From: Ideonella sp.
GTDB lineage: Bacteria > Pseudomonadota > Gammaproteobacteria > Burkholderiales > Burkholderiaceae_C
Direction of reading: 5' to 3'
NCBI GenBank assembly: GCA_015075545.1
Contig: JABTUC010000001.1
Span: forward strand, 806,001-870,000
DNA length: 64,000 bases
This document shows positions 1 through 64,000 of this stretch, in pieces. Position 1 is the first letter of the stretch; each line of letters starts with the position of its first letter. The notes beneath the pieces were generated by a model. That model was not told the origin of the DNA. It ran no database searches and saw nothing but the letters and a program-made list of their open reading frames with translations. Position numbers and translations under genes: made by a program.

Positions 1-1
1 C

Positions 2-133
2 AAAGGCAGCAAGGTGCCCGCAAAGTACCGCGACCCCGCCACCGGCAACGCCTGGAGCGGACGCGGTCTGCAGCCCAAATGGCTGCAGGCGGCGTTGGCG
101 CAAGGCCGCCAGTTGAGCGAATTCGCGGTCTGA
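2..133 (+). CDS. H-NS family nucleoid-associated protein, C-terminal fragment
   Basis: Only the last 43 codons are in the window; the gene enters from the left edge and stops at TGA 131-133. They encode the conserved DNA-binding segment of H-NS-type proteins: KYRDP, then TGN, then WSGRG and PKWL. Family members bind the minor groove of AT-rich DNA and silence horizontally acquired genes. The loop that inserts into the groove is usually RG(R/K)xP; here it reads RGLQP, so the third basic residue is replaced by Leu, which may weaken binding. The N-terminal oligomerisation domain is outside the window, so full length cannot be judged. The family call is firm; the precise paralogue is not. Confidence 0.85.
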   Translation, partial: KGSKVPAKYRDPATGNAWSGRGLQPKWLQAALAQGRQLSEFAV

Positions 134-153
134 CGCCCGAGCGATCCGTCCGC

Positions 154-3100
154 GTGACGCCGGCAAAGCCGATCGAGTCGCCGCCGCGCCTGCAAGGCGC
201 GCTGCGCGGTGGGCTGTTGCTGGTGACCTGCATGCTGCTGACGCGCCTGGGCCTGACCACCGCCGACGACCAGTGGCTGGTGGCCACGTTTGCACCGGCC
301 GTCGGCCTTGCATGGGCTGCGCTGATGCGCTGGGGCCCCGAAGTGACCCCGGCAGTCTGGCTCGGCCTTGCCGGCGGCTTCATCTGGGCCGGCGCGTCGT
401 GGTCGTTGGCGCTCGCGCTGGCCACCGGGCAGACGCTCGGCGCGTGTCTGTCGGCATTCTGGCTGGGGCGCGCCGGCTTCGATTCGAGGCTCGAGCAGCC
501 GCGCGACTTGTGGCTGCTGCTCGGTGCAGTGATCTGCGGCGGCGCGATGCTCAGCGCCGCCAACGCGGCCACCTGGCTGGCGCTGGCCGGTCGCGTCCAG
601 GTGCTCGATATCGCGAGCACCTGGCTCACCTGGTGGTTCGGCGAGGGAGTCGGCCTGCTGGTGGTCGGCGTCGCGTTGCTGGCGCTGCCGCAACTGGCAC
701 CGCAGGGGCTCGCGTCGCCACGCTGGATCGGGGACGCCGCGCTGCTGCTGGCCATTGCGCTGTCGCTCGGGCTGGTGATCGATGCGCTGGCCAACGCGCG
801 GCTCGGCCTGTTGCCGTTCGCGGTGCTGCCACTGGTGGCACTGGCGTGGCTGGCGCTGCGCGGCAGCCTCGCCGTGCCGGCCGCGGGTCTGGCGGTGATG
901 TCGTTGCTGGCGATCGCGCTGCTGGCCGGCGGCTCGCGCGCAATCGGCCAGGCGGCCGCCACGCTGGGCCTGCGCTCGATGTGGGCGTGCCTGGCGCTGG
1001 CCCAGGCGCTGGTGCTGCTGGTGCACGTGTTCGCCGGCCGCGCGCGCAGCGCCGCGCAAACCTTCGATCTCGCGTTGAGCAGCGCCGACCTGGGTGTGGC
1101 CGACTGGCCGCTCGGCACCGGCACACCGTACACGTCTGCGCGCTGGCGCACGTTGCTCGGCGACCTCGACGGCAGCCGCACATCGACGCTCGCGGGCTGG
1201 TTGTCGCGCGTGCACGGCGACGATCGTGCCGACGTGCAGGCGGCGCTCGATTCGCTCGACGACCCCGCGCACGACTCGGCGTGGCGGCAGGCGCGCATCC
1301 GGGTGGGCGACGCGTGGCCCTGGTTCGAATGCCGCATCACGGTGGCTGCCCGCGATGCCAGCCAGCGGCCGACTCGGCTGGTGGCCACGCTGTCCGACGT
1401 GCAGCAGCGCCGCAACGCCGAGGACCGCGAGCGCCTGTCGAGCAGTCTGTTCCAGAACCTGCACGAAGGCCTGGTCATCGTCGATACCGAGTCGCGCATC
1501 CTGGACGTCAATCCGACCTACAGCCGCATCACCGGCGTCGCGCGCGAGGATTTGATCGGTACCGTGCCGTCGCTGCTCAGTTCGCCGCTCACCGATGCAA
1601 TGACACGCCAGCAGCAGAGCGCCATCTGGGCCGGTTTGCGCAGCCTCGGGCACTGGAGCGGCGAAGTCGTCGAGCGACGCCGCAACGGCGACCCCTGCGC
1701 GCTGCACCTGAGCGTGTTCACGGTGCCCGACCCCGAAGGTGGCGTGCGCTATCGCGTGCTGATGGTGTCGGACATCACCGAGCAGCGGCTGCAGCGCGAA
1801 CAACTGGAGCGTCAGGCGCACTTCGACGAGCTGACGCGGCTGCCCAACCGCGCCCGCTTGACGCAACTGCTGCACGAGGCAGTGGCTGCCAGCGAGCGCG
1901 AGGGCCACCTGCTCGCCGTGTGCTACATCGATCTCGATCACTTCAAGGAGATCAACGAGCACCAGGGCCGCGCCGCCGGCGACCGCCTGCTGGTGGAGCT
2001 GGCCGCCCGGCTGCGCAGTGCGCTGCGCGCGCATGCCGGCTGGGCCGACGCGGCGGCCCGCGTGGGCGGCGACGAGTTCGTGCTGCTGCTGCGCGCCGAT
2101 ACGATCGAGGAGGCACGCCTGGCGGTCGAGCGCGTGCTGCGCGTGATCGCACAGCCGTACTCGATCGATCCCCGCACGTCGGGCGCCACCGTCAGCGCCA
2201 GCGTCGGCGCCACCGTGTACCCGATCGATCGCAGCGACCCCGACACGCTGCTGCGCCACGCCGACCAGGCGATGTACGGTGCCAAGCAGGGCGGGCGCAA
2301 CGGCTACCTGTTCTTCGATCTCGAGCACAGCCGCCGCGCCGAGGAGCATGCGCTGATACTCGGCCGACTGCAGGAGGCGCTCGACCGGCAGGAGTTGCGC
2401 CTGTACTACCAGCCCAAGGTCGACCTGCGCCGCGGCACCGTGCTCGGCGCCGAGGCGTTGCTGCGCTGGGAGCACCCCGATCACGGCGTCATGCCGCCTG
2501 GCCAGTTTCTGCCGCAGATCGAGCACACCGGGCTGTCGGCCAGCATCGGCGACTGGGCGCTCGGGCAGGCGCTGAATCAGCTCGAACGCTGGCTGGAGCA
2601 AGGGCTCGACCTGTCGGTCAGCGTCAATGTGTCGGCACGCCACCTGCAGGAGCCCGACTTCGTGCAGCGACTGACCGAGTTGCTGGCGCGCCATGCGCGC
2701 CCGCTGGGTTCGCGGCTCGAGATCGAGGTGCTCGAAACCGCGGCGCTGGCCGACGTGGCGTACACCTCGATGCTGCTGGAGCGCTGCGCGGCGCTCGGCG
2801 TGCGCTTCGCGCTCGACGACTTCGGCACCGGTTACTCGACGCTCACCTATCTCAAGCGGCTGCCGGTGCAGGTGCTGAAGATCGACCGCTCGTTCGTGCA
2901 CAACATGCTCGCCGATCCGCAGGACCGCGCGATCGTGCAAGGCGTGGTCGGTCTGGCACGCACCTTCTCCTGCGTCGCGGTGGCCGAAGGCGTGGAGACG
3001 CCTGCACAGGCGCGCGCGCTGCTGGAGATGGGCTGCGAGGTCGGTCAGGGCTCGGGGATTGCCGCGCCGATGCCGGCCGCCGAGCTGGCCCGCTGGGCCA

Positions 3101-3186
3101 AGGACTGGAAGGGCCTGTTCTCGATCGGCCCGGCCAGCGGGCCGGCCGTCTCGGCAGCACCTTCGGGCGGACCGCGCACGCGCTGA
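154..3186 (+). CDS. MASE1-PAS-GGDEF-EAL membrane protein (cyclic-di-GMP synthesis and/or hydrolysis)
   Basis: Predicted inner-membrane sensor controlling cyclic-di-GMP. The first ~300 residues are hydrophobic with a MASE1-like pattern of about eight membrane segments. PAS-type regions follow, the clearest starting near residue 427. The GGDEF domain begins at HFDELTRLPN (about 556) and has an intact GGDEF signature at 638-642. The EAL domain has an intact EALLRW at 766 and DDFGTGYS near 888, plus KIDRSFV and EGVET. Both catalytic signatures look functional, so it could be bifunctional; net activity is not readable from sequence. I chose GTG 154 because it avoids overlapping the upstream H-NS gene. 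An in-frame ATG at 79 would overlap it by 55 bp, and neither start has a strong ribosome site. Confidence 0.88.
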   Translation: MTPAKPIESPPRLQGALRGGLLLVTCMLLTRLGLTTADDQWLVATFAPAVGLAWAALMRWGPEVTPAVWLGLAGGFIWAGASWSLALALATGQTLGACLSAFWLGRAGFDSRLEQPRDLWLLLGAVICGGAMLSAANAATWLALAGRVQVLDIASTWLTWWFGEGVGLLVVGVALLALPQLAPQGLASPRWIGDAALLLAIALSLGLVIDALANARLGLLPFAVLPLVALAWLALRGSLAVPAAGLAVMSLLAIALLAGGSRAIGQAAATLGLRSMWACLALAQALVLLVHVFAGRARSAAQTFDLALSSADLGVADWPLGTGTPYTSARWRTLLGDLDGSRTSTLAGWLSRVHGDDRADVQAALDSLDDPAHDSAWRQARIRVGDAWPWFECRITVAARDASQRPTRLVATLSDVQQRRNAEDRERLSSSLFQNLHEGLVIVDTESRILDVNPTYSRITGVAREDLIGTVPSLLSSPLTDAMTRQQQSAIWAGLRSLGHWSGEVVERRRNGDPCALHLSVFTVPDPEGGVRYRVLMVSDITEQRLQREQLERQAHFDELTRLPNRARLTQLLHEAVAASEREGHLLAVCYIDLDHFKEINEHQGRAAGDRLLVELAARLRSALRAHAGWADAAARVGGDEFVLLLRADTIEEARLAVERVLRVIAQPYSIDPRTSGATVSASVGATVYPIDRSDPDTLLRHADQAMYGAKQGGRNGYLFFDLEHSRRAEEHALILGRLQEALDRQELRLYYQPKVDLRRGTVLGAEALLRWEHPDHGVMPPGQFLPQIEHTGLSASIGDWALGQALNQLERWLEQGLDLSVSVNVSARHLQEPDFVQRLTELLARHARPLGSRLEIEVLETAALADVAYTSMLLERCAALGVRFALDDFGTGYSTLTYLKRLPVQVLKIDRSFVHNMLADPQDRAIVQGVVGLARTFSCVAVAEGVETPAQARALLEMGCEVGQGSGIAAPMPAAELARWAKDWKGLFSIGPASGPAVSAAPSGGPRTR

Positions 3187-3220
3187 TGCCAGGCACGGGT
3201 CGCGGCGGCACGGCGGCCGC

Positions 3221-3226
3221 TAGACT
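3221..3226 (+). promoter_or_regulatory. -10-like hexamer TAGACT six bases before the dnaG start
   Basis: TAGACT matches the sigma-70 -10 consensus at four of six positions. It lies so close to the GTG start (six-base gap) that transcription would begin at or next to the start codon, giving a leaderless or nearly leaderless mRNA. No convincing -35 is visible 16-18 bases upstream and no Shine-Dalgarno precedes the GTG. Prediction only. Confidence 0.4.
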
Positions 3227-3232
3227 GCGACC

Positions 3233-5077
3233 GTGCTGCCCAACGGATTCATCCAGGAGCTGCTGTCGCGCATCGACATCGTCGAGGTCGTCGGCCGCCA
3301 TGTGGAGCTGAAGCGCGCCGGCAGCGTGCACAAGGGCCTGTGCCCCTTCCACGGCGAGAAGACCCCGAGTTTCACGGTCAGCCCGAGTCGTCAGACCTAC
3401 CACTGCTTCGGCTGCGGTGCGCACGGTGACGCGATCCGCTTCCTGGTGGAGAGCCAGGGCCTGCCGTTCATGGACGCAGTGCGCGAGCTGGCGCAGCGCG
3501 CCGGCGTCGATCTGCCGGCGAACGATTCGAGCCCCGAGGAGCAGGCACGCGCGGCCGAGCAGCGTGCCAAGCGTCAGACGCTCACCGACGTGCTGACTCG
3601 CGCGGCCGAGCACTACCGGGCGTCGTTGAAGGCGTCGCCGCGCGCGATCGACTACCTCAAGGGTCGCGGTCTGAGCGGCGAGATCGCGGCGCGATTCGGG
3701 CTCGGCTACGCAGGCCCGGGCTGGCGCGGCCTGGCCAGCGTCTTCGCGCGCTACGACGACCCGCTGCTGGCCGAAGCGGGCCTGGTGATCGTGCAGGGGG
3801 ACGACGGCGAGGAGCAGAAGCGCTATGACCGCTTCCGCGACCGCGTGATGTTCCCGATCCGCTCGGCGCGCGGCGAGGTCATCGGCTTCGGCGGTCGCAT
3901 CATCGACGACGGCGAGCCCAAGTACCTCAACTCGCCGGAGACGCCGCTGTTCGTCAAGGGCCGCGAGCTGTACGGCCTGTTCGAGGCGCGCGCCGCGCTG
4001 CGCGAGGCCGGTTATGCGCTGGTGGTCGAGGGCTACATGGATGTCGTCGCGCTGGCGCAGTCGGGCTTCGCCCATGCCGTGGCCACGCTCGGCACCGCGT
4101 GCACGGCCGAGCATGTGGCCAAGCTGTTCCGCTTCACCGACCACGTGGTGTTCAGCTTCGATGGCGATACCGCCGGACGGCGCGCGGCCACCCGCGCGCT
4201 CGAAGCCGCGCTGCCGCACGCGACCGATCTGCGCACCGTGCGCTTCCTGTTCCTGCCGCCCGAGCACGACCCCGACTCGTTCGTGCGCGCACTCGGTGCG
4301 GCTGCCTTCGAGCAACAGGTGAACGCCGCTGTGCCGCTGTCTCGCATGCTGCTGCAAACCGCGCAGGAGGGCTGCGACCTGGCGCTTGCCGAGGGGCGTG
4401 CCCGCATGCTGGCGCAGGCCAAGCCGCTGGTCCAGGCGCTGCCCGCCGGTGCGCTGCGCGAGCAGGTTTCGTCGGAGGTGGCGCAGGCCGCGGGCGCGAC
4501 GGGCGAACAATTGCGCGCCTTGTGGGCCGGCGGCGAAGGGCCTCGCGCAGGCTTGTCGCGGCCGCCGCCGCGACCGCCACCGCGGCGGCTGCCCGCCACC
4601 CGAGGGGCCGCCACCTTGCTCGACCGTGCGGTGTGGCTGCTGCTGCAGCGCTGCGACCTGTGGGAGCAGATCGACGCCGAAGCCCATGAGCGCCTGGCGT
4701 CGCAGCCGGCGCCGTACGGCGGCTTCTTCGCGTTGCTCGAGCGCAGCCTGCACGACCACGGTCCGCTGGGTCGCAGTGGCTTGATCGCCTGCCTGCAAGA
4801 GGCATCGGTGGACGATGCGGGCCTGTGTTCGCTGCTCGAGCGCTCGGCGGCGCTGCATGACCTGGACCAACAGGTCGACGCCCTCGAAGACCTGCGCACG
4901 CTGCTGCTGCGCCTGCAACTGGAAGAAGTGAAGGACCAGCGCCGGCAACTCGTCGAGACAGGCCAGCTCGCGGGCGAGACGCTCACCCGCTACCGCGAGC
5001 TCGACCGCCGCCAGGGGGAACTGAGTGCCGCGCTGTCCGGCGCGGCTTCGGGGCCCGGGCAGGCTCCGCGTCTTTGA
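3233..5077 (+). CDS. dnaG: DNA primase
   Basis: Synthesises RNA primers for lagging-strand replication together with DnaB helicase (dnaB lies at 39824-41230). The N-terminal CHC2 zinc finger is complete: C37, H40, C58, C61. The catalytic TOPRIM core shows VVEGYMDVVAL from about residue 263 and the acidic motif DGDTAG near 310. The C-terminal third is a variable helicase-binding domain following a Pro/Arg-rich linker at about residues 442-460. At 614 aa the length is normal for the family. Translation starts at GTG 3233; no in-frame ATG precedes the conserved NGFIQELL segment. It sits just upstream of rpoD, as in many Proteobacteria. Confidence 0.97.
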   Translation: MLPNGFIQELLSRIDIVEVVGRHVELKRAGSVHKGLCPFHGEKTPSFTVSPSRQTYHCFGCGAHGDAIRFLVESQGLPFMDAVRELAQRAGVDLPANDSSPEEQARAAEQRAKRQTLTDVLTRAAEHYRASLKASPRAIDYLKGRGLSGEIAARFGLGYAGPGWRGLASVFARYDDPLLAEAGLVIVQGDDGEEQKRYDRFRDRVMFPIRSARGEVIGFGGRIIDDGEPKYLNSPETPLFVKGRELYGLFEARAALREAGYALVVEGYMDVVALAQSGFAHAVATLGTACTAEHVAKLFRFTDHVVFSFDGDTAGRRAATRALEAALPHATDLRTVRFLFLPPEHDPDSFVRALGAAAFEQQVNAAVPLSRMLLQTAQEGCDLALAEGRARMLAQAKPLVQALPAGALREQVSSEVAQAAGATGEQLRALWAGGEGPRAGLSRPPPRPPPRRLPATRGAATLLDRAVWLLLQRCDLWEQIDAEAHERLASQPAPYGGFFALLERSLHDHGPLGRSGLIACLQEASVDDAGLCSLLERSAALHDLDQQVDALEDLRTLLLRLQLEEVKDQRRQLVETGQLAGETLTRYRELDRRQGELSAALSGAASGPGQAPRL

Positions 5078-5103
5078 CGCCGCCGCGCGAGTTCAGCGAT
5101 AAT
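5074..5103 (+). promoter_or_regulatory. Predicted sigma-70 promoter for rpoD
   Basis: TTGACG at 5074-5079, an 18-base spacer, then GATAAT at 5098-5103. The -35 overlaps the dnaG stop codon. Both hexamers match consensus at five of six positions, which makes this one of the best promoter matches in the window. It would give rpoD a 5' leader of roughly 265 bases. Confidence 0.65.
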
Positions 5104-5375
5104 TCGCAATTCGTTGCAGCGGCAAGAGTGACAGCAGCGCTGACCCTTACGGGCAGGGAACCCGGCCCCCCGCGACACGGGGCATCAAAAAGGCCACCCA
5201 TCCCTCCAGGCGCTGACCGGCCTTCGGGCGTCCACGCAACCTTGCCTGCTTGTGAAACCTCTGCCCGCGCGGCCCGGCGCCGTGGCGCGGGCGCACGCCC
5301 GTGCAGACGCCGTTGCGCCGGGCCCTTGAGGTCTGGCCTGCCGCCCGTAGCTACCCGATTCGAGGATCCGCCCGC
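5104..5375 (+). other. Long rpoD leader (non-coding)
   Basis: I find no convincing gene in this 272-base stretch. It holds a GC-rich inverted repeat (CCCGCGC at 5264-5270 pairing with GCGCGGG at 5285-5291) and a possible heat-shock promoter near its end. The rpoD ribosome site (GAGGAT) lies nine bases before the ATG. If the upstream sigma-70 promoter is used, the whole stretch is transcribed as an untranslated leader. I could not match it to a known riboswitch. Confidence 0.5.
5325..5349 (+). promoter_or_regulatory. Possible sigma-32 promoter for rpoD
   Basis: CTTGAG at 5325-5330, 13 bases, CCCGTA at 5344-5349, compared with the heat-shock consensus CTTGAA-N13..15-CCCCAT. A heat-shock promoter driving rpoD is known in Escherichia coli. 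The -10 match is only partial, so this is tentative. Confidence 0.3.
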
Positions 5376-7670
<2,295 letters not shown>

Positions 7671-7681
7671 TTGGCCAGGCA

Positions 7682-7702
7682 GGGGCCGCCGAAGGCGGCC
7701 CC
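7682..7702 (+). terminator. Hairpin after rpoD
   Basis: Perfect 9-bp inverted repeat GGGGCCGCC / GGCGGCCCC around a GAA loop, 11 bases after the rpoD stop. There is no T-tract, so it may act as an mRNA-stabilising hairpin or a Rho-assisted terminator rather than a classical intrinsic terminator. Confidence 0.55.
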
Positions 7703-7752
7703 GGGCTCCCGCGCGGGGTGAAAGTCCCGATGGGGCGCCGCTGCACCGCCCG

Positions 7753-7758
7753 TAGACT
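7753..7758 (+). promoter_or_regulatory. -10-like hexamer TAGACT seven bases before the AraC-family start
   Basis: This is the same hexamer and nearly the same spacing as before dnaG: TAGACT, seven bases, ATG. It suggests a leaderless transcript for the regulator. No clear -35 is seen. Confidence 0.4.
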
Positions 7759-7765
7759 CGCCGCG

Positions 7766-8755
7766 ATGGAGCACCGGACCTTCGAAACGCGCGGCGAGGC
7801 CGCGGCCGACCGTGCCCACTGCTGGGGCAGTATCAACCGCGGCTTCTTCGGCGAGCTCGGCGTGCAATGCCTCGACCCCGGCCCGTTCGACGCCGCGATG
7901 TCTGCCTACGACGTGGGGCCGCTGCGCCTGTTTCGCATCGACGCGCCGGCGCACCGCGTGTGGCGCGACGCGGGCTGGCGTGATCTGCCCACCGACGGCT
8001 ACTACAAGCTCGTGCTGCAGCTCAGCGGCCGCGCACAGATCCGGCATCGCGAGCGCTCGTTCGATCTGCGGCCCGGCGACTGGAGCCTCTACGACCCGCA
8101 GGCCCCCTACTCGATCACCAATTTCGAGCGCGCCGAGTTGCTGGTGATGCAGCTGCCGCGCCAGCAGTTCAAGGGCTTCAAGGTGCCCAACCTGCACACC
8201 AGCGAGGCCCACACGAGCGCGTTGCTGGGGCTGTCGGCGGTGTTCGGCTCGTTTCTGCGCTCGCTTGCCGAGCAACTGCCCGCGCTGCCCGACGCGGTGG
8301 GTCAGCCGGTGAGCGAAACGGCGATCGGGCTGCTCGCATCGACGCTGGCGGCGTATCAGGAAAGCGGCCAGCCTGACCACGCCACACTGCCGGCCGTGCT
8401 GAAGCTGCGCGTCAAGCAGCATGTGCATGCGCACCTCGGCGAATCGGATCTGACGATCGAGCGCATCGCACTCGACTTGCGCTGCTCCAAGCGCTACCTG
8501 CACCGCGTGTTCGAAGACGAGCCCTGCTCGCTCGATCGCTACATCTGGCAGGCCCGGCTCGAGCGCTGCCGTGCCGCGCTCGCCGCGCCCGCCGCCACCG
8601 CCCGGTCGATCTCCGAGATCGCGTTCGCCTGGGGCTTCAACAGCAGCGCGCACTTCTGCCGGCTGTTCAAGGGCTACTACGGCGTCTCGCCACGAGACTT
8701 CCGGCGGCGGGCACTGGCCGAAGCTGCTTCGGCAGCGGTGTCGCGCCGCCACTGA
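7766..8755 (+). CDS. AraC/XylS family transcriptional regulator
   Basis: 329-aa DNA-binding regulator. Residues ~20-190 resemble the cupin-like AraC_binding_2 ligand/dimer domain (a CWG-x-INRGFFG start, then a central GRAQIRHR). Two helix-turn-helix units occupy the C terminus: IERIALDLRCSKRYLHRVF near 230 and ISEIAFAWGFNSSAHFCRLF near 282, ending with the family hallmark YYGVSPRDFRR. ATG 7766 is the likely start; in-frame GTG 7718 and ATG 7730 add only low-quality sequence. The gene lies upstream of, and co-directional with, the catabolic operon that starts at 9118, so it is a plausible activator of that operon. The effector is unknown. Confidence 0.88.
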   Translation: MEHRTFETRGEAAADRAHCWGSINRGFFGELGVQCLDPGPFDAAMSAYDVGPLRLFRIDAPAHRVWRDAGWRDLPTDGYYKLVLQLSGRAQIRHRERSFDLRPGDWSLYDPQAPYSITNFERAELLVMQLPRQQFKGFKVPNLHTSEAHTSALLGLSAVFGSFLRSLAEQLPALPDAVGQPVSETAIGLLASTLAAYQESGQPDHATLPAVLKLRVKQHVHAHLGESDLTIERIALDLRCSKRYLHRVFEDEPCSLDRYIWQARLERCRAALAAPAATARSISEIAFAWGFNSSAHFCRLFKGYYGVSPRDFRRRALAEAASAAVSRRH

Positions 8756-9002
8756 ACGCGCACTGCGGGTGAGACCGCGCGGCGAACTCGCCGTCAGCGG
8801 CCGCTTGCGGGCTCCACGCGATCGCAGGTTTGCACGACGCCACGGCCTGACCCGGCCGCCGCGCTGCCGGTCACCAGCAGCCCCAGTCGCATGCCGCGGC
8901 ACCCTCGCGCGCCGGCAACACCAAGGAACCCGGCAAACGCGGCGCGCTCACCGCGGCGATCGGCGGTAAGCGATCGGCGTGCCGCGTTGGCACCCGCGCA
9001 GC

Positions 9003-9032
9003 GAGACGCGATCGCCCGAGACGCGATCGCCC
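9003..9032 (+). repeat. Two abutting perfect 15-bp direct repeats, putative activator site
   Basis: GAGACGCGATCGCCC occurs twice in a row (9003-9017 and 9018-9032), ending exactly where the -35 TTGACA begins. Direct repeats immediately upstream of, or overlapping, -35 are the usual layout for AraC/XylS-type activators, and such a regulator is encoded just upstream. The assignment is inferred from position. Confidence 0.55.
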
Positions 9033-9061
9033 TTGACAGTGGTGCCGAGCCAAGTTCCAAT
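9033..9061 (+). promoter_or_regulatory. Predicted promoter of the catabolic operon
   Basis: A perfect TTGACA (9033-9038), a 17-base spacer, and TCCAAT (9056-9061; four of six to consensus). The expected start site is about 9068, some 50 bases before the first gene. The weak -10 would fit an activator-dependent promoter. Confidence 0.6.
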
Positions 9062-9074
9062 GGAAGAACGCTGT

Positions 9075-9090
9075 GTTCTCTATAGAGAAC
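9075..9090. promoter_or_regulatory. Perfect 16-bp palindrome, putative IclR-type operator
   Basis: GTTCTCTATAGAGAAC is a perfect inverted repeat and an AT-rich island in GC-rich DNA. It lies roughly +6 to +21 from the predicted start site, where a bound repressor would block transcription. An IclR-family gene is in the same cluster (12866-13816), and that family binds short palindromes of this size. Which regulator binds is inference. Confidence 0.55.
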
Positions 9091-9117
9091 TTCAACACAA
9101 TCAAAGAGACGCCACCG

Positions 9118-9597
9118 ATGTCGGTCCCGCACGACCTGGAGCAACGCATCCGCGCATTGGAGGACCTCGAGCGGATCAAGCGACGGATGCGCGCCTACGT
9201 CAACGCGCTGGTCTTCGTGCGCTGGGACGAGGTGCTGGACTGCTTCACCGACGACGCGACCGTGGAGATCGGAATCTCCGGCGCACATGCCGGCCGCGCC
9301 GCGATCGCCAGGCTGTTCAAGGCAGACATCGGCACCCGCCACGTGGGCAAGGAAATGATCTTCCTCGCCCACCCGGTCATCGATGTCGCCGGCGACCGTG
9401 CCACCGGCACCTGGCTGCTGTACCACATGTTCACCGAGGCCTCGCACATCCAGACCCACGCCTGGGTGCAAGGCGTCTATGACTGCGAGTACGTCCGCAC
9501 CGGCGACGACTGGAAGATCGACAAGCTGACCTGGAAGCAGCGGCTGGGGCCGCGGTCGGCCAAGCTGGCGCAACAGTACGGCGTCGTCGACGAATAG
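9118..9597 (+). CDS. SnoaL-like (NTF2-fold) protein
   Basis: 159-aa protein with the alpha+beta cone pattern of the SnoaL_4/NTF2-like group: a first helix LEQRIRALEDLERIKRRMRAYV, then DEVLDCFTDDATVEIG near residue 40, and a central sheet including FLAHPVIDVAGDRATGTW. Members include hydroxylase-like subunits, dehydratases and the dehydrochlorinase LinA. It is the first gene of the catabolic operon, 43 bases before the enolase. The position corresponding to LinA's catalytic Asp appears to be Asn (in YVNAL), judged by eye, so I do not infer dehydrochlorination. Function could be dehydration, isomerisation or simple binding. Confidence 0.75.
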   Translation: MSVPHDLEQRIRALEDLERIKRRMRAYVNALVFVRWDEVLDCFTDDATVEIGISGAHAGRAAIARLFKADIGTRHVGKEMIFLAHPVIDVAGDRATGTWLLYHMFTEASHIQTHAWVQGVYDCEYVRTGDDWKIDKLTWKQRLGPRSAKLAQQYGVVDE

Positions 9598-9640
9598 GCG
9601 CACTGGCGCGATCAGCCCATCCATCGCAACCGAACCGACC

Positions 9641-10813
9641 ATGAAGATCACCCGCATCGAACTGATCCCGACCTCCTTCCCGTTGCGCAAGCCTTTCGTC
9701 ATGTCGGGCGCCAGGATCACGAGCATCGATTCGGTGGTGATCAAGATGCACACCGACGAAGGCATCGTGGGCATCGGCGAAACCGGCGACACCTCGCCCT
9801 GGTACATCGGCGACAGCCAGGATTCGGTCATCGAGGTCATTCGCAAGGTCGTCGCGCCGCAGATCGTGCTCGGCGAGGACCCGTTCAGAATCGAACTGAT
9901 CGTGGCCCGGATGGACTACGCGGTGCGCCACAACTACCAGGCCAAGGCACTGATCGACTTTGCGCTGCACGACATCGTGGGCAAGAGGCTCGGCGTGCCC
10001 GTGTATCAACTGCTCGGCGGACTGAGCCAGGAGAAGATCCCGCTGATGAAGGTGCTGGGCGCTGGCGACACCACGGCCTTGATCAAGGAGGCGCGCAGTG
10101 CACTCGCCGCAGGCTTCAAGAGCATCAAGCTCAAGGCGGCGGCGCAGTCGCTGCAGCAGGATGTCGAGATGGTGAAGGCCGCGCGCGAGGCGCTCGGGCC
10201 CGAGGTGCGCATCATCATCGACGCCAACGCCGGCTGGCAGTACTTCGAAGCGCTCGAGGTGCTGAGGCAGGTCGAGCGCTACAACCTCACCTACGTCGAG
10301 CAGCCGCTGCCCTGGTGGGACATCGACGGCATGGCTCGCCTGCGCAAGCAGGTTCGCGTGCCGATCTTCGCCGACGAATCGGCGGTCGAGCTTGCGCAGG
10401 TGGCCGAGTGCATCAGGAAAGAAGCGGTCGACGGTTTCATGATCAAGATCGCCAAGGTCGGCGGTTTCCTCAAGGCGCAGAAATGGGTCGCCCTGGCCAA
10501 GACCGCCGGGCTGCCGGTCACCAGCGGTTGCTTCAAGGGCTCGGGCATCGAGGCCGCGACTTACGCGCACTTTCTCGCGGCCACCGAGTGGATGGGCAGG
10601 ATGGAACAGGGCAACCTGGGCCCGCTGGAGAACTTCGAGATCCTCGACACTGTGTCGGTGGACATCACCGACGACCTCGCCAAGAAACTGCCTCGGTACG
10701 AAGGCGGCCACATCCATCCACCGCACGGCCCGGGCCTGGGCGTGGAGCTGAACGAAGCGGTCATCGAACGGCTCGTCACCCCCGGCAAAGCGCGGGTCGT
10801 ATTGACCCGCTGA
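9641..10813 (+). CDS. Mandelate racemase/muconate lactonizing enzyme family protein (MLE subgroup)
   Basis: Enolase-superfamily enzyme of 390 aa. All subgroup residues are visible: the lysine pair K163-L-K165, metal ligands D194 (in DANAG), E220 (in EQPL) and D245 (in ADES), and the opposite-face lysine K269 (in IKIAKVGG). Lysines on both faces place it with the muconate-cycloisomerase/dipeptide-epimerase/o-succinylbenzoate-synthase subgroup rather than mandelate racemases, which use a His-Asp dyad. These enzymes abstract a proton alpha to a carboxylate. Its neighbours (SDR, Fe-ADH, TRAP importer) suggest a carboxylic-acid catabolic step, but the substrate is not identifiable here. Confidence 0.88.
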   Translation: MKITRIELIPTSFPLRKPFVMSGARITSIDSVVIKMHTDEGIVGIGETGDTSPWYIGDSQDSVIEVIRKVVAPQIVLGEDPFRIELIVARMDYAVRHNYQAKALIDFALHDIVGKRLGVPVYQLLGGLSQEKIPLMKVLGAGDTTALIKEARSALAAGFKSIKLKAAAQSLQQDVEMVKAAREALGPEVRIIIDANAGWQYFEALEVLRQVERYNLTYVEQPLPWWDIDGMARLRKQVRVPIFADESAVELAQVAECIRKEAVDGFMIKIAKVGGFLKAQKWVALAKTAGLPVTSGCFKGSGIEAATYAHFLAATEWMGRMEQGNLGPLENFEILDTVSVDITDDLAKKLPRYEGGHIHPPHGPGLGVELNEAVIERLVTPGKARVVLTR

Positions 10814-10832
10814 CCACAGCACCGAGGTTGCC

Positions 10833-11633
10833 ATGAGGCTTCGCGACAAGGTGGCCATCGTGACGGGCGGCGGCTCGGGCATCGGCAAGGCCATCGCCGA
10901 GCTTTTCGCCGCCGCCGGCGCGAAGCTGGTCGTCGCGTCGCGCAACCTGCAGGCGCTGGAGCAGACGGCGCGCGAGATCCGCTCCAGCGGTGGCGCGGCG
11001 CTGGCGGTGCAGGCCGATCTCACTGTCGAAGAACAGGTGCGACACCTGGTGCATCGCTGTGTCGATGACTTCGGCGGCGTCGACATCCTGGTCAACAACA
11101 GCGCGGCCATGATTCCCGACGAGGTCGAGGTGGCCGACATGACGCTGGACCACTGGAACAAGGTGCTTGGCGTCAACCTCACGGGCACCATGCTGTGCTG
11201 CCGCGAGGCGCTCCAGGTGATGATGCCCAAGCGCACCGGCAGCATCGTCAACGTCAGCAGCATCGCCGGCGTGATCGGGAACCCGAAGCGCAGCCCCTAC
11301 AGCGCATCGAAGTGGGCGGTCAACGGACTGACCGAAACCCTGGCGATCGAAGCAGGCCCGCACAACATCCGCGTCAACAGCCTGTCGCCCGCGGCGACGC
11401 GCACCGAGCGCTTCGAGGCCGCGGTGCGGGCCCGCGCCGAACGCTTCGGCACTTCGTTCGAAGACCTGATGGCCAAGATCCTGAGCCATTACTCGATGCG
11501 CCGCCTGGCCGAACCGATGGAGGTCGCCAGGGCCGCGCTCTTCCTGGCCTCGGACGAGAGCAGCGCGATCACGGGGCAGAACCTGATCGTCAGTTGCGGA
11601 TTCCACATGCTCAATCCAACGGAAATCCGCTGA
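10833..11633 (+). CDS. SDR family NAD(P)-dependent oxidoreductase
   Basis: Classical short-chain dehydrogenase/reductase, 266 aa. It has the nucleotide-binding TGGGSGIG at residues 11-18, the NNSA motif in strand 4, and the catalytic set S143, Y156, K160 (in YSASK). It probably oxidises or reduces a hydroxyl/keto group of the operon's substrate. It starts 19 bases after the enolase stop, with GAGGTTGCC before the ATG. After R18 in the first Rossmann unit no acidic residue ends strand 2 (the sequence is VVASRN), which leans toward NADP(H), though this is weak evidence. Confidence 0.88.
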   Translation: MRLRDKVAIVTGGGSGIGKAIAELFAAAGAKLVVASRNLQALEQTAREIRSSGGAALAVQADLTVEEQVRHLVHRCVDDFGGVDILVNNSAAMIPDEVEVADMTLDHWNKVLGVNLTGTMLCCREALQVMMPKRTGSIVNVSSIAGVIGNPKRSPYSASKWAVNGLTETLAIEAGPHNIRVNSLSPAATRTERFEAAVRARAERFGTSFEDLMAKILSHYSMRRLAEPMEVARAALFLASDESSAITGQNLIVSCGFHMLNPTEIR

Positions 11634-11646
11634 CCCGCATCGAAGC

Positions 11647-12819
11647 ATGACGGCGACCGGCACCATCCGTCTGACGGCCCCCGCGCAAGTGGTGTACGGA
11701 CGTCCGTGCGCCGACGTCATCGGGGAGGAAGCCGCCCGACGCGATGCGCGCCGGGTGTTCTTGCTGACGACGGCATCGATCGGCCGGAAGACGCGGGAGA
11801 TCGATCGGATCAGGGCCAGGCTCGGTCAGCGCTTTGCCGCGGCCTACGACGCCGTTCCCGCCCACGCACCCACCGACGCGACCCTCGAAGCGGCCGCGCT
11901 GGCGCGCCGCGTCGGGGTCGATCTGCTGGTGACGGTCGGCGGCAGCTCGGTGACCGACGCCGGCAAGCTCCTGTCGCTGTGCCTCGAGCACGACCTGACT
12001 GCGCCCGACCAACTCGAGCCCTATCGTTTCTCGCTCGACGAGCGAGGGCGCATGGTGGTGCCGCAGTTCGCCGCGCCCCGCCTCGGCGTGATCGCCGTGC
12101 CCACCACGCTGTCGGGCTCGGAGTTCACCGCCATTGCCGGTGCCAAGAACCGGAGCAAGGGCATCAAGGAAGGCTACAAGCATCCGGCGCTCGCGCCGCA
12201 GATGGTGATCCTCGACCCGGCCATCACCGTGCACACGCCCGCATGGCTGTGGCTGTCGTCGGGCGTGCGCGCCCTGGATCATGCGCTGGAGACGCTCGGA
12301 TCGCTGCAATCGAACGACTTCTGCGACGGCATCGCCGAGAGCGCGCTGCGGCTGCTGTTCGAAGGCCTTGCTCTGGTGAAGCGCGATCCGGCCGACTCGA
12401 ACGCCAGACTGAAGTGCCAGTTCGGCATGTGGCACTCGTTGCTGCCGGGCGCCGCCGGCGTCCCGATGGGCGTCAGCCATGCCATCGGACACGTGCTCGG
12501 CGGGCTGCTCGAAGTGCCGCACGGCTACACGTCGTGCGTCATCGCACCGGCGGCATTGCGCTTCAACGAATCGTGCAACGGCAACAAGCAGCAGCGGATC
12601 GCCGCAGCCATCGGTCATCCGCGCGAGCGCGCCGCCGATCTGATCGGCTCCTTCGTTCGCCAGCTGGGTTTGCCTTCGACCCTGCGCGAAGTGGGCGTCG
12701 ATCGCTCGCGCTTCGACAGCATCGCCCGCGAGTGCATGGACGAGCCGTGGATCTACACCAACGCAAGGCCCATCGAAGGGCCCGAGCAGATCGTCGAGAT
12801 ACTGGACATGGCAGCGTGA
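11647..12819 (+). CDS. Iron-containing alcohol dehydrogenase / maleylacetate reductase family protein
   Basis: 390-aa family III (Fe-ADH) dehydrogenase. It shows the nucleotide-binding segment VGGSSVTDAGK (GGGS type), PTTLSGSEFT, and the metal-ligand region: the Asp/His of RALDHALE and the histidines of GVSHAIGH and PHGY. Family members reduce maleylacetate or oxidise alcohols. Coupling with a cycloisomerase-type enolase recalls chloroaromatic pathways (muconate cycloisomerase plus maleylacetate reductase), but no ring-cleavage dioxygenase or dienelactone hydrolase is in the window. It starts 13 bases after the SDR stop, so the genes are co-transcribed. Confidence 0.82.
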   Translation: MTATGTIRLTAPAQVVYGRPCADVIGEEAARRDARRVFLLTTASIGRKTREIDRIRARLGQRFAAAYDAVPAHAPTDATLEAAALARRVGVDLLVTVGGSSVTDAGKLLSLCLEHDLTAPDQLEPYRFSLDERGRMVVPQFAAPRLGVIAVPTTLSGSEFTAIAGAKNRSKGIKEGYKHPALAPQMVILDPAITVHTPAWLWLSSGVRALDHALETLGSLQSNDFCDGIAESALRLLFEGLALVKRDPADSNARLKCQFGMWHSLLPGAAGVPMGVSHAIGHVLGGLLEVPHGYTSCVIAPAALRFNESCNGNKQQRIAAAIGHPRERAADLIGSFVRQLGLPSTLREVGVDRSRFDSIARECMDEPWIYTNARPIEGPEQIVEILDMAA

Positions 12820-12865
12820 AGCTGCCGCCGCCCGAGCACCGCCACCACCAACGAAACGCTCGATC

Positions 12866-13816
12866 ATGGCATTCAAGGAAGTCAGCGCGATCTACAAGTG
12901 CATGGACATCCTGGATCTGCTGGCGCGCAACAACGCGCCGGTCGGGATCAGCGAGATCGTCGCTGCCACGGGCCTGAACAAGAGCACCGTCTACAACATC
13001 CTTCATTCGCTGGTCGACCTGACCGTGCTGCACAAGACCGGCGGCAAGTACTACTTCGGGCCCAAGTTCTTCCTGCTCGGCCAGGCCATCGATTACGAGA
13101 GCCTGCTGAGCAGCCGCGTCCAGCCGCTGCTCGAATCGTTCACCGAGCGGACTCGATTGACCACCAGCCTGGGCATCCGCTCGGGGCTCAAGCTGATCGT
13201 GCTCAACCGCACGGTGGTGCCAGGTGGCATCGACGTGATCAACAAGTCGAAGTCGCGGCCTCTGTTGGACGGCGTGCACGGCATGGCCGCACTGTCGTTA
13301 CTTCCCGACAGCGAGATCGAGGCGATCCTCGATCGCAGCGAGTTGGAGAAGTTCACGCCGAAAACGCTGACCGACAAGCGACGCTACCTGCGCCGGATCG
13401 AAGAAATTCGCCAGACTGGGTGGGCCACCGAGCGCGAGGAGTATCACCCTGGCATCTGGGCCGCCGCCGTGGCTTTCATGGTGCCGTTTCTCGGCACCCA
13501 GGCCGTCATCTGGACCTTCGGCCTCGACGCACGCATCAGCGACGAAAACATCCGCGCACACGCTGCGAGTCTGCGCAGCATGGTCGACCGGATCGAGGCC
13601 GAGTCCCGCGTCATGAATGGCTCCTGGGCCACAGCCGCGGCGGCCGATGAAATCCGGGACTCCTCCGGCTTGCGCGGGGGCCGGTCACCGCCGCAAGTCG
13701 AACGCCATGCCGGACAGACGGCACGCCTGCGGTCGCCTGCCAAGAAGACCGTACCAGACAAGCCCAAGACTGCCGGCACGATTCCGGCGAGAAGTGCGAA
13801 GCATCCATCCAGGTAA
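12866..13816 (+). CDS. IclR family transcriptional regulator with a long basic C-terminal tail
   Basis: 316-aa regulator. The N-terminal winged helix has the HTH core VGISEIVAATGLNKSTVYNIL (about residues 27-47) and wing GGKYYFGPKFFLLG. The effector domain follows (TTSLGIRSGLKLIVLNR; DGVHGMAALS; REEYHPGIWAAAVAF) and ends near residue 250. IclR proteins are usually 250-270 aa; here about 60 more residues, rich in Arg/Lys/Pro/Ser and without visible domains, extend the C terminus. The gene is within the operon, 16 bases before dctP. The palindrome at 9075-9090 is a candidate target. Confidence 0.87.
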   Translation: MAFKEVSAIYKCMDILDLLARNNAPVGISEIVAATGLNKSTVYNILHSLVDLTVLHKTGGKYYFGPKFFLLGQAIDYESLLSSRVQPLLESFTERTRLTTSLGIRSGLKLIVLNRTVVPGGIDVINKSKSRPLLDGVHGMAALSLLPDSEIEAILDRSELEKFTPKTLTDKRRYLRRIEEIRQTGWATEREEYHPGIWAAAVAFMVPFLGTQAVIWTFGLDARISDENIRAHAASLRSMVDRIEAESRVMNGSWATAAAADEIRDSSGLRGGRSPPQVERHAGQTARLRSPAKKTVPDKPKTAGTIPARSAKHPSR

Positions 13817-13832
13817 GAAAGAGGGGATCGCG

Positions 13833-14858
13833 ATGAAGACGATGAAAGCCGCCACGACCTCAGCCCTGCTCGTCCTCGGGCTCGCCTGCTCCTGGCCCAG
13901 CGTGGCCCAGGAGGCGAGCATCACCCTGCGCTACTCGAACATGTTCCCTTCCAGCGATCCGCTGTCGATCGTCGCGGAAGACTGGGGCAAGGAAGTCGAG
14001 AAGCGAACCGAAGGCGCGGTTCGGGTGAAGTACTACCCCGCCTCGACACTCACGCCGCCGAGCCAGACCTACGAAAGCGTGGTCAAGGGGGTGGTCGACG
14101 TGGGCAATGCGCTGATGGGTTACTCGAAGGGCAGATTTCCCTTGATGGCGGGCCTGTGGGAGAACCCGTTCGAGTATCCCGACGGCCTCACCAGCACGCG
14201 CATCTGCAACGCGGCCTACGACAAGTTCAAGCCCAAAGAGCTCGACAACGTGAAGGTGATGTACTTCAACGCCGGCCCCGAGGCAGCGCTGCTGACGGTG
14301 AAGAAGCCGCTGGTCGCGCTCGACGACCTGAAGGGCCTGCGCATCCGCAGCCTCGACGCCAACGCGCGGATCCTCTCGTTCTTCGGCGCGACGACGATCG
14401 CCATGCCGCAGCCGGAGGTGTACGACGCGCTGTCCAAGGGCATGGTCGACGGCGTCGCCTCGGTCTACTCCAACCTGAAGTCGTTCAAGACCGCCGACAT
14501 CCTGAGGTACAGCCTCGACGTGCGCGGCATGGCGTTCACCGGCATGTTCGTCGTCGCGATGAACAAGGACAAGTGGAACAGCATTCCGTCGAAGTACCAG
14601 AAGATCATCGAGGAGATCAACCGCGAGTGGGTCGGCAAGCACGCCAGGGCCCACGACGCCGTCGAGGAGGAGGGTCGCAGATACGCCGCCAGCCGTGGCA
14701 TCACCATCACCCGCATCACGCCGCAGGAGCAGGCGAAGTGGAACGCCAAGGCCCAGGTTCTCTACGATGACTACGTCGCGAATACCAAGCAAAAGGGCCT
14801 GCCCGGCGAAGAACTGCTGCAGTTCGTGCGCGAGCAACTGAAGACCGCACCCAGGTAG
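13833..14858 (+). CDS. dctP: TRAP transporter substrate-binding protein (DctP family)
   Basis: 341-aa periplasmic receptor of a tripartite ATP-independent transporter, delivering organic acids to DctQM. It has a Sec signal peptide (MKTMKAATTSALLVLGLACSW... with cleavage likely after SVA or AQA). The family core is present: GLRIRS near residue 170, then FFGATTIAMPQPEVYDALSKGMVDG, where the conserved Arg that salt-bridges the substrate carboxylate is expected. ATG 13833 follows AAGAAAGAGGGG, a strong ribosome site. Being between the IclR gene and the permease genes ties the transporter to the catabolic operon, so its ligand is probably the pathway substrate. Confidence 0.92.
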   Translation: MKTMKAATTSALLVLGLACSWPSVAQEASITLRYSNMFPSSDPLSIVAEDWGKEVEKRTEGAVRVKYYPASTLTPPSQTYESVVKGVVDVGNALMGYSKGRFPLMAGLWENPFEYPDGLTSTRICNAAYDKFKPKELDNVKVMYFNAGPEAALLTVKKPLVALDDLKGLRIRSLDANARILSFFGATTIAMPQPEVYDALSKGMVDGVASVYSNLKSFKTADILRYSLDVRGMAFTGMFVVAMNKDKWNSIPSKYQKIIEEINREWVGKHARAHDAVEEEGRRYAASRGITITRITPQEQAKWNAKAQVLYDDYVANTKQKGLPGEELLQFVREQLKTAPR

Positions 14859-14878
14859 CAGCACGCGAGGGCCCTCAC

Positions 14879-15397
14879 GTGGCTTCGTCGCACGCCCTCG
14901 AGGGCGCCGCCGTGCGCGGATTTGCCGCGTGGTGCGGCAAGGTCTCGGCCTGGATGGCCACGCTGGCCGCGGGCCTGGTGTATGCCATGGTGCTGCTGAC
15001 GGTCGCCGACGTGACGATGCGGTATTTCGGCCATCCGATCCTCGGCTCGTACGAGCTGGTCGGCCTGATGGGTGCCGGCGTGGTCGGGCTGGCGATGCCG
15101 AAGACCTCGCTCGACCGCGGCCACGTCGAGGTCGACCTGCTGACCAACGCGTTGTCGCGTACGGCTCGCGTGGCCCTGCTCGTCGTCACGCGGCTGCTCG
15201 CCATCGCCTTGTTCGCGCTGCTGGCCTGGTACCTGATCCAGGATGGCATCGAGTCGCAAGCCAGCGGCCTGGTGTCTTCGCTGCTGCAGATTCCGGAGTA
15301 CTACCTGGTCTACGCGCTGGCGGTTTGCAGCACGGTGCAGTGCCTGGCGTTGGCCGCCGACCTGACCGCCCGCCTGAGCGACGGGGGGCCACGATGA
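14879..15397 (+). CDS. dctQ: TRAP transporter small permease (DctQ family)
   Basis: 172-aa protein with four predicted membrane helices, as expected for the small TRAP subunit: WMATLAAGLVYAMVLLTVADVTMRYF, then a conserved LGSYELVGLMGAGVVGLAMP segment, then two further hydrophobic helices. DctQ bridges the receptor and the large permease. It starts at GTG 14879, 20 bases after dctP, and its stop overlaps the dctM start by four bases (ATGA), indicating translational coupling. Confidence 0.88.
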   Translation: MASSHALEGAAVRGFAAWCGKVSAWMATLAAGLVYAMVLLTVADVTMRYFGHPILGSYELVGLMGAGVVGLAMPKTSLDRGHVEVDLLTNALSRTARVALLVVTRLLAIALFALLAWYLIQDGIESQASGLVSSLLQIPEYYLVYALAVCSTVQCLALAADLTARLSDGGPR

Positions 15398-16695
15398 CCG
15401 AAACGGCGATCGGCATCATCGGGCTGCTCGCCCTGATCGCGCTGTTCCTGACCGGCCTCGAGATGGCGTTCGCGATGGCCATCGTCGGCGTGGCCGGGTA
15501 CGCCGTGGTGGTCGGCCCCACGGCGGCGGTGAACATGCTGGCCAACGATTTCGTCGACTCGGTGCGCGCCTACGGCATCACGGTGATCCCGCTGTTCATG
15601 CTGATGGGGCAGATCGTGTTCAATGGCGGACTGGCGCGCCGGCTCTACGACAGCAGCTACAAGTTCCTCGGGCACATCCCGGGCGGGCTCGCGGTGGCCA
15701 CCGTGGTGGGCGCCGGGGTGTTCAAGGCCATGTGCGGGTCGGCCGCCGCCACCAGCGCCACCTTCGCATCGGTGGCCGTTCCCGAGATGGATCGCTTCGG
15801 CTATCGCCGCGAGCTTTCCACCGGCGTCGTGGCCACGGTGGGCACGCTGGGCATGCTGATTCCGCCGGCGGGAACGCTGATCCTGCTGGGCATCATCACC
15901 CAGCAGTCGATCGGCAAGCTGTTCGTGGCCGGTATCGTTCCCGGCATCATCCTGGCGATCCTGTTCGTCGCCGTGATCATCGGCTGGGCGCGGGTCAACC
16001 CGTCCATCGGCCCCAAGGGGCCGCGATTCCCGTGGCGCGACCGCGCCAGGGCCCTGCCCGAGCTGGCCTGGCCTGCGCTGATCTTCGTGGTGATGATCGG
16101 CGGCCTGATGAAGGGGATCTTCACGCCCACCGAGGCCGGTGCGGTCGGCGTGTTCTGCGTGCTGCTGGTCACCACCGTCAAACGCGACATCGGCCTGGCC
16201 GGGATCAAGAAGTCCACCGCCGAGGCGCTGCGCACCACCAACATGATCGTGCTGCTGATCGCCACCTCGACGATGCTGGGGCATTTCATCACCGCCGCCG
16301 ACATCCCCAACGACGTGGCGAAGTTCGTCGCCGACCTGCCGTTTCAGCGCAGCGTCACGCTGATCATCATCTTCGCGGTCTATCTGATCGGCGGCACGTT
16401 CATGGACGACCTGGCGTTCCTGATCCTGGCCACGCCGATCTTCTGGCCGGCGATGATCAAGCTCGGCTACGACCCGATCTGGTTGTGCATCACGATGTCG
16501 GTGGTGCTCGGCATCGGTTCGATCATCCCGCCGATGGCGATCTGCGTCTTCATCGTCAAGCAGGTCACCGGCGTTCCGATCGGCGTCGTCTATCGCGGCG
16601 TCTATCCGTTCCTGATCGCGCTGGTGGCCTGCCTGGCGCTGCTCTTCCTGTTTCCCGACCTCGTGCTCTATCTGCCGAGGGCGGTGATGGGATGA
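15394..16695 (+). CDS. dctM: TRAP transporter large permease (DctM family)
   Basis: 433-aa integral membrane protein, the sodium-driven translocation subunit. It contains the family's hallmark segments: GLEMAFAMAIVGVAGY near the N terminus, IPLFMLMGQIVFNGGLARRLYD, GVFKAMCGSAAATSATFASVAVPEM, IPPAGTLILLG, FTPTEAGAVGVF, and near the end GSIIPPMAICVFIVKQV. About a dozen membrane helices are expected. ATG 15394 overlaps dctQ by four bases. It ends the catabolic operon; a perfect hairpin begins at its stop codon. Confidence 0.93.
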   Translation: MTETAIGIIGLLALIALFLTGLEMAFAMAIVGVAGYAVVVGPTAAVNMLANDFVDSVRAYGITVIPLFMLMGQIVFNGGLARRLYDSSYKFLGHIPGGLAVATVVGAGVFKAMCGSAAATSATFASVAVPEMDRFGYRRELSTGVVATVGTLGMLIPPAGTLILLGIITQQSIGKLFVAGIVPGIILAILFVAVIIGWARVNPSIGPKGPRFPWRDRARALPELAWPALIFVVMIGGLMKGIFTPTEAGAVGVFCVLLVTTVKRDIGLAGIKKSTAEALRTTNMIVLLIATSTMLGHFITAADIPNDVAKFVADLPFQRSVTLIIIFAVYLIGGTFMDDLAFLILATPIFWPAMIKLGYDPIWLCITMSVVLGIGSIIPPMAICVFIVKQVTGVPIGVVYRGVYPFLIALVACLALLFLFPDLVLYLPRAVMG

Positions 16696-16723
16696 CCCCT
16701 CGCGGGCAAGCCCGCGAGGGGTC
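16694..16723. terminator. Perfect 13-bp inverted repeat between convergent dctM and livK-like genes
   Basis: GACCCCTCGCGGG and CCCGCGAGGGGTC surround a CAAG loop. The left arm starts inside the dctM stop codon. It lies between two convergent operons, so it could stop transcription from both sides. There is no T-tract, so efficiency as an intrinsic terminator is uncertain. Confidence 0.65.
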
Positions 16724-16794
16724 GACGCGCGTTCGCGCTCGAGCAGCCCGCCGCGCACGGCGCCCTCCCGGGCGCGCTGCGGCGGCAGATCACC

Positions 16795-18009
16795 CTACTT
16801 GCGCTGATCCCAGGGCGGCGCGAGCTTGAGCGACCAGCCGCCCTTCTGATGCGGGTACACCAGCATGTGACGCCCGTTCCACCACTGGTTGGCCGTGCTG
16901 GTGATCAGCGCCAGGCCGGCAGCATCGAACTTCACGTCGCCCTGCACCGTGCCCTTGAAGGCCTTGCCGACGATGGCGTCGTGCACCGCCTTGGAGTCGA
17001 CGGTGCCGGTGTTCTCGATCGCCTTCAGCAGCACCTGCGCGTTGGCGTAGAACATGCCCACGCTGGTGTTGGACTTGTTGTTGTGCTCCTTCATGTAGCG
17101 CTCGCCGAGATCCTTGGCACCGGGATACGGATAGTCCATCGACCAGAAGCCGTCGGCCAGCACGTAGTTCGACGAATCGCCCAGCGCCTCGCGAAACTCG
17201 TACGGCCAGGTGCCCTTCCAGCCGTGCAGGTACGGCACGCTGAAGTTCTGCTCCTTCATCTGGCGCACCAGCGTGATCGCGTCGACCGGGTTGCCGAACA
17301 GCAGCACCGCATCGGCGCCGCGCGCCTTCATCTTGAGGATGTAGGCCGAGTAGTCCTTGGCGCCCATCGCCCATGGCTCGTCCATCACCAGGTTGACCTT
17401 GTGCTTCTTGGCCATCGCCTTGAAGACGCCGCCGAAGCCCTGGCCGTCGGGCGAATCCTCCATCACCAGCGCCGGCTTCTTGGGCCGCTCCTTCTCGGGC
17501 AGGGTCTCCCAGATCATGAACGGCACCTCGGCGCCACCACCGGCGTCGAAGAAGAACAGCGCCGACCACTTGAACTTCTTGGGCGTCCACATGTGCGGCC
17601 ACATGGTGGTGATCATGTAGAACTTCTTGTACTTCTCGGCCGCCAGCGCGCCGGCCATGTTGAGGTCGCCGCCGTGGGTCGAGAGCAGCAGATCGACCTT
17701 CTCGATCTTGATCAGCCGCTCCATCGCATCGGTGACCTTGGCTGGATCGCTCTGGTCGTCGGCGATCACCAGCTTGACCGGCAGCTTCTTGCCGGCCTTC
17801 TTGATCATGATGCCGCCCTTGGCGTTGATGTCGGCCACCGCCTGTTCGTAGGCCCACTTCTGGTCGAGCCCGTCGGCGGCGAGTTGGCCGGTCAGCGAGA
17901 TCGGCGCCCCGATTCGGATCTCGGTGGGGGCCTGCGCCAGCGTCGCCATCGGCCACATCGCGGCCGCGGCGGCAGACGCCATCACACTCAGTGCTGCGCG
18001 TTTCTTCAT
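16795..18009 (-). CDS. ABC transporter substrate-binding protein, branched-chain amino acid type
   Basis: 404-aa periplasmic receptor of the Peripla_BP_6 (LivJ/K) type. It has a signal peptide (MKKRAALSVMASAAAAAMW... ATLAQA), then the typical opening IRIGAPISLTGQLAADG, ADINAKGGI, LVIADDQSDPAKVTDAMERLI and a STHGGDLNMAG region where ligand main-chain contacts usually lie. It is far from the leucine binders in detail and is rich in Trp/Met around the pocket, so the ligand may be an aromatic or carboxylic compound rather than an amino acid; that is inference. AGGAGA precedes ATG 18009. It is last in the ALDH-transporter operon. Confidence 0.88.
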   Translation of the reverse strand: MKKRAALSVMASAAAAAMWPMATLAQAPTEIRIGAPISLTGQLAADGLDQKWAYEQAVADINAKGGIMIKKAGKKLPVKLVIADDQSDPAKVTDAMERLIKIEKVDLLLSTHGGDLNMAGALAAEKYKKFYMITTMWPHMWTPKKFKWSALFFFDAGGGAEVPFMIWETLPEKERPKKPALVMEDSPDGQGFGGVFKAMAKKHKVNLVMDEPWAMGAKDYSAYILKMKARGADAVLLFGNPVDAITLVRQMKEQNFSVPYLHGWKGTWPYEFREALGDSSNYVLADGFWSMDYPYPGAKDLGERYMKEHNNKSNTSVGMFYANAQVLLKAIENTGTVDSKAVHDAIVGKAFKGTVQGDVKFDAAGLALITSTANQWWNGRHMLVYPHQKGGWSLKLAPPWDQRK

Positions 18010-18032
18010 TGCATGTCTCCTTGCTGGTTGAC

Positions 18033-19022
18033 TCATGGCGATGTCGCCACCGCCTCGCCTTGCGGCCGCTTTGCGGCCTGTCGATTGCTCCTCGCCTGTA
18101 GAAACCCGTTTGGCATGAACAGCATCACCAGGATGATCAACGCCCCCGACACGATCGGGTGCGCCCCCGGCAGCCAGATGTTGCCGGCCGAGAAGACGGC
18201 CGTCATCACGAAGGCACCGAGCACGGGCCCCAACACCGTGCCGTTGCCGCCCATCACGCACATCAGGATCGGGTAGAGCGTCCAGGTCAGGTTCACGAAC
18301 CCGCCCGGGCTGACCGAGAACACGTAGAAGGCATACAGGCTGCCGGCCAGCCCGGCGAGAAAGCCGCCGGCGCCGAACGCCATCACCTTGAAACGCAGCA
18401 CGTGCACGCCGCTGGCCGACGCGGCGATCGGGTCTTCGCGGATCGCCATCAATGCCAGCCCGAGGCGCGAGCGCGCCAGCGCGTACACCCCCGCGGTGCT
18501 CGCCACCGCCAGCACCAGGCCCACCCAGTAGTGCGGCTTCAGGGTGTCGAACGGCTCGGGCGACATCGACACGCCGCCCGATCCGCCGGTGAAACTGCCG
18601 CCCTTGATCAGTATCACGCGCACGATCTCGCCGAAACCCAGCGTGCCGAGCGCGAAGTAATCGCCCGCGAGCTTCGACAACAGCGGCGTGCCGATCGCGC
18701 AGGCGAACAGTGCCGCCACGACGCCGCTGCCCAGCAGCAGCAAGGGGTTGAAATAGGAGCCGCCGTCGGCGAACAGCGTGGTGGCGATCAGCGCGGTCGT
18801 GTAGCCGCCGATGCCGAAGAACGCGTGCTGCGCCAGGCTGATCTGCCCGGTATAGCCGGCGACGATGTTCCAGCTCTGCGCCAGCACGACGTAGACGAAC
18901 ACCAGGAACAGGTAGAAGAAGACATAGTGATCGAGCACGCCCGGAATAAAAGGCACCAGCGCGAAGGCCAGCACCACGGCTGCGGCGATCTTCAGCTTCG
19001 TGGCGTCGCCGAATCGATTCAT
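18033..19022 (-). CDS. livM: Branched-chain-type ABC transporter permease (LivM family)
   Basis: 329-aa inner-membrane permease with about ten hydrophobic segments. It carries family landmarks: VVLAQSWNIVAGYTGQISLAQHAFFGIGGYTTAL, LSKLAGDYFALGTLGFGEIVRVIL, SRLGLALMAIREDPIAASASGV (the cytoplasmic coupling segment) and KVMAFGAGGFLAGLAG. ATG 19022 overlaps the stop of the upstream LivH gene by four bases (ATGA), which fixes the start and implies coupled translation. Reading frames extending further upstream are shadows of livH. Confidence 0.93.
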   Translation of the reverse strand: MNRFGDATKLKIAAAVVLAFALVPFIPGVLDHYVFFYLFLVFVYVVLAQSWNIVAGYTGQISLAQHAFFGIGGYTTALIATTLFADGGSYFNPLLLLGSGVVAALFACAIGTPLLSKLAGDYFALGTLGFGEIVRVILIKGGSFTGGSGGVSMSPEPFDTLKPHYWVGLVLAVASTAGVYALARSRLGLALMAIREDPIAASASGVHVLRFKVMAFGAGGFLAGLAGSLYAFYVFSVSPGGFVNLTWTLYPILMCVMGGNGTVLGPVLGAFVMTAVFSAGNIWLPGAHPIVSGALIILVMLFMPNGFLQARSNRQAAKRPQGEAVATSP

Positions 19023-19900
19023 GTCTTGGTCACCGTGCGCACGAACAGACCCTGCGGCCGGAACAACAGCACCAGCAGAAAGGCAGCATAGCCCACGGCA
19101 TCGCCCCAACCCGGCAGGATGTACGACGAGCCGCTCTCGATCATCCCGAGCAGAACGCCGCCGGCCAGCGCGCCGCCGACATTGCCCAGCCCGCCGAGCG
19201 CCAGCGCGATCAGCGCCTTCAGGCTGAGCAGGAAGCCGAAGTACGGATCGATCGTGTAGGTGGCCGCCAGCGTGCAGCCGGCGATGCCGGCCAGCACGAT
19301 GCCGATCGCGAAGGCGATCATGTTTACCTGGTGCGGCGAGATGCCCACCAGCGTGGCGGCGGTCATGTCCTCGGAGGTGGCGCGCACCGCCTTGCCGATC
19401 ATCGTGCGGCGCAGGAACACCGCCACACCGAGCGCCGCCACGATCGCCACCGCGAAGCCCGCCGTGCGCGTGATCGATAGGTGCATGCCCAGCAGCTCGA
19501 AGCTCTTCGAGGTGTAGGTGGTGGTGATCGAGCGCGGGTCGGGCGTCCACACCAGCGACATCACGCTCTCGAGCATGAAGCTCAGCCCCACTGCGATCAG
19601 CAGCGAGGTGTTCTTGTCCTGCAGCGCGGCGGCGCGCCGAAACAGCAGTTGGTACAGCGCGCAGCCGGTGGCGAGCGACACCGGAACCAGCAGCAGCAGC
19701 GTGACGTACGGGTCGACGCCCAGCAGCCTGAACGCCCAGTAGGCGGCATAGCCGCCGAGCACGATCATCGCGCCCTGCGCGAGAAAGATGATGCCCATGG
19801 TGCCGAAGATCAGACTCAGCCCGATCGCCGCCACGCCGTACATCGAGCCGAACAGCACGCCGTTGGTCAGCAACTCGACGAAGATGTCGAAGCCGCTCAT
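19019..19900 (-). CDS. livH: Branched-chain-type ABC transporter permease (LivH family)
   Basis: 293-aa permease partner of the LivM protein. Landmarks are LLTNGVLFGSMYGVAAIGLSLIFGTMGIIFLAQGAMIVLGGY at the N terminus, RTMIGKAVRATSEDMTAATLVGI (the coupling loop) and LALGGLGNVGGALAGGVLLGMIES near the C terminus. It lies between the ATPase gene livF, ending 70 bases upstream, and livM, with which it overlaps. The 70-base gap on the livF side holds no gene. Confidence 0.93.
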   Translation of the reverse strand: MSGFDIFVELLTNGVLFGSMYGVAAIGLSLIFGTMGIIFLAQGAMIVLGGYAAYWAFRLLGVDPYVTLLLLVPVSLATGCALYQLLFRRAAALQDKNTSLLIAVGLSFMLESVMSLVWTPDPRSITTTYTSKSFELLGMHLSITRTAGFAVAIVAALGVAVFLRRTMIGKAVRATSEDMTAATLVGISPHQVNMIAFAIGIVLAGIAGCTLAATYTIDPYFGFLLSLKALIALALGGLGNVGGALAGGVLLGMIESGSSYILPGWGDAVGYAAFLLVLLFRPQGLFVRTVTKT

Positions 19901-19970
19901 CGCGCCGCCTCGGCGTTGCGGGTATTTGCCGCGGCAGGGAACACGCCCCTTCGCAGCGGCCGTGCCGGGC

Positions 19971-20696
19971 TCATCCCAGGCTCCCGATGTAGGCCTTGCG
20001 GATCTGCTCGTCGGCCAGCAACTCGGGCCCGGTGCCCTGCATCACGACGCGGCCGGTCTTCAGCACGAACGCGCGGTCGGCCATGCGCAGCGCGCGCTGC
20101 ACGTTCTGCTCGACCAGCAGGATCGTGACGCCGCTGTCGTGCAGACGCCGGATCAGACTGAACACCTCCTCCACCACCAGCGGGCCCAGCCCCATCGACG
20201 GCTCGTCGAGGATCAGCAGTTGCGGACACGCCATCACCGCGCGGCCGATCGCCAGCATCTGCTGCTCGCCGCCGCTCATCAGCCCGGCGCGCTGCGCACT
20301 GCGCTCGCGCAGACGGGGAAACAGCGCATAGGTGCGCTGCAGCGACTCGTCCATGCGCGCACGCACCTGCGCCGGGTAGGCGCCGAGCTGCAGGTTCTCC
20401 AGCACGGTCATGCGCGAGAACAAGCCGCGGCCTTCGGGCACGTGCGACAGCCCCGACGCCACGATCTGCTGCGGCGCTATGCCAGCGATCGAGCGGCCGT
20501 CGAACACGATCTCGCCGGCGCGCGGCCGCAGCAGCCCCGACACGGTCTTGAGCAGCGTCGACTTGCCCGCGCCGTTGGCGCCCACCAGCGCCACCACGCT
20601 GCCGCGCTCGGCCGTGATCGAGACATCCCACAGCACCTGGGCCTCGCCGTAGCCGGCCTGCAGGCCGCGCACCTCAAGCAGCGGCGGGTTCGCCAA
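19971..20696 (-). CDS. livF: Branched-chain-type ABC transporter ATP-binding protein (LivF family)
   Basis: 241-aa ATPase. Walker A is GANGAGKST, the Q-loop region and an intact signature MSGGEQQM precede Walker B LLILDEPSMGL, and the H-loop lies in LVEQNVQ. The C terminus (DEQIRKAYIGSLG) is typical for LivF. Its start overlaps the end of livG by 23 bases, so the two ATPases are translationally linked. It drives uptake with LivG, LivH, LivM and the receptor. Confidence 0.94.
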   Translation of the reverse strand: MANPPLLEVRGLQAGYGEAQVLWDVSITAERGSVVALVGANGAGKSTLLKTVSGLLRPRAGEIVFDGRSIAGIAPQQIVASGLSHVPEGRGLFSRMTVLENLQLGAYPAQVRARMDESLQRTYALFPRLRERSAQRAGLMSGGEQQMLAIGRAVMACPQLLILDEPSMGLGPLVVEEVFSLIRRLHDSGVTILLVEQNVQRALRMADRAFVLKTGRVVMQGTGPELLADEQIRKAYIGSLG

Positions 20697-21438
20697 GATA
20701 GGCCTCGATGACCGAGCGGTCGCTGACGATCTGCGCCGGCGTGCCCTCGGCGATCTTCTCGCCGTGGTGCAGCACGATCACGTGGTCGCACGCCGCCATG
20801 ATGGCGTCGACCTTGTGCTCGACCCACAGCACGCTGACGCCGCGCTGGTCGCGGATGCGGCGGATCACCGCGGTCATGGTCTCGATCTCGCTCTCGTTCA
20901 GGCCGGCCATCGGCTCGTCGAGCAGCAGCAGCACCGGCACGGTGGCCAGCGCGCGCGCGATCTCGAGCAGCCGGCGGTCCGACAGCGTCATGTGCGCGGC
21001 GTCGCGATCGCGCTGGTCGGCCAGACCCACCAGCGCCAGCGCATCGAGCGCCCTCGCCTCGGGGTCGTCGCGCGCGCGCGGCTTGCCGTAGACCGCACCG
21101 ACCAGCACGTTCTGCAGCGCCGACATGCGCTGAAACGTGCGCACGAGCTGAAAGGTGCGCGCAATGCCGCGACGGCACACCTCGTGCGACGCCATGCCGA
21201 CGAGGTTCACGCCGCCCAGCCGCACCGAGCCCGCATCGGGCCGGTACACCGAGGTGATTACGTTGAAGCAGGTCGACTTGCCAGCGCCATTGGGGCCGAT
21301 CAACCCGGCCACCTGGTTGCGCGGCACGTCGAAGCTCACGTTGGTCAGCACGCGCAGGCCGCCGAAGGCGATGGTCACGCCTTGCAGCCGCAGCACGACG
21401 TCGCCGTGCGCGGGCGTTGCGGCCGGTGCGGCGCTCAT
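20674..21438 (-). CDS. livG: Branched-chain-type ABC transporter ATP-binding protein (LivG family) with a degenerate signature
   Basis: 254-aa ATPase. Walker A GPNGAGKST, the LivG-specific ARTFQLVRTFQRMSALQNVLVGA segment, Walker B LLLLDEPMAGL and H-loop VEHKVD are intact. The ABC signature, usually LSYGxxRxLEIARAL in this family, reads LSDRRLLEIARAL: two residues including the signature Gly are missing. That may disable the ATP site to which this C-loop contributes, leaving one consensus site as in several asymmetric ABC transporters. It starts after an N-terminal Ala-rich stretch, 70 bases past the ALDH stop. Confidence 0.92.
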   Translation of the reverse strand: MSAAPAATPAHGDVVLRLQGVTIAFGGLRVLTNVSFDVPRNQVAGLIGPNGAGKSTCFNVITSVYRPDAGSVRLGGVNLVGMASHEVCRRGIARTFQLVRTFQRMSALQNVLVGAVYGKPRARDDPEARALDALALVGLADQRDRDAAHMTLSDRRLLEIARALATVPVLLLLDEPMAGLNESEIETMTAVIRRIRDQRGVSVLWVEHKVDAIMAACDHVIVLHHGEKIAEGTPAQIVSDRSVIEAYLGEPAAA

Positions 21439-21439
21439 G

Positions 21440-21508
21440 TGGGCACCCCTGGCGCTGCGCGCCTCCCCGCCGAGCGGGGCCGAGCCCCTTCGGACAGCCG
21501 GGCGCGAC
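21440..21508 (+). repeat. Intergenic repeat, copy 1
   Basis: A GC-rich sequence between livG and the ALDH gene that aligns by eye to 62991-63068 over about 75 bases, sharing blocks such as CCCTGGC, GCTGCGC, CGGGG and TTCGGAC/TCCGGAC. It contains an inverted repeat (CCCCGC / GCGGGG). Short degenerate palindromic elements in intergenic DNA are common in Comamonadaceae-like genomes; the family was not identified. Confidence 0.4.
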
Positions 21509-23014
21509 TCAGACCGCCATGCATACGCTTTTCAACTCGGTGCACGACTCGACCGCGGTGCGACCGAGATCACGCCCCATGCCCGAGCCCTTGACGCCGC
21601 CGAACGGCAGGTTGTTGTCGAGCATGTTGTGCGTGTTGACCCACACCGTGCCCGCCTTCAGCCGCGGCACGATGCGGTGCACCGCCGACAGGTCGCGCGA
21701 CCACACGCTGGCCGACAGGCCATAGGGCGTGTCGTTGGCCAGGCGCACGGCTTCGTCGACGTCGTCGAACGGCATCACAACGGCAACCGGGCCGAACACC
21801 TCCTCGCGCACCACCGGCATGTCGGCGCGCACGTCGGCGAACACCGTCGGCTGCACGAAGCAGCCGCCTTCGAGCGCGCGCGCGCCGCCCGTGAGCAAGG
21901 TGGCGCCGTCCGCCTTCGCGCCTTCGATGTAGCCCATCACGCGGTCGAAATGACGCTTGGACACCAGCGGCCCGAGCTGCGCCTGCGGGTCGAAACCCGA
22001 ACCGATCCTCATGCCCGCGGCGACGCGCGCCAGCCCGTCGCACACGCGCTGCAGCAAGCTGCGGTGCACCAGCACGCGCGAGCTCGCCGTGCAGACCTGC
22101 CCCTGGTGAAAGAAGATCCCCATCGCGGCGCCTTGTGCGACCTGCTCCACGTCGGCGTCGGGCAGCACGATCAGCGGCGACTTGCCGCCCAGCTCCAGAG
22201 TGAAGCGGGTCATGCGCTCCACTGCGGCATGCCCGATCGCGCGCCCCACCGGCGTCGACCCGGTGAAGCTGATCTTACCCAGGCCCGCGTGCTGCGCGAG
22301 CGCCGCGCCGGCGCCGACGCCGCGCCCGCACACCACGTTGAGCACGCCGGCCGGGAAGCCGGCCTCGATCACCAGTTCGGCCAGCCGCAACGCGGTGAGC
22401 GGTGTCTCCTCCGATGGCTTGAGCACCACGGTGCAGCCGGCGGCGAGCGCCGGCGCCACCTTCCACAGCGCGATGGCGAGCGGGAAGTTCCACGGCACGA
22501 TCGCCCCCACCACCCCCACCGGCTCGCGCTGCGTGTAGGTGAAGTAGCGCGCGCCGGGCGGCACGCCGATCGAAGGCTGCAGCGTCTGGCCCTCGAGCTT
22601 GGTGGCCCAGCCCGCCATGTAGCGCACGAACTCAGCGCCCGATCCGACGTCGATCGCGCGCGCCAGCGCGTTGAGCTTGCCGCTTTGTAGCGTTTCCAGT
22701 GCGCTCAGCTCGTCGGTGTGCTCCTCGATCAGCATCGACAGCCGGACCAGCAACCGCTCGCGGTCGGCCGGGCGCAGCCCGGACCAGGCGGCGCCTTCGA
22801 AGGCGCGCTGCGCGCTGGTGACCGCGCGCGCGACGTCGCCGGCACTGCTGTCGGGCGCCTCGGCGATCACCATCTCGGTGGCGGGATCGACCACCGGCAG
22901 ATAGGCGCCATCGGCCGGCTCGACCTCGCGACCGTCGACGAAGTTGCCGTGCCGCCGCCGCGACAGAAAACCCACCCGGGCCAGTTCGGCCAGTGACAAC
23001 TCACGGGGTTTCAT
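21509..23014 (-). CDS. NAD(P)-dependent aldehyde dehydrogenase
   Basis: 501-aa ALDH-superfamily enzyme, oxidising an aldehyde to the acid. The general base Glu is E274 (in LELGGKS) and the nucleophile is C308 (in GQVCTASS), 34 residues apart as in ALDH1/2. Also present: VVPWNFPLAIALWK (cofactor site), FTGSTPVGRAIG, EEVFGPV and the C-terminal PFGGVKGSGMGRDLG. ATG 23014 begins the conserved N-terminal extension. It is the first gene of the minus-strand operon whose other members encode the ABC importer, suggesting that the imported compound is, or gives rise to, an aldehyde. Confidence 0.92.
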   Translation of the reverse strand: MKPRELSLAELARVGFLSRRRHGNFVDGREVEPADGAYLPVVDPATEMVIAEAPDSSAGDVARAVTSAQRAFEGAAWSGLRPADRERLLVRLSMLIEEHTDELSALETLQSGKLNALARAIDVGSGAEFVRYMAGWATKLEGQTLQPSIGVPPGARYFTYTQREPVGVVGAIVPWNFPLAIALWKVAPALAAGCTVVLKPSEETPLTALRLAELVIEAGFPAGVLNVVCGRGVGAGAALAQHAGLGKISFTGSTPVGRAIGHAAVERMTRFTLELGGKSPLIVLPDADVEQVAQGAAMGIFFHQGQVCTASSRVLVHRSLLQRVCDGLARVAAGMRIGSGFDPQAQLGPLVSKRHFDRVMGYIEGAKADGATLLTGGARALEGGCFVQPTVFADVRADMPVVREEVFGPVAVVMPFDDVDEAVRLANDTPYGLSASVWSRDLSAVHRIVPRLKAGTVWVNTHNMLDNNLPFGGVKGSGMGRDLGRTAVESCTELKSVCMAV

Positions 23015-23256
23015 CGAACGCCTTCCCTGTTCGACCTGATGGGGGTGGCACTGTAGGTGCCGCGCCACGCCCCGGCTTGCCTGCCAGCGCAGCGCGGGTT
23101 GCACCTGCGCGCACCGCAAGGCAGCCGCGCGGGCGGCGCCGTCGGCGGCATGCGCCTTGGATCAACTCAATGTGCATGGTCGGCCAACGGCCGCTGGCGA
23201 CAATCGTCACGCCGCCGCCAGGTGGACAACGATCGAACTCTTCCAAGGAAGCAGCC
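23015..23256. promoter_or_regulatory. Divergent promoter region (ALDH-liv operon versus SDR gene)
   Basis: 242 bases between divergently transcribed genes. No gene is visible. The plus-strand ribosome site AAGGAA (23245-23250) serves the SDR gene. I could not pick a convincing -35/-10 pair or operator by eye in either direction. Confidence 0.4.
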
Positions 23257-24021
23257 GTGAGCGACATGCAGGACAAGGTATGCGTGATCACCGGCGGTGC
23301 GGGCAGCGTGGGTCTGGCCTCGGCGCGCGCACTGTTTGCCGCCGGCGCCAAGTTGCTGCTGGTCGACCGCGACGGCGCCGCCGCCAAGGCTGCCGCGGCG
23401 GCGCTCGACGCCTCGGGCGCGCGGGTCGACCACGCCGCAGCCGACGTGAGCGACGGCGCGCAGACTCGCGCCTACATCGAGCAGGCGCGCGCGCGCTGGG
23501 GCGCCATCGACTTCCTGTTCTGCAACGCCGGCATCAGCGGTGCGATCACGCCGATCACCGAGTACCCCGAGGACGTGTTCGATGCCGTGTGGTCGGTCAA
23601 CGTGCGCGGCGTCTTCCTGGCGCTCAAGCACGGCCTGCCGGCCCTGCGCGACGGTGCCAGCGTGCTGATCAACGCCAGCGTCGTCGCCGTCACCGCCGAT
23701 CCCGGCATCTGTGCCTATGCGACTTCGAAGCATGCACTGCTCGGGCTGATGCGCGTGGCGGCCAAGGAAGTGGCGTGGCGCAACATCCGCGTCAACGTGA
23801 TCGCGCCGGGGCCGATCGCCAACTCGTTCCAGGACGACATCGAGCGCCGCCTGTCGGGCGTGGTGGGGCGCGATGCGACGCAGATGCTCGACGGCATGAT
23901 CCCGCTGGGCCGGCACGCGCAGCCGCGCGAGATCGCCGAGACGGTGCTGTTCCTGGCGAGCCCGCGCAGCAGCTTTTCCACCGGCAGCGTGTTCATGGTC
24001 GACGGCGGCATGCACGTCTGA
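23257..24021 (+). CDS. SDR family oxidoreductase
   Basis: 254-aa short-chain dehydrogenase/reductase: cofactor motif TGGAGSVG (TGxxxxxG type), an acidic residue at the end of strand 2 (LLVDRDG, favouring NAD), NAGISG, and the catalytic Tyr-Lys in YATSK with the C-terminal GSVFMVDGGMHV. GTG 23257 is chosen because AAGGAA lies six bases upstream; ATG 23266 is three codons later. Divergent from the aldehyde dehydrogenase. A possible role is oxidation of the alcohol precursor of the ALDH substrate; this is inferred from position only. Confidence 0.87.
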   Translation: MSDMQDKVCVITGGAGSVGLASARALFAAGAKLLLVDRDGAAAKAAAAALDASGARVDHAAADVSDGAQTRAYIEQARARWGAIDFLFCNAGISGAITPITEYPEDVFDAVWSVNVRGVFLALKHGLPALRDGASVLINASVVAVTADPGICAYATSKHALLGLMRVAAKEVAWRNIRVNVIAPGPIANSFQDDIERRLSGVVGRDATQMLDGMIPLGRHAQPREIAETVLFLASPRSSFSTGSVFMVDGGMHV

Positions 24022-24104
24022 TAGGCCGTCGCAGGCGTCGGGCCGAACTCGCGCCTGCCATCGACCGCCGACGGCAAGTGCGCTGCGCCGGCCGGTCGCA
24101 GCGT

Positions 24105-24110
24105 TACACT
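24105..24110 (+). promoter_or_regulatory. -10-like TACACT nine bases before the cyclase-FHA start
   Basis: TACACT (four of six to consensus) lies nine bases before ATG 24120, consistent with a very short or absent leader. No good -35. Confidence 0.35.
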
Positions 24111-24119
24111 GCGCCGGAC

Positions 24120-25067
24120 ATGACGCGGATCTCCGAGCGCACTGTCCTGTTCGCCGACCTGCGCGGCAGCACGTCGCTGTACGAGACGCTCGGCAACGCC
24201 GAGGCAACGACTGTCGTCACCCACACCGTCACCGCGATGGCGCGCACGGTGCCCTCGTGCGGCGGCCAGTTGATCAAGACGCTGGGCGATGGCCTGATGG
24301 CGCTGTTCGATGGCTCCGAGGCCGGCCTGAAATCGGCCGCGCAGATGCACGACGAATTGGAGCAGCTGGTGTCGCGCGGCCGCGAGCGCGGCGCGTCGGC
24401 CGGCCTGCGCGGCCTGCGCCTGCAGGTGGCGCTGGCGCGCGGCGAGGTGGTCGAGATGGCCGGCGACTGTTTCGGCGACGCCGTCAACGTCGCGGCGCGC
24501 CTGCTCGACCACGCCGGCGACAACGAGACGCTGGTCACCGCCGGCGTGCTGGCCGACCTGCCGGCGCCGCAACGCGCGCGCTTCCGCAGCCTCGACTGGA
24601 TGCACCTGCGCGGCCGCGCCGAGCCGGTACACGTGCACGTGCTGGGCCTGCGCCGCCAGGCCGATGCCGCCGCGGCGACGCAGTTCGGGCCGGTGGAGCC
24701 GGTGCCCGACCCCGAGGGCATCCGCCTCGCCTGGCAGGACCAGGTGCGCGTGTACGCGGCCGAGCACCTGCCGGTCGTGCTCGGGCGCAGCCCGCAGGCG
24801 ACGTTCCGGCTCGACGACTCGAAAGTCTCGCGCTCGCACGCGCGCATCGACTGGACCGGCGGCAGCTTCCAGCTCACCGACATGAGCTACAACGGCACCT
24901 ACGTGCGCTTCGGCGGCACCGACGAGCTGATCACGCTGCGCCGCGGTAGCTGCACGCTGCACGGCTACGGCGTCATCGGGCTGGGCGGCGCACCGGCCGA
25001 CGCCGCCTCGCCGAGCATCCGCTTCGACGTGCTGTCGATCGTCGACACCGTGCCGCACCTCACCTGA
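24120..25067 (+). CDS. Class III adenylate/guanylate cyclase domain fused to an FHA domain
   Basis: 315-aa two-domain signalling protein without membrane segments. Residues ~5-170 form a class III nucleotidyl cyclase: the two metal-binding aspartates are D13 (in FADLRGST) and D57 (in TLGDGLMALF), and the DCFGDAVNVAARL segment is typical. Residues ~205-300 form a forkhead-associated phosphothreonine-binding domain: GR at 222-223, SRSHARI, and NGTYVR. FHA coupling suggests that cyclase output or localisation responds to a Ser/Thr kinase, but no kinase is in the window. The substrate (ATP or GTP) cannot be told from the motifs I can place. Fifteen bases upstream of hemH. Confidence 0.87.
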   Translation: MTRISERTVLFADLRGSTSLYETLGNAEATTVVTHTVTAMARTVPSCGGQLIKTLGDGLMALFDGSEAGLKSAAQMHDELEQLVSRGRERGASAGLRGLRLQVALARGEVVEMAGDCFGDAVNVAARLLDHAGDNETLVTAGVLADLPAPQRARFRSLDWMHLRGRAEPVHVHVLGLRRQADAAAATQFGPVEPVPDPEGIRLAWQDQVRVYAAEHLPVVLGRSPQATFRLDDSKVSRSHARIDWTGGSFQLTDMSYNGTYVRFGGTDELITLRRGSCTLHGYGVIGLGGAPADAASPSIRFDVLSIVDTVPHLT

Positions 25068-25081
25068 GCACGGCTTCCGCG

Positions 25082-26164
25082 ATGCGTTTCGCCGCGGAGC
25101 CCGCGCCCGACAAGCCCGAGCGCACCGGCATCCTGCTGGTCAACCTCGGCACGCCCGATGCGCCGACGCCCAGGGCGGTGCGCCGCTATCTGCGCGAGTT
25201 TCTCGCCGATCCGCGGGTGATCGAGATCCCGCGCGCGCTGTGGTGGCCGATCCTGCACGGCTTGATCCTGCGCACGCGGCCGGCGAAGTCGGCCGCCAAG
25301 TACGCGGCCATCTGGACCCGCGAGGGCTCGCCGCTGGCCACCTGGACTCGCCTGCAGGCCGCGCGCCTGCTCGGCACGCTCGGCGAGCGCGGCCATGCAG
25401 TACTGGTGCACTGGGCCATGCGTTACGGGCAGCCGTCGATCGCCTCCGCGCTCGATGCGCTGAAGGCGCACGGCGCGACCCGCGTGCTGGTGCTGCCGCT
25501 GTACCCGCAGTACTCGGCGGCCACCACCGCGAGCGCGTTCGACGCGGTCGCAGCGTGGTCGCGCCGCGTGCGCCGCCTGCCCGAACTGCGAGTCGTCAAC
25601 CAGTTCCACGACGACGAGGCCTACATCGCCGCGCTCGCTGCACGCGTCACCGAGCACTGGATGCGCGAGGGCCGCGACGGCACGCTGGTCATGAGCTTCC
25701 ACGGCCTGCCCGCGCGCACGCGGGCACTCGGCGATCCGTACCACGGCCAGTGCCTGACCACCGCGCGCCTGCTGGCCGAGCGGCTTGCGCTGCGTGCCGA
25801 CCAGTACGTCGTCACCTTCCAGAGCCGCTTCGGCCGCGCGCGCTGGCTCGAACCCTACACCGATGCCACGCTGCGCAAGCTCGCCGCGCAGGGGCACGAA
25901 CGCGTCGACGTGATCTGCCCCGGTTTCACCGCCGATTGCCTCGAGACGCTCGAGGAGATCGGCATCGAAGGGCGCAAGAGCTTCCTCGCTGCGGGCGGCA
26001 AGGCATTCAACCTGATCGCATGCCTGAACGACAGCCCGCCCTGGATCGACGCGCTCGCCAAGCTGTCGATCCGACATCTGCAGGGTTGGCCGTCGCAGCC
26101 CGGTGCGAACGCGGATCTGCTGCGCCAGCGCGCGCAGGCCGACGCGGCGTCCGCGGTCCGCTGA
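25082..26164 (+). CDS. hemH: Ferrochelatase
   Basis: Inserts Fe(II) into protoporphyrin IX, the last step of haem synthesis. At 360 aa it matches proteobacterial HemH. Diagnostic segments: TGILLVNLGTPDAP at the N terminus; LPLYPQYSAATTAS; MSFHGLP, containing the catalytic His; and VTFQSRFGRARWLEPYTDATL followed by ICPGFTADCLETLEEI. Start ATG 25082 lies 14 bases after the cyclase stop. In relatives hemH commonly sits near hrcA, hslR and grpE-dnaK-dnaJ; here a Tct transporter separates it from hslR. Confidence 0.97.
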   Translation: MRFAAEPAPDKPERTGILLVNLGTPDAPTPRAVRRYLREFLADPRVIEIPRALWWPILHGLILRTRPAKSAAKYAAIWTREGSPLATWTRLQAARLLGTLGERGHAVLVHWAMRYGQPSIASALDALKAHGATRVLVLPLYPQYSAATTASAFDAVAAWSRRVRRLPELRVVNQFHDDEAYIAALAARVTEHWMREGRDGTLVMSFHGLPARTRALGDPYHGQCLTTARLLAERLALRADQYVVTFQSRFGRARWLEPYTDATLRKLAAQGHERVDVICPGFTADCLETLEEIGIEGRKSFLAAGGKAFNLIACLNDSPPWIDALAKLSIRHLQGWPSQPGANADLLRQRAQADAASAVR

Positions 26165-26178
26165 AGCCGAGGCTTCAG
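26161..26178. terminator. Inverted repeat spanning both stop codons of convergent hemH and tctA
   Basis: CTGAAGCC and GGCTTCAG form a perfect 8-bp palindrome with a GA centre. It contains the hemH stop (26162-26164) and the reverse-strand tctA stop (26175-26177). Placed between convergent genes only ten bases apart, it may end transcription in both directions; no T-tract. Confidence 0.5.
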
Positions 26179-27686
26179 TCTTCGCCGACCACGGCAGGCC
26201 TGGCGCGACTGCGCCACCAGCTCACCAGCCGCGGCAGCAGCAGCACCGCGACGATCACCGCCAGCAGCGCCGCCGAACCCGGACGCTGCAAGAACACGCT
26301 CCAATGCCCTTCGCCGATCGCCAGCCCGTTGCGCATCTGCGCCTCGGCCAGCGGCCCGAGGATCATGCCGACGATCACCGGCGCAGTGGGAAAGTCGAAG
26401 CGCCGCATCAGCACGCCCGCGATGCCGATGCCGAGCATCAGGAACAGGTCGAACGCGCTCTGGCGCATGCCGTAGACGCCGACGGTGGCGAAGATCAGGA
26501 TGCCCGCGTAGAGCTGCGGCCGCGGGATCTTCAGCAGCTTGACCCACATGCCCACCAGCGGCAGGTTGAGCACCAGCAGCATGACGTTGCCGATGTACAG
26601 CGACGCGATCAGCGCCCACACCAGCGCGGCGTTGCTCTGGAACAGTTGCGGCCCCGGGTTGATGCCGTAGTTCTGGAACGCCGACAGCAGGATCGCCGCC
26701 GTCACGCTGGTGGGGATGCCCAGCGTCAGCAGCGGCACCAGCGTGGCGGTGACGGCGGCGTTGTTGGCCGCCTCGGGCCCGGCCACGCCTTCGATCGCGC
26801 CGCTGGTGCCGAACTCGTGCGCATGCCGGCTCAGCTTGCGCTCGACGGCGTAGCTGAGGAAGGTGGGGATCTCCGAGCCGCCCGCGGGCACGGTGCCGAA
26901 CGGAAACCCGATCGCGGTGCCGCGCAGCCACGCCGGCCACGAGCGGCGCCACTCCTGGCGCGTCATGTGCACCTTGTTCATGCGGTTCAACGACGACTGC
27001 GTGCGGCCCTCGTACAGCGCGAGGTACAGGCACTCGCCCACCGCGAACAGCCCCACCGCCACCAGCACGACCTCGATGCCGTCGAGGAACTCCGGGATGC
27101 CGCCGGTGTAGCGCATCTGGCCGCTGATCTGGTCGAGCCCGATGCAGCCGAGCGCCAGCCCGGCAAACAGCGCCGTCATGCCGCGCAGCGTGCTCTTGCC
27201 GAGCAGCGCACTCACCGTGGTGAACGCCAGCAGCATCAGCATGAAGTACTCGGGCGGTCCGAGCTGCACCGCGTAGTACGCGACCACCGGCGCGAACAGC
27301 GTTACCAGCACGGTGGCGACGGTGCCGGCGACGAAGCTGCCGATCGCCGCGGTGGCCAGCGCCGCGCCGGCGCGCCCGCTCTTGGCCATCTTGAAGCCTT
27401 CGAGCGCGGTCACCATGGTGCCCGTCTCGCCCGGCGTGTTGAGCAGGATCGAAGTGGTCGAGCCGCCGTACATCGCGCCGTAGTAGATGCCGGCGAAGAA
27501 GATCATCGACGCTGTGGGCTCGACCTGCGAGGTGATCGGCAGCAGCATCGCCACCGTCACCGCCGGCCCGATGCCGGGCAGCACGCCGATCGCGGTGCCG
27601 ACCGCGCAGCCGACGAACGCCCACAGCAGGTTGATCGGCGTCGCCGCGATGGCGATGCCGGCCAGCAGTTGTGCGCCGATGTCCAT
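26175..27686 (-). CDS. tctA: Tripartite tricarboxylate transporter large permease (TctA family)
   Basis: 503-aa membrane protein with about eleven or twelve hydrophobic segments. TctA landmarks are visible: [53 protein letters not shown] (the duplicated [10 protein letters not shown] motif), [50 protein letters not shown]. It works with TctB and the periplasmic TctC to take up citrate-like or other carboxylates using ion gradients. It is last in the tctC-tctB-tctA operon. Confidence 0.94.
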
Positions 27687-27692
27687 GCCGAG

Positions 27693-28205
27693 CTACAACC
27701 AGCCGGTGCCGGTGATGTTGGGCAGGTTGATGCCCAGCACCAGCGTGAACAGCCAGAACGCCGGCGCCGCCACCAGGAAGCCGGTGACGAAGTCGATCAC
27801 CACGCCGTTCGCGCCGCCGTGCGGCTTGCCTTCGGCGATGCGCAGCCCGCGCACCGCGAGCATGAAGCACAACGTGCACGCGAGGATGAAGCCGATGGTC
27901 GTGATCAGCGCGGCCACCGCCACGATGCCGGCGACCACCCAGGCGAGCGCGGCCCAGTCGCCGTGGGCTGCGCCGCTCGGTTCCTCCATTGCACGCCAGC
28001 CGCCGCTGCGCGCCTCGACCACCAGCCAGACGCCGCAGACGATCAGCGCCAGCGATACGACCCATGGCAGGAAGTTGGGTCCGACCCCCGAATAACCCGC
28101 CGTCGACGGGATCTGGCTCGCCCCCCACGCCATCGCGACGCCGATCGCCAGCGCGCCGGCGCCGATCAGCGTCTGGTGCAGGACTGCCGGCGCGCGCTCG
28201 GACAA
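27693..28205 (-). CDS. tctB: Tripartite tricarboxylate transporter small permease (TctB family)
   Basis: 170-aa protein with four hydrophobic segments, as in TctB: an N-terminal helix after HQTLIGAGALAIG, the GVGPNFLPWVVSLALI helix, and two C-terminal helices ending VLGINLPNITG. The start is TTG 28205: the frame upstream is closed five codons earlier by the tctC stop codon itself (TAG 28220-28218), so no ATG is available before conserved sequence. It lies six bases before tctA. Confidence 0.85.
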   Translation of the reverse strand: MSERAPAVLHQTLIGAGALAIGVAMAWGASQIPSTAGYSGVGPNFLPWVVSLALIVCGVWLVVEARSGGWRAMEEPSGAAHGDWAALAWVVAGIVAVAALITTIGFILACTLCFMLAVRGLRIAEGKPHGGANGVVIDFVTGFLVAAPAFWLFTLVLGINLPNITGTGWL

Positions 28206-28217
28206 GCTCGGCTCGTC

Positions 28218-29174
28218 CTAGACCATCCCGGCCTTGACCATGATCGCGCGCAGCGACGCGAATTCGTGGTCGACGAACTCCTCGAACTCCTTGCCGGCGA
28301 GCAGCGCCGGGGTCCACTTGTTCTTTTCGAGCGCCTCGGCCCACGCCTTGGTCTTGGTGGCCTTGACCACCATGTCGGTCAGCGCCTTGCGCTGCTCGGG
28401 CGTGATGCCGGGCGCTCCGTACACGCCGCGCCAGTTGCCGATCTCGACGTTGTAGCCCAGCTCCTTCATGGTCGGGATGTTCAGCCCCTTCAGGCGCGTC
28501 GGCGACGTGACCGCGATCGCCTTCATCTTGCCGCTCTCGATGTACTGCTGGAACTCGCTGTAGCCGCTGCCGCCCACCGTGACGTTGCCGCCGAGAATCG
28601 CCGCCACCGCCTCGCCGCCGCCGCGAAACGCCACGTAGTTGACCTTCGCTGGGTCGACGCCGACCTCGCGCGCCAGCATCACGGCGGCGATGTGCTCGGT
28701 GCTGCCGCGTGAGCCGCCGCCCCACTTGACGCTGCCGGGGTCCTTCTTCAGCTGCTCGACCACGTCTCTCATCGTCTTCAGCGGCGACGACTCGGGCAGC
28801 ACGAAGACGTTGTACTCGCTGGTCAGGCGCGCCAGCGGCGTGGCCTGCGAAAGCTGCACCGCCGGCTTGGTGGTGATCTGTCCGCCGAGCATCACCGCGC
28901 CCATCACCATCATCGCGTGCGGATCGCCCTTGCTCGCGTTGACGAACTGTGCCAGCCCGAGAGCACCGGCGGCGCCGCCCTTGTTCTCGTAGGTCACGCC
29001 GCTGGCCACGCCGGCCTCCTGCAGCGCCTTGCCGAGCGCGCGGCCGGTGGAGTCCCAGCCGCCGCCGGGGTTGGCCGGGATCATGATCTTCAGGCTCACC
29101 GCCGCGCGTGCCCACGGGGCGGCGCCGGCGGTACCCAGCGCGATCAGGGTGTGGATGAAGCGGTCTCGACGCAT
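28218..29174 (-). CDS. tctC: Tripartite tricarboxylate transporter substrate-binding protein (TctC/Bug family)
   Basis: 318-aa periplasmic receptor. It has a Sec signal (MRRDRFIHTLIALGTAGAAPWARA). The Bug-family ligand loops are present in outline: IPANPGGGWDSTGRAL, YENKGGAAGALG, then WGGGSRGSTEH, FRGGGEAVAAILGGNVTVGG. ATG 29174 follows GAGGAGA, a strong ribosome site. Bug receptors bind varied carboxylates and are hugely expanded in Burkholderiales, so the ligand cannot be assigned. No TctDE-type two-component regulator is next to it. Confidence 0.92.
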   Translation of the reverse strand: MRRDRFIHTLIALGTAGAAPWARAAVSLKIMIPANPGGGWDSTGRALGKALQEAGVASGVTYENKGGAAGALGLAQFVNASKGDPHAMMVMGAVMLGGQITTKPAVQLSQATPLARLTSEYNVFVLPESSPLKTMRDVVEQLKKDPGSVKWGGGSRGSTEHIAAVMLAREVGVDPAKVNYVAFRGGGEAVAAILGGNVTVGGSGYSEFQQYIESGKMKAIAVTSPTRLKGLNIPTMKELGYNVEIGNWRGVYGAPGITPEQRKALTDMVVKATKTKAWAEALEKNKWTPALLAGKEFEEFVDHEFASLRAIMVKAGMV

Positions 29175-29295
29175 GGGGTCTCCTCGAAGCTCGAACGACG
29201 TTGCCAGCGATGATCGCGCGCTCGCTTCGCGCTGCACGCCGGCGCGTACTAGGGCAAATGCTAAGTGCACCGCGGCGACGCTCGTGGTCATCACC

Positions 29296-29301
29296 GACAA
29301 T
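29296..29301 (+). promoter_or_regulatory. -10-like GACAAT seven bases before hslR
   Basis: GACAAT matches the sigma-70 -10 at four of six positions and lies seven bases before ATG 29309, again the spacing expected for a leaderless mRNA. No Shine-Dalgarno is seen before the ATG. Confidence 0.35.
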
Positions 29302-29308
29302 CTTGCCG

Positions 29309-29707
29309 ATGCCCGACTCGATGCGCCTCGACAAATGGCTGTGGGCGGCGCGGCTCTACAAGACGCGTGCGCTGGCCGTGCAAGGCGTGTCGCTGGGCCG
29401 GGTGATCGTCAACGGGCAGCCGGCCAAGGCGGGGCGCGACCTGCACGTCGGCGACCGGTTGCGGCTGCAGCAAGCCGGCCTCGTGCTGGAGCTGACTGTG
29501 GCGAAGCTGTCGTTGCAGCGCGGCGGCGCCACGGTGGCGCGCACGATGTACGTCGAGTCGCCCGAGAGTGTGGCCGCGCGCGAGCAGGCGCAACGGCAGC
29601 GCCGGCTGGCACCCGAACCGGCTGCCCTGAGCGGGGTGCGGCCGACCAAGCGCGACCGTCGTGCCCTGGCCGACTGGCGGCGCTGGAGCGCCAGTCTCGA
29701 CGAATGA
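29309..29707 (+). CDS. hslR: RNA-binding S4 domain protein, Hsp15 type
   Basis: 132-aa protein. Residues ~5-65 form an S4 RNA-binding fold: MRLDKWLWAARLYKTRALAVQ, GRVIVNGQPAKAGRDLHVGDRLRL. The tail is strongly basic (RPTKRDRRALADW). Hsp15 rescues 50S subunits carrying stalled nascent chains after heat shock. Its position directly before grpE, dnaK and dnaJ fits a stress role. ATG 29309 or 29321 are both possible; the first is used here. Confidence 0.9.
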   Translation: MPDSMRLDKWLWAARLYKTRALAVQGVSLGRVIVNGQPAKAGRDLHVGDRLRLQQAGLVLELTVAKLSLQRGGATVARTMYVESPESVAAREQAQRQRRLAPEPAALSGVRPTKRDRRALADWRRWSASLDE

Positions 29708-29728
29708 CGGCTCGCTCAGGGCCTGCCT

Positions 29729-29754
29729 CTTGAAACCGCTCGGCCTGCCCCCAA
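29729..29754 (+). promoter_or_regulatory. Predicted sigma-32 heat-shock promoter of grpE
   Basis: CTTGAA (29729-29734), 14 bases, CCCCAA (29749-29754), against the RpoH consensus CTTGAA-N13..15-CCCCAT. Five of six positions match in the -10 and all six in the -35. It lies about 30 bases before the grpE start. Confidence 0.7.
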
Positions 29755-29784
29755 GGTCTGGACGAGCGCTTTGCCGACCCGACC

Positions 29785-30321
29785 ATGACACCGAACGACG
29801 AGCCACAGCAGTACCCGAGCGCGGGACCCGAACCCGCAGAGCCCACCTCCGCCGCGGGCCCGGCACCCGAGGCGGCGCGCCTCGCCGAGCTGCAAGCCAA
29901 GCATGCCGAGGTGTCCGACGCCTTCCTGCGCGCCAAGGCCGAGACCGAGAACACCCGGCGCCGCGCGGAGGAAGAGATCGCCAAGGCGCGCAAGTTCGCG
30001 CTGGAGTCGTTCGCCGAGAGCCTGCTGCCGGTGCTCGACAGCCTCGAGGCGGCCACCGCGATCAGCAACGCCACCACCGAGCAGATGCTGCAGGGCGTGC
30101 ATGCGACGCTGAAGCTGCTGACGCAGGCGCTCGAGCGCAACCGCGTGGTCGAGATCAATCCGCCGGTCGGCACGCGGTTCGACCCCCACCAGCAGCAGGC
30201 GATCTCGGTGGTGCCCGCCGAGCAGGAGGCCAATACGATCGTCTCGGTGCTGCAGAAGGGTTACCTGATCGCCGACCGCGTGCTGCGTCCGGCGCTGGTG
30301 ATCGTGGCGGCGTCCAGGTGA
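29785..30321 (+). CDS. grpE: Nucleotide exchange factor GrpE
   Basis: 178-aa co-chaperone that releases ADP from DnaK. An acidic/Pro-rich disordered N terminus (about residues 1-30) precedes the long dimerisation helix ([32 protein letters not shown]). The C-terminal beta-domain has the family signature segment around [13 protein letters not shown] and [18 protein letters not shown]. Normal length. A heat-shock promoter lies directly upstream and dnaK is 83 bases downstream. Confidence 0.97.
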
Positions 30322-30336
30322 TCTGCCCGCCGCCGC

Positions 30337-30362
30337 CTTGAAACGCGCCGACTTATCCACAC
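30337..30362 (+). promoter_or_regulatory. Possible sigma-32 promoter of dnaK
   Basis: CTTGAA (30337-30342), 14 bases, CCACAC (30357-30362). The -35 is perfect and the -10 matches four of six. It would give dnaK its own heat-shock start in the grpE-dnaK gap, about 35 bases before the ATG; the ribosome site is AGGAG near 30392. Confidence 0.45.
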
Positions 30363-30404
30363 CTCGTACACAACTGAATCCACATCTCCTCTAGGAGCCA
30401 CCAC

Positions 30405-32345
<1,941 letters not shown>

Positions 32346-32346
32346 A

Positions 32347-32382
32347 ATCACGACAGGCCCGCGCGGCGGGCCTGGCCGTGAT
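32347..32382 (+). terminator. Hairpin between dnaK and dnaJ (partial terminator or processing site)
   Basis: A 9-bp perfect stem, CAGGCCCGC / GCGGGCCTG with a GCG loop (32354-32374), is flanked by further pairing (ATCACG 32347-32352 with CGTGAT 32377-32382). It begins right after the dnaK stop. With no T-tract it may attenuate rather than end transcription, lowering dnaJ relative to dnaK. Confidence 0.5.
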
Positions 32383-32460
32383 TCCTGGCCGCGTTCGAGC
32401 CGGCGGGCGTCGCCCGCGGCTCGACGCGGCGTTGGTGCTCGAGTACTGCTGAGACCGTTC

Positions 32461-33615
32461 ATGGCAAAGCGCGACTACTACGACGTCCTCGGCGTGGCGA
32501 AGAATGCGTCCGACGAAGACATCAAGAAGGCCTATCGCAAGCTGGCCATGAAGTACCACCCTGACCGCAATCAGGGCGACGACGCCAAGAAGGCCGAGGA
32601 GAAGTTCAAGGAGGCCAAGGAGGCCTACGAGATGCTCACCGACGCGCACAAGCGCGCCGCGTACGACCAGTACGGCCACGCCGGCGTCGACCCCAACATG
32701 GCCGGCGGCGGCTTCCGCGGCGGCCCGGGGCCCGAGGGCTTCGGCGGCTTCGCCGAGGCGTTCGGCGACATCTTCGGCGACATCTTCGGCGGCGCGGCCG
32801 GCGGCCGGCGTGGCGCCGGTGGCCAGCAGGTGTACCGCGGCGCCGATCTGTCGTACTCGATGGAGATCACGCTCGACGAAGCGGCGCAGGGCAAGGACAC
32901 GCAGATCCGCATTCCGAGCTGGGAGGCATGCGAAACCTGCAAGGGCAGCGGCGCCAAGCCGGGCACCAGCGCCAAGACCTGCAGCACCTGCGGCGGCTCG
33001 GGCAGCGTGCACCTGCGCCAGGGCTTCTTCAGCATCCAGCAGACCTGCCCGCACTGCCACGGCAGCGGCCGCGTGATTCCCGACCCCTGCGTCACCTGCA
33101 ACGGCGCGGGCAAGGTCAAGAAGCAGAAGACCCTCGAGGTCAAGATCCCGGCCGGCATCAACGAGGGCATGCGAATCCGCTCGGTCGGCAACGGCGAGCC
33201 GGGCTCCAACGGCGGGCCCGCGGGCGACCTCTACATCGAGATCCGCATCAAGCAGCACGAGATCTTCGAGCGCGACGGTGACGACCTGCACTGCACGGTG
33301 CCGGTGCCGCTGACGCTGGCGGCGCTGGGCGGCGGCATCACGGTGCCGACACTGGCCGGCAAGGCCGAGATCGAACTGCCCGAGGGCACGCAGCACGGCA
33401 AGACGTTCCGCCTGCGCGGCAAGGGCATCAAGGGCATCCGCTCGAGCTACCCGGGCGACCTCTACTGCCACATCACCGTCGAGACGCCGGTGCGGCTGAC
33501 CGAGCCGCAGCGCAAGCTGCTGAAGGAGCTCGACGAGTCGCTGAAGAAAGGCGGCGAGCGCCACTCGCCCAACGCCAAGAGCTGGACCGACCGCGTCAAA
33601 GACCTTTTCAAGTGA
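32461..33615 (+). CDS. dnaJ: Molecular chaperone DnaJ (Hsp40)
   Basis: 384-aa type I J-protein that stimulates DnaK ATP hydrolysis. The J domain ([14 protein letters not shown]...) contains HPD near residue 34; a Gly/Phe-rich linker follows (about 78-120). The four zinc-binding repeats are intact: [32 protein letters not shown]. The C-terminal substrate domain ends with [15 protein letters not shown]. It starts at ATG 32461, 115 bases after dnaK. Confidence 0.98.
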
Positions 33616-33679
33616 GGGCGGTCAGCGGGCGACCGGGAATGCCGCCATTCGACAAGGCGTGGTCTGCCCGTCGGCGCAA

Positions 33680-34201
33680 TCAAGCTGGACGTGCTCGCGC
33701 CCAGAATGCGCTGACGTGCTGCAGCCAGACGCCGATGCGCCCTGCAGCCGAATCCGCCTGCGGCACCGCGCCGATCTGCCGCGCCACATCGAGCATGTTC
33801 AGCACCACGGTGTGCCGCGCGAGCAGACCGTCTTCGAACTGAGAGAACTCCGCCGTCTCGAACGCCAAGTGGCCGCCGGTCGGTGCGAAGCCTGGCGGAT
33901 TCAGCGGCCCGGTCATCGTGCCGGTGATCCGCAACCGCACCGCCAGGCCGGTGCCGTCCAGCGCGAGGAATGGCCCATCGACCATTTCGATCTGCGCATC
34001 CGGCAGCGCCACGAACATGATGTCGCGATGGAAGCCGAGCACTTCGGCACGCCCACGCAGCGTTCGGGGCGCAGCCGGATCCTCCCAGATCACGTTCTCG
34101 CTGCACAGCGCGGCAACCGCGTGGGGATCGTGCACATTGACGGCACGATGCAGGCGCGCAAGGAAGCCGTGGGCGAACGTGGCGTCGATGATCTGCGGCA
34201 T
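33680..34201 (-). CDS. SnoaL-like/ester-cyclase-type NTF2-fold protein
   Basis: 173-aa protein with the NTF2-like pattern: helix FAHGFLARLHRAVNVHDPHAVAALC, then SENVIWEDPAAPRTLRGRAEVLGFHRDI, strands carrying RLRITGTMTGPL, and a C-terminal strand FEDGLLARHTVVLNMLDVARQIG. This resembles SnoaL polyketide-cyclase-like proteins of unknown role. It is divergent from the Acg-type nitroreductase gene (113-base gap) and convergent with dnaJ. GGAG lies before ATG 34201. Function unassigned. Confidence 0.75.
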   Translation of the reverse strand: MPQIIDATFAHGFLARLHRAVNVHDPHAVAALCSENVIWEDPAAPRTLRGRAEVLGFHRDIMFVALPDAQIEMVDGPFLALDGTGLAVRLRITGTMTGPLNPPGFAPTGGHLAFETAEFSQFEDGLLARHTVVLNMLDVARQIGAVPQADSAAGRIGVWLQHVSAFWARARPA

Positions 34202-34314
34202 ACGAGCTCCATCTCGACTGCTCGACCGGCCCCGCCGGTTCGGGCGTGGCTGGCATCATGCCGTGCTCGCCCGAGAGCAATCGAACTGCAACGGCAGAAC
34301 AGAAGGACTGCAGG

Positions 34315-35283
34315 ATGACGACCAGCCCTGACGTCACCACCCCCGACTGGCAAGGCCTGGTGCAGGCTGCGACTCTGGCGCCGTCGAGTCACAACACGCA
34401 ACCGTGGCTTTTCCGGATTGGCGGCTCGACGATCGATTTGCTCGCGGACCGCACTCGCGCCCTGCCAGTGAACGACCCGGAAGACCGCGAACTGACCATC
34501 AGTTGTGGTTGCGCGCTGCTCAATCTGCGAATTGCCGCCGCCGCCGCCGGTCTGCGCGCCGAAGTGCTGATGCTGCCGGACGGATCAATGGGCGACTTGC
34601 TTGCCCGCGTACGCGTGGCGCCGACCGCTGCACCGTCGCTCGACGCCGAACTACAGGGTGCGATGGCCGAGCGTCGCACCTATCGGGAACGCTTCGACTC
34701 GACCCCGGTCGACCCCGACGTGCTGCGATCCTTGGCCGAGGCCGCGGCAAGCGAAGGGGCAACCCTGACTGTGCTCGAGACCCCCGAACAGCGCCTGCAC
34801 GCAGCCGCGCTCGTCGCCGAAGGCGACAGCGTGCAGTGGGCCAACCCCAGTTGGCGACGCGAACTGGCGGCCTGGATGCATCCGCGGCGTCGCGGCGACG
34901 GCCTGACCCTGCCCGCACTCGCGGTGCCAGTGGCTCAGATGGTCGTGCGCACTTTCGACATGGGCAACGGTGTTGCCGCCAAGGATCGGCAGTTGGCCGA
35001 CGAGTCGCCGGTACTGGCGGTGCTGGCCACTGCGGGCGACACGCCGCACGACTGGCTGGCCGCCGGCCAGGCCTTGCAGCGGTTGCTCCTGCTGGCGGTG
35101 AGTCGAGGCCTTCAGGCCTCGTACCTGAACCAGCCGGTGCAGATTGCATCGTTGCGGCCCAAGTTGCAGCAGCTCACGCGACGCCCTGGCCATGCGCAGT
35201 TGCTCTTGAGGCTCGGTGCTCCCTTGCGGGCACTGCCTGCGACACCACGGCGTCCGCTGCCGGACATCCAGCTCGCGGCCTGA
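34315..35283 (+). CDS. Acg-type nitroreductase-like FMN protein
   Basis: 322-aa protein of the Acg family, a degenerate nitroreductase fold. Typical features: the opening LVQAATLAPSSHNTQPWLFRI, then DPEDRELTISCGCALLNLRIAAAAAGL, the central RRTYRERFDSTPV, and the C-terminal GQALQRLLLLAVSRGLQASYLNQP. Mycobacterial Acg is thought to sequester FMN rather than reduce substrates; whether this homologue is catalytic is unknown. ATG 34315 follows AGGACTGCAGG. The gene is divergent from a SnoaL-like gene. Confidence 0.8.
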   Translation: MTTSPDVTTPDWQGLVQAATLAPSSHNTQPWLFRIGGSTIDLLADRTRALPVNDPEDRELTISCGCALLNLRIAAAAAGLRAEVLMLPDGSMGDLLARVRVAPTAAPSLDAELQGAMAERRTYRERFDSTPVDPDVLRSLAEAAASEGATLTVLETPEQRLHAAALVAEGDSVQWANPSWRRELAAWMHPRRRGDGLTLPALAVPVAQMVVRTFDMGNGVAAKDRQLADESPVLAVLATAGDTPHDWLAAGQALQRLLLLAVSRGLQASYLNQPVQIASLRPKLQQLTRRPGHAQLLLRLGAPLRALPATPRRPLPDIQLAA

Positions 35284-35345
35284 CCCGCGCAGCCGCCGGC
35301 GCGACACCAGCAAGAGACCGGCGGGTTCAGCGGCGCTGCGGCGGC

Positions 35346-36902
35346 TCATGCCCGTCGCGCATCGCGTCCATCGCGGGCGAATCTCTGCATCCATGCCGCT
35401 GCACGCCACAGCGCAGGCAGACACGAGAGGACAAGCGCGAGGTCGACAACCAAGGCGAGGTCCGGCGCGAAATCCGCGAAGGTGGCCAGAGTCAGACCCG
35501 CCGCATGCACAGCAGCGACAAGCGCGACAGCGATCAGCATCGTCGCCACCGACCACCCTGGGTGCCGCGCGCGCGCCGCCCGCCACGTCAGCGCGGCCAG
35601 CAAAGCGATCGCCAGCAGCGACGCGGCATCGAACGGCAGGTACGCCCGGCGCAGGCTCGGTCCCTGCGGCGGGGGCCGGCCGTGCAACAGGTTCACCACC
35701 CCGATGGGCACCCGGCTGATCACTGCATTCACCTCGTTGATGGGCAGTTCGGAATTCGCATTGATCAGCACCACGACCGCCTGCCTCGTCTCTGGCAGCA
35801 GCACCATCCAGGCCGCGAACGAGGCCAGGTTGCCGAGGTGCCAGCGCGCACCGTTGGCGACGCCGAACGGCCCGACGAACCAGCCCTCCCCGTAGCGAAA
35901 CGCGAAGTCGGCCGACAGCAGTGTCGAATGGCCGGGCGGCGACGCGGGGGCCAGCAACTGCATCACGCCCTCCTCCGACAAGACCCGACCCCCAGGCGCG
36001 ACGCCGCCGGCCAGCAGCATCTGCAGGTAGCGCGCCAGGTCCGAAGCGCTGGACACCAGGCCACCTGCGGCGGCGTAGCCCGGCGGCAGCACCAGCGGCT
36101 GTGCGATCGGCACACCGAACCACATGCGATGCACGGCTGTCATGCCCGCCTGCCGAGCGGCATCTCGATCGGTGAAACTGTGCGACATCGCCAGCTGCAG
36201 CAACACCCGCCCGTCGATCGATTCCTGCCACGATTGCCCCGTCACCGCCTGCAGCAAAGCGCCGAGCACGACGAAGTTGAGATTGCTGTACTCGAAGCGC
36301 TCACCCACCGGATGTGCGAGCGACACCGTGGACAGCCCCCGTGCCAGCTCCTCGGCGCTTGCCATGCTGCCCTGCAGGAGCGGTGCCATGCCGTCGGCCC
36401 GCGAGAGACCGCTGGTCTGGTTGAGCAGATGGCGCGGCGTGATGCGCGCCGAGGCCTGCGCATCGGCAACGCGGAACCAAGGCAGGTAACGTTGCACAGG
36501 GGCGTCCGCCGAGAGGCGACCAGATTCGATCGCCTGCCGCACCAGCAGTGCCGTGAACGACTTGCTCAACGAGCCGATCGGAAACGGCGTGTCGGCGCTG
36601 ACCGGCTTGCCGCGACCGTCGTGCCCGAAGCCGCGCAGATGAACGGTCTGGTCCGCGTGCACGATGGCGAGCGCGATGCCCGGAATGCCCGAAGCCTGCC
36701 GCTCGCGCTCGACGTAGCTGTCGATGCGAGCCTGCACCGCGGCACCCCAGCCCACAGGTTGCGACAGGGCGGCCATGACGGCACTGCACGCCAGCGCCGC
36801 TGCGCAGCGCGCGAAGACGCGGTTGGCAAAACGATGCGCCGCGAGTGCACGCCCGCGCCTCCCGTGGCCCTCGGTGGCGAGGGCGCAAACCCTGCTGTGC
36901 AT
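35346..36902 (-). CDS. Serine hydrolase (beta-lactamase class C/EstB type) with C-terminal membrane segments
   Basis: 518-aa protein. A signal or anchor segment (ARCAAALACSAVMAAL) precedes a beta-lactamase-fold domain with the nucleophile motif S111-L-S-K114, Y205-S-N207 and an H-x-G-type element (WHLGN). After about residue 410 the chain continues into roughly three hydrophobic helices (LLAIALLAALTW; VATMLIAVALVAAVHAAGL; LALVVDLALVLSCL), so the domain probably faces the periplasm while tethered to the inner membrane. Candidate roles are peptidase or esterase; true beta-lactamases lack this tail. ATG 36902 is the best start; longer reading adds Arg-rich sequence. Confidence 0.82.
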   Translation of the reverse strand: MHSRVCALATEGHGRRGRALAAHRFANRVFARCAAALACSAVMAALSQPVGWGAAVQARIDSYVERERQASGIPGIALAIVHADQTVHLRGFGHDGRGKPVSADTPFPIGSLSKSFTALLVRQAIESGRLSADAPVQRYLPWFRVADAQASARITPRHLLNQTSGLSRADGMAPLLQGSMASAEELARGLSTVSLAHPVGERFEYSNLNFVVLGALLQAVTGQSWQESIDGRVLLQLAMSHSFTDRDAARQAGMTAVHRMWFGVPIAQPLVLPPGYAAAGGLVSSASDLARYLQMLLAGGVAPGGRVLSEEGVMQLLAPASPPGHSTLLSADFAFRYGEGWFVGPFGVANGARWHLGNLASFAAWMVLLPETRQAVVVLINANSELPINEVNAVISRVPIGVVNLLHGRPPPQGPSLRRAYLPFDAASLLAIALLAALTWRAARARHPGWSVATMLIAVALVAAVHAAGLTLATFADFAPDLALVVDLALVLSCLPALWRAAAWMQRFARDGRDARRA

Positions 36903-36984
36903 GAGCCCAGTCTCCGTGGCGGCGTGCGTCTCGCGTTGACGCGGGTCAAACCATCGACCCGCCTGCGGGTGGCGACATCGAGGG

Positions 36985-37563
36985 CTAGCCGGTGGATCCG
37001 CGTCGCTGCGCACGCCGGCTGCGCGAGCGCGCGATCAGCCACCACAACACGCCGATCAGCAACAGCGCGGCCAGACTCCAGAGTTCGCCGACGTTGATCG
37101 CCGCCAACAGGCGCACCAGCAGGTGGCCCGACCAGTAGCCTGTCATGGCGACCGCGACGGCCCAGACGATCGCGCCGGCGAGATTGAGCAGCAGGAACCG
37201 CAGCCACGGCACGTCGCTCATGCCGATTGCCAACGGCCCGGCGACTCGCAGGCCGTAGAGGAAGCGGATCGACAGGATCAGCGGCGTGCTGTAGCGCTCG
37301 AGCAGCGCGCGTGCGCGCGCCGTGTGCGGCTGCAGGGCCGGAAACTGCCGCAGCAGCGCATTGCCGTAACGCCGTCCGAGGTGGAAAAAGAGCTGGTCGC
37401 CCGCGAAGCTCGCGACCGCCGCGACCGCGATCACCAACGGCATCGACAGGTGGCCGCGGCCGGCGGCGGCGCCGGCGAGCAGCAAGACAGTCTCGCCCTC
37501 GAGGAACGTGCCTACGGCCACCGCAGCGTAGCCGTAGGTCTGGATGAGTTCAGCAATGACCAT
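36985..37563 (-). CDS. DedA family membrane protein
   Basis: 192-aa inner-membrane protein, probable DedA/VTT-domain lipid-transport family. Landmarks: GTFLEGETVLLLAGAAAGRGHL, AGDQLFFHLGRRYGNALLRQFP, and RFLYGLRVAGPLAIGMSDVPWLRFLLLNLAGAIVWA, with the F/YxGR-like and G-x3-G elements typical of the family. ATG 37563 is chosen over an in-frame TTG five codons upstream. Divergent from the CDF gene. Confidence 0.87.
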   Translation of the reverse strand: MVIAELIQTYGYAAVAVGTFLEGETVLLLAGAAAGRGHLSMPLVIAVAAVASFAGDQLFFHLGRRYGNALLRQFPALQPHTARARALLERYSTPLILSIRFLYGLRVAGPLAIGMSDVPWLRFLLLNLAGAIVWAVAVAMTGYWSGHLLVRLLAAINVGELWSLAALLLIGVLWWLIARSRSRRAQRRGSTG

Positions 37564-37658
37564 GTTCGACGCGCACAACCGGCTCTGGCCGCGGCTGGCG
37601 CGACACCGTCACAATGCGCGCGGCCGCGCGCGGCGCGGGGCACGTGGGAGAAACAGCA

Positions 37659-38567
37659 ATGTCTGGCAAGGCCGATTCGCTGAGGTCGGTGTTGTACGCG
37701 CTGGGCGCGAATCTGGCGATCGCGCTGGCCAAGAGTGCAGGCGCGTTGTACACCGGTTCGTCGGCCATGCTGGCCGAGGCGATTCACTCGTTTGCCGACT
37801 GCGGCAACCAGGGTCTGCTGCTGTGGGGCATGCGCAGCGTGCGCCGGCCGCCCACCGACGAGCACCCGCTCGGCTACGGCAAGGCGATCTACTTCTGGAG
37901 CTTCATCGTCGCGCTGATGCTGTTCTCGATGGGCGGCCTTTTCTCGATCTACGAAGGCCTGCACAAGCTCGCCAGCCCCGAGCCTCTGAAGCAGGCCTGG
38001 GTGGCGCTGTCGATCCTCGGCTTCGGCATCGTCGCCGAGGCGCTGTCGCTGTGGGGAGCGCTGCGCGAGATCGACAAGGAGCGCGGCGCGAACGGCTACT
38101 GGCGCTGGTTTCGCCAATCGCGCACCAGCGAACTGGTGGTGATCTTCGGCGAGGACCTGGCCGCGCTCGGCGGCCTCGTGCTGGCGTTCGGCTTCATCCT
38201 CGCCGCGCTGGCCACCGGCAACCCGATGTGGGACGCACTCGGTTCGGTGGCGATCGGCACGCTGCTGGTGCTGGTGGCGGTGCTGGTGGGCCGCGAGGTG
38301 GCGTCGATGCTGGTGGGCCAGAGCGCCGACCCGCAGGTGGTGCAGGCGATGCGCGAGCACCTCGCGCAGCAGCCCGAGGTGCAGCGGGTGCTCAACATGA
38401 TCACGCAACAGCTCGGGCCCGACGTGATGGTGGCCGTCAAGGCGGTGATGAGGCCGCAAGGCGGCGAGCGCGCGATGATCGACGCCGTGAACCGCGTCGA
38501 GCGCTCGCTGCGCGAGGCGTTTCCGCAGTTGCGCTGGTGCTTCTTCGAAGCCGACCACAGCGATTGA
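37659..38567 (+). CDS. Cation diffusion facilitator transporter, SLC30A9-like variant
   Basis: 302-aa CDF-family metal exporter-type protein with about six hydrophobic helices and a C-terminal cytoplasmic domain. Helix 2 carries H43-x3-D47 (HSFAD) with N50. The helix-5 position that is usually H/D-x3-D reads E165-D166-L-A-A, so the canonical transmembrane metal site is altered. This resembles the ZnT9/SLC30A9-like branch rather than ZitB/FieF, and the transported ion is uncertain. ATG 37659 follows GGGAGAAACAGC. Confidence 0.85.
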   Translation: MSGKADSLRSVLYALGANLAIALAKSAGALYTGSSAMLAEAIHSFADCGNQGLLLWGMRSVRRPPTDEHPLGYGKAIYFWSFIVALMLFSMGGLFSIYEGLHKLASPEPLKQAWVALSILGFGIVAEALSLWGALREIDKERGANGYWRWFRQSRTSELVVIFGEDLAALGGLVLAFGFILAALATGNPMWDALGSVAIGTLLVLVAVLVGREVASMLVGQSADPQVVQAMREHLAQQPEVQRVLNMITQQLGPDVMVAVKAVMRPQGGERAMIDAVNRVERSLREAFPQLRWCFFEADHSD

Positions 38568-38630
38568 CCGCCGCGCCGCCGGCGCGCGGGCAGCGCGCTT
38601 CGGGCGGACCAGAGCCGCAGCCGCCCAGGA

Positions 38631-39770
38631 TCAGAACAGCACGGCCTGACCCGGCTGCGCCGACGGCCGCCTGAACCGCGTGAGGTCGAGCTCGAAGTGC
38701 CTGCACCCGAAGCCGAGCCTGGCGCTGGCCTTGTCGAAGCGCTGGCGGATCAGTTGCGCCCAGATGCCGGTGCCACTCATTCGCGAGCCGAAGCGCGGAT
38801 CGTTGTCCTTGCCGCCGCGCATCTCGCGCACGCGCGCCATGATGCGCTCGGCACGCTCGGGCACGTGCTGCTGCAGCCACTGGCGGAACAACGGGCTTAC
38901 CTCCCACGGCAGGCGCAGCACGATGCTCGATGCTGCCGCGGCTCCCGCGCCGCGGGCCGCCTCGAGGATGCGCTCGAGCTCGTGCAGGTTGAGGAACGGA
39001 ATCATCGGCGACACGCTGACGCCCACCGGCACGCCGGCGCGGGCCAGCGTTTCGATGGTCTTCAGCCTGCGGTGCGGTGCAGCCGCCCGCGGCTCGAGCG
39101 TGCGCGCCAGTTGCGGATCGAGCGTGGTGATCGTGACGTAGACGGCCACCAGTCGCTGCGGCCCGAGCGGCGCGAGCAAATCGAGGTCGCGCTCGATGCC
39201 GGCCGACTTGGTGAACAGCGAGAACGCGTGGCGGCACTCGGCGAGCACCTCGATGATCGAGCGCGTGATCTTCAGCCTGCGTTCGACCGGCTGGTAGCAA
39301 TCGGTGGCCGACCCGAGGTTGAGCTTCATCGGCACGTAGCCCGGCCGGGCCAGCGCCTCGCGCAGGCGCTCGGCGGCGTTGACCTTGGCGACGATGCGCG
39401 TCTCGAAGTCGATGCCCGGCGACAGGTTGAGGTAGCCGTGGGTGGGCCTCGCGTAGCAGTAGATGCAGCCATGCTCGCAGCCGCGGTAGGGATTGACCGA
39501 CAGGTCGAAGCCGATGTCGGGCGAGTCGTTGCCGGTGAGGATCGACCTCGCCTGCTCCTCGATCACCTGCGTCTCGGGACGAAGCGGTTGTTCGTGGGCC
39601 TCCTGGTCGAGCGTGCCCCAGCCGTCGTCGAAGGCCTCGCGCTGCTCGGCGGCGAAGCGGTGCTCGATGGCCCATGACGTGCCGCGGCCCTTGACGGGCG
39701 CGAACACGAGCGGGGCCGCGGCGGACGGCTTGCCCGCGACGGATCCGCAACCTCCGGGGCTGCGCGGCAT
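38631..39770 (-). CDS. PA0069-family radical SAM protein, SOS-box associated
   Basis: 379-aa radical SAM enzyme. The [4Fe-4S] ligands are C98, C102, C105 (C-x3-C-x2-C in NPYRGCEHGCIYCYARP). Other family landmarks are KGRGT near residue 27, SPGIDFETRIVAKVN, NLGSATDCYQPVERRLKITR and the C-terminal MSGTGIW. The family is distantly related to spore photoproduct lyase and its reaction is not established. A perfect LexA-type box ends one base before ATG 39770, leaving no room for a Shine-Dalgarno, so the mRNA is probably leaderless and DNA-damage inducible. GTG 39707 is a possible alternative start. Downstream of dnaB on the same strand. Confidence 0.9.
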   Translation of the reverse strand: MPRSPGGCGSVAGKPSAAAPLVFAPVKGRGTSWAIEHRFAAEQREAFDDGWGTLDQEAHEQPLRPETQVIEEQARSILTGNDSPDIGFDLSVNPYRGCEHGCIYCYARPTHGYLNLSPGIDFETRIVAKVNAAERLREALARPGYVPMKLNLGSATDCYQPVERRLKITRSIIEVLAECRHAFSLFTKSAGIERDLDLLAPLGPQRLVAVYVTITTLDPQLARTLEPRAAAPHRRLKTIETLARAGVPVGVSVSPMIPFLNLHELERILEAARGAGAAAASSIVLRLPWEVSPLFRQWLQQHVPERAERIMARVREMRGGKDNDPRFGSRMSGTGIWAQLIRQRFDKASARLGFGCRHFELDLTRFRRPSAQPGQAVLF

Positions 39771-39771
39771 A

Positions 39772-39787
39772 CTGTAAATTTATACAG
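39772..39787 (-). promoter_or_regulatory. Perfect LexA (SOS) box, CTGT-N8-ACAG
   Basis: CTGTATAAATTTACAG on the minus strand fits the LexA consensus CTGT-N8-ACAG exactly, with an all-A/T core inside GC-rich DNA. It overlaps the predicted -10 of the radical SAM gene and ends one base before its start codon, so bound LexA would block initiation. Confidence 0.8.
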
Positions 39788-39805
39788 CTACCCGCCTGCC
39801 GTCAA
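39774..39805 (-). promoter_or_regulatory. Predicted promoter of the radical SAM gene
   Basis: Read on the minus strand: TTGACG (39805-39800), then within the SOS box either TATAAA after 15 bases (39784-39779) or TAAATT after 17 bases (39782-39777). Either -10 places the start site at or within a few bases of ATG 39770, giving a leaderless transcript. Confidence 0.55.
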
Positions 39806-39823
39806 GCGAAGCCCTCTGGGCTG

Positions 39824-41230
39824 TCAGTATTCGGCTTCGCTCGCTCCCACCGCCAGGTTGTCGAAGCGCGTCAGCGGCTTCTGGAAGGTGAGCTTCAGCG
39901 TGCCCACCGGGCCGTTGCGCTGCTTGCCGATGATGACCTCGGCGACGCCAGGCTCCTTGGAGTCCTTGTTGTAGTAGTCGTCGCGGTAGATGAACATGAT
40001 GACGTCGGCGTCCTGCTCGATGGCGCCGGACTCCCGCAGGTCGCTCATCAGTGGCCGCTTGTCGTTGCGCGACTCGACGCTGCGGTTGAGCTGCGACAGC
40101 GCCATCACCGGGCACTGCAGCTCCTTGGCCAGCGCCTTCAGCCCGCGCGAGATCTCGCCCAGCTCGGTGGCGCGGTTCTCGTCGCTGCCCGCCGAGCCGC
40201 TCATCAACTGCAGGTAGTCGACGACGATCAGCCCGAGCGTGCCGCCGAACTGGCGCGCCATGCGCCGCGCCCGCGCCCGCAGCTCGGCAGGGTTGAGCGC
40301 CGGCGTCTCGTCGATGAAGAGGCTGACCTTGCCGAGCCGGTCGACGGCCTCGGTCAGCCGAGTCCATTCGTCGTCCTTCAGCGCCCCGGTGCGCAGGTGC
40401 TGCTGGTCGATGCGGCCGAGCGATCCGACCATGCGCACGGCCAACTGCGAGGCGCCCATTTCCATCGAGAACACCAGCACCGGCAGCTCTTCGTGCACGG
40501 TGACATGCTCGGCGATGTTGAGCGCGAGCGCGGTCTTGCCCATGCTCGGCCGCGCAGCCAGCACGATCAGATCGCCCTTCTGCAGGCCGGCGGTGTAGCG
40601 GTCGAGGTCGTAGAACCCGGTGCGAACGCCGGTGACTTCTTCGGCGCCGTTCTCGTGCAGCTCGGTGACGCGGTCGATCAGCTCGACCACCAGCTTGTCC
40701 ATGCCGACGAAGCCCTGCTTGGTGCGCGCGCCCTCCTCGCCGATCTGGAAGATGCGCGACTCGGCCTCGTCGAGGATCTGCGACACCGGCTTGCCCTGCG
40801 GATTGAACGCCTGCGTCGCGATCTCGTCGCTGGCACCAATGAGCTTGCGCAGCACCGCACGCTCGCGAACGATCTCGGCATAGCGGCGGATGTTGGCGGC
40901 GCTCGGCACGCTCTGCGCCAGCGCGTTCAGGTAGACCAGCCCGCCGCAATCGGCCGCTGCGCCCAGGCTCTGCAGGTGTTCGTGCACCGTCACCACGTCG
41001 GCCGGCTTGCTGGCGCCGACCAGCGCGGCGATCGCGCTGTAGATCTGCCGGTGCTCGTAGCGGTAGAAGTCGCTCTCGCCGAGCAGGTCGGCGGCACGAT
41101 CCCACGCGAGGTTGTCGAGCAGCAGGCCGCCGAGCACGCTTTGCTCGGCCTCGATCGAGTGCGGCGGCACGCGCAGGCGTGCCACCTCGTCGTCGACCGT
41201 ACCGATTGGCTGCTGGAACACCGCGGACAT
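39824..41230 (-). CDS. dnaB: Replicative DNA helicase DnaB
   Basis: 468-aa hexameric helicase at the replication fork. The N-terminal domain starts VPPHSIEAEQSVLGGLLLDN; the RecA-like motor has Walker A ARPSMGKTALAL, VFSMEMG, the Walker B region LGLIVVDYLQLM and the motif EISRGLKALAKELQCPVMALSQLNRSVE. Normal length and complete. ATG 41230 is well placed; sequence further upstream in frame is not DnaB-like. It follows the rpsF operon on the same strand but is separated from rplI by a strong terminator. Confidence 0.98.
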   Translation of the reverse strand: MSAVFQQPIGTVDDEVARLRVPPHSIEAEQSVLGGLLLDNLAWDRAADLLGESDFYRYEHRQIYSAIAALVGASKPADVVTVHEHLQSLGAAADCGGLVYLNALAQSVPSAANIRRYAEIVRERAVLRKLIGASDEIATQAFNPQGKPVSQILDEAESRIFQIGEEGARTKQGFVGMDKLVVELIDRVTELHENGAEEVTGVRTGFYDLDRYTAGLQKGDLIVLAARPSMGKTALALNIAEHVTVHEELPVLVFSMEMGASQLAVRMVGSLGRIDQQHLRTGALKDDEWTRLTEAVDRLGKVSLFIDETPALNPAELRARARRMARQFGGTLGLIVVDYLQLMSGSAGSDENRATELGEISRGLKALAKELQCPVMALSQLNRSVESRNDKRPLMSDLRESGAIEQDADVIMFIYRDDYYNKDSKEPGVAEVIIGKQRNGPVGTLKLTFQKPLTRFDNLAVGASEAEY

Positions 41231-41325
41231 GGGTCGATGATAGACCGCGGGCGAGCACGCCCCTGTGGGCAGCCCTGTGGAAAGGCGCTGCACAAGCAGT
41301 GGGGAAGCGGCCTCGGCACCGGACA

Positions 41326-41352
41326 CAACAAAAGGGCCGGCAGAGCCGGCCC
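41326..41352 (-). terminator. Rho-independent terminator after rplI
   Basis: On the minus strand GGGCCGGC, a TCT loop, GCCGGCCC, then TTTTGTTGT. This is the clearest intrinsic terminator in the window: a perfect 8-bp GC stem followed by a T-rich run. It begins 28 bases after the rplI stop and separates the ribosomal operon from dnaB. Confidence 0.9.
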
Positions 41353-41380
41353 ATTCTCGACGCACAGCGAACGATCGGCG

Positions 41381-41833
41381 CTACTCGACCTCGGCGGTCA
41401 CGCGCACGGTGATCTCGACCACCACGTCGGTATGCGGCGCCACCGAGACCACGTGGTCGCCCACCGTCTTCAGCGGCCCGATCGGCAGGCGGATCTGCGA
41501 CTTCAGGATCGGCAGGCCGAGCTTCTTCAGCCCCTCGGCGATGTCGAAGTTGGTCACCGAACCGAACAGCCTGCCATCGACGCCGGCCTTCTGCTCGACG
41601 GCGAGCGTCTGACCCGCCAGCTTCTCGGCCAGCGCCTGCGCGGCAGCGAGCTTGTCGGCGGCGGCCTTCTCGAGGTCGGCGCGGCGATCCTCGAACTCCT
41701 TGATCGCCGCCTCGGTGGCGCGCCGCGCGCGCTTGGTCGGGATGAGGAAGTTGCGCGCGAAGCCGTCCTTGACCTTGACCACGTCGCCCAGGTTGCCCAG
41801 GTTCAGAATCTTCTCCAGCAGGATCACTTGCAT
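41381..41833 (-). CDS. rplI: 50S ribosomal protein L9
   Basis: 150 aa, the usual length. Two-domain protein binding 23S rRNA: the N-terminal RNA-binding domain [36 protein letters not shown] is textbook L9, followed by the long connecting helix and the C-terminal domain ending [20 protein letters not shown]. Last gene of the rpsF-priB-rpsR-rplI operon, ten bases after rpsR. Confidence 0.98.
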
Positions 41834-41843
41834 GGCCGGCTCC

Positions 41844-42134
41844 TCAGACGCGATGCTGGTCGGAGTACGGCAGCAGCGCCAGATAACGTGCGCGCTTGAT
41901 CGCCGTGCTCAACTGGCGCTGGTAGAACGCGCGCGTGCCGGTGAGCCGCGCCGGCGTGATCCTGCCGTTCTCGCCGATGAAATCGCGCAGGGTGTCGACA
42001 TCCTTGTAGTCGATCTCCTCGACGCCGGCGACGGTGAAACGGCAGAAGCGCTTGCGACGGAACAGCAGCGATTGCTGGTTGCGCTTGGGCTTGCGATCCT
42101 TCGAGAAACGGCCTTTGCCTCTGGGTGGTGGCAT
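41844..42134 (-). CDS. rpsR: 30S ribosomal protein S18
   Basis: 96 aa. Core [66 protein letters not shown] is unmistakable S18. A basic N-terminal extension of about 20 residues ([20 protein letters not shown]) precedes it, as in many betaproteobacteria. It pairs with S6 (rpsF) in the 30S platform; the two genes are in one operon. Confidence 0.98.
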
Positions 42135-42181
42135 GGGGAACCTCTGCGATGCGTTGAGTTCGTGATTCGTTGTTGGATGCT

Positions 42182-42463
42182 TCAGCCGAGCGACGTGACG
42201 TGAAAGAGCAGCCCGCGTCCGTTGCGCGTGCCCGACAGGAAACCTGCGAACGTGCCGGCCTCGCCGAGGCTCAGGGCCGCCAGCGAGCGCGTGATGGCGC
42301 CGATCGCGATCGCCCTGACCTGCAGCGACACCTTGCGCAACTGGCTTTCCTCGCTCAGCTGCGACTGATGCTCGAGCCTGAAGTCCAGCGCCGGCAAGCC
42401 CGCCGGCGTATACCGCAGGGCGCCGCGTTCGATCAGTCGGGCAGAGAGCACGAGGCGGTTCAT
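42182..42463 (-). CDS. priB: Primosomal replication protein N (PriB)
   Basis: 93-aa single-OB-fold ssDNA-binding protein used in replication restart with Pri[36 protein letters not shown] and the ending [21 protein letters not shown] match the betaproteobacterial PriB pattern. ATG 42463 follows the rpsF stop by 23 bases. Its location between rpsF and rpsR is the conserved beta/gamma arrangement. Confidence 0.93.
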
Positions 42464-42486
42464 CGGGTGGGCAGCGCGATGCCGCC

Positions 42487-42849
42487 TCAGCTGCTGGCTT
42501 CCTGCGCGGCCTTGCGGGCCTCTTCCTTCTCGACCACCTTCATCATCACCGACGGCGTGGTCTCGGCCTTGTCCTTGGCCACCGTCAGGTGGCGCAGCAC
42601 GGCGTCGTTGAAGCGAAAGCCCGATTCCAGCTCGGCAAGCACGTTCTGCCCGCATTCGATGTTCAGGCACAGGTAGTGCGCCTTGGCGAGCTTCTGGATC
42701 ATGTAGGCCAGTTGCCGCCGGCCCCAGTCCTCGACCCGGTGCACCTTGCCGCCGCCGGCAGTGACCAGGGTCTTGTAGCGCTCGAGCATGGCCGGAACCT
42801 GCTCGCTCTGATCCGGGTGGATCAGGAGCACGATCTCGTAGTGACGCAT
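42487..42849 (-). CDS. rpsF: 30S ribosomal protein S6
   Basis: 120 aa. [59 protein letters not shown] and [18 protein letters not shown] are standard S6 segments. The C-terminal ~20 residues are charged and disordered ([12 protein letters not shown]). A strong GAGGAG lies before ATG 42849. First gene of the rpsF-priB-rpsR-rplI operon. Confidence 0.98.
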
Positions 42850-42872
42850 GACGACTCCTCGTGGTTTCCGTT

Positions 42873-42902
42873 GACCCCGGCGCTTCGACTGCGCCGGTGG
42901 TC
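42873..42902 (-). ncRNA. Hairpin in the rpsF leader, candidate S6:S18 autoregulatory element
   Basis: On the minus strand GACC-A-CCGGCGC, a seven-base loop, GCGCCGG-GGTC: an 11-bp stem with one bulged A, about two dozen bases before the rpsF start. Leaders of this operon in many bacteria carry a structured element bound by the S6:S18 complex. The match is by position and general shape only. Confidence 0.4.
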
Positions 42903-42955
42903 GGGAAGCCGCCCCCGGTAGCGTCGGCGTGGGGTGCGGCAAGGGAAAGCTGGTG

Positions 42956-42961
42956 ATTATA
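42956..42961 (-). promoter_or_regulatory. -10 TATAAT for the rpsF operon
   Basis: A perfect TATAAT on the minus strand; the start site would be near 42949, giving a leader of about 100 bases that includes the hairpin at 42873-42902. No clear -35 at the right spacing. Confidence 0.55.
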
Positions 42962-43013
42962 GCGGGGCCGAGCAGGCCGGACGCTCGGGTCACCCGTGTG
43001 GGCACCGGGGCCG

Positions 43014-45401
43014 CTACTTGATCGCCGCCAGCCGCTGCCAGGTGTCGACGATGGTGTCGGGGTTCAGCGACATCGACACGATGCCCTCGGCGGCCAGCCA
43101 GTCGGCGAAGTCGGGGTGGTCGCTCGGCCCCTGGCCGCAGATGCCGACGTACTTGCCGGTGGCGCGGCAGGCCGCGATGGCGCGCGAGATCATCGCCTTG
43201 ACCGCCGGGTCGCGCTCGTCGAAGTCGCCCGTCAACTGCTCGAGGCCCGAGTCGCGGTCGAGCCCCAGCGTGAGCTGCGTCAGGTCGTTCGAGCCGATCG
43301 ACATGCCGTCGAAGTGCTGCAGGAACGCCTCGGCCAGGATCGCGTTGCTCGGCACCTCGCACATCATGATCACGCGCAGGCCGTCCTTGCCGCGCACCAG
43401 GCCACGCTCGGCCATCAGCGCGTTGACGCGTTCGGCCTGGCGCACGGTGCGCACGAACGGCACCATGATCTCGACGTTGGTGAACCCCATGTCGGCGCGC
43501 ACGCGGCGCAGCGCCTCGCACTCCATCGCGAAGGCGTCGCCGAACTCGCCGCTGATGTAGCGCGACGCGCCGCGGAACCCGAGCATCGGGTTCTCCTCGT
43601 CGGGTTCGTAGCGCGAGCCGCCGATCAGCTTCTTGTATTCGTTGCTCTTGAAGTCCGACAGCCGCACGATCACCGGCTTGGGCCAGAAGGCTGCGGCGAT
43701 GGTGGCCACGCCCTCCATCAGCTTGTCGACGTAGAACGCGCGCGGCGACGCGTGGCCGCGCGCCACCGACTCGACCGCCATCTTCAGCTCGGCGTCGACG
43801 TTGGGGTAGTCGAGGATCGCCTTCGGATGCACGCCGATGTTGGTGTTGATGATGAACTCGAGCCGCGCCAGCCCGACGCCGGAGTTCGGGATGCGCGCGA
43901 ACTCGAAGGCCAGGCCCGGGTTGCCGACGTTCATCATCAGCTTGATCGGGCAGTACGGCATCTCGCCGCGTTTGACCTCGGTGACCTCGGTCTCGAGCAG
44001 GCCCTCGTAGACGTAGCCGGTGTCGCCCTCGGCGCACGACACCGTGACCAGCGCGCCGTCGCTCAGCTTCTCGGTGGCGTCACCGCAGCCGACCACCGCG
44101 GGAATGCCCAGCTCGCGCGCGATGATCGCCGCGTGGCAGGTGCGGCCGCCGCGGTTGGTGATGATCGCCGCGGCGCGCTTCATCACCGGCTCCCAGTTCG
44201 GATCGGTGATCTCGGTGACCAGCACGTCGCCCGCGTGCACGCGCTCCATGTCGGCGAGCGAGTGCACCAGGCGCACCCGGCCGGTGCCGATCTTCTGGCC
44301 GATCGCGCGGCCCTCGGCCAGCACGCTGCCGTGGCCCTTGAGCTTGTAGCGGTGCTCCACCTGGGCCTGGCTCTTCACGGTCTCGGGCCGCGCCTGCAGG
44401 ATGTAGAGCTTGCCGTCGCGGCCGTCGCGCCCCCATTCGATATCCATCGGCCGGCCGTAGTGCTGTTCGATCACCAGCGCGTAGCGCGCCAGCTCCATCA
44501 CGTCGGCGTCGGCGAGTGAGAAGCGGTTGCGCTGCTCGGGCGGCGTCTCCACCGTGGTGACCAGCTTGCCGCCGGCCACCGCCGACGCGGCGAACTGCAT
44601 GCGCAGCAGCTTGGAGCCCAGCGCGCGGCGGATGATCGCCTGCTTGCCTTCGCGCAGCATCGGCTTGTGGACGTAGAACTCGTCGGGGTTGACGCTGCCT
44701 TGCACCACCGTCTCGCCGAGGCCATAGCTCGAGGTGATGAACACCACCTGGTCGAAGCCCGACTCGGTGTCGATCGTGAACATCACGCCGGCGCTGCCGA
44801 GGTCGGAGCGCACCATGCGCTGCACGCCCGCCGACAGCGCGACGTCGCTGTGCGCGAAGCCCTTGTGCACGCGGTAGCTGATCGCGCGGTCGTTGTACAG
44901 CGACGCGAAGACCTCCTTGATCTTGGCGAGCACCGCGTCGATGCCGGCGACGTTGAGGTAGGTCTCCTGCTGGCCGGCGAACGAGGCATCGGGCAGGTCC
45001 TCGGCGGTGGCCGACGAGCGCACCGCGTACGAGGCCTGCGCGTCGCCGGCGGCGAGCCGCTCGTAGGCCGCGCGGATCGCCGCCTCGAGCGCCGGCGGCC
45101 ACGCGGCGGCGGCGACCCAGCCGCGAATCTCGGCACCCGCCACGGCGAGCGCCTTCACGTCGTCGATGTCGAGTGCTGCGAGCCGCCCGCCGATGCGCTC
45201 GGTGAGGCCGCCGTGGCGCAGGAACTCGCGAAACGCGTACGCGGTGGTGGCGAAGCCGCCCGGCACCCGCACACCGCTGGCGGCCAGTTGGCTGATCATC
45301 TCGCCGAGGCTGGCGTTCTTGCCGCCGACCGCCTCGACATCGGTCATCCTCAGCTGCTCGAGCGGTACGACCAGGGCGGTCGCCAATGAGGTCGATGACA
45401 T
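43014..45401 (-). CDS. ppsA: Phosphoenolpyruvate synthase
   Basis: 795 aa. Converts pyruvate plus ATP to phosphoenolpyruvate, AMP and phosphate in gluconeogenesis. The N-terminal ATP-grasp domain shows [12 protein letters not shown] and [27 protein letters not shown]. The phosphorylated His is H423 in [23 protein letters not shown]. The C-terminal PEP/pyruvate domain has [38 protein letters not shown] and [21 protein letters not shown], which includes the conserved Cys. ATG 45401. Divergent from ppsR, which encodes its regulator. Confidence 0.98.
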
Positions 45402-45587
45402 GGGAGAGCTCCGTGAAGGTGAACAAACGGTGCTGTCCGGACGCGAGCGCACCAGCAGGCCGGTGTGGTTCTGGTTCGAAGACCGCGGCGGCTCATGACG
45501 GCGTCATCGGGGCAGGCAATGGCTGCGATTCTAGGGCGCGCCCGCACCCTATGATCGGCGCCGCGACCCTCATCCTCGGAGCCGGCA

Positions 45588-46412
45588 TTGCCCAACCGCA
45601 GCGTGTTCTTCGTGTCCGACGGCACCGGCATCACCGCCGAGACCTTCGGCAATTCGATCCTGGCGCAGTTCCCGCTGCGTGCGCGGCACGTGCGGCGGCC
45701 ATTCGTCGACACGGTCGAGAAGGCGCACGCCGTGGTGCAGGAGATCAACACCATCGCGCTCGCCGAGGGTCAGCGGCCGATCGTCTTCATCACGCTGGTC
45801 GACGACGCGGTGCGCGCCGTTCTCACGCGCGACAGTTGCGCCGGCATGGTGCTCGACATGTTCCGCACCTTCGTCGAGCCGCTCGAGGCCGAGCTCGGCG
45901 TCAAGTCGAACCACCGCGTCGGCCGCTTCTCGGAGGTGGCGCGCAGCCACGAGTACCACGAGCGCATCGAGGCGATCAACTTCTCGCTGGCCCACGACGA
46001 CGGCCAGTCGGCGCGCGACCTGGAGAGCGCCGAGGTCATCCTGGTGGGCGTCAGCCGCTGCGGCAAGACGCCGACCTCGCTGTACCTGGCGATGCAGCAC
46101 GGCATCAAGGCGGCCAACTACCCGTTGATCCCCGAAGACTTCGAACGCGGCGAACTGCCGAAATCGCTGGCGCCGCACCGGCGCAAGTGCTTCGGGCTGA
46201 CGATCGACCCCGAGCGGCTGGCGCAGATCCGCCACGAGCGCCGCCCCGGCGGCCGCTACGCTGCGCTCGACAACTGCCGCATGGAGGTGCGCGAGGCCGA
46301 GGCGATGATGCGCCGCGAGGGCATCGCGTGGCTCAGCTCGACGCACAAGTCGATCGAGGAGATCGCGACCACGATCCTGCACGACATCCGGCCGGACCGC
46401 CTCGTCTACTGA
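45588..46412 (+). CDS. ppsR: PEP synthase regulatory protein (bifunctional kinase/phosphorylase, DUF299)
   Basis: 274 aa. Family members use ADP to phosphorylate and inactivate PEP synthase and use phosphate to reactivate it. The P-loop is GVSRCGKT at residues 154-161; the N terminus FFVSDGTGITAETFGNSILAQFP and the C-terminal VREAEAMMRREGIAWLSSTHKSIEEIATTIL are family-typical. Translation starts at TTG 45588: no in-frame ATG precedes the conserved block, and CGGAG lies a few bases upstream. Divergent from its target gene ppsA across 186 bases; its last seven bases overlap the convergent methyltransferase gene. Confidence 0.95.
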   Translation: MPNRSVFFVSDGTGITAETFGNSILAQFPLRARHVRRPFVDTVEKAHAVVQEINTIALAEGQRPIVFITLVDDAVRAVLTRDSCAGMVLDMFRTFVEPLEAELGVKSNHRVGRFSEVARSHEYHERIEAINFSLAHDDGQSARDLESAEVILVGVSRCGKTPTSLYLAMQHGIKAANYPLIPEDFERGELPKSLAPHRRKCFGLTIDPERLAQIRHERRPGGRYAALDNCRMEVREAEAMMRREGIAWLSSTHKSIEEIATTILHDIRPDRLVY

Positions 46413-47188
46413 GCGCGGCGGCGCATCGACTCGTAGAGGCACACCGCGGCTGCGGCCGCGACGTTGATCGATTCTTCGCCACCGGGCTGCGGAATGGCCA
46501 GTCGCTGCGCGCAGCGCGCCAGCAACGAGGCCGCGACGCCCTGGCCCTCGTGGCCGAACACCCAGGCGCACGGGTCGGGCAGCACCGCGTCGACGAGCGA
46601 TGCGCCGCCGTGCGGGCTGGTGGCCAGCAGCGGCACGCCCAGCGCAGCCAGCGCCGATTCGTCGGCCGCCTCGACCAGGTGCAGCGAGAAATGCGCGCCC
46701 ATCGCGGCGCGCAGCACTTTGGGCGACCACAACGCCACGCAGCCCTTGAGCGCCACCACCTGCGCCGCGCCGAACGCCGCCGCGCTGCGCAGGATGCTGC
46801 CCAGGTTGCCGCTGTCCTGCACGCGGTCGAGCACGACGCTGCGGCGGCCCGCGAGCACCGTCGTCGCGCCGGGCCAGGCGGCAAGCGCGGCCAGCGGCGC
46901 CTTCGCCGACAGCGAGCCGACGCCGGACCACAAGGCGTCGTCGACCACGCGCACCGTATCGGCGTGCTGCCACAGCGGGCGCAGCGCCGCGTCGCTCTCG
47001 TGCCGCGCGCCGATCAACAGCTCGCGCAGCCGCCAGCCGCGGGCCAGCGCGGCACGCACCAGATGATCGCCTTCGAGCCAGACGACGCCGAGCTGGCGGT
47101 AGGCATCGGGCGCGGCATTGAGCCGCCGCACCTTGACGAGCAGCGGGTTGTCGCGCGCGGCGACGCGGATCACTCGCCCAGGGCTCAC
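46406..47188 (-). CDS. TrmH/SpoU family RNA 2'-O-methyltransferase (RlmB-like)
   Basis: 260-aa SPOUT-class methyltransferase. The N-terminal substrate-binding domain includes [14 protein letters not shown]. The knotted catalytic domain has motif 1 [22 protein letters not shown] (Asn-Leu-Gly with the catalytic Arg), motif 2 [10 protein letters not shown] and motif 3 [22 protein letters not shown]. It likely methylates a 23S rRNA ribose; the exact nucleotide is not known. GTG 47188 overlaps the rnhB stop by four bases, which fixes the start. Last gene of the long envelope run. Confidence 0.9.
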
Positions 47189-47808
47189 GATCTCCGCAGT
47201 GCCGCGCGCACCGGCTCGAAGCTGCGCCGATGGGCCGCGCAGGCACCGTGCTCGCGCAGCGCGCGCAGGTGCTCCGGCGTTGCATAGCCCTTGTGCGCAT
47301 CGAAGCCGTACTGGGGGTGGCTGCCGTGCAGTTCGCGGCACAGCCGATCGCGGTGCACCTTGGCCAGGATCGATGCCGCCGAGATGGCGCTCACCGTGGC
47401 ATCGCCACCGACCACCGCCTCGGCCTGCATGCGCAACACCGGCAACCGATTGCCGTCGACCAGCACCAGCGCCGGCGGCAGCCGCAGGCCGTCGACCGCG
47501 CGGCGCATCGCCAGCAGTGTGGCGCGCAGGATGTTCAGCGCATCGATCTCCTCGACCTCGGCTTGCGCGATGCTGAACGCGAGAGCGCGCGCGCGGATCT
47601 GGTCGAACAGGCGCTCGCGCCGCAGCGGCGTCAGCGCCTTGGAGTCGGCCAGGCCCTCGATGCGATTGCAGTCGTCGAGGATCACCGCCGCCGCCACCAC
47701 CGGCCCGGCCAGCGGCCCGCGGCCGGCTTCGTCGACCCCCGCCACCAGGCCGGGGCGGCTCCAGTCGAAGCCGAGCTGCTCAGCGCTCGAGAATCGCCGC
47801 GATCGCAT
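47185..47808 (-). CDS. rnhB: Ribonuclease HII
   Basis: 207 aa. Cleaves RNA of RNA-DNA hybrids and misincorporated ribonucleotides. The catalytic opening [22 protein letters not shown] (DEAGRG), then [19 protein letters not shown], and [15 protein letters not shown] are diagnostic. ATG 47808 overlaps the 3' end of lpxB by 29 bases. The lpxA-lpxB-rnhB order is conserved in Proteobacteria. Confidence 0.96.
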
Positions 47809-48922
47809 CGCTGGCCGCACGCGCGGTGTCGCGCCGCAGGAGGTGGTGGATATCGGCAAAGCGCGCGGCGACGGCGTCGCAGCGCGCCGGCGAGTCGAGC
47901 CACTGCAGCAACGCGTGCGCCAGCGCCTCGGGTGTCGCATCGCCCTGCAGGAACTCGGGGACGACGAACTCGCCGCACAGGATGTTGGGCAAGCCGACCC
48001 AGGGCTGCAGCCGCATGCGGCGCATGATCTGCCACGACAGGGCATTCATGCGGTAGGCAATCACCATCGGCCGCTTGAACAGCGCGGCCTCCAGCGTCGC
48101 GGTGCCGCTGGCGATCAAGGTCACGTCGCACGCGGCCAGCACCTCGTGCGAGCGGCCTTCGAGCAGCGTCAACGCAGCGCCTGCGGCAGACGCGAGCAGC
48201 GGCTCGAGCAGCGGGCGCAGGCCGGGTGCGGCCGGCAGCAGGTAGCGCAGGCCTGGCCGGCGCGCCTGCAGCGCAGCCACCGTGCGCACGAACAGCGGCG
48301 CGATCTGCTCGATCTCCGAGCGGCGGCTGCCCGGCAGCACCGCGACCACGGTGTCATCCTCGCCCAGGCCGAGCGCCGCGCGGCTGGCGGCGCGCGGCGG
48401 CTGCAGCGCGATCTCGTCGGCCAACGGATGGCCGACGAAGGTGGCGGCCACGCCGCCACGCGCCAGGATCTGCGGCTCGAACGGGAACAGGCACAGCACG
48501 TGGTCGACCGCGCGCGCGATCTTGTCGAGCCGGCCGGCGCGCCAGGCCCAGATCGACGGACAGACGAACTGGATCGTGCGCAGGCCGGCCTCGCGCAGCC
48601 GCCGCGCGAGGCCGAGGTTGAAGTCCGGGGCGTCGACACCGACGAACGCGTCGGGCCTCGTCTGCAGCAATCGGTCGGCCAGCGCACGGCGGATGCCGGC
48701 GATCTCGCGGTAGTGCCGCAGTACCTCGAAATAGCCGCGCACCGCGAGCTTGTCCGAAGGCCACCAGACATCGAACTGCAGCGCCGCCATGCGCGGCCCG
48801 CCGACGCCGAAGGCGCGCGCATCCGGCCAGCGCGAGCGCACGCCGCGCAGCAGCAGGCTGGCCAGCAGATCGCCCGACGCCTCGCCGGCGACCATCGCCA
48901 GCTGCAAGGCGTTGTCGGCCAT
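47780..48922 (-). CDS. lpxB: Lipid-A-disaccharide synthase
   Basis: 380-aa glycosyltransferase joining UDP-2,3-diacylglucosamine and lipid X to form the lipid A disaccharide. Landmarks are [69 protein letters not shown] and the C-terminal [15 protein letters not shown]. Six bases downstream of lpxA and overlapping rnhB. Confidence 0.97.
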
Positions 48923-48927
48923 CGCCC

Positions 48928-49716
48928 TCAGCGCACGATGCCGCGCTCGGCGGTCGCCAGGAATGCCTGCATCTGCGCCACGTCGCCGTCGCCGCGAGGG
49001 TCGGCGTGAGCGAGCCCCGCGATCGCCTCGCGCGCGGCGGCCAGCGTCAGACCGTCGCGGTACAGCAGCTTGTGCATCTGCTTGACGCGCGCGATGCGCT
49101 CGGGCGTGTAGCCGCGACGGCGCAGGCCCTCCTGGTTGACGCCCTGGGCCTGTGCCGGGTTGCCGGCGGCGGTGACGAACGGCGGCAGATCCTGCGCCAG
49201 CCGCGTCTGGAAGGCGGTCATCGCGTGCGCGCCGACGCGGACGAACTGGTGCACCCCCGACAGCCCGCCGAGGAACACCCAGTCGGCGAGGTGCACGTGG
49301 CCGGCGAGCTGCACGGCATTGGCGAGGATCAGGTGACTGCCGAGCTGGCAGTCATGCGCGATGTGCACGTAGGCCATGATCCAGTTGTCGTCGCCCAGCC
49401 GGGTGACGCCGGCGTCCTGCACGGTGCCGGTGTTGATGGTGACGTACTCGCGGATCGTGTTGCCGTCGCCGATCTCGAGGCGCGTGTCCTCGCCGGCGTA
49501 CTTCTTGTCCTGCGGCGGGCCGCCGATCGACACGAACGCGAAGATGCGGTTGCCCTCGCCGATGCGGGTGCGGCCGTCAATCACGCAATGAGCGCCGATC
49601 GAGCTGCGTGCACCGATGCGCACGTGCGGGCCGATCACCGCGTAGGGCCCGACCTCGACCGACCCGTCGAGCTCGGCCCCGGGGTCGACGATCGCCGTGG
49701 CGTGGATGCGCGACAT
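48928..49716 (-). CDS. lpxA: Acyl-ACP--UDP-N-acetylglucosamine O-acyltransferase
   Basis: 262 aa, first committed step of lipid A synthesis. A left-handed beta-helix of hexapeptide repeats spans about residues 1-190. The catalytic His is H121 in IAHDCQLG (equivalent to E. coli H125). [12 protein letters not shown] and [19 protein letters not shown] are family landmarks. Thirteen bases after fabZ. Confidence 0.97.
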
Positions 49717-49729
49717 CGCCCGCAGCCGA

Positions 49730-50164
<435 letters not shown>

Positions 50165-50171
50165 CGCGGGC

Positions 50172-51197
50172 TCAGGGCTTCTTCTCCAGCGCGCGCAGGC
50201 GCTCGCGCAGCGCGTGCAGTTGCCGCAAGGTGGCGGCGTTCTTCTCCCACGACGCATTGTCGTCGAACGGAAACACGCCGCTGTAGCGCCCCGCCTGGCG
50301 AATCGAGCGCGAGACGATGGTGCCGGCGTCGATGTGCACGTGATCGACGATCTCGATGTGGCCGACGACCCCGGCCGCGCCGCCGATGGTGCAATGCCGC
50401 CCGATGCGCGTCGAGCCGGCGATGCCGGCCAACGCCGCGATCGCGGTGTGGGCGCCGATTCGCACGTTGTGCGCCACCTGGATCAGGTTGTCGAGCTTGA
50501 CGCCGTCCTCGATCACCGTGTCGTCGAGCGCGCCGCGGTCGATGCAGGTGTTGGCGCCGATCTCGACGTCGTCGCCGATGCGCACCGCGCCGAGCTGCTC
50601 GATCTTCTCCCAGCGCCCCTGCGCCGGCGCGAAGCCGAAGCCGTCGGCACCGATCACCGCACCGGCGTGCACGATGCCGCGCTCGCCGATGGTGCAGCGC
50701 GCGCCGAAGGTCACCCGCTCGGCCAGGCAGGTGTGCGCGCCGATGCGCGCCTGCGCGCCGACGCCGCAATGCGCGCCGATCACCGCGTGCGGCCCGATGC
50801 GCGCGCCGGCGCCGACCACCGCCAGGGCGCCCACCGTCGCCAGCGGGTCGACCTGCGCACCCGCGTCGATCACCGCACTGGGGTGGATGCCCGCGGCCGC
50901 GCCGCCCTCTTGCCGGCGCCACCATTGGGTAAGGCGGGCGTAGTACAGGTACGGGTCGTCGGTCACCACCGCCGCAGCGCCGCGCGCGCGCACCGCCGGC
51001 AGCGACGCCACGGCGGCGATCACGCAGCCGGCCGCGCTGCGCGCCAGCTTGGGTGCATGGCGCGAATGGGCCAGGAAGCTGATCGATCGCCCGTCGGCCT
51101 GGTCGAGCGATGCGATGCGCGAGATCGCCAGTTCGCCGTCGCCGTGCAGCTCGCCGCCGAGCGCGGCGACGATGTCGGCGAGGCGGTGCGCTTTCAC
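50172..51197 (-). CDS. lpxD: UDP-3-O-acylglucosamine N-acyltransferase
   Basis: 341 aa. Third step of lipid A synthesis. The N-terminal uridine-binding domain ([41 protein letters not shown]) precedes a hexapeptide-repeat beta-helix (about residues 105-305) with [39 protein letters not shown]. The C-terminal helix ([15 protein letters not shown]) is typical. The catalytic His lies in the [10 protein letters not shown] region. Between skp and fabZ. Confidence 0.97.
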
Positions 51198-51225
51198 GGA
51201 CGACGGGCCGCCGCGCTGCGACGGG

Positions 51226-51750
51226 TCAGCGCCCGGTCGTGCTGGCGGGCGCGGCGTTGATCGCCTTGATGACCTTGTCGGTGATGTCGACGCGCGGCCC
51301 GGCGAAGATGACCTCCTGCAGGATCAGGTCGTACTTCTCCTGGTCGAAGATCTGCTTGATCACCCGGTTTGCGCGCTCGACCACCGCGGCCAGCTCCTCG
51401 TTGCGGCGCTGGCTGAGATCCTCCTGGAATTCACGGCGCTTGCGTTGCAGGTCGCGATCCTGCTCGACCAGCTCGCGCTGGCGGCGCGTGCGCTCGGCCT
51501 CGCTCAGCGCCGGCGCATCCTTGTCGAGCTTCTCGGCGGCGGCCTTCAGGCGCGCGCCCTGGTCGTTGAGGTCCTTCTCGCGCTTGCCGAACTCGCTCTC
51601 GAGCTTGCTCTGCGCCGCCTTCGCCGGCGCCGCCTCGCGCAGCACGCGCTCGCTGTTGACGTAGCCGATCTTCAGATCCTGAGCCGGCGTGGCGGCTGCC
51701 CACAACCCCGTGGCCAGGGTCACCAGGGCGATGCGTGTGAGGTGAATCAT
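51226..51750 (-). CDS. skp: Periplasmic chaperone Skp/OmpH family
   Basis: 174 aa. Signal peptide [24 protein letters not shown], then the core [20 protein letters not shown] and two long charged helices (about residues 45-140) that form the tentacles gripping unfolded outer-membrane proteins. Its start overlaps the bamA stop (TGATG), coupling it to its partner pathway. Confidence 0.93.
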
Positions 51751-54056
51751 CAGAACGCAGTCCCGATCTGGAATTGGAATCGCTCGATTCTATCCGTCGG
51801 CTTGCTCTTCACGGGTTTGCCCCAGCTCAGCTTCAGCGGGCCGACCGGCGAGATCCACGACACGCCGAATCCCGCCGATGCGCGCAGGTCGCCGGCGCGA
51901 ATGGGCTCGTGCTCGCGCCAGACGTTGCCGACATCGGTGAACGCGAAGATGCGCAGCGACCTGTCGTTGCCGGTGCCCGGCACCGGCAGATACAGCTCGG
52001 CATTGCCGTTGAACTTCGTGGCACCCCCGATGTAGGCCCCCGTCGGGTCGATGACGCCCAGCGAGCCTTGCTCGAACACGCGCACCGAACCGAGCCCGCC
52101 GCCGTAGAAGTTCTTGAACACCGGGTACGGCTTGCCCCCCAGCCCCTTGCCGAGGCCGACCTCAGCGTTGAGGCCCAGCGCGATGCGCTGCGTGATCGGT
52201 ATGTACTGCTGCGCCTGGTAGTTCTGGCGCAGATAGCGCACGTCGCCGGCGGCCGACCACTCGAGGTTGACACGCAGGTAGCGCCCGGTGGTCGGCGCGA
52301 TCACGCTGTCGCGCTGGTCACGCGCCCAGCCGATCGTCAACGGCACCGAGGCGCTGCGCTGGCCGTAGAGATCGCGGTAGATGAAGTAGGCGTTGGGCAG
52401 CGAGGCGCTCGACTTGATCTGCGTCATCTCGGCGCCGATGCCGAAGAACACGGTGTCGATGTCCGAGAACGGCACGCCGAAGCGGATCGACGCCCCCGGC
52501 GTGACGATCTGGTACTGGTCACCGAGGCTGTTGTATGGCCGCGAGGTGCGGTAGTAGAGGTCGAGCGCGCGCGAGACGCCGTCGATGGTGAAGTACGGAT
52601 CGACCGTGCTGAACACCAGCGAGCGCGAGTAGCGGCTGGTGTTGAAATCGAGGCCGAGGTAGTTGCCCGAGCCGAACACGTTCTCCTGGCGGATCGACGC
52701 CGACAGCGCCAGCTTCTCGGTGCTCGAGAAGCTGACGCCGAGCTGCAGGTTGCCGGTGGGCTTCTCGACCACCGTGATGGTCAGATCCACCTGGTCGGGC
52801 GCGCCGGCGACCTCGGTCGTCTCGACGCTCACATCCTTGAAGAAGCCCAGGCGATCGACGCGATCGCGCGAGGCCTTGATCTTCGCGCCGTCGTACCACG
52901 ACGACTCGAACTGGCGGAACTCGCGGCGGATCACCTCGTCGCGGGTGCGCGTGTTGCCCGAGACCTCGATGCGCCGCACGTAGACGCGACGCTGCGGGTT
53001 GGCCCGCAGCGTGATCACCACCTGCGCCCGCGCGCGGTCGATGTCCGGCACCGCCTCGACGCGCGCGAAGGCGTAGCCGTAGAGACCGAAGCGATCGCTG
53101 AACGCCTTGGTGGTGTCGGTGGCCTCCTGTGCCCGGTAGGGCTCGCCGGGCTTGATCCTCACCAGCTCGCGGAACTCGGCCTCCTTGCCCAGGTAGTCGC
53201 CCTCCAGCCGCACCGCGGTGACCGTGTAGAGCTGGCCCTCGCTGACGGTGATGGTGATCGAGATGTCCTGCTTGTCGGGCGAGATCGTCACCTGCGTCGA
53301 TTCGACGGCGAACTCGAGATATCCGCGGTTCAGGTAGTACGAGCGGATCGTCTCCAGATCGGCATTGAGCTTGGCGCGCGAATAGCGATCGTTCTTGGTG
53401 TACCAGGTCAGCCAGCCGCTGGTGGTGAGCTCCATCAGGCCGAGCAGCGTGCCCTCGGAGAACGCCTTGCTGCCGAGGATGCGGATCTCCGTGATCTTGG
53501 CGGCATCGCCCTCGGTGACCGTGAAGGTGACGTTGACTCGGTTGCGCTCGACCGGCGTCACCGTCGTCACCACCTCGGCCCCGTACAGGCTGCGCCCCAG
53601 ATACTGGCGCTTGATCTCCTGCTCGGCACGGTCGATCAGCGCCTTGTCGAACGGCAGGCCCTCGCCGATGCCGTTGTCCTTCAGCGACTTCACCAACTGA
53701 TCCTTGTCGAACTCCTTGAGCCCGACGAAGCTGACGGTCTGGATGACCGGACGCTCCTCGACGATCACCACCGCCACTTCGCCCTCGATCTCGATGCGCA
53801 CGTCCTTGAACAGGCCGGTGGCGAACAGCGAACGCAGCGCAATCGCGCCCTTCTCGTCGGTGTAGGTGTCGCCGATGCGAAACGGCAGCGCCGCGAACAC
53901 GGTGCCCGGGTCGGCGCGCTGCAGGCCCTCGACGCGGATGTCCTTCAGCACGAACGGCTCGACGGCGTGCGCCGTGCCGGCGCTCGAGACAGCCGCCACC
54001 ACCACCGCCACCGCCGCCAGCGGGCGCAGCGGATTCACCTCGGGGAAGAACACCAT
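51750..54056 (-). CDS. bamA: Outer membrane protein assembly factor BamA
   Basis: 768 aa, the usual size. Signal peptide ending near AHA, then five POTRA domains (about residues 32-430; first one VLKDIRVEGLQRADPGTVFAALPFRIGD) and the 16-strand Omp85 barrel. Barrel landmarks include the lid-loop region IGWARDQRDSVIAPTTGRYLR and the terminal WGKPVKSKPTDRIERFQFQIGTAF, ending in Phe as expected. ATG 54056 is used; GTG seven codons later is a possible alternative that also retains the signal. Confidence 0.96.
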   Translation of the reverse strand: MVFFPEVNPLRPLAAVAVVVAAVSSAGTAHAVEPFVLKDIRVEGLQRADPGTVFAALPFRIGDTYTDEKGAIALRSLFATGLFKDVRIEIEGEVAVVIVEERPVIQTVSFVGLKEFDKDQLVKSLKDNGIGEGLPFDKALIDRAEQEIKRQYLGRSLYGAEVVTTVTPVERNRVNVTFTVTEGDAAKITEIRILGSKAFSEGTLLGLMELTTSGWLTWYTKNDRYSRAKLNADLETIRSYYLNRGYLEFAVESTQVTISPDKQDISITITVSEGQLYTVTAVRLEGDYLGKEAEFRELVRIKPGEPYRAQEATDTTKAFSDRFGLYGYAFARVEAVPDIDRARAQVVITLRANPQRRVYVRRIEVSGNTRTRDEVIRREFRQFESSWYDGAKIKASRDRVDRLGFFKDVSVETTEVAGAPDQVDLTITVVEKPTGNLQLGVSFSSTEKLALSASIRQENVFGSGNYLGLDFNTSRYSRSLVFSTVDPYFTIDGVSRALDLYYRTSRPYNSLGDQYQIVTPGASIRFGVPFSDIDTVFFGIGAEMTQIKSSASLPNAYFIYRDLYGQRSASVPLTIGWARDQRDSVIAPTTGRYLRVNLEWSAAGDVRYLRQNYQAQQYIPITQRIALGLNAEVGLGKGLGGKPYPVFKNFYGGGLGSVRVFEQGSLGVIDPTGAYIGGATKFNGNAELYLPVPGTGNDRSLRIFAFTDVGNVWREHEPIRAGDLRASAGFGVSWISPVGPLKLSWGKPVKSKPTDRIERFQFQIGTAF

Positions 54057-54072
54057 GCTCGGGAAATCAGGC

Positions 54073-55434
54073 TCACTGCAGGCCCAGCAAGCGGGCCACG
54101 TCGTTGTAGAGGGCCACCGACATGACCAGCAGCAGGATCGCGACGCCGCCGCGCTGCAGCCGCGCGAGCCAGAGGTCTGACACCGGGCGACCGGTGACGG
54201 CCTCGAAAAGATAATACATGAGGTGCCCGCCATCGAGCATCGGCAGCGGCAGCAGATTGAGCACGCCGATGCTCAGGCTGACCACCGCGAGGAAACCGAT
54301 GAAACTGACGAAGCCCTGCCGCGCCGATTGCCCTGCCGCGTCGGCGATCGTCAGCGGCCCGCTGAGGTTGCGCACCGAGGCCTCGCCGATCGCGATGCGG
54401 CCGAGCATCTTCAGGCTCAGCACCGACATGTCCCAGGTGCGCCGCACGCCCTTGACCAGGCCGTCGATCGGCCCCGAGCGCACGAGCACCCGCTCGGGCA
54501 CGCCGCCCAGCGCGGCCTCGATGCGCCCGAACGTGTGTTGCCCTTCGCTGATGGCGCGCGGCGTCACCGTCAGCTCCACCGTCTCGCCGCCGCGCAGCAC
54601 GCGCCAGTGCATCGGCACGCCCGCGCCGTCGCGCACCGCGGCACGGATGCGTTCGAACACCGGCTGCGCATCGACGATCGCCGCGCCGTCGATGCTCTCG
54701 ATGCGGTCGCCCGGCCGCAGGCCGGCAGCCGCGGCCGGCCCGCCGGGGATCACCTGCCCGACCACGGGCTGGCGAAACGCCGCGGGCAGGCCGATCCGGC
54801 GCAGCGAGTCGGCGTCGATTTCGTTGACCGCCAGGCGATCGAGATCCAGCGTGACGCGGCGCTGGCCGCGGCCCTGCGCGTCGCTGAGCAACAGCTCCAT
54901 CGGCTGCTGGTTCAGCGCATGGCGGATCACCTGCCATTGCAGGTCGTTGAGCGACGCCAGGTCGTGCCACTGGTCGTCGCGGTCGGCGTAGGCGCGCACC
55001 CAGTCGCCGGCGCGCACGCCGGCGCGCTCGAACACGCTGCCCGCCGTCGGCGAACCGAGCACCGCCTTCGGCTCCTCGATGCCGATCCAGTGCGCGCAGG
55101 CGTACAGCAGCACCGCCAGCAGCAGGTTGGCGATCGGACCGGCGGCGACGATCGCGGTGCGCCTGGCCAGCGACTGCCGGTTGAACGCGCGGTGCAGTTC
55201 GTGCGGCGGCACCGGCGCCTCGCGCTCGTCGAGCATGCGCACGTAGCCGCCCAGCGGCAGCGCCGCGACGACGAACTCGGTCTCGCCGCGCCGGCGGCTC
55301 CACAGCGTGCGCCCGAAGCCCACCGAGAAGCGCAGCACCTTGACGCCGCAGGCCACCGCGACGCGGTAGTGACCGTACTCGTGCACCACGATCAGCAGGC
55401 CGAGCGTGACGACGAACGCGAGCACCGTGATCAT
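54073..55434 (-). CDS. rseP: Site-2 metalloprotease RseP
   Basis: 453-aa intramembrane zinc protease that releases sigma-E-type factors by cutting anti-sigma factors. The zinc site is H18-E19-Y-G-H22 in VVHEYGHYRVA, with the second ligand region LPLPMLDGGHL near the C terminus. Two PDZ domains occupy the middle (VGQVIPGGPAAAAGLRPGDRIESIDG is the second). About four membrane helices. Its start overlaps the dxr stop by four bases (ATGA). Confidence 0.96.
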   Translation of the reverse strand: MITVLAFVVTLGLLIVVHEYGHYRVAVACGVKVLRFSVGFGRTLWSRRRGETEFVVAALPLGGYVRMLDEREAPVPPHELHRAFNRQSLARRTAIVAAGPIANLLLAVLLYACAHWIGIEEPKAVLGSPTAGSVFERAGVRAGDWVRAYADRDDQWHDLASLNDLQWQVIRHALNQQPMELLLSDAQGRGQRRVTLDLDRLAVNEIDADSLRRIGLPAAFRQPVVGQVIPGGPAAAAGLRPGDRIESIDGAAIVDAQPVFERIRAAVRDGAGVPMHWRVLRGGETVELTVTPRAISEGQHTFGRIEAALGGVPERVLVRSGPIDGLVKGVRRTWDMSVLSLKMLGRIAIGEASVRNLSGPLTIADAAGQSARQGFVSFIGFLAVVSLSIGVLNLLPLPMLDGGHLMYYLFEAVTGRPVSDLWLARLQRGGVAILLLVMSVALYNDVARLLGLQ

Positions 55435-56621
55435 GCGGCGAGCCTGCGCACGTGCCGGCGCGCCAGCGCGCGCGCGCGCTCGTCGAGCGCGAGCAGATCC
55501 TCCAGCGTGTCCTGCGCACCGAAGTCGCCGGCCATCTGCTCGAGCGTCGCGGCATTGACGGCATGGATCGCCGGGAACGGCACGGCGCGGTCGAGAAAGG
55601 CGCCCACCGCGACCTCGTTGGCCGCGTTGAGCACGTTGGTTGCGCCCGGCGCCGCGCGCAGGCAGTCGTAGGCCAGCGCGAGGCCGGGAAAGCGCCGCGC
55701 ATCGGGGGCCTCGAAGGTCAGCGCCCTCAACGCGGCGAAATCCAGCCGCGACGCGCCGGAGTCGATGCGCTCGGGCCAGGCCAGCCCGCAGGCGATCGGC
55801 ACCTTCATGTCGGGCGTGCCCATCTGCGCCAGCACCGACTGGTCGCGGCACACGACCATCGAGTGCACGATGCTCTGCGGATGGATCACGATGCGGATCT
55901 GCTCGGGCTGCAGCGCGAACAGCCAGCGCGCCTCGATCACCTCGAGCGCCTTGTTCATCATCGTCGCCGAGTCGACCGAGATCTTGCGGCCCATCACCCA
56001 GTTCGGGTGCGCGCAGGCTTCGTCGGGAGTCACATGCTGCAGCGAGGTCGGGTCGCGCTCGAGGAACGGCCCACCGGAGGCGGTGAGCACGATGTGGTCG
56101 ATGCGCTGTGGCCAGCTCGCACGCTCGGCCGGCAGGCACTGGAAGATCGCCGAATGCTCGCTGTCGATCGGCAGCAGCGTGGCTCCGCCGTCGCGCACGC
56201 TGCGCATGAACAGCTCGCCGCCGACCACCAGCGCCTCCTTGTTGGCCAGCAGCAGGCGCTTGCCGGCGCGCGCCGCCGCCAGGCACGGCGCCAGGCCGGC
56301 GGCGCCGACGATGGCCGCCATCACCGTGTCGACCTCGGGGTGCGCGGCCACGTCGACCAGCGCCGCGGCGCCGTGCAGCACTTCGGTGCGCAGCGCCGAC
56401 TGGCCGAGCCGTTCGCGCAATTGCTTGGCCTGCGCCGCGGTCTCGACCACCGCCAGCCGCGGTTGCCAGCGCTCGCACAACGCGGCCAGGTCGTCGATGC
56501 GCCGCCGGGCACTGAGCGCAAACACCTCGAAGCGCTCCGGATGCAGCGCGACCACTTCGAGCGTGTTCATGCCCACCGAGCCAGTGGCCCCGAGGATGCA
56601 CAGGCGCTGTCGGGTCTGCAT
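55431..56621 (-). CDS. dxr: 1-deoxy-D-xylulose 5-phosphate reductoisomerase
   Basis: 396 aa, second step of the non-mevalonate isoprenoid pathway. NADPH-binding LGATGSVGMNTLEVVALHPERFEV; LLANKEALVVGGELF; the catalytic region IDSEHSAIFQCL; LTASGGPFL; and HPNWVMGRKISVDSATMMNK. ATG 56621 is preferred to an in-frame TTG six codons upstream. Supplies precursors for UppS in the same run. Confidence 0.97.
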   Translation of the reverse strand: MQTRQRLCILGATGSVGMNTLEVVALHPERFEVFALSARRRIDDLAALCERWQPRLAVVETAAQAKQLRERLGQSALRTEVLHGAAALVDVAAHPEVDTVMAAIVGAAGLAPCLAAARAGKRLLLANKEALVVGGELFMRSVRDGGATLLPIDSEHSAIFQCLPAERASWPQRIDHIVLTASGGPFLERDPTSLQHVTPDEACAHPNWVMGRKISVDSATMMNKALEVIEARWLFALQPEQIRIVIHPQSIVHSMVVCRDQSVLAQMGTPDMKVPIACGLAWPERIDSGASRLDFAALRALTFEAPDARRFPGLALAYDCLRAAPGATNVLNAANEVAVGAFLDRAVPFPAIHAVNAATLEQMAGDFGAQDTLEDLLALDERARALARRHVRRLAA

Positions 56622-56649
56622 CGGGCGATTGTCGGTCAAGCGACCACGG

Positions 56650-57486
56650 TCACACGGTGGTCAGCGCCAGCGCGCACGGCAGCACCGGCAGCAGCGCGTC
56701 GAGGCGGTCGAGGACGCCGCCGTGCCCGGGCAGCAACGCGCTCGAATCCTTGACGCCGACCGCACGCTTGATCAGCGACTCGAACAGATCTCCGACCACG
56801 CTGATCGCCACCAGCGCCAGCAGCGCCAGCACCATCGATGCCACTCCGAAGCGGTGTCGAAGCTGCGTGAACAGGCTCGCCGAGTCGGTGGCCACGTGCT
56901 GATCGAAGGCCAGCCACAGCGCGGCCAGCACCAGCACGCCGAGCATGCCGCTGGCCACCCCCTCCCAGCTCTTGCCCGGGCTGATCTGCGGCGCCAGCTT
57001 GCGGCGGCCGAAGGCGCGGCCACCGAAATAGGCCGCGATATCGGCCATCCACACCACGCACAGCACCGACAGCAGGTAGTTGACGCCGACGATGCGCGCC
57101 TGCGCCAGTGCCCACCAGGCCACCGCCAGCAGCGCCAGGCCGAGCGCGATGCGCAACGGACGCGGCAGCGCAGGCCAGCGCGTCGGGCCGGCGCGCAGGG
57201 CGAGCGCACCGCCGGCGACCCAGGCGGCCGCCGCCAGCCACCACAGCCATTGCAGCTCGTGCATCGGCGGCGAAGCCCACGCGGTCGCCACACCGGCGAG
57301 CGCGAGGACGAGGCCGCAGCCCCAGGCGGCCGGCGGCGCGAGGCCGTTCAGGCGCCCCCACTCCCACGCGGCGAGGCTGACCAGCAGCAGCGTCAGCAGC
57401 ATGAAAGGCCATGCGCTCGTCATCCACAAGGTCGGCAACCACAGCGCAAGCAGCACGAGCGCCGTGGCAACGCGTTGCGCGAGCAT
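56650..57486 (-). CDS. cdsA: Phosphatidate cytidylyltransferase
   Basis: 278-aa membrane enzyme making CDP-diacylglycerol from phosphatidic acid and CTP. The C-terminal family signature is complete: SLIKRAVGVKDSSALLPGHGGVLDRLD. Upstream are DIAAYFGGRAFGRRKLAPQISPGKSWEG and about seven hydrophobic helices. ATG 57486, five bases after uppS. Confidence 0.95.
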   Translation of the reverse strand: MLAQRVATALVLLALWLPTLWMTSAWPFMLLTLLLVSLAAWEWGRLNGLAPPAAWGCGLVLALAGVATAWASPPMHELQWLWWLAAAAWVAGGALALRAGPTRWPALPRPLRIALGLALLAVAWWALAQARIVGVNYLLSVLCVVWMADIAAYFGGRAFGRRKLAPQISPGKSWEGVASGMLGVLVLAALWLAFDQHVATDSASLFTQLRHRFGVASMVLALLALVAISVVGDLFESLIKRAVGVKDSSALLPGHGGVLDRLDALLPVLPCALALTTV

Positions 57487-57491
57487 CGCGA

Positions 57492-58226
57492 TCAGCCACC
57501 GGCTGCGGGTGCCGCCCGGACCGGCGCCACGTCGCCGAAGCGGCGCTCGCGCCCGGCATAGGCGGCCAGCGCGGCGTCGAGCTCGGCCTCGTCGAAGTCG
57601 GGCCACAGGCACTCGGTGAAGTACAGCTCCGAGTAGGCGATCTGCCACAGCATGAAGTTGCTCACCCGCACCTCGCCGCCCGTGCGGATGAAGAGGTCGG
57701 GGTCCGGTGCGTGCGCCAGCGCCATCAGCGACGACAGTTGCCGCTCGTCGATCTGCTCGGGCGGCAGGCCCTGCGCCAGCGCCCGCCGGCAGGCCTGCAG
57801 CACGTCCCAGCGGCCGCCGTAGTTGAAGGCCACCGACAGCGTGATGCGCGTGTTGTGCGCGGTGCGCGACTCGGCCTCGTCCCAGGCGGCGCGCACCTTG
57901 TCGGTGACCGCGCTGCGATCGCCGACGATGCGGATTCGCACACCCTTCTCGGCCAGCTTGCGCAGGTACTTCGACACCGCCACCAGCACCAGGCCGAGCA
58001 GGCCCGAGACCTCCTCCTCGGGCCGCTTCCAGTTCTCCGACGAGAAGGCGAACACCGTGAGGTACTCGATGCCGCGGTCGGAGCACGCCTGCACGCAGCG
58101 CACCAGCGAATCGACCCCTTGCTTGTGGCCGAAGAAGCGCGGCATGAAGCGCTTGCGGGCCCAACGACCGTTGCCATCCATCACGATCGCGACGTGACGG
58201 GGAACCGGGTGGCGCTCGCGCTGCAT
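57492..58226 (-). CDS. uppS: Undecaprenyl diphosphate synthase (cis-prenyltransferase)
   Basis: 244 aa. Makes the C55 lipid carrier for peptidoglycan and polysaccharides. The catalytic Asp lies in IVMDGNGRWAR; also present are GHKQGVDSLVRCVQ, FAFSSENWKRP, VAFNYGGRWD and the substrate-binding RTGGEVRVSNFMLWQIAYSELYFTECLWPDF. Complete and of normal length. Confidence 0.97.
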   Translation of the reverse strand: MQRERHPVPRHVAIVMDGNGRWARKRFMPRFFGHKQGVDSLVRCVQACSDRGIEYLTVFAFSSENWKRPEEEVSGLLGLVLVAVSKYLRKLAEKGVRIRIVGDRSAVTDKVRAAWDEAESRTAHNTRITLSVAFNYGGRWDVLQACRRALAQGLPPEQIDERQLSSLMALAHAPDPDLFIRTGGEVRVSNFMLWQIAYSELYFTECLWPDFDEAELDAALAAYAGRERRFGDVAPVRAAPAAGG

Positions 58227-58282
58227 CGCCGCGGGTTGCGCTCGGGATCAGGCGGCCGCTGCCGTGCGCGCGAGCATCGACG

Positions 58283-58849
58283 TCAGACCGCCAGGACGTC
58301 GGCTTCCTTGGCGTGCACGAGCTTGTCGATCTCGGCCACCGTGCGGTCGGTGAGCTTCTGCACCTCGTCCTGCGCGCGGCGCTCCTCGTCCTCGGCGACC
58401 TGCTTGTCCTTGAGCAGCTTCTTCAGGTGCTCGTTGGCATCGCGGCGCAGGTTGCGCACCGCGACCTTGGCCTCCTCGCCGGTATGGCGCACGACCTTGG
58501 TCAGCTCCTTGCGGCGCTCCTCGGTCAGCGCCGGCATCGGCACGCGCAGCAGATCGCCCTGCGCGGCCGGGTTGAGCCCGAGGTCGCTCTCGCGGATGGC
58601 CTTCTCGATCTTCGCGCCCATGCCCTTGTCCCACGGCTGCACGCTGATCGTGCGTGCGTCGAGCAGCGACACGTTGGCCACCTGGCTGATCGGCACCATC
58701 GAGCCGTAGTAGTCGACATGCACCTGGTCGAGCAGGCCCGGATGGGCGCGGCCGGTGCGGATCTTCTGCAGCTCGTGCTTCAGCGCCTCGACCGACTTCT
58801 GCATCTTGGCCTCGGCGTTCTTCCTGATCTCGGCAATGGTGGTAGCCAA
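58283..58849 (-). CDS. frr: Ribosome recycling factor
   Basis: 188 aa. Splits post-termination ribosomes with EF-G. Core segments: [72 protein letters not shown] and the helical [34 protein letters not shown]. Conserved position between pyrH and uppS. Confidence 0.98.
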
Positions 58850-58870
58850 TTCGATCTCCTTGCGCGCAGC

Positions 58871-59581
58871 CTACACGTGCACCAGCGTGCCTTCGTCCTC
58901 GCCCGACACCACGCGCCTGAGCGCGCCCGGCTTGTTGATCGAGAACACGCGGATCGGCAGCTTCTGGTCGCGGCACAGCGCGAACGCGGTGGCATCCATC
59001 ACCTGCAGGTTGCGCGCGATCGCGTCGTCGAAGCTGATCGATGCGTAGCGCGTCGCTGCAGCGACCTTGTTGGGGTCGGCACTGTACACGCCGTCGACCT
59101 TGGTGGCCTTGAGCACGACCTCGGCACCGATTTCGGCGCCGCGCAGCGCCGCGGCGGTGTCGGTGGTGAAGAAGGGGTTGCCGGTGCCGGCGGCGAACAC
59201 CACGACCTTGCCCTCCTCCAGGTACTGCAGCGCCTTGGGCCGCACGTAGGGCTCGACCACCTGCTCGATCGAGATGGCCGACATCACGCGCGCGGTCAGG
59301 CCCGCCTGGCGCATCGAATCGGCCAGCGCCAGCGAGTTCATCACGGTGGCCAGCATGCCCATGTAGTCGGCGGTGGCGCGGTCCATGCCCACCGAGCCGC
59401 CGGCCACGCCGCGGAAGATGTTGCCCCCGCCGATCACCACGGCCAGCTCGACCCCGAGGTCGGTGACCTCCTTCAGCTCGCGCACCATGCGCACGATGGT
59501 GCCGCGGTTGATGCCGTAGGCGTCTTCGCCCATCAGCGCTTCGCCCGACAGTTTCAGCAGAATTCGCTTGTAGGCCGGCAT
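58871..59581 (-). CDS. pyrH: Uridylate kinase
   Basis: 236-aa amino-acid-kinase-fold UMP kinase. [90 protein letters not shown] and the C-terminal [20 protein letters not shown] are diagnostic. Between tsf and frr. Confidence 0.98.
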
Positions 59582-59670
59582 CCGGCAGCTCTCCCTGACT
59601 CACGCCCGGGCGAAGTTTACGCGGCGGCACACGCGCATTCGGTCACGCTGCCGCGGGCGTCAACCCGGCA

Positions 59671-60579
59671 TCAGCCCTTCTTGGCGGCCGCCACCTGCGC
59701 CGCGACTTCGGCGGCGAAGTCGTCGGTGCGCTTCTCGATGCCCTCGCCCACCACGTACAAGGTGAACGCCCTGACCGAGGTGTTGGCGCCCTTGAGCATC
59801 TGGCCGACGGTCTGCTTGCCGTCGGCGGCCTTGACGAACACCTGATCGAGCAGCGAGACCTCCTTGAGGAACTTCTGCACCGAGCCGTCGACCATCCGGG
59901 CCACGATCTCCGGGGGCTTGCCGCTCTCGGCCGCCTTGGCCATCGCGATCTTGCGCTCGTTGTCGACCAGCTCGGCCGGCACCCCCTTGGCATCGATCGC
60001 CAGCACGCGGGTGCCTTTGGTCGACGCGGCGATCTGCATCGCTACGTCCTTGGCTGCGATGTCGCTGCCGTCGTATTCGACCAGCACGCCGATGTGCGTG
60101 CCGTGCAGGTAGTGCGCGAGCCGGCCGCCACCGGCGTAGCGCTCGAAGCGGCGGATCGACATGTTCTCGCCGATCTTGCCGACCAGGCCCTTGCGCACGT
60201 CTTCGACGGTCGGGCCGAAGCCATCGTGCGACAGCGGCAGTGCCGCGAGCGCCGCCAGGTCGGCCGGGTTCTGCGTCGCCACCAACTGCGCGCACGCCTT
60301 CGCGAAAGCCAGGAACGACTCGTTCTTGGAGACGAAGTCGGTCTCGCAGTTGATCTCCACCAGTGCGCCGACGTCGCCATCGACCGCCACCGCGACCACG
60401 CCCTCGGCGGTGATGCGCGCGGCCGCCTTGCCGGCCTTGTTGCCGAGCTTGACGCGCAGGATCTCCTCGGCGCGCGCCATGTCGCCACCGGCCTCGGCGA
60501 GCGCCTTCTTGCACTCCATCATCGGCGCGTCGGTCTTGGCGCGCAGCTCGGCGACCATGCTTGCGGTGATTGCAACCAT
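59671..60579 (-). CDS. tsf: Elongation factor Ts
   Basis: 302 aa. Nucleotide exchange factor for EF-Tu. The N-terminal UBA-like domain ([48 protein letters not shown]) includes the EF-Tu-contacting TDFV in [13 protein letters not shown]. The two core subdomains follow. ATG 60579 is the conserved start. Downstream of rpsB across a 132-base gap containing hairpins. Confidence 0.98.
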
Positions 60580-60603
60580 ACGAACTCCAAACATCTCGTA
60601 TTC

Positions 60604-60696
60604 AGCCGGCCAACGGCCGGCTCGTCTTCATGCTGGAGCCCCCTCCCGGAGGGAGCTCGGGGGAGCGATGTGACCGCCGCCGCCAGCGGCGGCGGT
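60604..60696 (-). other. Hairpin-rich spacer between rpsB and tsf
   Basis: Two GC-rich inverted repeats lie in the 132-base gap: AGCCGGCC / GGCCGGCT with a three-base loop (60604-60622), and ACCGCCGCC / GGCGGCGGT with a six-base loop (60673-60696). A CCCTCC/GAGGG block sits between them. No T-tracts; they may modulate read-through from rpsB to tsf. Confidence 0.45.
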
Positions 60697-60711
60697 GCCC
60701 GAAGTGGCGCC

Positions 60712-61455
60712 CTACGCCCCTTCGTTCACTTCAACGAACTCATCGCCCCCAGCCACAGCCTGCGCCACTTCGGTCACCGCCGCCGCCTTGCCCTCGAGCA
60801 CCGCGTCGGCCACCGCGCGCGCATACAGCGCCACCGCCTTGGCCGAGTCGTCGTTGCCCGGGATGACGTAGTCGATGTCCTGCGGCGAATGGTTGGTGTC
60901 GACCACGCCGATCACCGGAATGCCGAGTTTCTTGGCCTCGGCCACCGCGATCTTGTGGTAACCGACGTCGATCACGAACATCGCGTCGGGCAGCGCGGTC
61001 ATGTCCTGGATGCCGCCGATGTCCTTCTCGAGCTTGTGCAGTTCGCGCTCGAACATCAGGCCTTCCTTCTTGCTCATCTGCTCCATGCCGGCCTCCTTCT
61101 GGGCCTGCATCTCCTTGAGCTTCTTCAGCGAGGCCTTGACGGTCTTGAAGTTGGTCAGCATGCCGCCGAGCCAGCGCTGGTCGACGAACGGCATGCCGGC
61201 GCGCTGCGCCTCCTGCTTGATCACCTCGCGCGCCTGCCGCTTGGTGCCCACCATCAGGATCGCGCCGCGGCGGCTCGCCAGCTGGCGCGCGAACTTCATC
61301 GCCTCTTCGAACGCAGGCAGCGTCGCCTCGAGGTTGATGATGTGGATCTTGTTGCGGTGCCCGTAGATGTACGGGGCCATCTTGGGGTTCCAGAAGCGCG
61401 TCTGGTGTCCGAAATGGACGCCGGCTTCCAGCATCTCACGCATCGTCGTGGGCAT
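60712..61455 (-). CDS. rpsB: 30S ribosomal protein S2
   Basis: 247 aa, normal length. [68 protein letters not shown] and [53 protein letters not shown] are standard S2. GGAG before ATG 61455. First gene of the rpsB-tsf-pyrH-frr run, with a leader of about 160 bases. Confidence 0.98.
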
Positions 61456-61609
61456 CGGGGCTCCAAAGGTTGGGTCTAGAATCCGGCGCGAATCGCCTGC
61501 GTGCGGCTTGGCCGCGGCGGGCGACACCTTTCGAGGGCCGGTTCGGGATTGGCTCGACTGCGAGCAGACCGTGCCGCGTGCCACGAATGACCCGCCCGGA
61601 CGCACTCAG

Positions 61610-62989
61610 TTGAACCCGCGAATTGTAGCAGCGCCCACCGGGCACACCCTGGCCGGTCACCATGCCGCGGTGCTGGCCGGCCGCGATTCGATCGAGGCTG
61701 CAGCGGGCCGTGCGCTGCACGCCGCCAAGACGAAGGCCTGCGACAAGGCCTACGTGCGCTTGTTCGAGGCGTCGGCGCTGGCCAGCGCAAGCGCGCTGCA
61801 GGCGATGCTGCGCGGCGGCGCGCCGATCGGCACGTTGGCCGGTGCACCGATCTCGGTGAAAGACCTGTACGACGTGGCGGGCTTCGCCACCACCGCGGGT
61901 TCGGCCACGATGCACGACGCGCCGCCGGCCAGCCACGACAGCCTCGCCGTGGCGCGCGTGCGCGCCGCCGGCGGCGTGCTGATCGGCCACACCAACATGA
62001 GCGAGTTCGCGTTCTCGGGGGTGGGGATCAATCCGCACTGCGGCACGCCGGCCAACGGCGGCACGCTGGCGCTCGACGCCACCGCGCGTGCGCCGGGCGG
62101 TTCCACCTCGGGCGGGGCCACGTCGGTGGTGCTCGGCGCCGCGCTGGCTGCGCTCGGTTCCGACACCGGCGGCTCGATCCGCATTCCGGCGGCGCTGCAA
62201 GGGCTGGTGGGCTTCAAGAACACGCAACGGCTGACGCCGCTGCAAGGCACCGTGCCGCTGTCGACCACGCTCGACACGGTGTGCGCGATCACGCGCGACG
62301 TGCGCGACGCGGTCACGATGCACGAGATCCTGGCGCAGCGCCGCGTCGCGCTCGATGCGCGGCCCCTCGCGGCGTGGCGCTTCGCGCTGCCGCGCACGCT
62401 GATGCTCGACGCGCTCGATGCCACGGTCGCCGCCGCGTTCGAGCGCACGCTGCGCACGCTGCGCACGGCCGGCGCCCGCATCGAGGAGATCGCGCTGCCC
62501 GAGTTGGCCGAAGTGGCTGGCATCAACGCGAGCGGCGGCTTCTCGCCGCCCGAGGCGTGGGCTTGGCACCGCCGGCGCATGGCCGAGCGCGGCGCCGGCT
62601 ACGACCCGCGGGTGGCGCTGCGCATCCGGCGCGGCGAGTCGATGAGCGCGGCCGACTACATCGACCTGCTGCGCTCGCGCGCGCTCTGGATCGAGCGCAT
62701 GGCGCTGGCGCTGCGCGGCTTCGACGCGGCGCTGTCGCCCACCGTGCCGATCGTCGCGCCGCCGCTGGCGCCGCTGCTGGCCGACGACGACGCGTTCTTC
62801 GCCGCCAACGGCAAGCTGCTGCGCAACACCTCGGTGGTCAACCTGCTCGACGGCTGCGCGCTGTCGCTGCCTTGCCAACGCGACGGCGAGCTGCCGGTCG
62901 GCCTGATGGTGTGGGCCGGCGCGCTGGCCGACGACGCGGTGCTGAGCGCGTCGCTGGCCATCGAGGCCGCGCTGCGCGGCGAGCGCTGA
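61610..62989 (+). CDS. Amidase signature family enzyme
   Basis: About 459 aa. The Ser-cisSer-Lys triad is visible: the Lys in SVKDLYDVAG and the serines in GGSTSGGATSVVLGAALAALGSDTGGSIRIPAAL. The C-terminal half carries LWIERMALALRGFDAALSPTVPIVAPPL. Hydrolyses an amide; the family includes GatA, and no gatB or gatC is adjacent, so a catabolic amidase is more likely. The start is uncertain: no ATG precedes the conserved region; TTG 61610 (GGA nine bases upstream) and GTG 61571 are in frame. The amino end overlaps the rpsB promoter region. Confidence 0.82.
   Translation: MNPRIVAAPTGHTLAGHHAAVLAGRDSIEAAAGRALHAAKTKACDKAYVRLFEASALASASALQAMLRGGAPIGTLAGAPISVKDLYDVAGFATTAGSATMHDAPPASHDSLAVARVRAAGGVLIGHTNMSEFAFSGVGINPHCGTPANGGTLALDATARAPGGSTSGGATSVVLGAALAALGSDTGGSIRIPAALQGLVGFKNTQRLTPLQGTVPLSTTLDTVCAITRDVRDAVTMHEILAQRRVALDARPLAAWRFALPRTLMLDALDATVAAAFERTLRTLRTAGARIEEIALPELAEVAGINASGGFSPPEAWAWHRRRMAERGAGYDPRVALRIRRGESMSAADYIDLLRSRALWIERMALALRGFDAALSPTVPIVAPPLAPLLADDDAFFAANGKLLRNTSVVNLLDGCALSLPCQRDGELPVGLMVWAGALADDAVLSASLAIEAALRGER
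61622..61627 (-). promoter_or_regulatory. -10 TACAAT for rpsB
   Basis: TACAAT (five of six) on the minus strand, starting transcription near 61615 and giving rpsB a leader of about 160 bases. It lies inside the predicted first codons of the divergent amidase gene. No strong -35 was seen. Confidence 0.5.
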
Positions 62990-62990
62990 A

Positions 62991-63068
62991 GTGGCCCCCT
63001 GGCTCGCTGCGCTCGCGTTCCCGCACGGGGGACCGGGTCCCTCCGGACGGCTGGGCGAGACCTGACCG
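62991..63068 (+). repeat. Intergenic repeat, copy 2
   Basis: GC-rich spacer between the amidase stop and the DadA-type start, alignable by eye to 21440-21508 with the same order of blocks (GTGG, CCCCTGGC, GCTGCGC, CGGGG, TCCGGACGG, GGGCG, GACC). Contains partial palindromes (GTCCCTCCGGAC region). See copy 1. Confidence 0.4.
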
Positions 63069-64000
63069 ATGCGCGTCGCCGTCGTCGGCGCCGGCATCGT
63101 CGGCGTCACCACCGCGTACGAGCTGGCTGTCGACGGCCACGAGGTCACGGTGTTCGAGCGGCAGGCCAGCGTGGCCGCCGAAACCAGCTTCGCCAACGCC
63201 GGCGTGCTGGCGCCGGGTTACGTCACGCCGTGGGCCGCACCCGGCATGACCGGCAAGGTGCTGCGCCAGATGTTCGGGCGTCACGCCGCGGTGCGGCTGG
63301 CACGGCCGTTCTCGCCGCGGCTGCTCGCCTGGGTCTGGCGCTGGTGGCGCGCCTGTCGGCCAGCGGTCTACCAGGCCAACCGCGGCCGCATGATCCAGCT
63401 CGCGCGCTTCAGTCTGCTGCGCATGCACCTGCTCAGTGCACAGCTGGAGCTCGAGTTCGAGCAACGCAAGGGCCTGCTGGTGTTGTTGCGTGGGCCGCGC
63501 GAGCTGGCGCTGGCAAGGCCGGGCGTCAAGCTACTGGCCGACCTCGGCGTCAATTGCCACCTGGTCGAAGCGGCGCGCGCCAGGGAGATCGAACCCGCGC
63601 TCAACGTCGATACGCCGCTGCACGCCGCGCTGCATCTGCCCGACGAGGAGGTCGGCAACTGCCGGCAGTTCGCGCACCTGCTGAAGCAGCATGCGCAGGC
63701 GCGCGGCGCGCTGTTCCGCTTTCACCGCGAGGTGCGGCGCATCGAGGCCGGCGACAAACCGGTGGTTCACCACCGTGCACTGGCGCGCTTCGAGTCGGCG
63801 CAACTGGCCGGTGCCGAGCACCTGACCACGCAGCCGGAGTCCGAAGGCATGGAGGCGTTCGACGCCGTGGTGGTGTGCGCGGCAGCGGACTCGCGGCAAC
63901 TGCTGCTGCCGCTCAAGCTCGGGCTGCCGCTGGCGCCGGTGCACGGCTACTCGGTCACCGCGCCGCTGCGCGAGGCCGCCGAGCACGGCGACTCCGGACC
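63069..64000 (+). CDS. dadA: D-amino-acid dehydrogenase-type FAD oxidoreductase (DadA), N-terminal 310 residues
   Basis: The gene runs off the right edge, so only about 310 residues are visible. The FAD-binding Rossmann motif is at the extreme N terminus: VAVVGAGIVGVTTAYELAVDGHEVTVFERQ. The DadA-like segment AAETSFANAGVLAPGYVTPWAAPGM follows, then MIQLARFSLLRMHLLSAQ and LPDEEVGNCRQFAHLLKQHA, as in the DadA small subunit. It is expected to deaminate D-amino acids to keto acids, passing electrons to the respiratory chain. ATG 63069 is well supported. Substrate range is unknown, and glycine/D-amino acid oxidase-like relatives are an alternative. Confidence 0.88.
   Translation, partial: MRVAVVGAGIVGVTTAYELAVDGHEVTVFERQASVAAETSFANAGVLAPGYVTPWAAPGMTGKVLRQMFGRHAAVRLARPFSPRLLAWVWRWWRACRPAVYQANRGRMIQLARFSLLRMHLLSAQLELEFEQRKGLLVLLRGPRELALARPGVKLLADLGVNCHLVEAARAREIEPALNVDTPLHAALHLPDEEVGNCRQFAHLLKQHAQARGALFRFHREVRRIEAGDKPVVHHRALARFESAQLAGAEHLTTQPESEGMEAFDAVVVCAAADSRQLLLPLKLGLPLAPVHGYSVTAPLREAAEHGDSG

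Follow-up and report, generated by a model that had tools for sequence, protein, structure and literature searches.

PA0069 belongs to the SOS regulon of Pseudomonas aeruginosa, and Rv2578c belongs to the mycobacterial SOS regulon. We know of no established reaction for the PA0069 family of radical SAM proteins. More has been published on SplB-like genes. In excerpts of one regulon study, LexA control of splB was predicted in alpha- and beta-Proteobacteria (PMC3323433), and excerpts of a second source tie SplB-like enzymes to SOS-related operons (PMC3765255). Archaeal SplB-like genes adjoin nreB, whose product NreB has a possible PCNA-binding PIP motif, and deletion of NreA, which is related to NreB, causes mitomycin C sensitivity, according to the accessible part of PMC4929162. 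The accessible part of PMC2897130 also describes the lexA gene of Mycobacterium tuberculosis as leaderless.

The window analysed here, a stretch of 64,000 nucleotides from Ideonella sp., encodes a radical SAM protein of 379 aa on the minus strand (38631..39770). This protein matches the NF033668 rSAM_PA0069 profile over its full length (456.6 bits, cut-off 360), which places it in the PA0069 family, and it also matches PF04055 (58.4 bits). A LexA operator, CTGTATAAATTTACAG in the minus-strand reading (39787-39772) and CTGTAAATTTATACAG in the plus-strand reading (39772-39787), precedes the gene. Its core is A/T at 8/8 positions, and a single base (39771) separates it from the start codon ATG (39768..39770, minus strand), whose A is position 39770. 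These coordinates confirm the description given in the initial annotation, namely CTGT-N8-ACAG with an A/T core one base before the ATG. When 39700-39900 was scanned for consensus promoters, one sigma70-like promoter was retrieved, TTGACG-17-TAAATT (39805-39777; mean 0.0 in 50 shuffles). The -35 element TTGACG, already annotated upstream of the box, was found at 39800..39805 on the minus strand, a position shared by 5/5 own-genus loci. The -10 element TAAATT (39777..39782, minus strand), separated from it by a 17-bp spacer, lies wholly inside the box, in agreement with the claim that -10 hexamers are available only there. A CTGT-N8-ACAG operator thus lies over the promoter, as in the LexA (SOS) regulon of the beta/gamma type. 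Assuming a six-base discriminator, transcription would start at 39770, the A of the ATG. We consider it about 75% probable that the gene is repressed by LexA, has a leaderless mRNA and encodes a radical SAM enzyme that acts on DNA and is probably tethered to the clamp.

The palindrome could instead be a product of chance, with the gene outside LexA control. The bare box pattern is expected 0.63 times per window and occurred at least once in 48 of 100 shuffles, and the whole genome contains 5 perfect sites versus 7 for the reversed control. By itself, the pattern is weak evidence and is not significant in the window or in the genome. Chance is exceeded because of the 8/8 A/T core, the position in a promoter and the conservation of the box. 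The protein is encoded in 36 of the 60 genomes searched, the window's own included, and the 30 loci fetched from that search comprised 24 with a perfect box, two with one mismatch and four with none. After duplicate removal, 71 loci were reduced to 61. Five of them (L047, L048, L058, L060 and L067) were fetched only by the box pattern and are biased towards the box, so box counts were limited to the other 56; the tree, dnaB and start-codon counts given below take these five in. The 56 unique loci from protein searches contained 46 perfect boxes, four with one mismatch and six without a box, and 80 named loci contained 55, 13 and 12, respectively, several of the 13 one-mismatch boxes being doubtful (e.g. 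L122, L157 and L169). Loci with at most one mismatch were found in Burkholderia (4), Duganella (2), Variovorax (4) and Pseudomonas (6). Among the named loci, those of Rhodanobacter (2), Dyella and Frateuria had no such box upstream.

A search for the box in close relatives, the check proposed with the initial annotation, found it in 5/5 own-genus genomes that encode the protein, among them the genome of the window. A sixth own-genus genome, G003 (82% complete), gave no match to the radical SAM gene. The best 30 loci of a 398-genome phylum search, which represent few families and are probably from Alphaproteobacteria, were also inspected. GTTC-N7-GTTC, the alpha-proteobacterial form of the LexA box, was present upstream in 21 of the 29 readable loci, L192 having been left out. 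The operator is therefore kept upstream of most orthologues examined, as in genes of the LexA regulon. Taken alone, the counts in the window and the genome are compatible with a chance palindrome, but we reject it on conservation (at most one mismatch in 50/56 and 68/80 loci, and the alpha-type box in the further loci), and the regulon prediction excerpted above (PMC3323433) also argues against it. We regard it as highly improbable.

LexA control had been proposed from the consensus, and other parts of the genome are consistent with it. The genome encodes LexA (222.9 bits, cut-off 110.95), and the HTH of this protein agrees through LGFRSPNAAEEHL, recognition helix included, with solved LexA structures, which we take to be those of E. 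coli LexA; such agreement is expected if the boxes form its regulon. Perfect boxes were found before imuA (NF033429, 186.4 bits, cut-off 150; C1:1059431) and before a dnaE2-like gene (C8:36296). The latter aligned with the PRK05672 error-prone polymerase model with 839 bits over the 658 residues present in the locus, the cut-off of 939 applying to the whole protein. These two genes are on different contigs of the genome (G000), each with its own perfect LexA box. Upstream of lexA there are two one-mismatch boxes, and upstream of recA there is one. The cores of the two remaining perfect palindromes (C1:644227 and C8:283088) are mixed, and both sites are probably due to chance; the one at C8:283088 lies partly within the end of a 244-residue ORF. 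Together with the conservation in orthologues and the published splB prediction, the LexA protein, its HTH match and the boxes at imuA, the dnaE2-like gene, lexA and recA support the proposed control, and the radical SAM gene is likely to be a LexA target.

The contact between operator and start codon is itself conserved. In 299 genomes of the family, CTGT-N8-ACAG-TATG was detected at 123 places in 91 genomes, some of these places being one palindrome read twice, versus about 11 in the reversed control. A protein match was obtained in 207 of the 299 genomes. Among the 150 best-listed family orthologues, to which the comparison with the pattern was confined, 51 had box-T-ATG just upstream, in frame in 51/51, and all 51 fell within the 80 most similar of the 150. 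At least two more fused cases, L063 (G026) and L058 (G318), lie below this list. Across 141 loci, a start codon of any kind follows the box after one base in 52, and it is ATG in 52/52, four of these loci having been fetched through a pattern that contains ATG. A quick tree built from 139 proteins grouped most fused loci in a single clade (SH-aLRT 93, not starred). Its 52 rows comprised 48 fused loci, two with a gap of two and two without a box; leaving out L047, L048 and L060, the fused loci were 45 of 49. The named rows of this clade are Rubrivivax, Azohydromonas, Roseateles, Paucibacter and Rhizobacter, and the upstream region of Aquincola L098 duplicates that of clade member L044. Fused loci L028/L134 and L058 were placed outside the main clade.

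No box was detected by the criteria used in clade members L071 and L094. L094 retains the ATG and the N-terminal peptide MRHDRTIKL, like its box-bearing relatives L041 and L042. Outside the fused loci, the box often still ends in ACAGTAT, the ATG lying further on, so the ATG may have arisen inside an extended LexA half-site. The fused geometry is not unique to the radical SAM gene and also arises at another SOS gene. Thirty loci were fetched by pattern, and 15 of them hold the radical SAM gene (14 fused and L067 not). In L053 (G130:C202; 1081-1503, minus strand), box-T-ATG precedes UmuD (NF007621, 154.5 bits, cut-off 110), and in L039, L043, L059 and L065 in-frame ORFs of 69-307 aa follow the pattern. 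In L050 (G135:C107), 12 bases separate a LexA-like box from a 355-aa ORF that follows it on the opposite strand and by eye is integron-integrase-like.

On the minus strand of the window, the gene order is rplI, dnaB and the radical SAM gene. The replicative helicase gene dnaB was assigned with the NCBIfam DnaB models and by adjacency. Its ORF (39824..41365, minus strand), whose true start is probably further in, has its stop at 39824, and the box lies 36 nt downstream of it. A hairpin around this stop codon (39795-39855; -24 kcal/mol, z -1.79) ends just before the -35 element, and no terminator was called in the window between dnaB and the box. Same-strand dnaB was found upstream in 36 of the 141 loci. 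The gap between box and start codon is one base in 34 of these and two or three bases in the other two. Upstream dnaB was found in 0 of 64 wider-gap loci and in 0 of 18 boxless loci among the 141, and 18 loci with a gap of one base had no dnaB within the fetched DNA. Adjacency to dnaB is thus common and not required.

This arrangement bears on whether the mRNA is leaderless. In 33 of the 141 loci, a co-directional dnaB lies at a distance of 17-103 nt from the box; no terminator was called between the two in the window, and 26 of 40 fused loci have no TTG at offset -18 from the box. These observations would suit a gene that is regulated by the LexA box and transcribed from an upstream start or by read-through from dnaB, with LexA as a roadblock and translation from the same ATG without a Shine-Dalgarno (SD) site or from an internal start. 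However, the -35 signal peaks at the sole offset from which the T-A-W-A-T-T of the box is reached with a 17-bp spacer. TTG occurs at -18 in 14 of 40 fused loci and in at most two at each of the remaining offsets between -60 and -3 (background 27 in 2280; naive binomial 2e-17, the rows being related). Once the own genus was removed, 9 of 35 fused loci had it; among the fused named loci it was present in 3/12 and missing in 9/12. The exclusive use of ATG one base after the box also speaks against a start elsewhere, as does the coding character of the stretch between the fused ATG and KGRG, the first conserved motif. In 37 fused loci this stretch comprises 760 codons with GC1/2/3 of 0.759/0.622/0.80, and stops number 0/6/6 by frame, the in-frame count first. 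An SD-like 4-mer was found at one of the 43 internal candidate starts and is missing at the other 42, and 12 of the 37 loci have no alternative candidate start in this stretch. We consider a leadered mRNA unlikely. The leaderless promoter proposed in the initial annotation is supported by this comparative evidence and by promoter geometry, with transcription predicted to start at the A of the ATG.

The enzyme carries the CX3CX2C cluster motif (C98, C102 and C105; 39456..39479, minus strand), which is invariant in 31/31 aligned orthologues. Spore photoproduct lyase (SPL) uses a catalytic hydrogen-donor cysteine. In the 31 aligned orthologues, no fourth invariant cysteine was found beyond the three cluster cysteines, which disfavours the hydrogen-donor step of SPL; a conserved donor cysteine of the SPL type is thus lacking by conservation among these orthologues, as distinct from residue alignment to SPL. 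The predicted model has a mean pLDDT of 78.8, low at the N-terminus and in the last residues. In a fold search of the PDB, SPL entries were six of the top seven matches, all remote (12-13% identity, TM 0.45-0.53), and C140 mutants of SPL were among the matches. This ranking of a predicted model is consistent with the distant kinship to SPL that had been suggested for the protein. A single-protein sequence search of the PDB gave no match, and a profile search of the PDB retrieved nothing beyond partial matches to radical SAM proteins and a single superoxide dismutase (E 1.7). From SOS control and this resemblance we infer a role in DNA damage, to which a clamp-like tail adds.

This tail, QAVLF (38634..38648, minus strand), resembles peptides that bind the beta sliding clamp. 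In the accessible part of PMC11139829, the clamp consensus is QL(S/D)LF and the canonical form Q-phi-x-[L/M]-[F/L], which the window protein fits with Ala at position 2. Among PA0069-family orthologues, which the tail counts cover, 136 of 139 unique full-length proteins have Q-x-x-[LMIF]-[FLMW] among their last 14 residues (0.55% in shuffles), and 128 of the 139 have it at the very end. It is also present in 29/29 readable further loci, often as QLSLF. The motif may nevertheless be a structural or turnover signal. Position 2 is Gly in 63 of 136 tails, a residue that weakens clamp peptides (PMC11139829, same excerpts), and the stricter clamp form fits only 56 of 139 orthologues and 13 of 51 in the fused group. 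On the other hand, Q, L and F are fixed at the extreme C-terminus past a linker of variable length, the last model block, tail included, has a mean pLDDT of 57, and QLSLF, QLTLL and QLMLL all occur in the further loci. We give a structural or turnover function an appreciable chance, well short of even, and consider docking on the clamp the more probable role of the tail.

In undamaged cells, LexA would occupy 39772-39787 and cover both the -10 element and the start point of the sole nearby promoter match, so that the radical SAM gene would be off. LexA could also stop read-through from dnaB. When RecA inactivates LexA, RNA polymerase would bind TTGACG-17-TAAATT and start at the A of the ATG, and ribosomes would translate the resulting leaderless mRNA in the absence of a Shine-Dalgarno site. 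The encoded radical SAM enzyme, whose fold is predicted to be SPL-like, would most likely act on damaged DNA, and its C-terminal QAVLF would probably dock it on the beta sliding clamp. More tentatively, and with somewhat less than even confidence, the PA0069 family may consist of SOS-induced, clamp-tethered enzymes whose task is to reverse, at the fork or behind it, a DNA lesion that blocks replication. A leaderless switch of about 20 bp, combining operator, -10 element, start point and ATG and usually placed behind dnaB, would then be the simplest and fastest form of control in the Rubrivivax-related clade. The conserved tail and SOS control point to DNA as the substrate and hint at where and when the enzyme acts. 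The fusion is a naturally occurring example of a single 20-bp stretch that would have to accommodate repressor, RNA polymerase and ribosome at once, and the fused gene lends itself to the study of leaderless translation in the Gram-negative SOS response.

In the open-access literature, we found no match for PA0069 together with LexA and SOS or for Rv2578c together with LexA, and we came upon neither a conserved operator/-10/start-codon fusion nor a clamp motif in a bacterial SplB-like or radical SAM protein. The closest solved fold to the window protein is that of spore photoproduct lyase (PDB 4fhc and mutants), from which it differs in sequence (12% identity) and in that the hydrogen-donor cysteine is not conserved across the PA0069 family (31 orthologues). 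Archaeal SplB-like/NreB pairs offer a suggestive parallel, since there too a SplB-like gene is linked to a sliding clamp. However, in the excerpts of PMC4929162 the clamp motif is on the neighbouring protein and the clamp is PCNA, whereas in the present case the enzyme itself bears the motif-like tail. The lexA gene of M. tuberculosis is likewise an SOS gene in which transcription and translation begin at one place, as given in the excerpts of PMC2897130. It is a different gene in a different phylum, and the operator touching the start codon is the feature seen here. The splB gene of PMC3323433 is the nearest regulatory counterpart, since this SplB-like gene also has a promoter with a LexA site, which in beta-Proteobacteria reads CTGT-N8-ACAG. 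That work predicts regulons in multi-chromosome genomes, its splB may not be an NF033668 protein, and the portion of it accessible to us makes no mention of a fusion, a leaderless mRNA, dnaB adjacency or a clamp motif. LexA regulation of the radical SAM gene is therefore largely known in kind, and what most deserves specialist attention is the conserved fusion together with the clamp-like tail.
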